Shown here piece after piece: positions 1-31,073 of a DNA stretch of 31,073 nucleotides. The first letter of the stretch is position 1; each line of letters opens with the position of its first letter. Source of the stretch: a virus; the IMG/VR virus record IMGVR_UViG_3300044675_002014, positions 1-31,073 of that record; one strand, 5' to 3'. Below the pieces are notes generated by a model. It did no database searches. It worked only from the letters and a program-made list of their open reading frames with translations, and was not told the origin of the DNA. Both the position numbers and the translations under genes were made by a program.

Positions 1-316
1 ATCTCACCACTCCAGCCGTGCTTAGGTTAGGTGCGGTAAGTTCCATTTTACCCGTTGCAATAACATCGGCACCGCTCTCCGTTTGGGTCACATAGTACCG
101 CCAAAAGCCAATTGTGCTTTCGTCAAAATTAGCCTCGGTAATTGCAAAGACGGAAACTCGCTCTTTATATTCGCTCGTATCCGTTAAGGTCAAGGTAACC
201 TCCTCCTTTGTCACCTCATGCTCGAAAAGAAAAATGTACACGTTGCTCGTGGTTTCTCTCTTGTCGGTTAGCGTGATATAAATGGAAGTATTTTCTCCTT
301 GTGGTATTGCTATCAT
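1..316 (-). CDS. Small phage structural protein (3' end at window edge)
   Basis: The reading frame opens with ATG at 316 and stays open for 105 codons to the edge of the window, so the C-terminus is missing or lies at the junction. The protein begins MIAIPQGENTSIYITLTDKR and is rich in beta-strand-forming residues, like small virion proteins that follow the tail-tube gene in Bacteroidota phages. It lies downstream of the tube-like gene and is separated from it by a strong terminator at 351-380, so it needs read-through or its own promoter; I see no clear promoter in 317-350. No catalytic motif is visible. An immunoglobulin-like or baseplate decoration role is possible, but this is inference only. 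Confidence 0.7.
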   Translation of the reverse strand, partial: MIAIPQGENTSIYITLTDKRETTSNVYIFLFEHEVTKEEVTLTLTDTSEYKERVSVFAITEANFDESTIGFWRYYVTQTESGADVIATGKMELTAPNLSTAGVVR

Positions 317-350
317 GACTATAAATACAAAAGTTCGTTTCGATGTACAC

Positions 351-380
351 AAAAAAAAACACCTCCACAATCGGAGGTGC
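351..380 (-). terminator. Intrinsic terminator after the tail-tube-like gene
   Basis: A perfect 7-bp stem (360-366 with 373-379, CACCTCC/GGAGGTG) and a 6-base loop are followed on the minus strand by nine consecutive T (complement of 351-359). This is a textbook rho-independent terminator for minus-strand transcripts, 28 bases after the stop of the 408-911 gene. Confidence 0.85.
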
Positions 381-407
381 TTTCACATCAAACCTATAAA
401 CCAAATA

Positions 408-911
408 TTAGTCTAGTGGAGGAGTTCCTGTGAACAATCCCGCCAATTCTTTTTCGTTACCCGTGAAGGTCAAGGTGTAGCCGTTACGATCACCGAAAGC
501 GGTACCCGTAGCAGACCCGCCACCCGTGATGTCAAGGCCATTTGAGAAGCCTAGAATCCATTGGGCTCCGTTGTTATCTTTAACGATTGCAACCAAGTTA
601 TTTTTCGCAAGCAAAAGGATTTCGTTGCGTGTATTTACTTGAAGTTTGTTTAGGATAATCTCAAGAGTTTGAGCGTAAAATACTGTTCCGTTTTGAACGT
701 TTGTATTCACTGCTTCCGCAAAGTTGGAGCTTTCTTTTACTAGGTCATATTTCCAAAAGTACTTTCCCGAGTCCATAGTGACGCCAGTATAAGTACCATT
801 TGTGCCTGTCCAAGAAGCAACATCTTCAACGGCTGCAAAGTATACTTCCTTCAAGCCACCGATTGAATCTTTGCAGTCAAGGGTATAATTTTGAGTAAGT
901 GCGCAAGCCAT
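408..911 (-). CDS. Probable major tail-tube protein
   Basis: This 167-residue protein begins MACALTQNYTLDCKDSIGG and ends in a glycine- and threonine-rich beta segment (about residues 130-160). Its length, its start and its place directly after the major capsid gene fit a widespread Bacteroidota phage virion protein, best interpreted as the tail tube. No enzyme motif is present. It is set off by an intrinsic terminator on each side (351-380 and 936-964), which suggests separately controlled, high-level expression as expected for a subunit present in many copies. The start ATG is the first in the frame. A head decoration protein is the main alternative; the tube assignment is inference from context. 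Confidence 0.75.
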   Translation of the reverse strand: MACALTQNYTLDCKDSIGGLKEVYFAAVEDVASWTGTNGTYTGVTMDSGKYFWKYDLVKESSNFAEAVNTNVQNGTVFYAQTLEIILNKLQVNTRNEILLLAKNNLVAIVKDNNGAQWILGFSNGLDITGGGSATGTAFGDRNGYTLTFTGNEKELAGLFTGTPPLD

Positions 912-935
912 AGTTTTTTATTTTTTAGAATGTGA

Positions 936-964
936 AAAAAGGGGAGAAGGCCACTCCTCTCCCC
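936..964 (-). terminator. Intrinsic terminator after the major capsid gene
   Basis: The stem pairs GGGGAG (941-946) with CTCCCC (959-964) and continues, past a bulged A at 947, with AGG (948-950) and CCT (956-958), leaving a 5-base loop. On the minus strand it is followed by six T (complement of 935-940). It lies just past the stop of the capsid gene at 974. Confidence 0.85.
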
Positions 965-973
965 CTAATTTAT

Positions 974-1930
974 TTATGGTGCAACGTACAACTTCCAGAA
1001 CACAACTTCGTCTGGGAATGCTACCTGAACACCCATTTTGAACTCTACTACGAAGCGCATCTCGTCTGCTTCCTTCGCATAGAACAATTCGAAACGATCT
1101 TGCTCGTTCAAAAGGTCGGTACCTAAGTAAAGGTTGCTCATGGAAAGACCGAACATTCTATCGGTTCCGTTCAAGCCGTTAACACCAATCAACTTCACGT
1201 TAGTACCTGGTACGATTAGCTCCATGTTAGCCGCGTCAACGGGGTAGTGGAAAAGGTTGTCATTTCTCAAAGCGATAACGTACTCTCTGAAGGTATCGTT
1301 ACCACAGAAGATAACCACGTCTGACTTGTCAAGCAAAGCAGCTGGAAGGGCGATGAATACATCATCAACCGCAGCGATAACGTTCGCAGATGTCAAAGTA
1401 GTCAACTGAGAAATGTTACCAAGGATAGGGTCACCCGCTCCGCCATAACCTAGCGCATTGATGATTGTACCGATACCCATGAACTTGTTCAATTGAGCGT
1501 TACCGCTTGCGGTGTCACCTTGCCAAATTGCAGTCTCAAGAGCCGCTCCGATTCTCTCAACTTTTTGTGCAGAGTACTCAGCACCATATGCCATGTAATC
1601 GTAAGTTGAACCCTCACGCAATGCCTTTTGAGTGTACTTTGCTTCGAAAGTCTTAGGGCAAATGCTCTCTTGGATTTTGATTTTACCAACTGTCAACGTG
1701 CGCTGAGTGATGGTAGTGGTTCCGCTTGAGTTGAAACCGCAAGTACCTCCCGCTTGGAATACCGCATCGGTAGTCATTACGTTGATAGTCTCAGCGGATT
1801 TGATACCCACTTGAACGTTTCCTTGCGCTTCGATCAAAGAAGCGGTTTTTGCTGAGAAGATAGCAGCAGAAGTCAACTGCAATTCGTTCTCTTTTACATA
1901 GTTAGCTAGTCCTGATAAATCTAGTGCCAT
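974..1930 (-). CDS. Major capsid protein (HK97-like fold predicted)
   Basis: This 318-residue protein lies after a scaffold-like gene and a prohead protease gene, the usual order for head assembly. The N-terminal 30 residues are helical, the middle holds a segment of E-loop/P-domain type, and the C-terminal part around residues 280-315 (ELFYAKEADEMRFVVEFKMG, then VAFPDEVVFW) is characteristic of capsid proteins in Bacteroidota phages. Length is normal for the HK97 fold. The start is an ATG 6 bases after the scaffold stop, and a strong terminator follows. There is no sign of a large cleaved N-terminal delta domain, which fits a separate scaffold gene next door. The HK97 fold is inferred from family and context, not shown by sequence alone. 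Confidence 0.88.
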   Translation of the reverse strand: MALDLSGLANYVKENELQLTSAAIFSAKTASLIEAQGNVQVGIKSAETINVMTTDAVFQAGGTCGFNSSGTTTITQRTLTVGKIKIQESICPKTFEAKYTQKALREGSTYDYMAYGAEYSAQKVERIGAALETAIWQGDTASGNAQLNKFMGIGTIINALGYGGAGDPILGNISQLTTLTSANVIAAVDDVFIALPAALLDKSDVVIFCGNDTFREYVIALRNDNLFHYPVDAANMELIVPGTNVKLIGVNGLNGTDRMFGLSMSNLYLGTDLLNEQDRFELFYAKEADEMRFVVEFKMGVQVAFPDEVVFWKLYVAP

Positions 1931-1936
1931 TGTTTT

Positions 1937-2527
1937 TTATTTTTTTAGTGATTGGAATGCTTTCTGAAGGCTATTATACCTTTCGTTTTTTTCTACTTTG
2001 ATTTGCTTTGCAAACTGATTAGGCGCAGTGATGGCCTTATCGCTTGGCTCCTTTGCAAGAGATTCGATTACTTGAGCGGATAGCTTAACGGCTTCCTTCA
2101 CATCTTCGGCTTTCTCTTCCATTGCTTTAACCTTGGCAGAAAGTTCTTCAACCTTCTTTTCAAGTGCCCCCATGACCTCTTCAAACTTGGCCATGACCTC
2201 ATCTTTCTTTGGCTCTTCCACCGCAACCTCAACCTCTGCGGCTTCGATTTCGATTTCCACCTTTGGTGCTTCGCCTTCTTTAACCTCGGCAATTTTACCC
2301 GCTTCGGTTACCACTACAATCTCGCCCGTAGTTAGTTGATGCTCGCCAACAGGTGCAGGGATTGCTTCGCCGTCCTCTCCGATAACGAAGATTTCGGAAG
2401 TCTCTAGGTCGTATGATACCTTAGTACCATCAACCAAGGCACCTTCAACCATAGCGAAGGCCGCCTTTGCTTCTTGCTCTGAAAATAGCAAGCTCTTAAT
2501 TTGTGTGAGTGCTTCTTTTGCGTTCAT
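1937..2527 (-). CDS. Scaffold-like capsid assembly protein
   Basis: The 196-residue product is highly charged. Residues about 85-150 are dominated by Glu, Lys, Ala and Val in a pattern typical of a long coiled coil, and a short beta-rich segment (residues about 25-75, with GEDGEAIPAPVGEHQLTTGE) precedes it. Acidic helical proteins lying between a prohead protease and a capsid gene are normally internal scaffolds removed by the protease. The C-terminal end is basic (KNERYNSLQKAFQSLKK), as in scaffolds that bind capsid subunits. It sits 20 bases after the protease stop and 6 bases before the capsid start, so the three are probably co-transcribed. The function is inferred from composition and place. 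Confidence 0.8.
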   Translation of the reverse strand: MNAKEALTQIKSLLFSEQEAKAAFAMVEGALVDGTKVSYDLETSEIFVIGEDGEAIPAPVGEHQLTTGEIVVVTEAGKIAEVKEGEAPKVEIEIEAAEVEVAVEEPKKDEVMAKFEEVMGALEKKVEELSAKVKAMEEKAEDVKEAVKLSAQVIESLAKEPSDKAITAPNQFAKQIKVEKNERYNSLQKAFQSLKK

Positions 2528-2547
2528 AATTGTAAGTATTTGATAAG

Positions 2548-3168
2548 TTATTTTTGTTCAATTTGAGAAAGGATTTTGAAGATAGCCGCCATCGTCTCCT
2601 CTTCCTTGGTCATCACCTCGCCCGTCTTTTCGTACTTGAATAAACCCTCCACCGAGAAGCCTTTAAACGTGCCATCCTTTACCTTCTTCCAAAGCCCCTC
2701 ATTTTCTACTTTGAAGGAACCGAACCAAGAGCCATTTGCAACGTCCTCAAAACCCTTCGGAGGATTCACTCCCCGCTCTCGGTCGATAATATACGATTCA
2801 AACATATACACCCCTTGCGCTGGCTTGCCGTGTTCGATGTTGACCTTTGCTTGGTACCCCTTCTTAAAAAACCGCTGCACGATTTTCTTGATTTGGTCTT
2901 TGGTGAACATCACATAATATTCGCCCTCCTCATCTCTTCGGTATATAGGCAAGTCGGCAATCATAAGCGGGCCAGAGACAATCTTTTGCTCCTCGTCTTG
3001 TACGGCAAAGATTAGCTTTGTTCCGCCTTCTTCTTGAGTATGCTCCGCAAAGGCAAGAAAGTTGCGCTGAATAGCAGGGCTTTCCACCAAGGCCACAAAG
3101 TCAACTTCCTCCTCCCCGTCAATATCATCGGAGATAAGCATTTTATATAATGGTATTTTTTCTTCCAT
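2548..3168 (-). CDS. Prohead protease, XkdF-like (S78-type)
   Basis: The 206-residue protein fits the XkdF-type putative phage serine proteases. Diagnostic segments are SGPLMIADLPIYRR (residues 65-78), KVNIEHGK (108-115) and GSWFGSFKV (146-154) followed by GTFKGFSVEGLF (166-177). His113 and Ser172 are the likely catalytic pair, by comparison with the family. The gene stands between the tape measure and the scaffold, where it would mature the procapsid by cutting the scaffold and possibly the capsid protein. Length is normal. It is separated by 11 bases from the preceding gene. The assignment to the family is fairly secure; the exact catalytic residues are inferred. Confidence 0.85.
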   Translation of the reverse strand: MEEKIPLYKMLISDDIDGEEEVDFVALVESPAIQRNFLAFAEHTQEEGGTKLIFAVQDEEQKIVSGPLMIADLPIYRRDEEGEYYVMFTKDQIKKIVQRFFKKGYQAKVNIEHGKPAQGVYMFESYIIDRERGVNPPKGFEDVANGSWFGSFKVENEGLWKKVKDGTFKGFSVEGLFKYEKTGEVMTKEEETMAAIFKILSQIEQK

Positions 3169-3179
3169 GTCTTTAAGTA

Positions 3180-5366
3180 TTAGAAACCCGCTCTTCGTTC
3201 AATATCCGCAACCCGCTTTTGGGTGCTTGTCACTTCGCTCTCGACAACATAAGCTTTGAGTGGTGGTTGGTTTGACATCATGGTACCCAAAGCCGTCACG
3301 GGGCTACTTCCCAAAGTGGGAACCGCTGGCATCGTTGAAGGTGCAGCCGTGGCCATTGAAGGTGCGGATGCTCCACCCCCTCCACCTGGTACCTTCACCG
3401 CCAATATATTTCTAACCGCAGCAAAGCCCGTGGCAGCAGCCATTGCAACCGCTGGAATCGCAGCGGGGTAGCCCAATTTTACACCCGCAGAGATACCTTG
3501 GAAAGTGTTAATCGTTGCGCTCGCAACTCCCAAAGCCTTGCCCGCCTTCGTGTCCTTACCTAATAAATCCGCCGCCACATTTAGAGACTGAGAAACGGAT
3601 TGGAGTAAGGCACTTTTTGCATCGGCTTCCTTTTGTGCCAAATCAATTCTCGCTTGGGTATTCTCTGCAACTTGCTCGTTATACTTTTTCTCGTCAATGT
3701 CACCCTTAAGAAATAGCTCCTTTGTAAGTGCATCCTTTTTATCTAATAAATCCTTTTCCATTTGCAAACTGATATCCGCCTTTTCAATCTCTTTGTCAAG
3801 TGCCTCGAGTTCCTTCTCCGCCTCGGCCTCATTAATGCCTTGTTGCAAAAGGTCTAGCTCTTGCTTGTTCCTAATAAGTAGCTGAGATTTTAAAGCAAGC
3901 CTTTGGTCTTCCTCCAAGGTGGTATCGGCCGCCAAATCCGCAAGCCTTTGGTTTTGCTCAACAAGTAACTCCGCCCTCGCTCTTTCGTTCTCGTCCTTGA
4001 TGCCCGCCAACCTTGTCTCGGTTATGATTTCATTTAACCGCTCTTGGAATGCCGCATCTTTTGCCGCCTTCTCATCGTTATATTTCTTATCCAAATCCGC
4101 AAGGGCTCTTCTCCTTACCTCCTCCAAAGACCCATCGCTTTTAATACCCGCCTCTTTCAATTTCTTGCTTTGCTCTTGGAAGGTTGCCTCGATTGCGGCC
4201 GCCTCTTGCTCTCTCTCGGTAAGCAAGGAGTTTTGAGCATCTTGCAAAATCTTTTGAGCTTCCAACTTTTGAGCGTTTACCTTCTCTTGTTGCGCCTTTG
4301 CTTTCTCCGCTCCCGCCTTGGCTTCGCTCGCTTTCTTTTCCTCCGCCGCCTTGGCATCATCGGCTTGCTTTTTATCGAATTCGGCTTGGTCAACCAATTG
4401 CTGATTTTTTAGGTCACGGAATTGCTTTGCCTCTTCATCGGTTAAGGTGCCTTTGGTTTTTAAGTTAGCACGCAAGAGGTTCAACTCGTTGTTGCTTTGT
4501 TGCTTCTTGAGTTCAAAGATTTCTTTCTCCTTACCACCTTGAGCGGTTAGCAAGTTAATCCTTGCCGTGATGTCCTCATTGCTTCGGCTTGTTGTCTTTG
4601 CCAACTTCTCAAGCTCTCTATTTGCTTGGCTTGTAACGCCTACGAAGTCGGTCACCTTTGTAACTAGGTTGCCAAAGAAGGAGGCTAATTGACCAAGTCC
4701 TGGAAGGAAGTTTAATACAACTGTCTTAATTTTATCAAAGTTTTGCACCAAGGCAATCAATCCAATAATCAAAGCGGGAATACCCAAACCAATCAAAGCA
4801 CCACGCAAGACCTTCAAAGATATTGCCGCCGCTTTGCTTGCCATCGATGAGGCATTTGTGGCCGCCGCTTGACCTTTGTTGGCTACGGCATTTGCGGTTG
4901 TCGCTGCGGTATCCGCTCCCGTTGCTGCGGTCTTTTGTGCGGTGGTTGTTATTAACCCTTTAAAGGATGCCTTTAATTGATCCGTAACCTTTCCCAAATC
5001 AGATAATTGAGAAAGACCTTGAGACAAGGCCATCGCTGATTGTACCTTTAGCAAAGCCTTTTGTACGTCCTCACTCTCGGCACCGAATAATCCCATCGCA
5101 CCTTGTACGGCACCGACCGCTCCCGCCGCCGTACTTGCCGCCGTGGTTAATGCTTGGAACCTTTTCCCTGGGTCAAATAAACCAGCTTGCTCGTTGGCAT
5201 CTTCAATACTATCACGGATTCCCGCTACCTTTTTAGCAGCGTTTACCGCTTCGGTGCTTAGTTCGCCAAAGGTTTGACGGGCGTTTTGTAGTTCGAGCGT
5301 GGCTTCCCTTAATTGTTTCTTTAAGGGTTTGACGTCCGCATCGAGTATGATAGTATTTTCAGCCAT
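3180..5366 (-). CDS. Tail tape measure protein
   Basis: The 728-residue protein is Ala-, Lys- and Gln-rich, with extended coiled-coil stretches (about residues 330-600), a hydrophobic segment near 190-215 (LIGLGIPALIIGLIALV) and a Gly/Pro/Ser-rich tail near 670-710. These are hallmarks of tape measures, which set tail length and help DNA entry. By the usual rule of about 0.15 nm per residue, it would give a tail near 110 nm. Its place is unusual: it follows the tail fibre and precedes the protease/scaffold/capsid block, instead of following the tail-tube and chaperone genes. A weak hairpin (5388-5408) lies just upstream of the start. Confidence 0.85.
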   Translation of the reverse strand: MAENTIILDADVKPLKKQLREATLELQNARQTFGELSTEAVNAAKKVAGIRDSIEDANEQAGLFDPGKRFQALTTAASTAAGAVGAVQGAMGLFGAESEDVQKALLKVQSAMALSQGLSQLSDLGKVTDQLKASFKGLITTTAQKTAATGADTAATTANAVANKGQAAATNASSMASKAAAISLKVLRGALIGLGIPALIIGLIALVQNFDKIKTVVLNFLPGLGQLASFFGNLVTKVTDFVGVTSQANRELEKLAKTTSRSNEDITARINLLTAQGGKEKEIFELKKQQSNNELNLLRANLKTKGTLTDEEAKQFRDLKNQQLVDQAEFDKKQADDAKAAEEKKASEAKAGAEKAKAQQEKVNAQKLEAQKILQDAQNSLLTEREQEAAAIEATFQEQSKKLKEAGIKSDGSLEEVRRRALADLDKKYNDEKAAKDAAFQERLNEIITETRLAGIKDENERARAELLVEQNQRLADLAADTTLEEDQRLALKSQLLIRNKQELDLLQQGINEAEAEKELEALDKEIEKADISLQMEKDLLDKKDALTKELFLKGDIDEKKYNEQVAENTQARIDLAQKEADAKSALLQSVSQSLNVAADLLGKDTKAGKALGVASATINTFQGISAGVKLGYPAAIPAVAMAAATGFAAVRNILAVKVPGGGGGASAPSMATAAPSTMPAVPTLGSSPVTALGTMMSNQPPLKAYVVESEVTSTQKRVADIERRAGF

Positions 5367-5387
5367 TGGTGTAAGTTTTAAAATTTA

Positions 5388-5408
5388 GGGGAATCGATTT
5401 GATTCCCC
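5388..5408 (-). terminator. Hairpin between the 47-residue gene and the tape measure
   Basis: A perfect 8-bp stem (GGGGAATC, 5388-5395, with GATTCCCC, 5401-5408) has a 5-base loop. On the minus strand it is followed by AT-rich sequence but not by a clean T run, so termination would be partial. It may instead protect or partition the mRNA upstream of the tape measure gene. Confidence 0.45.
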
Positions 5409-5415
5409 ATTTGTA

Positions 5416-5559
5416 CTATTCTTTTTCTGCTTCCTTCGGGTTCTGCTCCTGCACTTGTTGCGCTAGGAATTGGATGAAGGACATCCCGTACTTGGTGGGC
5501 AGTTCATTTGCCCATGCCTCAAGGGCTTTGATTTGGTCTTCGTTTAAAGTTACTTTCAT
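5416..5559 (-). CDS. Small hypothetical protein, coupled to tail fibre gene
   Basis: A 47-codon frame starts at an ATG that overlaps the TGA stop of the tail fibre gene (ATGA, 5556-5559), the same coupling used across this genome. The product begins MKVTLNEDQIKALEAWANEL and is mostly helical with an acidic, Gln/Glu-rich C-terminus. I do not recognise it. The position between fibre and tape measure suggests a small tail assembly factor, but there is no direct evidence. Confidence 0.65.
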   Translation of the reverse strand: MKVTLNEDQIKALEAWANELPTKYGMSFIQFLAQQVQEQNPKEAEKE

Positions 5560-8318
5560 TGCATTTGGTTTTTAAGTGAATCGATTTGTTCGGTTAGTGA
5601 TTTGATTTGCTCCTGCTGTTCTTGTATTGCTTTGATAAGGATAGGTACTATTTTGGAATAGTCAACGGCTTGCATTTTGTCATTTCCGTTTTCGTCAACT
5701 TCGTCTTTTTCTCCCGTTACAGCATAAGGCAAAACCTCCGCAAGTTCGTGAGCGAGTACGCCATCCATTCGGCTTTCGCTTGACTTCCATTTGTAGTCAT
5801 ATACCTTGATAGCCTGAACCTTTTCAAGTCCTTTAATTTCTTGTAGGTCTTCTTTTAGTCGATAATCAGAAGTTGCGTTGTAGAAAGTTGCTGAACCATT
5901 TGTAAAAATAGAACCCACAACCCCGTTTCCGTTTGAAAATACAAAGTGACCTTCGCTACCAGTTCCCGTTCTTTTTGATTGTAAGGTATAAGACGTTGTA
6001 CTATATAAACCTAATTTTTCCCCAAAATCAAATGAAGCAGTATTTATTCCTACCTGCCCCCCCGAAGTGATGCGCATTCGTTCGGTTTGACTACCAATAC
6101 TTGCGTTTGATGATGAAAAAACAATGCCATCAAAACCGCCTATATTAGTAAAGTTGCCTGCCGTTGAAACACTATTTGCATCACCTCTCCAAATACCATT
6201 GGATGAATCCCCTAATTCAAAAACACCTGAAGCAGCACCTGTTCCCGAAGTACTTGTATTTGAACTTCTAACCCTGCCAAATGTATGCAAAGGAGTACTT
6301 GGCGAAGCAGTGCCGATGCCTACGTTTGATTGAAAATAATTTACGGAAGAAAAGAAGTGCAAAGGAGTTGCTACCGATAAATTTCTTGCCTGTAAATAAG
6401 TTGCCCCATTTGTAGTTCCTTCAGTTGAAATATATAATCTTCCATTACCTGAAGTACCTCCCATTGTTGCTATTCCTGCCACATCAAACTTCCATCCGCT
6501 TTCAGGCGAAGCAGTGCCGATGCCTACGTTGCCGTCACCTCTAAGCACTAGTTGGTTATTGTTGTAACTTCCAATTGTGCCATTTCCTGCCTCAAGTGCA
6601 AGAAGGTTGCCCGTAGCACTTGCGCTATTTGATGACCTTATTCTGTTTGCTTGTGTGTTTGGAAAACCTGCGTTACCGAATAAAATTGCATTCCCAAGAG
6701 TGCCGTCAATGCCTCCCCCGTTTGCGGTAATTACACCCGTAGCCGTAACGCTACTGCTGAAGGTCGCTGCTCCTGTGGAGGCGATTTCTAAACTTGGTGT
6801 AGATGCAGCATTTACTTCAAATTTTATTCCCCTTCCAGTTGTTGCATGAATATAAATTCCATCAGTAGAATCTCTTGCTGCAAATATCTTATTAGAAGAA
6901 TTTGACCTACCGCCAAAACCTAAAGCCATGTAAGGTAGAGAATAAGTAGCATCTAAACCTATTGAAATATCTCCATTTCTTGCAGATACTTCTGTGGTAA
7001 AACTAGCACTAGTCCCGTTCAAAGCACCTGTTAATGTACCACCTGTCAAAGGAAGGTAAGCTGCAAGGTTTGAAGTTAAGGCGATAGTGCCTGAAGCGTT
7101 AGGAAGATTCCAACTCCTTGCCCCCGCTGGGAAAACAAATGAAGAGTAGTAAATCGTGCCCGAAATAGTCGCACCAATTTCAAGGGCGTTAGGGCTATAA
7201 GAAGAAACTACCAAACCCGTCAAAGCACCAGATTTTAAAACTATGCTTCCGTTAATATTTGTATTTGTAGCCGTGAAAGTCTTTTCCCCCGTGATGGTTT
7301 GCGTGGTGTCTAAAGTAACATAGTTCCCCGCTGCTTGCTTGTTATTGAATGTAGTCCAATCAGCCGAACTCAAAGCACCTCTATTCGTTGCGCTTGCAGT
7401 TGGAAGGTTGAAGGTGTGAGTGCTGCCCGTGCTGCTTATACCGAAGTCCGTGCCACTTGTTCCCGTGGTGAAGTTCTGCACTTGAGCAGTCAAGCCATTC
7501 AAAGCCGTTAAGCCCGTGGTGAAGGTGGTGATGATTTGGCAAAGGGTAGCGTTTTCAGTATGCAAGGTAATCGTGCGACCCGCATGGGCTACATAGTACC
7601 GAAGCGCAAGCCTATCCGTTAAGGTTAGCGTGGTAGTGGGTACCGCTAAAGTAGAAAAGTATGGGGTAGTGGTAGTGCCAAATGCAATGAGTTCGGGAGT
7701 TCCCGAGTTAGATGCAATTAGCGTAGCCGTTCCACCCGAGTTTACCTTGTATAATTCAACGTAAAAGGTAGGGGTTCCGCCTCCACTTGAGGCTTGGAAG
7801 TATGTTTCAAAGTTCCAATTTCCAGAGGGTATTTCTAGCAAAGCGGGGTCTCCAGCATCGGTGATAAAAGAGGCGATATACCCATCCGCATTGATTGTGA
7901 AGTCAGTACCCGTTCCTAAAATAGGGGTCTTATTCATTTCGACATAAGCAATCCCCCCTATAGTTCCTTGAGATACCGATCCGTTGAGGTAATAATTAAC
8001 TGAGGAACCACCGCCGCCTCCGCCTTGAGGGAAGTCCGCCAAAGAGCCATCGCCTCGGATGTATTGGGAGACAGTTCCCGCACCCGTTACCGATATATTC
8101 CCGCTCGTTGTCACGGGGCTATTGCTTACCACAAAGGCCGAAGGCATTGTCAAACCTACCGAGGTAACCCCTAAATCGAGGTTGCCTTGCATGAAGGTTT
8201 GAATGCTTGAAATCGTTGCCTTGTTTGTGGTGCTTGCGCCACTTACCACGATTGGTACCACATCATTGTTCTCAATGGTACCTCTATCAACTAGTTGACT
8301 AATCCTCTTATCTGCCAT
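5556..8318 (-). CDS. Tail fibre/spike with C-terminal S74 chaperone domain
   Basis: The 920-residue protein starts with a short virion-attachment-like segment (MADKRISQLVDRG). It continues with a long Gly/Ser/Thr/Asn-rich beta-repeat shaft, including copies of a motif like GNVGIGTASPE (several near residues 590-690), typical of trimeric fibres. Residues about 816-920 form an intramolecular chaperone of peptidase S74 type: SDYRLKEDLQEI with candidate nucleophile Ser817, then DGVLAHELAEVLP and a terminal coiled coil (EQQEQIKSLTEQIDSLKNQM). Such domains guide trimer folding and then cut themselves off. The protein is probably the receptor-binding fibre. It follows a large baseplate-like gene by 5 bases. 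Confidence 0.9.
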   Translation of the reverse strand: MADKRISQLVDRGTIENNDVVPIVVSGASTTNKATISSIQTFMQGNLDLGVTSVGLTMPSAFVVSNSPVTTSGNISVTGAGTVSQYIRGDGSLADFPQGGGGGGSSVNYYLNGSVSQGTIGGIAYVEMNKTPILGTGTDFTINADGYIASFITDAGDPALLEIPSGNWNFETYFQASSGGGTPTFYVELYKVNSGGTATLIASNSGTPELIAFGTTTTPYFSTLAVPTTTLTLTDRLALRYYVAHAGRTITLHTENATLCQIITTFTTGLTALNGLTAQVQNFTTGTSGTDFGISSTGSTHTFNLPTASATNRGALSSADWTTFNNKQAAGNYVTLDTTQTITGEKTFTATNTNINGSIVLKSGALTGLVVSSYSPNALEIGATISGTIYYSSFVFPAGARSWNLPNASGTIALTSNLAAYLPLTGGTLTGALNGTSASFTTEVSARNGDISIGLDATYSLPYMALGFGGRSNSSNKIFAARDSTDGIYIHATTGRGIKFEVNAASTPSLEIASTGAATFSSSVTATGVITANGGGIDGTLGNAILFGNAGFPNTQANRIRSSNSASATGNLLALEAGNGTIGSYNNNQLVLRGDGNVGIGTASPESGWKFDVAGIATMGGTSGNGRLYISTEGTTNGATYLQARNLSVATPLHFFSSVNYFQSNVGIGTASPSTPLHTFGRVRSSNTSTSGTGAASGVFELGDSSNGIWRGDANSVSTAGNFTNIGGFDGIVFSSSNASIGSQTERMRITSGGQVGINTASFDFGEKLGLYSTTSYTLQSKRTGTGSEGHFVFSNGNGVVGSIFTNGSATFYNATSDYRLKEDLQEIKGLEKVQAIKVYDYKWKSSESRMDGVLAHELAEVLPYAVTGEKDEVDENGNDKMQAVDYSKIVPILIKAIQEQQEQIKSLTEQIDSLKNQMQ

Positions 8319-8323
8319 AATCC

Positions 8324-10501
8324 TTAAATATAAAACTTACTAACCCCGTTTTCTTGTAACATAAACGCATCGTTTTCCAAGAGGATGTAATCGAAATCTT
8401 GCGGCTCCAATTCTCCCAAAATCTTGAATAAAGAAACGTAACTTAACCCGTTTGCAATGGGGTTGTACTTGTCCACCTTTTGCAATTGAAAGAAGTGGTT
8501 TCCTACCTTGATAATCTTGCGAAAATCGAGGTTAGAAATGTCCGTTGGCGTTAGGTAAAAATACCCCTCCAAGAGGCGGCTATTTCTATCCCCTATCGAG
8601 TCAATCAATTGCTTATAATATGTGGTATACAAGTTTGTGTTCTGAGGATAAACACCCGTTGAAAAATACACCTCCTCGGGGTAGCTAAATAGTACATCCG
8701 TGGAGGGTTCAATTGGGTTATCCAAGTGACCCGCATAAGGTAGCGTTGTATAAGTAGCGTTCCCGCCTTCGTAGTCAATTTGCCAAGGCGTCAAAGTGGT
8801 TTGATTTGGGGCGAAGTAAACGATGCGGGGCTTGAAGTTATCGGGTACCTTGACATTGTTTTCCAACTTGTATAAATGCACCATGATTTGGCCAGGCTCT
8901 TCCTCTCTCATTACGGGTGCGCCAAATATTACCTTGACCGATTTAGTCTCAAGTACAAAGTCATTCGGCACCACCTCTCGGCTTTCCCCGTAGACCTTAT
9001 TAAACTTGGTCTTGTAAAACGTACTCCAGTAATCTTGGTCATCGTCAAACAAAAGGCGGTACTCCTTCGCACTCAATTCGCTCAAAGGTGTTATCGTTAT
9101 CTCTTGGCTTTGGTCAAACTTATCGCTCCAATCTAAAGCCTCATTTTTAAACGCTTTGAAAAACTCGTTGTAAGGTACTATCTCGAGAACGTTGGATTGC
9201 AAGCGGTCTTGGGTAATGTATAAATTATACATCGAAATGATTGACTTCAAGAAATCCCTTTGCTTCATTGACTTTGGCAAGGTGTAGCCGATTTGCATCT
9301 CATCGCCCTCTTCCAACTCGACCGCCGTGGGGACTGTGTTACCGATAGCAAATACTCCCAATTGCTGAATGATTACTTTCGTATTTAAATCAAAGCCCGT
9401 GTTTGCTTGGCCTACCAACTTGACTTGAAAGTCTTGGTTTAAAGCTAGGGAAATACCTCCAGCGATCTCGACATCCCAATTGAATAAGGCACCGACCGAG
9501 TTCAACTCAACTACCACGTTATCGGATAAAACGGGAACTCCATCCCGTGTGATTTGAATCGTCCAAGTGTTATTTGTTGGAGCCCCAAGAGCCTCAAAGG
9601 ATATTCTCGCATTGAATGTGGCACCCGTGTTCAAAGGCTGCGTTCTTGTCCAAGTAAAGGTATCGCCCCCCGTTACGTCAAAGCCTTCGCTCTCCACGTT
9701 TAAAAAAGTCAAGATATGCTCAAAGGAAGGGGTATCGGTTATATCATCAAAGAAAACGTTGGTAGTTTGCTCGAGTAATTTGGTGACCTCTCGAGTGATG
9801 TTCTTCTCCGCCGTTACCAAAAGCAACTTGCGGAAGTAGAAAGATTCAAAGAAGTTCGGCTCTTTAATTAAAAAGCCCGCCTCGGAAAATATGCGCTTTA
9901 GTATCTCGGTGACAAATACCGCTGGTTTAAAGTTTTTGATGGGGTATACTTTAACTCCTCCATCAAGTACCCCGTACCCGTAATCTACCAAAGGGTAAAC
10001 ATAGTTATCGCCACCCTCAACCCATTCAAATCTATCCCACGAATCCTCAATATTTTCCCTAGTCCAAAGGTGGTGGTAATCATCGAAGGGAAGTTGTGCA
10101 AGAGTCTTGTCTCCCAAGGCATCTAGGATGTCCCGTAAGCGACCGAAAACGTTTACCTCATACACTATGTCCCCCTCGAGGTTGTTAATCTTAGAGAGCC
10201 TCAAAACGCCATCAAATATCTTGACGTTATCGAGAAAGATTTGCGCCTTTGCTTGCCTCGCTGGGTTGAAGTTCTGCAATACGTTCGGAACGTTTGGCAA
10301 TACGTCATTCGCTACCGAGATATCGAAGATGTTACCAAAGATTTGCTGATTCCTTCCCGTGCTTGGTAGTGTTAAAGTCTTTGAAAAGGAAGTATTTCTC
10401 CTCTCAATGTCGGTAATATCAGCAACTGAAAAGGTGAATTCAACGTCGATGTCCCCAAGTGTATCGGCTTCGTAGCCCTCTATAAATAGTCTTGCGCTCA
10501 T
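8324..10501 (-). CDS. Large tail/baseplate structural protein
   Basis: The 725-residue protein begins MSARLFIEGYEADTLGD and is rich in beta segments with many aromatic residues. It has no enzyme motif that I can see. Its start overlaps the stop of the preceding gene (ATGA at 10498-10501), and the tail fibre follows by 5 bases, so it belongs to the tail tip operon. Proteins of this size and start are common in the tail modules of Bacteroidota phages and are usually left unnamed. By place it is a candidate baseplate hub or distal-tail component carrying the fibre. This role is inference. Confidence 0.75.
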   Translation of the reverse strand: MSARLFIEGYEADTLGDIDVEFTFSVADITDIERRNTSFSKTLTLPSTGRNQQIFGNIFDISVANDVLPNVPNVLQNFNPARQAKAQIFLDNVKIFDGVLRLSKINNLEGDIVYEVNVFGRLRDILDALGDKTLAQLPFDDYHHLWTRENIEDSWDRFEWVEGGDNYVYPLVDYGYGVLDGGVKVYPIKNFKPAVFVTEILKRIFSEAGFLIKEPNFFESFYFRKLLLVTAEKNITREVTKLLEQTTNVFFDDITDTPSFEHILTFLNVESEGFDVTGGDTFTWTRTQPLNTGATFNARISFEALGAPTNNTWTIQITRDGVPVLSDNVVVELNSVGALFNWDVEIAGGISLALNQDFQVKLVGQANTGFDLNTKVIIQQLGVFAIGNTVPTAVELEEGDEMQIGYTLPKSMKQRDFLKSIISMYNLYITQDRLQSNVLEIVPYNEFFKAFKNEALDWSDKFDQSQEITITPLSELSAKEYRLLFDDDQDYWSTFYKTKFNKVYGESREVVPNDFVLETKSVKVIFGAPVMREEEPGQIMVHLYKLENNVKVPDNFKPRIVYFAPNQTTLTPWQIDYEGGNATYTTLPYAGHLDNPIEPSTDVLFSYPEEVYFSTGVYPQNTNLYTTYYKQLIDSIGDRNSRLLEGYFYLTPTDISNLDFRKIIKVGNHFFQLQKVDKYNPIANGLSYVSLFKILGELEPQDFDYILLENDAFMLQENGVSKFYI

Positions 10502-11679
10502 ATTACTTGTCGGGGGTTTATAAGCCCAAATTCGAGGTCTAATTCTATATTGAATACTTTATCTATTGCCGTTCTTTTAACCTCGTAGGAGGTCGCGGTA
10601 GGCTTTACGGGTATCCAAGAGAAGTTGATATAATTATCGTTTACCAAGTTCATGTAAACTAGGGGCGAAGAGTAAAGCTCTCGCAAGGTCTCGGCCTGTT
10701 CATCGTTCAAATAGTCACTTATCACCTTCCACTTTTGCGTTTCCTTCGTGTAATAAACGGGATTAATATTTTTAACCACTACCCCGTTCCCCTCGTAAAT
10801 GCTCCCGCTATAATTGCGCTCGTATCCTTTGCGCTCCACGTCAAATGTGGTCTTGCTTACTAGGTCAAAATTAAAGAAGTCATAGGTTCCGTACTTGTTG
10901 AGGTAGGCCAATCGCATCGGGTCAAATCGTCCGCATCCTTGGGTGAATATTGTCGCAAACTTTGCACGCCTTGCACTCCCATTATTCCAATTGGCAAAGA
11001 GTTCAATCGATGCCACGTTTGGATCGTAATCCATTGGGGTCACCCTTACAAATGTCACGCTAGGGTTTGCCGCTGGCGATGGGGTGATAAAGTATTGAGA
11101 AGGTGTGCCCGCAGTATCAGTAACCAAAAGCTCCACATTTGTCAAAAGCCCCGTATTGATAAAGGCAAAGATTTGAGCATCGGTCTCCCTAACTTTAATT
11201 GTAGACCAATCGGTCAAAGGCTTATATTCGCTATTACTTGCGCCCGTGTATTTGTTAACGTCCGCATACCAATTGTCTAGCTCGAGCAAAGGCAAAGAGA
11301 TAGCCAAGGCATACTTGGTCTCGCTGATAACCTCGGAAGCCTCCACGATAATAAAGACTCCACCGACCTCATAATACTCGTAACATTTGAGATAGTATCC
11401 TTTGATTGTATTGGTATTACTTGCCGAGGTAGCTACTTGATAAAATCCCGTTTGATAGTTGAAGTTTACCGAAACGAATTTAGACACGTCAAACTCTATG
11501 GGTTCCGAAGGGTTGGCGGGTGAATCATAAAAGGCTTGAGTGATTAACTCATCCGCATCGTTGTAAACTTGCACCACATATTTGAAGCCCGACTGATTTG
11601 CGTTCGTGCTGCTTATCGTGTAGTTGATTCGGTTGAATGCTGGGAGGTAGTCGATTGAAGGTTCAACGAGAGTTATCAT
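10498..11679 (-). CDS. Tail structural protein, baseplate-associated
   Basis: The 393-residue product begins MITLVEPSIDYLPAFN and is beta-rich, including a segment near residues 250-345 with many aromatic residues (AYLNKYGTYDFFNFDLVSK). It is coupled on both sides by ATGA overlaps, to the gp10-like gene upstream (11676-11679) and the large baseplate-like gene downstream (10498-10501), which implies fixed stoichiometry in one assembly. I do not recognise a named domain. A distal-tail or baseplate wedge role is likely from context only. Confidence 0.72.
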   Translation of the reverse strand: MITLVEPSIDYLPAFNRINYTISSTNANQSGFKYVVQVYNDADELITQAFYDSPANPSEPIEFDVSKFVSVNFNYQTGFYQVATSASNTNTIKGYYLKCYEYYEVGGVFIIVEASEVISETKYALAISLPLLELDNWYADVNKYTGASNSEYKPLTDWSTIKVRETDAQIFAFINTGLLTNVELLVTDTAGTPSQYFITPSPAANPSVTFVRVTPMDYDPNVASIELFANWNNGSARRAKFATIFTQGCGRFDPMRLAYLNKYGTYDFFNFDLVSKTTFDVERKGYERNYSGSIYEGNGVVVKNINPVYYTKETQKWKVISDYLNDEQAETLRELYSSPLVYMNLVNDNYINFSWIPVKPTATSYEVKRTAIDKVFNIELDLEFGLINPRQVI

Positions 11680-12305
11680 TTGCTAATTTTTAAGGTAAGG
11701 GAATTAAACCCGATTTCTTGAATGTCGATATTGAATTGCGGGGTAGCCTCATCGATTGATTTCTTTACGAATTGCTTGCCCTCGATTCCGTACTTTTTAA
11801 TATAGTAAGCCATGCGTTTTGCCGAGCTTGATATTTGCGGAAGCATTGAACGCCCCTCGATTAGGTTGGTGGCTTCTATCTCCATGTTCTTGCGTTTCAT
11901 CCAACCCTCTAATTCCATCAAGGCTTTGGCGGGCATAAAGTACGTTTCAAATTGGTAGTGCTTTCCGTCTTTGTTTGGGTAGGTCTTTTTATTTTTAATG
12001 TTGTGTTGTACCCCCCTTACTCCTTTGTCTTGAAAATCGGAATAATCAGCACCCACGGCAATCTCTAATCGGTACCCCGTCTTAGTTTCCTTCACCCCAA
12101 TAACCGAGAAGGAAGAAGCAAGCCTCCCACTATCAGCGGGCGAATACTTGGCAAGATTGTCAACGATTTGAATGCCTAACTTTTCCATGGCATCCGTCAC
12201 GTTTTTAACCAAGGCACCCTCAACGGCTGCGACAAATTCGCTTCCCTTGAGTTTACGTCCCCCGATTACCAAGTTTGCTACTTGAGCTTCTGTTGCAACT
12301 GCCAT
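11676..12305 (-). CDS. HK97 gp10-like head-tail/tail completion protein
   Basis: The 209-residue protein has the pattern of gp10-like tail completion proteins: an N-terminal helix, then YSPADSGRLASSFSV (residues about 54-68), a beta strand and a segment like VGADYSDFQDKGVRG (about 83-97). The last is the analogue of the 'YA.y.E.Gt' signature of the family. An extra helical section with Lys-rich segments (MKRKNMEIEATN) and YYIKKYGIEGKQFVKKSI follows. The gene overlaps the frameshift ORF of the chaperone by 28 bases and is coupled by ATGA to the next tail gene. It most likely caps the tail or joins it to the head. Confidence 0.72.
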   Translation of the reverse strand: MAVATEAQVANLVIGGRKLKGSEFVAAVEGALVKNVTDAMEKLGIQIVDNLAKYSPADSGRLASSFSVIGVKETKTGYRLEIAVGADYSDFQDKGVRGVQHNIKNKKTYPNKDGKHYQFETYFMPAKALMELEGWMKRKNMEIEATNLIEGRSMLPQISSSAKRMAYYIKKYGIEGKQFVKKSIDEATPQFNIDIQEIGFNSLTLKISK

Positions 12306-12559
12306 TTTTTATATTCGTTATCCTTATGCTTGTTGTAATCCTTCAAATAAGCTAGGGTGTTTAAGTACTCAATCACCCGTAAATCATACGCCTCGTTGAC
12401 GTTTATATTGTTGAAATCTGCGACTTGTTTTGTGCTAAATACCCACCCCCAACGTTCCATAAACGGAGAGCTTTCTCCGCCAGAGCCTTGTTCTCCACGG
12501 AGGAGGTTATTGTATCGCTGATTAATTCGTTGAATAGTTGACAAAAAAAAAGCATACAC
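12278..12559 (-). CDS. Frameshift extension of tail assembly chaperone (T-like domain)
   Basis: This frame is -1 relative to the 200-residue gene and overlaps it by 157 bases. It has no upstream ATG; the only initiation codon is a GTG at 12559 just ahead of a run of nine T. Read after slippage on T TTT TTT (last 0-frame codon ending at 12544), it adds about 88 residues, giving a fusion of about 242 residues. The domain has WGWVFSTKQVADFNNINVNE and YLNTLAYLKDYNKHKD, a helical pattern like C-terminal parts of tail chaperones in other Bacteroidota phages. The arrangement matches lambda gpG/gpGT. Independent initiation at GTG or an indel in the homopolymer are alternatives. Confidence 0.6.
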   Translation of the reverse strand: MYAFFLSTIQRINQRYNNLLRGEQGSGGESSPFMERWGWVFSTKQVADFNNINVNEAYDLRVIEYLNTLAYLKDYNKHKDNEYKKWQLQQKLK

Positions 12560-13005
12560 CCATAGACATCAAGGAATTTTGCATTTAGCAAATCATCCGC
12601 AACCACGTCATGAGGCACCACCCCGTAGCCCTTGTATTTGTCACCCTCCATCGGTAGAAAGAAGCAAGCGGCAATCTTGTTCAATTGCATTATCTCCCCG
12701 CTAAAGGCAAGTATATCGATATATTGACCCGCCGTGATCTCGCTAATCTCGTGACAAAACTTGTATCGGTTCGCCCCAACTTGCAAGAAATCCACGGGCT
12801 TTGTCTCGGGTAAGTTATCAAAGAAAGAAAGCTTTTCCCCATACTCGTGCATGAGGTCTCGGTACTTATAATCATCGTACTCGCTCTCGTCTTTCCCCTC
12901 CACTACCGCAAGCATCTTTTGTTGCTTCTCGATAATGTTAAGGTTAGCGTTTACCTCGATATCGTACAAGGTTATAAACTGACCGACTGATAGTTTGTCC
13001 CACAT
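12403..13005 (-). CDS. Tail assembly chaperone, short form (G-like)
   Basis: The 200-residue protein begins MWDKLSVGQFITLYDIE and is mainly helical. It stands directly after terL and before tail genes, where I would expect a tail assembly chaperone. Codons 151-154 (Met-Leu-Phe-Phe) lie on a run of nine T (complement 12543-12551) that creates a classical slippery heptamer T_TTT_TTT in the right phase for a -1 shift into the overlapping frame ending at 12278. The zero frame continues for 46 residues after that site. In lambda, the G and GT proteins recruit tube subunits to the tape measure. Here the tape measure is about 7 kb downstream instead of adjacent. The role is inferred from location and overlap. 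Confidence 0.68.
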   Translation of the reverse strand: MWDKLSVGQFITLYDIEVNANLNIIEKQQKMLAVVEGKDESEYDDYKYRDLMHEYGEKLSFFDNLPETKPVDFLQVGANRYKFCHEISEITAGQYIDILAFSGEIMQLNKIAACFFLPMEGDKYKGYGVVPHDVVADDLLNAKFLDVYGCMLFFCQLFNELISDTITSSVENKALAEKALRLWNVGGGYLAQNKSQISTI

Positions 13006-13038
13006 AGCTCTAAATATATTTTGTTTGGTTTGTGTATT

Positions 13039-14205
13039 TTATCGGAAGGAATAGCGACCCAAATGGCTCTTGGAAATCTTGTTAACTACCGAGTACCTAA
13101 GTGCGTCCAGCGCATGATTAAAATTATCCACGGGGCGGTTAGTTAGCAAACCATTTTTATCCTCGATGTACTTGTAATTTCTCAGCTCTTTAATGAGGTT
13201 GAAACTCGACTCCGTTGCGTGTAGCTTATACCTTCGGATGATGTCGATACCGATGTTAATCGATCCTTTGATAGTTGGCTTTATGTTCCACCCCATGCGG
13301 TAAATCTCCTCGATTGACTTGGGTTCGGCACTATCGGCAAATACCTCGTTACTCCTATCAAGCCCCAAGGCCTTCATCTCGTTTGCGATGTCTTGATTGG
13401 TCATGCCCGTGCGGTAAAGCAACTCATCGACATACATATTGTCATCAAGTAGATACGTCCGCACCAAAGAGGTTGGGTCTGAGGAGTATCCAAAGTCAAG
13501 GCCGTAGCTTATTAGCTTCGCCTCCTTGGGTATTTCCTTGCACGTTTGGAATTGATAAACCAAAGACCTCGATTGCCCCCTTTCACCTAAGCCGTAGACC
13601 CTCCAATAGTTCTCATCGACTTGCTTCAACCTTTCAATCTCTTCCTTGATTACATCGCCTAAGAATGGGTTATCTTTGTAGGTGGTTTGGAAAAAGTCAA
13701 CGTCCGAGCGGTTTAGCACTTGGTCATAAATCCAATGAAACTCCTCACTTGGATTGTAGTCAAGTATCACCTTTTCATTTGTACGGAATAGCAATTGAGT
13801 CCAATCCTCTTGGGTCAATTCGTTGGCCTCGTTGGCAAAGAGTAAATCCCTCTTGCGACCACGAATTTTCTGAGCCATGTCCAAAGAGATGAACTCAATA
13901 GTATTTTGGTTTAGCCTGTATTCGTGTGCCGTCTTGGAGTGGAACTCTTCCGAGTAAATATCGTGGTCTTTGAGGATGGTAAAAAAGTCTCGCATCACAG
14001 TACCCCTCAAAGCGGGGAAGGACTTGCGACAAATGGTTATAATCTTGCCCTCATTCCTTTGGCAATAGGCGAAGATAATCCAAAGCAGGATATTGTAGGT
14101 TTTGCCCGAGCGGGTGCCTCCTTGCTGCACTACTATCTTGGCCGTGGAGGTTTCAAGGTGTTTGAATACCTTGTTTGTTTTAATGCTATTTGTCCCCATC
14201 GACAA
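13039..14205 (-). CDS. terL: Terminase large subunit (ATPase + nuclease)
   Basis: The 388-residue protein packages DNA into proheads. ATPase motifs: Walker A GGTRSGKT (residues 29-36), Walker B-like LLFANEAN (121-128) and a coupling-type segment near LDYNPSEE (148-155). RNase H-like nuclease motifs: YGLDFGY (Asp237), FADSAEP (Asp291) and the C-terminal FNHALDALRY (Asp367). This set is the terminase_3/PBSX-type family, at somewhat below its usual length of 400-450. It overlaps terS by 20 bases. The first ATG is at 14205; a second in-frame ATG two codons later (14199) could also serve. All catalytic residues appear intact. Confidence 0.95.
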   Translation of the reverse strand: MSMGTNSIKTNKVFKHLETSTAKIVVQQGGTRSGKTYNILLWIIFAYCQRNEGKIITICRKSFPALRGTVMRDFFTILKDHDIYSEEFHSKTAHEYRLNQNTIEFISLDMAQKIRGRKRDLLFANEANELTQEDWTQLLFRTNEKVILDYNPSEEFHWIYDQVLNRSDVDFFQTTYKDNPFLGDVIKEEIERLKQVDENYWRVYGLGERGQSRSLVYQFQTCKEIPKEAKLISYGLDFGYSSDPTSLVRTYLLDDNMYVDELLYRTGMTNQDIANEMKALGLDRSNEVFADSAEPKSIEEIYRMGWNIKPTIKGSINIGIDIIRRYKLHATESSFNLIKELRNYKYIEDKNGLLTNRPVDNFNHALDALRYSVVNKISKSHLGRYSFR

Positions 14206-14521
14206 TGGTCACCTCGAAAAGCTTCTTGCCATCGGCTCCCGTCACCTCTTGGCGTTCGATATATCCTCGGCTTTTGCCTTGGGTCTTTAGGTAAAAAATA
14301 ATTGCGGTCATATTGCCATCTTTCATGCCCTTATCAAGCATCGATTCGGCAAAGTCAAGCCTCCGATTGCGCCCTTCCATTACGGCCTCATCTAAGCCCT
14401 CTGCTTCAATCCAAGCGTAAAGGGTAGCCCTTTCCACCTGCAATGACTTTGCAGCCGTTGAGAGGTTGCCAAATGCCTTCACAATGGCTTCCTTGATTAT
14501 ATATCGGTCGGGCTTTTTCAT
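14186..14521 (-). CDS. terS: Terminase small subunit
   Basis: The 111-residue protein has an N-terminal helix-turn-helix (residues about 8-38, with NLSTAAKSLQVERATLYAWI). A helical oligomerisation region follows (AESMLDKGMKDGNMTAIIFY, then LKTQGKSRGYIERQE at about 73-87). The 'FYLKT.gk.RGY.ER' signature is the common end of small terminases in this phage group. It overlaps terL by 20 bases. Small terminases bind the packaging site and regulate the large subunit; an imperfect dyad just upstream (14539-14574) could be its target. Confidence in the role is high because of both the HTH and the neighbour. Confidence 0.88.
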   Translation of the reverse strand: MKKPDRYIIKEAIVKAFGNLSTAAKSLQVERATLYAWIEAEGLDEAVMEGRNRRLDFAESMLDKGMKDGNMTAIIFYLKTQGKSRGYIERQEVTGADGKKLFEVTIVDGDK

Positions 14522-14538
14522 ATTGTATAATTTTGGTT

Positions 14539-14574
14539 AATCCGTACAACCAGGAGACCCTAGTTATACGGATT
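14539..14574. repeat. Imperfect inverted repeat upstream of terS
   Basis: AATCCGTA (14539-14546) pairs with TACGGATT (14567-14574). After one mismatch (C47/A66) three more pairs follow, so 11 of 12 positions match around a 12-base centre. It lies between the 59-residue gene and terS, 18 bases before the terS start. It could act as an RNA hairpin, an operator or part of the packaging recognition site. No T run follows, so a terminator is unlikely. Confidence 0.55.
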
Positions 14575-14588
14575 CTTTGCCTCAAAGA

Positions 14589-14768
14589 TTAGGCCGTTTC
14601 CTCAGCCTTTGGCTCTTCAATTACTTGCTCGCTGATAGTGTTCGGAATGCCCGCATCGTCAAGCAATCTTTTGAATAGAATCGCAAGGTCAAAGATGGCA
14701 TCCTCTTCGGTTAGCTCGATTGTAACTACCTTCTTGGATGAGTTGAAATTTAGTTGGAAGTTTGACAT
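14589..14768 (-). CDS. Small acidic hypothetical protein
   Basis: The chosen start is the ATG at 14768, giving 59 residues beginning MSNFQLNFNSSKK. The frame is open further upstream but would overlap the preceding gene, and the ATG at 14768 lies 13 bases after its stop. The protein has a beta N-terminus, a helical centre (EEDAIFDLAILFKRLLDDAG) and an acidic tail. It is not recognisable. Its location before terS suggests a regulatory or DNA-packaging accessory role at most. Confidence 0.65.
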   Translation of the reverse strand: MSNFQLNFNSSKKVVTIELTEEDAIFDLAILFKRLLDDAGIPNTISEQVIEEPKAEETA

Positions 14769-14781
14769 GGTTGGTGGTTTT

Positions 14782-15048
14782 TTAAAATGGTAAATTATCA
14801 ACGGGTGCGGTTTCGAAAGCGTTGGCCTTGGGTACCGAAGCATCCTTCTCGTATTCGTTCAAAGTGATTGAAACATCCTTGCCGTATTGGTTCGGGGTGT
14901 CAAAGATATTGATATTGAGATTAACGTACTTCTTGCCGTTGTACTCGTAAGCGTGCGCTTCGGCATCGGTTAGGCAAATCGCTGAGGTCATCCAAGATGC
15001 GCTCCTCTTCTTGCCACTTCCGAGCCTTACTTTTGGTTTTGGTTCCAT
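14782..15048 (-). CDS. Small conserved-type protein with SSB-like C-terminal tip
   Basis: The 88-residue protein begins MEPKPKVRLGSGKKRSASWM. It has a beta-rich body (GKKYVNLNINIFDTPNQYGK followed by DVSITLNEY, residues about 38-66) and ends PVDNLPF. The last four residues resemble the 'DLPF/DIPF' tip of single-stranded-DNA-binding proteins, which recruits other replication proteins. The body could be a small OB-like fold but I cannot demonstrate it. It is 10 bases after the 113-residue gene. I have seen similar proteins in phages of Bacteroidota without a known function. A DNA-binding role is speculative. Confidence 0.7.
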   Translation of the reverse strand: MEPKPKVRLGSGKKRSASWMTSAICLTDAEAHAYEYNGKKYVNLNINIFDTPNQYGKDVSITLNEYEKDASVPKANAFETAPVDNLPF

Positions 15049-15058
15049 GTGTTTTTAT

Positions 15059-15400
15059 TTATTTGGTTTTTGGTTTTCTCTTTCTCGTGGTGGTCTTCGG
15101 TGCTGGCTCCGCTACCGCTTCCGCTTGTGCTGCCAAAAGTGCAGCCGCTTCCTCCTCTTGCTTGCGGTACCATGTAGTCTGCTCCTCATTCGTGTACCAC
15201 CCATACAAGTAATTAACTAACTCCATACGGCAAGAGCTACACCAATGCGAGAAGTTATGCTTTGCGTTAACGTAGGTAGTGTAAAGGTGAAGCATCTCGT
15301 TATATACTTCCTTTGAGTAGTTGCGGATAAAAGCGTGCTTCTTGTAACTCTCGTAAAGAGGCATATGCTTCTTGAATAGTTCGTGATCTTCGGGTGTCAT
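15059..15400 (-). CDS. Hypothetical protein with CxxC and basic tail
   Basis: The 113-residue protein begins MTPEDHELFKKHMPLYESYK. It has a helical N-terminal half that carries FSHWCSSCRMELVNYLY (residues about 50-66), which includes a Cys-x-x-Cys pair as in small metal-binding sites. Its C-terminus (about 85-113) is Ala/Glu-rich and then strongly basic (TTTRKRKPKTK). The start overlaps the stop of the upstream membrane gene by four bases (ATGA). Together this suggests a small nucleic-acid-binding or regulatory protein. No named family is recognised with certainty. Confidence 0.72.
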   Translation of the reverse strand: MTPEDHELFKKHMPLYESYKKHAFIRNYSKEVYNEMLHLYTTYVNAKHNFSHWCSSCRMELVNYLYGWYTNEEQTTWYRKQEEEAAALLAAQAEAVAEPAPKTTTRKRKPKTK

Positions 15401-15663
15401 AGCTGAAATTTATTAGTGATGTAATCCTCCACGAGGAGGTAAATGAATGGGGTTGTGCTACCTATAAATATTGCCTCGAGAATAGTTGTATTCCACAAGA
15501 GGTACGATAGGCAAATCCAAAAGGACATACAAAAGGAGCAAGAGAAAGGCTTGCCCATATTGCGCCCCGTGGTCACCTTGTAATGGCGTGGTACATTGAG
15601 AATGTAAAAGTATATCAAGGTCAAACCTATCGACCCTAATACACCAACTGCGATTTGATACAT
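15397..15663 (-). CDS. Small membrane protein with CxxC motif
   Basis: The start chosen is the ATG at 15663 (88 residues, MYQIAVGVLGSIGLTLIYFY). Earlier in-frame codons lie inside the sigma-like gene and encode an atypical charged extension. Three hydrophobic segments are visible (residues about 3-22, 44-60 and 61-80), with KPFSCSFCMSFWI between the first two. The 'P..C.fC..fW' pattern occurs in small phage membrane proteins of DUF1360-like type, which I suggest but cannot prove. It overlaps the upstream gene by 28 bases and the downstream one by 4 (ATGA). It could be involved in superinfection exclusion or lysis; this is speculation. Confidence 0.68.
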   Translation of the reverse strand: MYQIAVGVLGSIGLTLIYFYILNVPRHYKVTTGRNMGKPFSCSFCMSFWICLSYLLWNTTILEAIFIGSTTPFIYLLVEDYITNKFQL

Positions 15664-16121
15664 GAGCGAATCTTTTTTATGGTTATGAAAATAGACGTAT
15701 GCGGGATGCCCGTTTGCTTGCTCACCTTGCGAACGCTTCCGAGTTCCACATACATCTTGAGTATCTCTTGATCGTACCAATAAAGCCCTTCGACTATCTT
15801 GGTAATCCCATCTGCTACCGCTTGGCTATTATCAATCGGCTCCTCCTCTTTGACGAACTTCATGATATCCTCCACGGGTAAAAGGCTTGCGTACATCCGC
15901 CCAAACTTGCCGTATTTTGAGTTGGTTTGATTGCAACAAATCCTCACAATCCAAAACTTGAAAACTTGCTTACCCTTATCCTCTAGTTCGCCAATCTTTT
16001 TGCTATCGTATTGGAGTACTATATAAGCCACCTCTTGCCTCAAGTCTTCCCACAAGTCCTTTCCTATGTTCTTAAAGACATACTCAAACTCGGTGTCATA
16101 TAGCCATGCAATCGACCTCAT
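15636..16121 (-). CDS. Phage-encoded sigma-like transcription factor
   Basis: The 161-residue product has two helical halves: residues 1-70 with LWEDLRQEVAYIVLQY and then KQVFKFWIVRICCNQTNS, like sigma-70 region 2, and 112-155 with WYDQEILKMYVELGSVRKVS followed by IPHTSIFITIKKI, a region-4-type helix-turn-helix. Length is close to ECF-type sigma factors. It probably redirects host RNA polymerase. It lies upstream of the packaging/tail genes on the same strand, so late-gene activation is an attractive hypothesis. It is coupled by ATGA overlap with the upstream gene (16118-16121). I have not identified its target promoter. Confidence 0.75.
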   Translation of the reverse strand: MRSIAWLYDTEFEYVFKNIGKDLWEDLRQEVAYIVLQYDSKKIGELEDKGKQVFKFWIVRICCNQTNSKYGKFGRMYASLLPVEDIMKFVKEEEPIDNSQAVADGITKIVEGLYWYDQEILKMYVELGSVRKVSKQTGIPHTSIFITIKKIRSCIKSQLVY

Positions 16122-16369
16122 TTCAATGTTATCACCTTGCCCGTTGGGTTCCCGTTAAAGTCGCAAAAGGAGCCGAATAAGATAAAACGGATTTCCTTCT
16201 CTCGGTATTGGTAGGGGCTTGCCAACATCCTTATTTGTTTCTGCACTATCTCGATACCTTGGAAAGTGCCGTGACCCTTTGCCGACCATCCACTCCACTC
16301 ACCATTGTTCATGCGGTAGCGAATCTCAAGAGAGTAGTCGGGCTTTGATATGGGCAATCCCTTAGGCAT
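16118..16369 (-). CDS. Small hypothetical protein
   Basis: The 83-residue protein begins MPKGLPISKPDYSLEIRYR and is beta-rich, with a Trp-containing centre (NNGEWSGWSAKGHG) and Phe/Gly-rich second half. It overlaps the Xre-like gene by 8 bases and the sigma-like gene by 4 (ATGA). This suggests one regulatory operon. No known domain is recognised. Confidence 0.65.
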   Translation of the reverse strand: MPKGLPISKPDYSLEIRYRMNNGEWSGWSAKGHGTFQGIEIVQKQIRMLASPYQYREKEIRFILFGSFCDFNGNPTGKVITLK

Positions 16370-16565
16370 CCTTCTCTTTGATGATTACCTCTAATCCTAA
16401 CTCATGGCAAATGGTTCGCAAGTTAGCGAGGCTTATGCTTTCCTTTCCGTTTTCCAATTGGTGAACGGGTGCATGGCTCAAGCCTATCTTTTCGCAAAGC
16501 TGCTGCTGGGTATACCCCCTCTGCTTGCGCTTCTTCTTAATCATTAATCCTTCAAGTTCTGCCAT
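16362..16565 (-). CDS. Xre/Cro-family HTH regulator
   Basis: The 67-residue protein is a compact Cro/C1-type HTH. The domain spans residues about 12-60 (GYTQQQLCEKIGLSHAPVHQ, then LENGKESISLANL and LRTICHELGLEVII). It is first in a short regulatory operon with the 83-residue protein and the sigma-like factor. The ATG at 16565 starts the frame; a second Met at residue 8 is possible. The upstream intergenic region carries two direct TACATTTG repeats (minus strand), probably a promoter with an operator that this protein could bind to control itself. A lysogeny repressor is possible, but there is no integrase here. Confidence 0.85.
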   Translation of the reverse strand: MAELEGLMIKKKRKQRGYTQQQLCEKIGLSHAPVHQLENGKESISLANLRTICHELGLEVIIKEKDA

Positions 16566-16581
16566 TGTTTTGTTATTTCTT

Positions 16582-16613
16582 CAAATGTAATTTTTATATT
16601 TTAATCAAATGTA
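16582..16613 (-). promoter_or_regulatory. Promoter/operator region of the Xre-like gene
   Basis: Two exact copies of TACATTTG on the minus strand (16582-16589 and 16606-16613) lie 24 bases apart in an AT-rich stretch directly upstream of the Xre-like gene. Both match the Bacteroidota -7 element TAnnTTTG. The upstream copy may supply the TTTG -33-like element, although the 16-base gap is shorter than usual. The direct repetition also fits an operator. Confidence 0.6.
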
Positions 16614-16639
16614 AAAAGGTGCATTTGTGAGAAAATATT

Positions 16640-17548
16640 TTAATCCAACATCCCCCACCATTTAAAAAGATAGGACTGGTTTTGAAGTTCTTTGTATCTC
16701 TTTGCCTCAATCAAATCAATCAAAACCTCTGGGAAATACTTTTTCATTCTGTTAAGTTTGGTTTTTGATTTGTCATCCATGTAGCCTTTTACTTCAATTA
16801 GGTAAAATGTGCCATTTGTTCGCGTGACTTTGAAATCAGGTAAATAACTCATAACACCTCTTTTTATTTGCTCAAACCTATATTCTTCTGCCTCGTGATG
16901 CCAATCACTAATCAACTCGTTATCTTTTAAGTACTGAAGGTAGGCAGCCACATTTGCCTCCCACCTTGATCTTGCAAAAAAGGTTTTGTCAGCAATAGTA
17001 ATTTTGCCTTTTTTTACCCTGCTATATTGATTCTGCGGATTTTCTTTAAGTCTTTTTATCATTGCTTCAGATTGTAATTTTGATCTCTTTTCTTTATTTT
17101 CTAAAGAATTAACTTTCGAATTAGGGTTAGCCCACATTCTTTTTGTTCTTTCAGAAAGTTTATCTTTAATGTCCTGAGTGTGAGTTTTACCAAGCATACC
17201 TCTAGGATGTCCCTTTTCCGCAATTCTTTTTCTTGCTTTTTCTGATATATTTTTTCTTTGCTCCTCTGTTCGTTCTCCTGTAATTATATCGAATCGACCT
17301 TCCTTTGTTAGTCTTTTCATTAATTCAGAATGATCAGGTCTTTTTTTACCAACCTTGGAACTTGCTGCTCTTTTTTGAAACTCCTTAAAAAATTCAGAAT
17401 TTTGATTAATTCTTAAATTTAATTTTGCAGCCATACTCCTTACTTGAGCCTCCCTTTTATTTAAGGCTTTTACACAAAACAATTTACCTTTTTGAGGGTA
17501 ATTGATTTTTAGAAATTCAATGTCTTTTTCATCCCATAAATTTGCCAT
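16640..17548 (-). CDS. Homing-type endonuclease (PD-(D/E)XK with NUMOD-like modules)
   Basis: The 302-residue protein starts with a SANT/HTH-like DNA-binding segment (residues about 4-47, ending REAQVRSMAAKLNLRI). Basic repeat modules of NUMOD3 type follow (KVGKKRPDHSELMKRL at 66-81 and GMLGKTHTQDIKDKLSERTK at 117-136), then a PD-(D/E)XK nuclease: RSRWEANVA (Glu197), LPDFKV (Asp238) and IEVKGY (Glu252, Lys254). This combination occurs in free-standing phage homing endonucleases. The gene is distinctly AT-richer than the virion genes, in keeping with a mobile origin. It is unrelated to the flanking regulator and Mom genes. The nuclease core is intact and the frame full length. Confidence 0.82.
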   Translation of the reverse strand: MANLWDEKDIEFLKINYPQKGKLFCVKALNKREAQVRSMAAKLNLRINQNSEFFKEFQKRAASSKVGKKRPDHSELMKRLTKEGRFDIITGERTEEQRKNISEKARKRIAEKGHPRGMLGKTHTQDIKDKLSERTKRMWANPNSKVNSLENKEKRSKLQSEAMIKRLKENPQNQYSRVKKGKITIADKTFFARSRWEANVAAYLQYLKDNELISDWHHEAEEYRFEQIKRGVMSYLPDFKVTRTNGTFYLIEVKGYMDDKSKTKLNRMKKYFPEVLIDLIEAKRYKELQNQSYLFKWWGMLD

Positions 17549-17583
17549 TCCTAAAGTTAATTGTTTTTATTGGATTATCAAAA

Positions 17584-17733
17584 TCATTTGCAATGCTTAT
17601 ACACGAAGTCCATGCCGAGCGTATACAAGCCCACCAAGACCATAAAAAGGAATAGGTTTGAAATATCCAATTGCATCAAGCCAAAGATGGCAAGCAAGGT
17701 GGAGGATAGTGAAAAGAGGTCTGCTTTTTTCAT
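17584..17733 (-). CDS. Small two-helix membrane protein
   Basis: A 49-codon frame starts with ATG at 17733, 2 bases after the stop of the Mom-like gene. The protein begins MKKADLFSLSSTLLAIFGLM and holds two hydrophobic helices (residues about 8-21 and 27-44). The spacing and hydrophobic pattern favour a real gene over chance, and it explains a gap that otherwise has no coding. Function is unknown; a holin-like or superinfection-exclusion protein are guesses. Confidence 0.6.
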   Translation of the reverse strand: MKKADLFSLSSTLLAIFGLMQLDISNLFLFMVLVGLYTLGMDFVYKHCK

Positions 17734-17735
17734 GG

Positions 17736-18428
17736 TTAAAATAGTTGAGTTTGAATTGATGGTTTATAGCTTGCATCGTATCGTTTATTTTCACCTTTTG
17801 GATACGGCTTTATTTCAAATAACTTTTCGCTCATAATCTTGATTTTTGTTTTTGAATTTGATAAAACATAAACGTATCGATGCTTTGCCTCTCTTTTGAC
17901 TTGATAAAGTTGATCTCCATATTTTTCCTTTAATTTATTGACTCTGTCAGGCTGAAATGCGAACTCATCCATCAAAGTCCTAGAATGTAAATGCTCAAAT
18001 CCTTTTAACTTCCAATCCATTTGAGTATGACTTTCGCCTGTATAAATAAAATTGCAAGCTTGATAAATGTATCCAGTATGCCCTACTGATTTATCAGCGT
18101 ATGAAACAATGATCAAAGGTTTTGGTAAAAGATTAAATGATTGAGATATAAAAAAGGAATTGGCATTTTTATCCAAATTATCATTTGTGCAAAGCCTGTT
18201 AAGTTCATAAACTAAGTCCATGTAATTATTCCCAAATAAGGATTTTTTCATATTCAAAGGTATTGCATTTCCAAAGGTTAAAACCCCAACTAAAATACCA
18301 TTTTCAAAAAGTCCAAAAGAATAAGAAAAAGAGGTTTTCCTTTTTAAGTAGTGTTTTTTCAAAAGCCATTCACTACACAAAAAAGAATCAATTGATTTGA
18401 CTTGATATTTTTCTTTTATCGATGTCAT
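17736..18428 (-). CDS. mom: Mom-like DNA adenine-modifying enzyme
   Basis: The 230-residue protein carries the segments of the Mom family: YELNRLC (residues 74-80), FFISQSF (92-98), IVSYADKSVGHTGYIYQACNF (107-127) and the C-terminal AKHRYVYVL (181-189) with KPYPK (207-211). In phage Mu, Mom adds a carbamoyl-type group to adenine in DNA and protects it from restriction enzymes; the fold is GNAT-acetyltransferase-like. It is placed between the helicase and a small membrane protein, and it is AT-richer than the virion genes. The upstream frame is the helicase, whose stop lies 9 bases before this start. I see no companion similar to Mu Com. The family call is good, but the exact modification is unknown. 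Confidence 0.8.
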   Translation of the reverse strand: MTSIKEKYQVKSIDSFLCSEWLLKKHYLKRKTSFSYSFGLFENGILVGVLTFGNAIPLNMKKSLFGNNYMDLVYELNRLCTNDNLDKNANSFFISQSFNLLPKPLIIVSYADKSVGHTGYIYQACNFIYTGESHTQMDWKLKGFEHLHSRTLMDEFAFQPDRVNKLKEKYGDQLYQVKREAKHRYVYVLSNSKTKIKIMSEKLFEIKPYPKGENKRYDASYKPSIQTQLF

Positions 18429-18437
18429 TTTAGTTTC

Positions 18438-19499
18438 TTAAAATGGTGCGTTTTTTATTTCTTCTTGATCGGGGAAAATGAAGTCATCAATGCCCGAGGT
18501 GGTAAACTTTTCAACCCTTGTCTCGGGTACCTTACCAATCACCGCATTCTCGAAATAATCGAAACCATCCTTGCCGATGTACCTATTCCTTTTGCGGTTG
18601 AAGTCGATGGTAATTTCAAAGGGTATCCCGACCAACTTCTGCTTTTTAATCTTGTCGGTCTTGATGATTACTGTGGTATCGTTTGGATCGGTAGCCCTAT
18701 TCGGCCTCCATACGCTGATTGTATTATCCGTACTATCCGCAAACGTGCCACCCCCTTTGATTTGATATAGGCTTGGGGGTGGATAGTTTCCATCCTTCTC
18801 TTTCCTCGGTGTGGTTTGGTGCATTACCAAGTGATAAGAGACGTTATTCTTGCGGGTAAAATTTATCCTGTCCATCATGAAGCGGGAAGCGTACAAATGC
18901 TCGGGCTCTCCCGCACTCATCTCGTGGCGAATCTTGATGTAGGGGTCTACGATTACCGCCTTCACATCCTTCTCCCAAACCAAGTACTCAAAGACGCTTT
19001 CGATTTGCTCAATCCTAAAATCGGGCATCTTATCCGTTTCGGGGTACACGAAAAAGAAGTTATCCTTAACCATGTCAAATGCTCTCAAGTATTCCTCCTC
19101 ATTGACGTCAAAATTCTTGTACGCCCTGTCGGTACTTTTTCCAAGGATCGTGTGAATGATGTCATCAAAAAACTCATCGGGCGGGTAGTTCTCGGGGGAG
19201 AAAAAGGCAAACTTCCACCCCTCATTTATTGCCTTCAAGACACATAAGAAAATTAGGAACTGAGACTTGCCCTCGTTATTGTATCCAGTCCAAAGGTTAA
19301 ACTCTCCCGCCTTCCAAGACCACATCTTATTTTGTATACCTCCGCTTATAATGTGGTCGATATCTCGGACGTATGTCTTGCTCCCAGCCTCCTTGCCTTT
19401 TCTAAAGTTGGCAAGCATGGAGTTTCTTTGTCCCGCAAATGTCTTGATACTAGCCTCGCAAAAATCGAGGTCAAATACCTTATCGCTTTTCTTTTTCAT
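18438..19499 (-). CDS. DnaB-like replicative helicase / RecA-fold ATPase
   Basis: The 353-residue protein has Walker A GYNNEGKS (residues 72-79), Walker B AVIVD (181-185), a sensor segment LVMHQT (224-229) and an arginine/glycine loop KGGGTFADSTDN (248-259), in the order of the DnaB-type helicase C-terminal domain. There is no separate DnaB N-terminal domain, as in short phage helicases. It would unwind the fork loaded by the DUF6291-type protein two genes upstream. The start overlaps the upstream gene stop by 4 bases (ATGA). No primase gene is recognised in the window, so host DnaG is the probable partner. Confidence 0.85.
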   Translation of the reverse strand: MKKKSDKVFDLDFCEASIKTFAGQRNSMLANFRKGKEAGSKTYVRDIDHIISGGIQNKMWSWKAGEFNLWTGYNNEGKSQFLIFLCVLKAINEGWKFAFFSPENYPPDEFFDDIIHTILGKSTDRAYKNFDVNEEEYLRAFDMVKDNFFFVYPETDKMPDFRIEQIESVFEYLVWEKDVKAVIVDPYIKIRHEMSAGEPEHLYASRFMMDRINFTRKNNVSYHLVMHQTTPRKEKDGNYPPPSLYQIKGGGTFADSTDNTISVWRPNRATDPNDTTVIIKTDKIKKQKLVGIPFEITIDFNRKRNRYIGKDGFDYFENAVIGKVPETRVEKFTTSGIDDFIFPDQEEIKNAPF

Positions 19500-19810
19500 T
19501 CTCCGAACAATTTATCAATGCTATCCTTTAGTTCTTGGTAATTCCCTTGTCTTTTCGCAAGGTCTTTAAACCATTGCTTCTCAAATTGATTTCTCACCCT
19601 TACCTCTTCTTGCAATGCCAAGGTAATACCTTTTATCTCATAATCTTGCAAATTTATTATATTGATATATTTCTTTTGCAAGGCATTCATGCGCTTAAGG
19701 TTCTGTTCAATCAATGCCCAATTTTTAGTTTGTACCGCCAAGACTAGCATTCCCCACAAATCTCGGTTTAGATCATTCAAGTCTTTGATTGTTTGCTTTT
19801 GCTTTTCCAT
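19496..19810 (-). CDS. Small coiled-coil protein of the replication operon
   Basis: The ATG at 19810 overlaps the TAA of the DUF6291-type gene by one base (TAATG) and is preferred over an upstream TTG at 19819. The 104-residue product begins MEKQKQTIKDLNDLNRDLWG and is almost entirely helical, charged and rich in Gln and Lys. It is flanked by an initiator-like and a helicase gene, so a helicase-loading or initiator-accessory role is likely. There is no recognised domain. Confidence 0.7.
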   Translation of the reverse strand: MEKQKQTIKDLNDLNRDLWGMLVLAVQTKNWALIEQNLKRMNALQKKYINIINLQDYEIKGITLALQEEVRVRNQFEKQWFKDLAKRQGNYQELKDSIDKLFGE

Positions 19811-20469
19811 TACCACCAATTGTCTTGAAGTGTACTTTTTGCGTATGTGGTCTCTCCCGCTTTTTTCTCGGGTATCGGGTTACCTCTTTTTATCCATCTA
19901 ACAAAGTGTTGCTTTGCATCTTTCTCATTTACCTTCAAGGTTCCTATTAGGATTAACTCTTGTCTAAAATCATTCAAGTGATTTCTAACTTGCTCAATAC
20001 TTACTTTATTATTTAGTGCTATTCCTTCAAGCCAAATATTGCTTTTCCATAATTCTCTGAATATTTGGTTATGGCTTTCCTCATTTACCTCCAAGGTTTT
20101 TTCTGTCTCTGTATATATATCATTTACATTTACATTAACATTATCATTTACAGCTAGGTTTGCTACAAAATTTGTAGCGGTGCTAGGTTTTGCTAGGACT
20201 TCGCTAGCATTGCTAGCTTTTGCTAGACCTCCCTTCCTTCCAGCCTCTGCCCTCTGCTGCTTCTTTTCATCCCACAATACCAAGTCTCTTTTCAATTGAG
20301 TCTTGATTGGTAAAAAAGCAACCTTCAAAAGCAAGTCTTCCGTGCTTGGGTTTTCATCATTGACGTATGCAAAGATGTGCTTGATAAGTTTGCCAGCCGT
20401 GACGTCATCGAGTTCATCAAATACCTCTCGCTGGTCTGTGTAAAGTACAAAGGATTTTTTTCCTTTCAT
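19810..20469 (-). CDS. DUF6291-type phage replication initiator-like protein
   Basis: The 219-residue protein begins MKGKKSFVLYTDQREVFDEL, followed by the motif GKLIKHIFAYVNDENPSTED, the signature of DUF6291 proteins in Bacteroidota phage replication modules. Residues 80-130 are low-complexity, with an Asn/Val run (NDNVNVNVND) that resembles linkers of phage replication proteins. The C-terminal part (about 150-200) is a helical, DnaD-like region with RNHLNDFRQELIL and HFVRWIKRGN. The region that encodes the linker also carries tandem GCTAG repeats, a dyad and a very AT-rich tract, as in the lambda O gene. A regulatory leader with two hairpins and a -7 promoter element lies upstream. The function is inferred from family and context. 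Confidence 0.82.
   Translation of the reverse strand: MKGKKSFVLYTDQREVFDELDDVTAGKLIKHIFAYVNDENPSTEDLLLKVAFLPIKTQLKRDLVLWDEKKQQRAEAGRKGGLAKASNASEVLAKPSTATNFVANLAVNDNVNVNVNDIYTETEKTLEVNEESHNQIFRELWKSNIWLEGIALNNKVSIEQVRNHLNDFRQELILIGTLKVNEKDAKQHFVRWIKRGNPIPEKKAGETTYAKSTLQDNWW
20111..20226. other. Candidate replication origin inside the initiator gene
   Basis: On the plus strand an AT-rich tract (20111-20150, six G/C in 40) is followed by a perfect inverted repeat GCTACAAA-a-TTTGTAGC (20162-20178). Five GCTAG iterons then start at 20182, 20192, 20203, 20212 and 20222, spaced 10, 11, 9 and 10 bases, and one more lies at 20153. This is about one copy per helical turn. The arrangement of DNA-unwinding-like tract, dyad and iterons inside an initiator-like gene resembles the lambda origin in the O gene. 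No experiment supports it yet. Confidence 0.5.
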
Positions 20470-20473
20470 GGTA

Positions 20474-20566
20474 GTAAATAAAAAAGCCCAACAGGTAGGA
20501 GTCTGTCGGGCTAGGTTTAGTAAACCTTTATGAAATCATTTTTGGCTCCTACCTCAAAAATGATTT
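20474..20566 (-). promoter_or_regulatory. Two-hairpin 5' leader of the replication operon
   Basis: In transcription order: hairpin A, a perfect 11-bp stem (20556-20566 with 20533-20543) and 12-base loop; a 15-base palindrome AGGTTTA-G-TAAACCT (20513-20527); hairpin B, a 10-position stem with one mismatch (20503-20512 with 20485-20494) and 8-base loop, followed by TTTTTTATTTA. Nine bases around loop A (20546-20554) are perfectly complementary to nine around loop B (20493-20501), so a kissing or alternative structure is possible. The start codon is at 20469. Confidence 0.6.
20481..20512 (-). terminator. Terminator-like hairpin B before the DUF6291 gene
   Basis: The stem AGCCC(A)ACAG / CTGTCGGGCT (20485-20494 with 20503-20512) is followed on the minus strand by TTTTTTATTTA. 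It would stop transcripts of the upstream early operon, or attenuate the leader, about 15 bases ahead of the DUF6291 start. It can be both a terminator and part of the two-hairpin leader. Confidence 0.7.
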
Positions 20567-20572
20567 AATATT

Positions 20573-20580
20573 CAAAGATA
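20573..20580 (-). promoter_or_regulatory. -7 promoter element TATCTTTG before the replication operon
   Basis: On the minus strand TATCTTTG matches the Bacteroidota -7 consensus TAnnTTTG and places initiation at about 20566-20569, at the first base of hairpin A. I do not find a convincing TTG/TTTG -33 element at the usual distance, so activation by another factor is possible. Confidence 0.5.
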
Positions 20581-20594
20581 AACTATTTTTTCAA

Positions 20595-20744
20595 TTAACC
20601 TACTAAATACCTTCTTTTTAATTCTTGATAAACTGCGGTATAAGAAAGACCCACATTTATCGCAATGGCCTTGACTGAAAGGCGGTCTTGCCATAGGGAA
20701 AAGATTCGCTCCTCCATAGCCTCGTCAATCTTGCGCCGTGGCAT
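20595..20744 (-). CDS. Small HTH protein (resolvase/sigma-4-like)
   Basis: The ATG at 20744 is chosen because an earlier start would overlap the upstream gene by over 150 bases; from here the overlap is 20 bases. The 49-residue protein begins MPRRKIDEAMEERIFSLWQD and holds a helix-turn-helix (RLSVKAIAINVGLSYTAVYQ, residues 21-40) with a basic C-terminus. It is probably a DNA-binding regulator of the early genes. Confidence 0.65.
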   Translation of the reverse strand: MPRRKIDEAMEERIFSLWQDRLSVKAIAINVGLSYTAVYQELKRRYLVG

Positions 20745-21114
20745 CTCTTTGGAGTATGGTATCAATAGCCTCAAGGCAATCGTGGAACGTCTTGCCACCC
20801 TTATCAATTGACTCGTGTAGTCCTTCGAATATCTTGACAAAGTGGTGGAATTGGCGGATTGTCTTTTGTCCCTCATCGTACCCCTCAAGAAAACGGAAAG
20901 CCTTTGTTGCGTTTCGCTTTAGATCAACCAAGAGGTTCTTATGCTTGGTGGTAATGTAATAATCGTAATCTTTTAAGAAGGTACAGTCCTCGTAATTGTC
21001 GAGCATGATTTCTTGAAGTGCCAAGTACGTCAAGTACTTTTGAGTTGAGCGGTGCTGGAGTTCCCTCACGATTTGCTCCTTGGTTAATGTCTTTACAATC
21101 TCTTGCTCGGTCAT
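20725..21114 (-). CDS. Hypothetical helical protein
   Basis: The 129-residue protein begins MTEQEIVKTLTKEQIVRELQ. It is helical, charged and rich in aromatics (NYEDCTFLKDYDYYITTKH at about residues 40-58), with a basic patch (LKRNATKAFRFL). Its start overlaps the stop of the HTH gene upstream by 4 bases (ATGA). I do not recognise a domain; it is placed among small early regulators and may be an anti-host or accessory replication factor. Confidence 0.68.
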   Translation of the reverse strand: MTEQEIVKTLTKEQIVRELQHRSTQKYLTYLALQEIMLDNYEDCTFLKDYDYYITTKHKNLLVDLKRNATKAFRFLEGYDEGQKTIRQFHHFVKIFEGLHESIDKGGKTFHDCLEAIDTILQRDATAQD

Positions 21115-21314
21115 CTCTTTATTGAATAACGTGCAACCCTCTTGTCATTAATCTCTACGATGTCCGTTTGGATGTCCATTCCTTTTTCTTTTAGGTCTGC
21201 AATCCTTGCGGCAAGGCGGAAGCATCCGAACATATTTAAAGCTTCCAAGGTGGTCAAAGAGCGGCCGTTCATAAGCCATCCTTTGATGAGTGCGTTTTGC
21301 GAATCTAGTCTCAT
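21111..21314 (-). CDS. Winged-HTH regulator (HTH_39-like)
   Basis: The ATG at 21314 overlaps the previous stop by 4 bases (ATGA at 21311-21314) and is preferred over a TTG/ATG further upstream inside that gene. The 67-residue protein begins MRLDSQNALIKGWLMNGRSL and continues TTLEALNMFGCFRLAARIAD with LKEKGMDIQTDIVE and KRVARYSIK, a recognised compact winged HTH pattern of phage proteins. It probably regulates early genes or helps a nuclease choose DNA. Confidence 0.78.
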   Translation of the reverse strand: MRLDSQNALIKGWLMNGRSLTTLEALNMFGCFRLAARIADLKEKGMDIQTDIVEINDKRVARYSIKR

Positions 21315-21613
21315 AATTTTGCGATTGTGGTAACACATTTTTTATACTCCTTCTTAAACTCCTCCTCGGTCATCTCAACCAACTCCTTTCCCTTGACAAA
21401 GATTTCAAGGTACCTCACTTGGTCTACTCTGATATTCGGGTAAACCTCCAAGTTCTCCATGCTTTCCGTGTCGACCTCGTAATTTGTTACTTTGATGTAG
21501 CTTCTTTCGCTCAGTATTTTGAAATACTGAAAGCTCCCTTTGATGGTGAAGAAAGGCGGGATAATCATCTCATCGACTACCAGCGTGTTGATTTGAATTT
21601 TGATTGGTTCCAT
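21311..21613 (-). CDS. Hypothetical protein
   Basis: The 100-residue protein begins MEPIKIQINTLVVDEMIIPP. It is beta-rich in its first 45 residues, then helical (MTEEEFKKEYKKCVTTIAKL), so it may bind a protein or nucleic acid partner. It is coupled by an ATGA overlap to the HTH gene downstream and lies 12 bases after a 30-residue membrane peptide gene. No family is recognised. Confidence 0.68.
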   Translation of the reverse strand: MEPIKIQINTLVVDEMIIPPFFTIKGSFQYFKILSERSYIKVTNYEVDTESMENLEVYPNIRVDQVRYLEIFVKGKELVEMTEEEFKKEYKKCVTTIAKL

Positions 21614-21625
21614 TGTTTTTGGTTT

Positions 21626-21718
21626 TTAGTTTGTGATGTGCTTGCCTACCATGTAGCAAAAGATAAATAGAGGCGCAAAGCCTACGATAAAGTAAAGGAT
21701 GTCTTTGATAAGTTTCAT
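21626..21718 (-). CDS. Small single-pass membrane peptide
   Basis: A 30-codon frame starts at ATG 21718 and ends TAA at 21626, in the gap between a hairpin and the 100-residue gene. The product begins MKLIKDILYFIVGFAPLFIF and is hydrophobic through most of its length, ending KHITN. Tiny membrane peptides are common in phage early regions. Chance occurrence cannot be excluded for a frame this short. Confidence 0.5.
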   Translation of the reverse strand: MKLIKDILYFIVGFAPLFIFCYMVGKHITN

Positions 21719-21740
21719 AAAATTTTTAGTTAAGTAAGTG

Positions 21741-21760
21741 AAGCCCCCCGAAGGGGGCTT
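21741..21760 (-). terminator. GC-rich hairpin after the 168-residue gene
   Basis: A perfect 8-bp stem AAGCCCCC (21741-21748) with GGGGGCTT (21753-21760) encloses a CGAA tetraloop (TTCG on the minus strand, highly stable). The T run is on the plus-strand side (TTGTTTTT), where no upstream plus gene exists. For minus transcripts only a short CTTCACTT follows. It may therefore be an RNA-stabilising or partial terminator element between two early genes. Confidence 0.55.
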
Positions 21761-21764
21761 GTTT

Positions 21765-22271
21765 TTATTTGATAAGGTATCTGTAGTGTGGTTTTTGAAT
21801 TTCTCCTTCTGCTATTATTGTGAAGGCTCTCACTACTTTTTCTCCATCTGTTAGGGTAGTTTCAAAATTTATATCAACCCTTCCGCTTTTTACTTCTAGT
21901 TTATCAAGGTTCAAGCCTTTTGATTGAATTTTTGAGGATAGTTTCAAGATTGAATTTTCGTAGTGTTCTTGGGCTTTTTTTACTTCCTTTTCTACATATT
22001 TTTTAAGACCTATTTTAATCATTGAAAATCCTTTGTTCAAAAGAAAATCTCTAGACTGATAAAATTCTTTAGTTGGCTCTTCTTTTACTCCACCAAATAA
22101 TTCATTTAGACCTGAATTGATGTAGTATTTTTTTTGCTTCAAATAATCCTCATTTATTTTGATGGCTTTCTCAAATTCCTGAACCGCCCATACTGAAATG
22201 TTATTCAAGTATTCTATTTTCATTGTTTCGGTTTCGTTTCTAAGTGCTTGAACTAGGTTAAGATTTGTCAT
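21765..22271 (-). CDS. Hypothetical early protein
   Basis: The 168-residue protein begins MTNLNLVQALRNETETMKIE. It is helical and lysine-rich, with a probable coiled coil (about residues 85-120). The C-terminal 50 residues are more beta-like (VDINFETTLTDGEKVVRAFT). The gene is AT-richer than the virion genes. It has its own strong promoter (22301-22330) and a hairpin after it, so it is expressed separately. No domain is recognised; it could be an anti-host protein. Confidence 0.72.
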   Translation of the reverse strand: MTNLNLVQALRNETETMKIEYLNNISVWAVQEFEKAIKINEDYLKQKKYYINSGLNELFGGVKEEPTKEFYQSRDFLLNKGFSMIKIGLKKYVEKEVKKAQEHYENSILKLSSKIQSKGLNLDKLEVKSGRVDINFETTLTDGEKVVRAFTIIAEGEIQKPHYRYLIK

Positions 22272-22300
22272 TGCTTTAGGGTTTAGATGAATAACTGATT

Positions 22301-22330
22301 CAAAGATATGAGTTATTTCTTAGATTCCAA
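22301..22330 (-). promoter_or_regulatory. Early promoter before the 168-residue gene
   Basis: On the minus strand TATCTTTG (22301-22308) matches the -7 element TAnnTTTG exactly, with TTG (22328-22330) 19 bases upstream. This is the best promoter match in the window for the Bacteroidota vegetative sigma factor. It sits 30 bases before the start at 22271, giving a leader of about 25 bases. Confidence 0.75.
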
Positions 22331-22333
22331 CAA

Positions 22334-22675
22334 TTAACAAACTTTTTTTATTAATTTTTTTTTCTTCGCCTCGCTTACTATTTTGAAAACGTCCCTTGCT
22401 TGCATCTCTTGATCGTTGGCAATCTCCAGAGGGTTGTATCCGAAGTTTGTTAGTGTTATAATCTTGTTGATTTTCTCCTTTGGAAGCCCCTCGAGTAGGT
22501 GCTTGCCCGTACTCTTTCTCGGGTACTCCTCATGGATTCTTAATTGGACGTATAAGATGTAACCTATTTGCGCTTGGTCGATGTCAAGTTGTGCGCTTAT
22601 CTTGCGTTTGCTCAAGCCTTGGATGTACATCTCCCGCACCTGGTCGACTATCTGAGTGTATTTATTATTTGCCAT
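22334..22675 (-). CDS. Protein with two predicted HTH motifs
   Basis: The ATG at 22675 is preferred: translation from an upstream codon (22777) would read through a stretch better explained by the preceding 48-residue gene. The 113-residue product begins MANNKYTQIVDQVREMYIQG. Its first HTH (residues about 16-45, LSKRKISAQLDIDQAQIGYI) and second (about 70-103, with FGYNPLEIANDQEMQARDVF) suggest a small DNA-binding protein. The last residues are very basic (KKKKLIKK). It may be a transcriptional regulator of the early region. Confidence 0.7.
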   Translation of the reverse strand: MANNKYTQIVDQVREMYIQGLSKRKISAQLDIDQAQIGYILYVQLRIHEEYPRKSTGKHLLEGLPKEKINKIITLTNFGYNPLEIANDQEMQARDVFKIVSEAKKKKLIKKVC

Positions 22676-22794
22676 AATCTTTGGAAGGTTTCGGTGAATG
22701 GTAATTGCTCCTTGTTGTAAGTTGACCGCACGCCCTTTGGCTCGAGGTCTGCTGGGGTCTTGATTATCTTCCCGCAATAGGTGTAAGTTTTCAT
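22648..22794 (-). CDS. Small hypothetical protein coupled to the recombinase
   Basis: A 48-codon frame starts at ATG 22794, overlapping the TGA of the recombinase gene (ATGA, 22791-22794), and ends TAG at 22648. It overlaps the start of the HTH gene by 28 bases. The product begins MKTYTYCGKIIKTPADLEPK. The start/stop coupling, repeated throughout the genome, favours a real gene. It is not recognised. Confidence 0.58.
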   Translation of the reverse strand: MKTYTYCGKIIKTPADLEPKGVRSTYNKEQLPFTETFQRLWQIINTLR

Positions 22795-23405
22795 TTTATC
22801 TGAAGGTTTGTTTCGATATAATTACGGCACTCAATAACTCGCTTATTCACTCGCTCAATAAATTCTTCATCGTATGCAATGTCAAATTCTTTGATTCGTA
22901 AATAATCTGGGTAAATACTATAATCAATCGGCTCATCCCATTGCAATTGTTCGGGAGTATTTTGAAGCGTGTACACTAGCTTTGCATTTTTAAATCCTGT
23001 TAGGTTCATGTAACCTTGCAACTGAGCCTCATAATTTTTATCAACCTTGGTTTCAAATAAGGGAAAAGTGAAACAATCCCAAGACGATTTAAAATCGTAT
23101 ACTGTGAATTGCGTAATTAAATCGGGAGTTCCTGTCATAAAATCATTTTCAAAATGCTCTTGATTTTTAAGCACAAATCCTAAATTTTTTACCTCGGCAT
23201 AATACTCAATGGCCTCAATCTCGACCTCGTTTCCCTTGGTTAAATACTTGGAATTGATTTGCTTTTTAGTATTGTACAATTGCTCCTTCACCCATTGCTC
23301 GAGGTAAGCGATACACGTTTGCGAAAGTGTCTCGCTCTTTGATCTTGGCTCGGTCATAATTTGACCAATAGCCGAGCATCTGATTTTAAATTGATTTAGT
23401 TGCAT
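22791..23405 (-). CDS. YqaJ/lambda-exonuclease-like recombinase nuclease
   Basis: The 204-residue protein has the PD-(D/E)XK core of the family: KGNEVEIEA (Glu60/Glu62 region), GTPDLI (Asp95), YDFKSSW (Asp104, Lys106) and AQLQGYMN (residues 127-134, the conserved QxxGYM-type helix). It would degrade one strand from DNA ends to provide single-stranded DNA for recombination and repair of phage genomes. The gene overlaps by 10 bases the next upstream gene, which probably encodes its partner. Length is typical. Confidence 0.82.
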   Translation of the reverse strand: MQLNQFKIRCSAIGQIMTEPRSKSETLSQTCIAYLEQWVKEQLYNTKKQINSKYLTKGNEVEIEAIEYYAEVKNLGFVLKNQEHFENDFMTGTPDLITQFTVYDFKSSWDCFTFPLFETKVDKNYEAQLQGYMNLTGFKNAKLVYTLQNTPEQLQWDEPIDYSIYPDYLRIKEFDIAYDEEFIERVNKRVIECRNYIETNLQIK

Positions 23406-23863
23406 AGTAATTTTTCGTTTTCAGGTGAAATGGTAAACTGCTTTTTTATTTGTTCAATCGTAACCTTATTGGCTTTTATCGCTTCCTTGGCTCCCGCCCA
23501 TTTAGGATGTTGAGGGGTTAGGTCGAGTGAGTTTTTAACAATCCTCAAAGCATCGTGAATTTCTCCAAATGCCTTGACCTTTTCGGTTGAGATTTCTATT
23601 TTCTTACCAATCCAATCCTCAATATAATTCGAGTTCATTGTCTTTGCCGTTACCTTTAAATTTGTAGCGTTCATAATCATTGGCTTGTATTCGTGAAAAA
23701 ACAAAACAATGCATTCGCTTTGCCCTCCCTTACCATCGTGAACCATTTGTTTGTTTATCTCTTTGATGGTTGCGACAATGTTTTTGGTTTGACCAGCTGA
23801 GTCTATCAAATCCCAGCTTCCTAGATAATCCGTGTTTTTTAGCTTTTTAAAATGTGTTTTCAT
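23396..23863 (-). CDS. Recombinase-associated protein (possible ssDNA-binding/annealing partner)
   Basis: The 155-residue protein begins MKTHFKKLKNTDYLGSWDL. It has a beta-rich N-terminal half (about residues 10-75), with the segments FFHEYKPMIMNATNLKV and KKIEISTEKVKAFGEIHDAL characteristic of proteins adjacent to YqaJ nucleases in Bacteroidota phages. The overlap with the nuclease gene suggests one protein complex. By neighbour logic it may be a single-strand DNA-binding or annealing protein; I recognise no named domain. Confidence 0.72.
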   Translation of the reverse strand: MKTHFKKLKNTDYLGSWDLIDSAGQTKNIVATIKEINKQMVHDGKGGQSECIVLFFHEYKPMIMNATNLKVTAKTMNSNYIEDWIGKKIEISTEKVKAFGEIHDALRIVKNSLDLTPQHPKWAGAKEAIKANKVTIEQIKKQFTISPENEKLLCN

Positions 23864-23873
23864 TTGGTTTTGG

Positions 23874-24125
23874 TTAAAGGTTGTTTAAAATTTCTTCTTT
23901 TATTGCTTCAATCATTGAATCGGTTGGGGTCATATCCATGCCGTCCTCATAAGAAGCGAGGCTCGATGTGTGGTCAATCTTTACCTCGACCTCCCCATAG
24001 GCTGGGGCATACTCGCTCTCGTCCTCTCCGTAGGTTTCGATGGTATAATCACCGCACCAAATGTAATCCTTGCCTTCGTAGGTAAAATCGATTTCTTGGT
24101 CGTAGTAATTTTCTGTTTCGTGCAT
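23874..24125 (-). CDS. Small acidic hypothetical protein
   Basis: The 83-residue protein begins MHETENYYDQEIDFTYEG and is very acidic, with many Tyr and Glu (DYTIETYGEDESEYAPAYGE) and a helical C-terminus. A small, highly acidic early protein may imitate DNA, as several anti-host phage proteins do; that is speculation. A GC-rich hairpin lies upstream at 24148-24161. It has no recognised domain. Confidence 0.65.
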   Translation of the reverse strand: MHETENYYDQEIDFTYEGKDYIWCGDYTIETYGEDESEYAPAYGEVEVKIDHTSSLASYEDGMDMTPTDSMIEAIKEEILNNL

Positions 24126-24147
24126 TTAATTAAGGGTTTAAGGTAAA

Positions 24148-24161
24148 GCCCCCGAGGGGGC
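24148..24161 (-). terminator. GC-rich hairpin in the early intergenic region
   Basis: GCCCC (24148-24152) pairs with GGGGC (24157-24161) around CGAG, close in form to the hairpin at 21741-21760. On the minus strand it is followed by CTTTACCTTAAA, not a clean T run. It lies between the 84-residue and 83-residue genes. Confidence 0.45.
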
Positions 24162-24167
24162 GTTTGA

Positions 24168-24422
24168 TTATTTGATTTGCATTAAGGCTGCTTTCATTTC
24201 GATTGATTTGTAATTGTCAATCACTTCGTTCAAGTTTGCAAAGTATCTACCGCCTGACAAGTTCCCGTTTTCTAGCCTCACGAAGTAGTTATTGTAACGG
24301 CCTTCGCTGATTGTGATTTGGTAAACCTTGCTCTTTACTTGAATTCTTACTGATCTGTAAGTTGTCTCGGATACTGAAGGGTTGAAAAGTTCTGTTCCGC
24401 CGTTGATTGAGTGAAGTGTCAT
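24168..24422 (-). CDS. Hypothetical early protein (start of the leftward early operon)
   Basis: The ATG at 24422 is chosen (84 residues, MTLHSINGGTELFNPSVSET). The frame extends upstream but only with hydrophobic residues from the AT-rich promoter region, and a good promoter lies at 24483-24514. The protein is beta-rich, with RIQVKSKVYQITISEGRYNN near the centre. It is the first gene transcribed leftward from the divergent promoter region. No family is recognised. Confidence 0.65.
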   Translation of the reverse strand: MTLHSINGGTELFNPSVSETTYRSVRIQVKSKVYQITISEGRYNNYFVRLENGNLSGGRYFANLNEVIDNYKSIEMKAALMQIK

Positions 24423-24437
24423 GGTGCTTTTGGTTAG

Positions 24438-24456
24438 TTGCTGATTGATTGCTGAT
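24438..24456. repeat. Tandem 8-base repeat in the early operon leader
   Basis: TTGCTGAT occurs twice (24438-24445 and 24449-24456), an 11-base period that places both copies on the same face of the helix. It lies in the leader of the leftward early operon, between the promoter and the start at 24422. It could be an operator. Confidence 0.4.
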
Positions 24457-24482
24457 GTAAAATTAAACAAATAAATTAAAAA

Positions 24483-24514
24483 CAACTCTATTTCTAAAAA
24501 TATTTTCACACAAA
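24483..24514 (-). promoter_or_regulatory. Leftward early promoter in the divergent region
   Basis: On the minus strand TAGAGTTG (24483-24490; one mismatch to TAnnTTTG) lies 20 bases downstream of TTTG (24511-24514). It drives leftward transcription into the 84-residue gene and the early operon. A convincing plus-strand promoter for the 24572 gene is less clear (TATCTTG at 24552-24558 is a weak candidate). Confidence 0.5.
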
Positions 24515-24571
24515 ACGTAAATTAATTTTTTAGTCCCGTGGATTTTGCTTTTATCTTGAGAAAAAAAAGCC

Positions 24572-24937
24572 ATGAAATTTGACCAACAAGTGGGCGAAGT
24601 CCTCCAAGAAATTCAAGAAATGCTCATCGCAAAAAATCTTAAGTATGGCAATTCCGCCATAGAACCTTTGGGAGTATTCTCCAAGCTATCCCCCGAGGAA
24701 GGTATCAAGGTTCGCATAGATGACAAGTTGAAGCGGATAAAAAACGGAAGCCTTGAGAAGGATGACGAGGACGTTATCAATGATTTAATAGGGTACCTTG
24801 TCCTTTTAAAAATTCATTCAAATGAGCAAAGCAAATACGATGAATTGGATGGCTCCCACAAATGGAGCAAAGTAGAAAAGATGGAAAGGGGAGAGGATGG
24901 CAAGTGGAACTTTCAAGACCTCAAATTTGACTTGTAA
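24572..24937 (+). CDS. Nmad1-like protein (nucleotide modification-associated, DUF1599 type)
   Basis: The only plus-strand gene in the window encodes 121 residues. Segments KNLKYGNSAIEPLGVFSKL (residues about 22-40) and RIDDKLKRIKNGSLEKDDED with VINDLIGYLVLL (about 48-79) fit the all-helical Nmad1/DUF1599 proteins. These have been proposed from comparative genomics to take part in nucleotide or DNA modification, with resemblance to MazG-type pyrophosphatases. Co-presence with the Mom-like gene is consistent with that. It is divergent from the early operon, so it is probably expressed early and independently. No biochemical role is proven for the family. Confidence 0.72.
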   Translation: MKFDQQVGEVLQEIQEMLIAKNLKYGNSAIEPLGVFSKLSPEEGIKVRIDDKLKRIKNGSLEKDDEDVINDLIGYLVLLKIHSNEQSKYDELDGSHKWSKVEKMERGEDGKWNFQDLKFDL

Positions 24938-24976
24938 AAAGTAAAGCACCTTCTCGGAATGTAGCCGAATAACGAG

Positions 24977-24999
24977 GGTAAAATAAACGCTTTTTTACC
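24977..24999 (+). terminator. Possible terminator hairpin after the Nmad1-like gene
   Basis: GGTAAAA (24977-24983) pairs with TTTTACC (24993-24999) around a 9-base loop, in the gap between the convergent Nmad1-like gene and the 25043-25288 gene. Only a short T run follows. Convergent genes commonly share such a hairpin. The rest of the 105-base gap contains no further gene. Confidence 0.4.
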
Positions 25000-25042
25000 T
25001 TTGAGTATAAAAATGTAAAAAGGATTTAACCTTATGAGTTAA

Positions 25043-25288
25043 TCAATCAAAGTCTTCGTCTTGCGTGAGGTGGATTAGCTCGTCCCGAATCTCGGCATAA
25101 GTGCCACGAATTAGGCATGAGGAATTATCGTAAAAAAAGATTAGCTGGATATCGTTAATTAACTCTTGAACGTATGCAACATCCTTGACCCGAACCATAC
25201 GTCTCACAAACTCGTGCTTTACCTCCAAGCCCAAGGCATCCCAATCCATTGTCGACCCGTTGAGCATTACTTCGATTTCAATCCACAT
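25043..25288 (-). CDS. Small hypothetical protein
   Basis: The 81-residue protein begins MWIEIEVMLNGSTMDWDALG and is acidic at its C-terminus (LTQDEDFD). Its centre has beta/alpha character (LINDIQLIFFYDNSSCLIRG). It is one base past the stop of the membrane protein gene, so it is likely co-transcribed with the lysis-region genes. It is the last gene of the minus-strand operon that ends in the convergent gap. No recognised domain. Confidence 0.62.
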   Translation of the reverse strand: MWIEIEVMLNGSTMDWDALGLEVKHEFVRRMVRVKDVAYVQELINDIQLIFFYDNSSCLIRGTYAEIRDELIHLTQDEDFD

Positions 25289-25289
25289 A

Positions 25290-25838
25290 CTAGAATAGTT
25301 TTTTACCTACGCTTATTTGATGCACCCCAAGCAATGGTTCGAATTGATACGAAAACAAATACTTATTATCAAGGTACGAAAGTTTTGCGCTCGGTTGTAA
25401 TAGGGAAGAGACCCCAACGCCCAAATAAATGCCCTTTGGCTTTTGGACAATTGTCTCCGTTTTTGTCTCAGTTGTTGTGGTGTTTACCACGGGTATACTA
25501 TAATCGTTAATAGAGGTCATTTTTAGCACTTCTCCGAGGACTTCTCCGCTAACCTTAGTATTACCATACTTCGAAGGGAAGGACGTCTCAAAGGCTCTAA
25601 TTTGAGGCCGATAATTCAAGAGGATTGTATCCCGCAAAACTTGAGTTTTTATCTTGGTCTTTGGCACAAAGATAGTATCAATTGAGGCCACATAGATCGT
25701 GTCCGTTTCGGTCTTGGTTGTGAACTTATAAAAGGTTTCCGCCTCGGGCTTTGGGTATATTACAAAAGCTAAAAAGACCCCAACCAAAAAAGAGATGATT
25801 GATATGCGGATTCGCTCGTCATCGAGTAGGTCTTTCAT
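25290..25838 (-). CDS. Membrane-anchored envelope protein
   Basis: The 182-residue protein has an N-terminal membrane helix (residues about 12-30, ISIISFLVGVFLAFVIYP), a Thr-rich extended middle and a C-terminal Gly/Tyr/Phe-rich beta segment (about 135-182). Such proteins occur next to lysis genes in Bacteroidota phages and might bridge the inner and outer membranes like a spanin; this is inference from topology. The start overlaps the stop of a 30-residue peptide by 4 bases (ATGA). Confidence 0.72.
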   Translation of the reverse strand: MKDLLDDERIRISIISFLVGVFLAFVIYPKPEAETFYKFTTKTETDTIYVASIDTIFVPKTKIKTQVLRDTILLNYRPQIRAFETSFPSKYGNTKVSGEVLGEVLKMTSINDYSIPVVNTTTTETKTETIVQKPKGIYLGVGVSSLLQPSAKLSYLDNKYLFSYQFEPLLGVHQISVGKKLF

Positions 25839-25927
25839 AACTTGCCAAAGGTTCGGTTTTTATTAGCCGTGGAAAAGCCAAGGCATATTTGTTTTATTAT
25901 CGCTTTGATTTTTTCAAGTGTCGCCAT
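25835..25927 (-). CDS. 30-residue hypothetical peptide
   Basis: A 30-codon frame begins at ATG 25927, 12 bases after the stop of the 73-residue gene, and its TGA overlaps the next ATG (ATGA, 25835-25838). The peptide begins MATLEKIKAIIKQICLGF. The start/stop coupling, used at many genes here, is the main support. It is not recognised. Confidence 0.5.
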   Translation of the reverse strand: MATLEKIKAIIKQICLGFSTANKNRTFGKL

Positions 25928-25938
25928 TTTGTCGATAC

Positions 25939-26160
25939 TTACTTTTCAAGGTCAACGTTTTCCTCAATCAATAATCTCCGCAACTCGTCTCGGGTTGCTT
26001 TGTAAGCATCATACTCGCCGTCTGAGAGTTCTTCGTATTTCATCTTAGCTCTCAACCATTGGTCAATATCCCAAAGGATAGAGCGCATCTTTGCCCCCTC
26101 CACGGCGTTCCTATATTCGTGTTCTTCCTCGGGCAAGTTAAATGTGATTGTTGCTTTCAT
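25939..26160 (-). CDS. Small helical hypothetical protein
   Basis: The 73-residue protein begins MKATITFNLPEEEHEYRNAV. It has one beta strand, then charged helices (MRSILWDIDQWLRAKMKYEE and YDAYKATRDELRRLLIEENV). Its start overlaps the phosphoesterase stop by 4 bases (ATGA at 26157-26160). The layout is common in Bacteroidota phage genomes, but the function is unknown. Confidence 0.72.
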   Translation of the reverse strand: MKATITFNLPEEEHEYRNAVEGAKMRSILWDIDQWLRAKMKYEELSDGEYDAYKATRDELRRLLIEENVDLEK

Positions 26161-27038
26161 AGTGGGAATTTATGTGAGTCAATTAGTACGTCATAATTCT
26201 CGCTCCCTGCTTTGTATTGCACTCGACCCGTCAAGGTTAAGATGCGACCGCCCAAAGGTTTAATGGGTGCGCCTCTCTCAACGTGCCAACCACCGAAGCC
26301 GTCAACGTATTCTTCCTTATAGGTTCCCGTAATTGCAAGGTGAATTTGCTTTTGGATTAATTCGTAGCTCCGCTTTCCTGGGTTGTATTGCACCGCATCC
26401 CGTACATCGTTTCGGCTTGCGTTCTCGTGGATATGCCCCATGACAAAAATATCCATGTTCTCGTATGTCTCCAAGGCACGGGTCAAGTTGATGGCACCCT
26501 TGGTCACTATTCCACCGCCACCGCTTCCGTGAAAATATTTGAGCATTTTGGTGATGCTTGTATTTGATTTAATCTCCTTGCGGATAACCATCCAACCACC
26601 ATAACCACCCGTGAAAATATTCGCTTTGTTTTTATAGTTCATGAGGTCGACAAACCTTTGAAGTAAATCGGTCTCTTGATGCTTAATTATTGCGGTCTCG
26701 TGATTTCCGTAACCTATGACAGTTATGATGTGGGCGTAGGGGCTGAACCATTCAACCGCCGTCTCAACCACGCTATCCAAATACCTTGCATTGTTATGCT
26801 CGGGCAAAATATCGCTCTTGTTTCCTCTTCGGTCTCCTTTGCCTTGCATCAAACAGAACAAGTCACCCACAATCATCACGGGGATTAGATTATCCAAGCA
26901 ATAATCGAGGTGCCTCTTGAGCATTACTCGGTCGCATTTGGGGTTGTCCCAATGGAGATCCGATAGGATGGCAAGTTTACTATCATCCCTACTTAGTTCC
27001 AAGGTGTGGAGGTTTCGGGATACTTTGGTCAATTCCAT
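26157..27038 (-). CDS. Calcineurin-like metallophosphoesterase
   Basis: The 293-residue protein has the full set of metal-binding motifs: LSDLHWD (Asp27, His29), VGDLF (Asp59), YGNHE (Asn112, His113), FHGSGGGG (His170) and MGHIHEN (His202, His204), with normal spacing. Such enzymes cut phosphoesters in nucleotides or nucleic acid ends; the substrate here is unknown. A role in DNA end processing, or removal of host nucleotide signals, is possible. It stands alone between the membrane protein and the 73-residue gene and is intact. Confidence 0.85.
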   Translation of the reverse strand: MELTKVSRNLHTLELSRDDSKLAILSDLHWDNPKCDRVMLKRHLDYCLDNLIPVMIVGDLFCLMQGKGDRRGNKSDILPEHNNARYLDSVVETAVEWFSPYAHIITVIGYGNHETAIIKHQETDLLQRFVDLMNYKNKANIFTGGYGGWMVIRKEIKSNTSITKMLKYFHGSGGGGIVTKGAINLTRALETYENMDIFVMGHIHENASRNDVRDAVQYNPGKRSYELIQKQIHLAITGTYKEEYVDGFGGWHVERGAPIKPLGGRILTLTGRVQYKAGSENYDVLIDSHKFPL

Positions 27039-27050
27039 TTGGTTTGGTTT

Positions 27051-27242
27051 TTATTTGACGAACTTGTCAAACTTGGTGAGAATCGTATCGGGTGAAAACA
27101 CAAGCACGAGACCCGCCCCAATACCAAAGACGGCATCCGACCAAGAAACGCTCTTCACAAAAACGGAAACAATAGAGGCAACGATTAGCACCAAGCCGAG
27201 CGTGGTGGTTTTCCATTGCCTCACGTTATTAGTTACCTTCAT
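27051..27242 (-). CDS. Small membrane protein, possible holin
   Basis: The ATG at 27242 overlaps the amidase stop by 4 bases (ATGA at 27239-27242); an earlier in-frame start would lie deep inside the endolysin gene. The 63-residue protein begins MKVTNNVRQWKTTTLGLVLI and carries two hydrophobic segments (residues about 12-28 and 33-48). A small two-helix membrane protein directly after an endolysin is the classic setting for a holin. No sequence motif proves the function. The other candidate is the 64-residue membrane protein at 27776-27970. Confidence 0.7.
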   Translation of the reverse strand: MKVTNNVRQWKTTTLGLVLIVASIVSVFVKSVSWSDAVFGIGAGLVLVFSPDTILTKFDKFVK

Positions 27243-27664
27243 GTTAAATGCTTGTACTCCGCCTTTGCATCGAAACACGGGCAAGCCTTGTTTTGATTCG
27301 GGAAATCTCGGTGACCTTGAATGATTAGGTTCTTGTTTTCGCTCCATTCAATCGCCTCATTTATGCACTCCAAAAGGGCTTTTTTTTGCGCAGCGGTTCG
27401 GTTGTCAATCGGCCTCCCTTCTTTAGTTATGCCACCAATATAAGAGATGTTAATCGTGTGATTATTGAAGCCCCGCACGCCATTGGAAACTTGGTCAAAA
27501 GGAAGTAATCGGTGTACTACACCTTTTGCATCGATTAGCAAATGATATCCTGGGTTTTTCCATCCAAGGTGATTTCTCCAATAACGAAGTATCGCCTCGG
27601 GTGTGGCATTTGGTTGGCTTGCGGTGCAATGTATTGCGATAAATTTGATAGCTCTTTTTTTCAT
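27239..27664 (-). CDS. N-acetylmuramoyl-L-alanine amidase endolysin
   Basis: The 141-residue protein belongs to the Amidase_2/T7-lysozyme type. Likely zinc ligands are His12 (IHCTAS), His118 (QGHRDF) and Cys128 (KACPCFD), and Tyr40 with Lys126 are probable catalytic residues by comparison with T7 lysozyme. It cuts the amide bond between muramic acid and L-Ala in peptidoglycan. There is no signal peptide, so it needs a holin. It is coupled by ATGA overlap to both a 42-residue basic protein upstream and a membrane protein downstream. Confidence 0.9.
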   Translation of the reverse strand: MKKRAIKFIAIHCTASQPNATPEAILRYWRNHLGWKNPGYHLLIDAKGVVHRLLPFDQVSNGVRGFNNHTINISYIGGITKEGRPIDNRTAAQKKALLECINEAIEWSENKNLIIQGHRDFPNQNKACPCFDAKAEYKHLT

Positions 27665-27789
27665 CTTCCTTGCCCTCTGTATTGTTTGACTTTGCTACCC
27701 TTTGGGGTGTTGGTATTCTTTGCCTTACCCGTTCTCTTCTTTCCGAAGGACGTCTTTACTTGTGCCGCACTTACTTTAGCCTTTGCCAT
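27661..27789 (-). CDS. Small basic protein ending in YRGQGR
   Basis: A 42-codon frame begins with ATG 27789 and its TGA overlaps the amidase ATG (27661-27664). The product is very basic (GKKRTGKAKNTNTPKGSKVK), ending QYRGQGR. Short proteins with this end are widespread in Bacteroidota phages near lysis or structural genes, so it is a good lineage marker. Its function is unknown. It overlaps the upstream membrane gene by 14 bases. Confidence 0.75.
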   Translation of the reverse strand: MAKAKVSAAQVKTSFGKKRTGKAKNTNTPKGSKVKQYRGQGR

Positions 27790-27970
27790 TCTCTTGATTT
27801 CTTTTGATTTCGTGCTTTAACTTATAACCCAAATAGATGATTGAAAGGATAGAAATCACGGATGTGAAAACCACGTTTATAAATTGGAGTCCAGCCATAG
27901 CCGTGACGTTGGCAAACATCGCCAAAAAGGTCGAGGGTACTCCTAACTCATCGCTTTTCAAAATATTCAT
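27776..27970 (-). CDS. Small membrane protein, holin-like
   Basis: The 64-residue protein begins MNILKSDELGVPSTFLAMFA and has one or two hydrophobic helices (residues about 13-50), then a basic C-terminus (YKLKHEIKRNQENGKG). It precedes the endolysin in transcription order, so it is a second holin candidate. It overlaps the basic-protein gene by 14 bases and starts 4 bases after the tail-completion-like gene. Confidence 0.7.
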   Translation of the reverse strand: MNILKSDELGVPSTFLAMFANVTAMAGLQFINVVFTSVISILSIIYLGYKLKHEIKRNQENGKG

Positions 27971-27974
27971 TTTT

Positions 27975-28409
27975 TTAGGTAGTTGGAACTTGACAAAGGT
28001 TGAGAGGCATCGGGCTTGTAATCTCTATTTCAATACTAACGCCAGCGGTGAAGTCATCGAATCGCTCTTGAAAGAATTCGACCGAGGCTTGCGGCTGAGT
28101 GTTAAAGTTATAATCGTTATCCAATTTTAATTTCGCCAAGACATCCAAGGCCACAAGCAATTGATCGCTTTGAACTTGCAAGCGGTTGCTCTTATCCTCG
28201 GTTAGCAAGTCGGCAAACAAAAGAACGAGGCGGTAGCGCATCGTCATGTTTGAGTATTGCGAAGGCCGTACAACTGTCCAAAATACGGGGTAAACTATCT
28301 CGCCCCCGTTATCCGTGTAATCGTAGATATCACCCTCTCCGAACGTCCGAATCATCGGATGGTCTTCTTGGATTGCCTTGAGTTTTTCGATTAGATTTGA
28401 GAGTGTCAT
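27975..28409 (-). CDS. Tail completion/terminator-like structural protein
   Basis: The 144-residue protein begins MTLSNLIEKLKAIQEDHP, and its centre (YPVFWTVVRPSQYSNMTMR, then YRLVLLFADLLTEDKSN, residues about 40-75) is a pattern I associate with Bacteroidota phage virion proteins next to the connector. It would be at the head-tail interface or the tail terminator by position. There is no catalytic motif. It is followed by the lysis block. Confidence 0.68.
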   Translation of the reverse strand: MTLSNLIEKLKAIQEDHPMIRTFGEGDIYDYTDNGGEIVYPVFWTVVRPSQYSNMTMRYRLVLLFADLLTEDKSNRLQVQSDQLLVALDVLAKLKLDNDYNFNTQPQASVEFFQERFDDFTAGVSIEIEITSPMPLNLCQVPTT

Positions 28410-28461
28410 CTTGCTTGCTTAGGTACTGCTTGAGCTTCTTTTCGTTTTTCGAGTAAGCCAT
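28330..28461 (-). CDS. Possible small basic protein before the tail-completion gene
   Basis: A 43-codon frame begins at ATG 28461 in the short gap after the connector gene and overlaps the next gene by 80 bases. Its product begins MAYSKNEKKLKQYLSKQDDT and is basic. A long overlap in another frame is unusual here, where most overlaps are 4-28 bases, so this may be chance. It is listed because it fills the 56-base gap and has a good ATG. Confidence 0.3.
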   Translation of the reverse strand: MAYSKNEKKLKQYLSKQDDTLKSNRKTQGNPRRPSDDSDVRRG

Positions 28462-28465
28462 GTTT

Positions 28466-29059
28466 TTAGAATGGTTTCTTGTATCGGTTGCCTTGGTATC
28501 TCTCCGAGTACGGGCGGTAATCCTCATAATCACCACGACCCAAGTTGATAGCAACCTTATATTGATTGCTCACGGGTTGGATCGTAGTCACATCACTTCC
28601 TGGGTTCAAGTACTCGGGGTAAAGAGTGGAGTTTGCGCATAGGTAATTGATAGACCTTTCGGCATACCACTCCGCATAACCCTTATAATATTGGCTCACG
28701 CTTTGCAACTCGGCAAAGGTTGGCTCGGTTATGTTCTCGCTCTTGCGCTTAACCACGCCCTTGTTGACGAACTTGTATTGCATCGCCATTGGCAACTCTC
28801 CCAAGACGTAATTGAAGAGCGTATCCGTTAGGTAGTCATCGAGCAAAGTCTTATAAACCGCATTGCCCGCTTGTCCAATGGTACCCGCCACGATGAGGTC
28901 AAGAATCTTGTCATACAAGGCCGTTCCCACGATGGGGTGGATGTACCTATCTTGCGTCATCTTAATGACTTGAGTGACGTTTTTAAGGTCAATATTTGCA
29001 CTTGCAACTGTGAAGTCCTTGAAGGACTGCTCACTTATCATCAATACGTTTGCGCTCAT
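28466..29059 (-). CDS. Head-tail connector protein (DUF6712-like)
   Basis: The ATG at 29059 overlaps the portal stop by 4 bases (ATGA) and is preferred over an earlier start inside the portal gene. The 197-residue protein begins MSANVLMISEQSFKDFTVAS and has a helical region with TQVIKMTQDRYIHPIVGTAL, then LLDDYLTDTLFNYVLGELPM, and an extended Tyr/Arg-rich tail (DYRPYSERYQGNRYKKPF). This fits connector adaptors of DUF6712 type that attach beneath the portal. Its direct coupling to the portal gene supports it. Confidence 0.75.
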   Translation of the reverse strand: MSANVLMISEQSFKDFTVASANIDLKNVTQVIKMTQDRYIHPIVGTALYDKILDLIVAGTIGQAGNAVYKTLLDDYLTDTLFNYVLGELPMAMQYKFVNKGVVKRKSENITEPTFAELQSVSQYYKGYAEWYAERSINYLCANSTLYPEYLNPGSDVTTIQPVSNQYKVAINLGRGDYEDYRPYSERYQGNRYKKPF

Positions 29060-31073
29060 CGGCTTGTCTTTTCTACTACTACATTTCTTCTCCACTCATG
29101 TCGGCAAAAAGGTGTCCGCACTCCCGTGTTCGGGTTGGTGTACCACCCTCCGCATAATTGGAAAACGGAGTAGCCTAATTGATTGGAAATATTTTGGATT
29201 TCTTCACGGGTAAATAAAAGCGAGTTCCCGTCTTGGTACAATCGGTCGCACAAAGGACGGCTTCCGCTTGCCGCTGCGGGCACGTTCGGTCTTTCCTCAT
29301 AAGAGTATAACACTCGGAAGGAAGTCACGGGAGTGAGCCTCTTAATGGCCGCCTCGCCCGTTCTTGTAATCTTGCGAGTAACCAAGCCCACACGGCTTAT
29401 GTCCTCGGTCAAGACGTTATCATCTATCAAGGTGTTAATCCTTCCAATAACCGAAGCCTCATCGATTCCCGTGGCCTCTGCGATTTGTGGAATAGTAACC
29501 TTTGGATTGCTTTGTATTTCTTTCAAAATCTTTCTTTGCACCTCATTCAATTGGTACTCGGCAAAGAGTTCTTGTTTTACGAACTCATCCATTGAGGAAG
29601 AGAAAACCATGCGGTCGTTTTGGATTACCTTGAAGCGGTCACGGCTGAAACCTTTGCCTTCAAATAGGGCAAGGATTTCCTCGTCCTTTTTCGTGTGGGA
29701 ACAAGTCAAGTGCATTTGGTCGCTCAAGGCTAAAGAGGTAATAATTTCTTGCTCTTGCGCTACCTCGGGAGTGATTACCTCAACCTTTGGAGCCAATCCA
29801 ATCAAGGTTCTCAACTCGTTTATATCCATGCTCTCGACTACCTTGGTCGCAATCAAAGGAGATAAGCTATTCAAGGAGTTGATGATGTCTTGAGAGCCAG
29901 CGGTTTCTTTCTTTTCGATAGCCGCCAAACCTAGCTTCTCACGAATCTCGTCTTGAGTCATGTTTTGCGAGATGATTGCCTCGCTAAATTCGAAAGAGAT
30001 AGGCTCGGTTGGTTTCAATTCCAACTTGGCCGTGACATCGTTAAATTTATATAGGTAATTGATGGTCTCCTCAAGCGCTCTTTGCTTGGCGTTGATGTAT
30101 GTGTTTTGAAATAGTTGGTATGCCTCTCTCAATTCGCTACGCCCTCCCAATTGGCCTTCGGTCTTGATGCCGAAAAGCATGGGGCTTGTAATTTTGTGAC
30201 CGCTAAAAATCTCTTGCTGAACTGTCAAGTTCAAGAGGTCAAAGTGCTTGTCCAATTCCGTACCGCTCAAGTCGATAATTGATGGCTCGTTCTCCTTGCT
30301 ATCGTTGAAGGCAAGCATGAATTTTCCCGCATTCTTTGAGCCTGAGAATTTGCTTTGGAATTGTCTCTCAATTCTATCCTCTTCCTCTTGGCTAACCTTG
30401 CCCCCGTTGAGGTTGATTAGCTTGCTTGAGAACATACCATTATTAATGGTGTTCAAGTGGTACTCACCGATTGAGATATCAAGCTCGATGTAGCTAATAG
30501 CCCCACGATAGTCGGGTAAAGAGTATGTGTTAACTCCCGCACGATATTCTTTAAAGTAAAGGATTTGCGACCCCGTGGTATTGTTAGGGTCAAACGCTGG
30601 GTAAGTCTCGAAGTCGGGACGTGGGTTTACGTTATCGTTTTTAATCCAATTATCGGAAACGTAAAACTCGCTATTGTCTGCGTTGGTTCTTACTTTGTAG
30701 TAGTCAACGTGATACAATTCGGCAATCTCGCCCGTGGCCTTTGTCCAAATTACTTGTAAATAGTAACCGCCGAAAATAGTTAGATCGGTGACCAATTTAT
30801 TAGTCAATTCATTCAAGGATTCTTGCTCTTTGTTGACCTTGTCAATCATGCCAAAGACCTTGGCTTTCTCCATCTCGTCCTCGGTCTTTACACCCCAACC
30901 ATTCCCGCAAATGTAGTCGACTTTACCCGTCACGATTGCGTTGTGCTTGGCTGAGTTGTTGTAAATCCTCAAAAGGTAGTTTGGGTAATCGTTCCGCTCC
31001 CCGTAAAAAATGTAATCCTTCCCTTTTACTTCTTTGTAAATGGGCAAAGGCACTTGGTCAAACTTGAGAAATT
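29056..31073 (-). CDS. Portal protein with C-terminal winged-helix and Cys/His extension (5' end at window edge)
   Basis: The frame is open to the window edge, 20 bases beyond a GTG at 31053 (665 residues from there). The N-terminal two-thirds show portal features: YGERNDYPNYLLRIYNNSAK with HNAIVTGKVDYICGNGWG, then a long helical core with LGGRSELREAYQLFQNTYIN (about residues 280-320). From about residue 503 a winged-helix domain follows (NEVQRKILKEIQSNPKVTIP then QIAEATGIDEASVIGRINTL), and the end has Cys602, Cys634, Cys650 and His652 in RPLCDR, QLCGGW and TPFCRHEW, like the tail of MuF-type minor head proteins. The portal is the dodecameric gate for DNA. It is unusual that it lies next to lysis genes. 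Confidence 0.85.
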   Translation of the reverse strand, partial: FLKFDQVPLPIYKEVKGKDYIFYGERNDYPNYLLRIYNNSAKHNAIVTGKVDYICGNGWGVKTEDEMEKAKVFGMIDKVNKEQESLNELTNKLVTDLTIFGGYYLQVIWTKATGEIAELYHVDYYKVRTNADNSEFYVSDNWIKNDNVNPRPDFETYPAFDPNNTTGSQILYFKEYRAGVNTYSLPDYRGAISYIELDISIGEYHLNTINNGMFSSKLINLNGGKVSQEEEDRIERQFQSKFSGSKNAGKFMLAFNDSKENEPSIIDLSGTELDKHFDLLNLTVQQEIFSGHKITSPMLFGIKTEGQLGGRSELREAYQLFQNTYINAKQRALEETINYLYKFNDVTAKLELKPTEPISFEFSEAIISQNMTQDEIREKLGLAAIEKKETAGSQDIINSLNSLSPLIATKVVESMDINELRTLIGLAPKVEVITPEVAQEQEIITSLALSDQMHLTCSHTKKDEEILALFEGKGFSRDRFKVIQNDRMVFSSSMDEFVKQELFAEYQLNEVQRKILKEIQSNPKVTIPQIAEATGIDEASVIGRINTLIDDNVLTEDISRVGLVTRKITRTGEAAIKRLTPVTSFRVLYSYEERPNVPAAASGSRPLCDRLYQDGNSLLFTREEIQNISNQLGYSVFQLCGGWYTNPNTGVRTPFCRHEWRRNVVVEKTSR

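Follow-up and report, generated by a model that had tools for sequence, protein, structure and literature searches.

Replication origins located inside initiator genes are already known from several phages and plasmids. In phage lambda the origin lies in gene O, where the repeats that serve as initiator sites stand beside an AT-rich tract within the gene; its four iterons are each an 18-bp inverted repeat (PMC6022878). The Rep boxes of pSK41, a plasmid of the RepA_N type, occupy the center of rep and code for a linker of dispensable protein sequence, and in the hybrid pPR9 the N-terminal domain and the origin were exchanged while the C-terminal domain was kept (PMC5703833). The SPP1 initiator binds direct repeats within its own gene (oriL in gene 38), which is accompanied by an AT-rich unwinding element; SPP1 also encodes a helicase loader and a helicase and has a second origin, oriR (PMC6316719). 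The P1 oriL lies in repL; this initiator gene contains an AT-rich region that is required, and synonymous changes in that region reduce replication (PMC9948254). The locus described here involves other protein families and a proposed modular recognition tail.

The window, i.e., the whole stretch of DNA that was analyzed, is IMG/VR virus record IMGVR_UViG_3300044675_002014 (31,073 bases). Its putative initiator gene (19810-20469, minus strand) encodes a 219-residue protein, P0001, composed of a DUF6291 domain (residues 6-84), a disordered linker (approximately residues 89-129) and a DUF7833 domain (residues 139-194; 19888-20055, minus strand), the last presumed by inference to contact the replisome. 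P0001 matched PF19808 (DUF6291; E 2.3e-23) with 82.6 bits against a membership cut-off of 27.2, and PF25200 (DUF7833; E 1.9e-9). A scan of the whole Pfam library gave no other family above cut-off, which sets P0001 apart from the lambda O family and, in the absence of a PF06970 match, from RepA_N proteins, whose N-terminal winged helix (pfam06970) is unrelated. The initiators of SPP1 and P1 (RepL family) also belong to families other than that of P0001. An AlphaFold2 model predicted an N-terminal domain of three helices, a disordered linker and a helical C-terminal part. The third helix (residues 46-88) ends in the tail motif RAEAGRKGGLAK (residues 73-84; 20218-20253, minus strand), the segment proposed to read the iterons. 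Searching solved structures by sequence produced no convincing match for P0001, and Foldseek found no match in the PDB at E <= 0.001 for the initiator model. VIA-align returned only weak rows (best Z of 5.3; homeodomain-like rows near Z 3.5 over residues 15-63), which we treated as no result.

A word search located six copies of the putative iteron core GCTAG on the plus strand, all within 74 bases and five of them 9-11 bases apart. The first copy (20153-20157) adjoins the AT-rich tract and is followed by those at 20182-20186, 20192-20196, 20203-20208, 20212-20217 and 20222-20226. The copies at 20203 and 20212 are palindromic (GCTAGC), and the last overlaps the codons of the tail motif. A perfect dyad, GCTACAAA-A-TTTGTAGC (20162-20178, no strand), places the variant cores GCTAC (20162) and GTAGC (20174) face to face in slots of the same approximately 10-bp spacing; variant cores GCTAC/GTAGC are also present in relatives. 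The window has only two other perfect 8-bp dyads with a loop of 0-3. Across the whole window GCTAG was not enriched (24 matches vs. 35.9 expected), so the clustering of the copies is the signal, and no 6-mer in the window clusters more densely than CTAGCA in the linker. The G+C content of positions 20111-20150 was exactly 0.15, a value as low as that being found in 0.26% of all 40-bp windows and in at least eight places.

A preliminary description of the window had placed here a lambda-like origin with a 15% G+C tract, six GCTAG copies and a perfect 8+1+8 dyad. All three features were confirmed on recomputation, exactly where they had been placed. The likeness to lambda holds for a proposed origin inside the initiator gene and for repeats that adjoin an AT-rich tract, and needs correction in other respects. 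The cores are 5-6 bp long and lie about one helical turn apart (9-11 bp), unlike the 18-bp iterons of lambda, and there is only one 17-bp dyad; in Pfam, P0001 does not match the lambda O family; and the 6-bp units of the AT-rich tract form an ordered repeat array of their own. As in RepA_N plasmids, the repeats occupy the linker-coding center of the initiator gene. With SPP1 oriL the locus shares repeats inside the initiator gene and an AT-rich tract, although the repeats differ; with P1 oriL it shares AT-rich DNA within the initiator gene.

The preliminary description had also judged the coincidence of these origin hallmarks hard to explain by coding alone. This was supported when codons were redrawn synonymously: the window linker contains six CTAGC words, compared with a mean of 0.56 and a maximum of 4 among 20,000 redraws, none of which reached six. 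When the gene's own codons were permuted among synonymous positions, the mean rose to 1.40 and two of 20,000 permutations reached six. The six copies fall in two codon registers (2, 1, 2, 1, 1, 2 modulo 3) and translate as Leu-Ala or X-Ser; the absent third register would place a TAG stop in frame. The GCTAG copies are DNA-level features and are not accounted for by protein coding.

Five scans of viral contigs and phage records yielded 282 distinct DUF6291 genes; thinning by tail and linker similarity left 153 representatives, 152 of which had testable linkers. A scan of one genome per species with the first alignment had given a single relative, a Woesebacteria metagenome-assembled genome. 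A contig of a Woesebacteria metagenome-assembled genome carries a DUF6291 gene with a 401-residue product (L097, 2501-3703) and greatly expanded linker repeats in which EANASNSKQI recurs. In the representative linkers, synonymous redraws gave 302 out-of-frame exact 6-mer repeats where 1839 were observed, a six-fold excess, and 259 inverted 6-mer repeats where 577 were observed, a two-fold excess. Linkers were individually significant in 118 of 152 genes and the gene ends were at background (N-terminal part, 8/152; C-terminal part, 10/149). Repeat words occupied every register that makes no stop: AACCCA was distributed 61/45/34 among the three registers, translated as Asn-Pro, Lys-Pro or Thr-Gln, and CTAGCA was distributed 24/23/0. 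In genes with GGxxK-class tails, Leu was encoded by CTA in 184/208 linker codons vs. 229/1220 elsewhere, and Ser by AGC in 157/240 vs. 202/751. Selection on coding-DNA repeats as DNA is a criterion for origins inside initiator genes, and it is met here. Conservation of the repeats beyond synonymous freedom, proposed earlier as a check, thus proved favorable. The case named as refuting, relatives that keep the protein and lose the repeats, gave a different picture: relatives keep the repeats or swap the set when the tail motif changes.

One rival explanation is that the region encodes merely a low-complexity protein linker, whose residues repeat for protein reasons or through slippage and give DNA words by accident. 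The linker is predicted to be disordered, such linkers do repeat, and some of the repeats (1416 in the 152 representative linkers) are in frame. However, out-of-frame and inverted repeats exceed the synonymous redraws, a single word encodes NP, KP or TQ depending on its register, and codon usage is skewed exactly where the word requires it. We consider this explanation very unlikely.

The AT-rich tract (20111-20152, no strand) consists of the hexamers GTAAAT/GATAAT/GTTAAT on the coding strand, encodes VNDNVNVNVND and is proposed to be the unwinding element. A low-complexity tract followed the words in 150 of 153 representatives, with a median of 27% G+C, a consensus hexamer of G[AT][TA]A[AGC]T and typically a peptide in which two residues alternate, e.g., VNVN or DSDS. 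Tract codons were strongly biased relative to codons elsewhere (Ser AGT, 87 vs. 18%; Asn AAT, 93 vs. 58%; Asp GAT, 98 vs. 64%), and therefore the DNA, not only the protein, has been kept. Melting at this tract is inferred, and what recognizes the hexamer has not been identified.

The repeated word is phage-specific and tracks a motif of about 12 residues, the tail, directly before the linker. GGLAK and GGKQK tails paired with GCTAG (CTAGC), GGRP(K) with AACCCA, KSGExR with CGAAGC, NLKRW with ATCGCA, KRW with CGCAT/TGCGA, and SAExR with GTTNAAC-type words. At least two AACCCA words were present in 73 of 80 GGRP genes and in none of the 202 others; at least two CTAGC words were present in 79 of 81 GGxxK genes and in 4 of 201 others. 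The tail classes were defined after the data had been inspected. Earlier tail rules misfiled some genes (e.g., the GGVAK tails of L029 and L031); the counts of at least two words use the corrected rules, and the class-by-word matrix uses the earlier ones. The pairing has misfits: seven of the 80 GGRP genes lacked AACCCA, and only 17 of 31 KSGExR genes had two CGAAGC words. Three genes with GGRPK tails and no AACCCA (L221, L243, and L235) have linkers with KAKKANA-type repeats and differ before the motif, with SEAGKLGGRP instead of NNGLKGGRP. For lambda, a family-wide pairing of tail and word was not found in the open-access literature searched, and the abstract of PMC9948254, on P1, does not describe a pairing between a tail and a word specific to the phage.

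Genes whose N-terminal bodies are nearly identical have exchanged tail and word jointly. Parsimony on a tree of the N-terminal bodies required 68 changes of tail class. Sign tests on independent pairs gave almost none in the wrong direction (e.g., 5 with, 0 against and 2 ties); single-class phylogenetic sign tests fell short of 0.05 on their own, with too few supported pairs. L052 and L087 have a common N-terminal body and C-terminal domain and differ in tail and linker, with GCTAG and CGTTAACG words, respectively. L193 and L239 are identical in their C-terminal halves and 90% identical in their upstream DNA, and their tails and words differ. L111 and L136 are alike up to NKIN and then continue with GGRPK and AACCC in one and IAKRWNK and TACCA in the other. 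A further candidate swap, L283/L305, was dropped as an artifact of the tail rules, both genes sharing tail and words. The unit exchanged in DUF6291 genes, about 12 tail residues and the linker with the body kept, is much smaller than that in pPR9.

The same pairing was found in initiators that are labeled DUF4373-type by annotation. Profile comparison of the DUF4373-type and DUF6291 proteins gave an alignment confined to the 24-residue tail. DUF4373-type linkers contained 1103 out-of-frame repeats vs. 245 expected and were significant in 43 of 64 genes, vs. 1 of 64 for the control. G-A..RW tails occurred with ATAGCA in 8/8 DUF6291 and 17/24 DUF4373-type genes, G-M..RW tails with ATAACA in 2/2 and 3/6, (A/S)A..RW tails with ATGCGAA-type words in 7/13 and 15/23, and GGxxK tails with CTAGC in 79/81 and 2/2. 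Equal tails thus go with equal words in both initiator families.

The pairing of tail and word is a correlation; physical contact by the tail is inferred. The words could instead be sites of another protein, a host factor or another phage protein, with the tail linked to them by inheritance only. Correlation is not contact, and there are no DNA-binding data for the tail. Against this explanation, the words differ among close relatives and move with the tail when parts of the gene are exchanged, and initiators whose N-terminal domain is of another type show identical tail-word pairs, which leaves it with very little probability.

The preliminary description had proposed a minimum of cumulative GC skew near 20150 as a check. 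The raw curve of the window had no minimum near this position and failed the check; the detrended curve upheld it, with a minimum at 20293, at a distance of 103 bases from the linker. The skew minimum lay near the linker in 24 records (median of 0.106 of the possible distance; KS p of 7e-10) and the maximum showed no comparable closeness. Gene orientation is a confounder here, and the majority of the records may be incomplete.

Two genes downstream of the initiator gene is a RecA-type ATPase (18438-19499, minus strand) related to phage primase/helicases and DnaB-like helicases (phrog_5482, E 3.2e-32; phrog_239, E 2e-28; phrog_19, E 4.8e-9). The intervening 107-residue open reading frame (19496-19819, minus strand) had no confident family in Pfam or PHROG. 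Helicase, primase or helicase-loader genes also followed the initiator gene in several annotated relatives. Separately, a DnaA-like helix-turn-helix protein is annotated in two phages with this initiator (L014, 617-1012; L426, 17612-18049). Elsewhere in the window, a gene for a Mom-like DNA modification protein (17736-18428, minus strand; PF25680, E 1.7e-39; phrog_1384) sits in a stretch of about 32% G+C.

A third rival is that the repeats form a self-binding array for autoregulation or partition rather than an origin. The array is a likely target of its own protein, plasmid iteron arrays also regulate expression, and a replication assay is absent. This explanation does not account for the DNA-selected hexamer tract that nearly always follows the words, the nearby GC-skew minimum or the downstream helicase or loader genes, and in lambda, SPP1, and pSK41 a locus built in this way has been proven to act as an origin (PMC6022878; PMC6316719; PMC5703833). 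We regard it as unlikely.

The leader of the initiator gene (20479-20570, minus strand) contains a first hairpin with loop AGGTAGGAG and, directly before the start codon, a terminator-like hairpin with loop CTCCTACCT. The two loops are perfectly complementary and possibly kiss (fold z of -4.84). Among hairpin-bearing relatives, 22 of 40 had at least 7 complementary nucleotides between the upstream region and their own terminator loop, vs. 2.6% of cross-phage pairs. An Rfam search of the whole window gave no match. Control of the initiator by attenuation is possible.

The reading that we prefer to these rivals is that the region 20111-20226 is a replication origin contained in the DNA that encodes the linker of its own initiator, which we consider very likely (probability of about 0.85), with binding and origin activity inferred. 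Every check of this preliminary proposal that could be made computationally supported it. The computational support comprises DNA-level selection, tail-word pairing across phages and two initiator families, and cassette exchange, together with the hexamer tract, the GC-skew minimum and the gene neighborhood. In the proposed mechanism, the DUF6291 domain would assemble several copies of the protein, and the tail RAEAGRKGGLAK, the basic end of the long third helix, would bind GCTA(G/C) cores, spaced at about one helical turn, in the DNA encoding the 30 residues that follow. The complex so formed would then melt the adjoining AT-rich hexamer tract and the C-terminal part would recruit the helicase encoded downstream. 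Binding by the tail, oligomerization, melting and helicase loading are all inferred; the open-access literature searched held no binding, footprint or replication experiment for the DUF6291 family and no paper tying DUF6291 or DUF4373 to replication. A short tail motif that predicts a word across hundreds of phages and two initiator families was likewise not found in that literature, which cannot prove it unreported.

A bolder reading, which we consider likely, is that a short tail, located where the N-terminal domain ends, in many phage initiators reads a word spelled in the next approximately 30 codons, in any stop-free register, and that tail and word form one mobile cassette, even between unrelated N-terminal domains. 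If this is true, origins and their specificity would be readable from the protein sequence in very many phages. For the DUF6291 family, the analysis gives a function, with binding and origin activity inferred, to proteins annotated as unknown and explains their hypervariable, oddly repetitive linkers. It predicts the position and specificity of the origin for hundreds of phages from sequence alone, and the many natural tail-word variants make protein-DNA recognition and origin compatibility directly testable.
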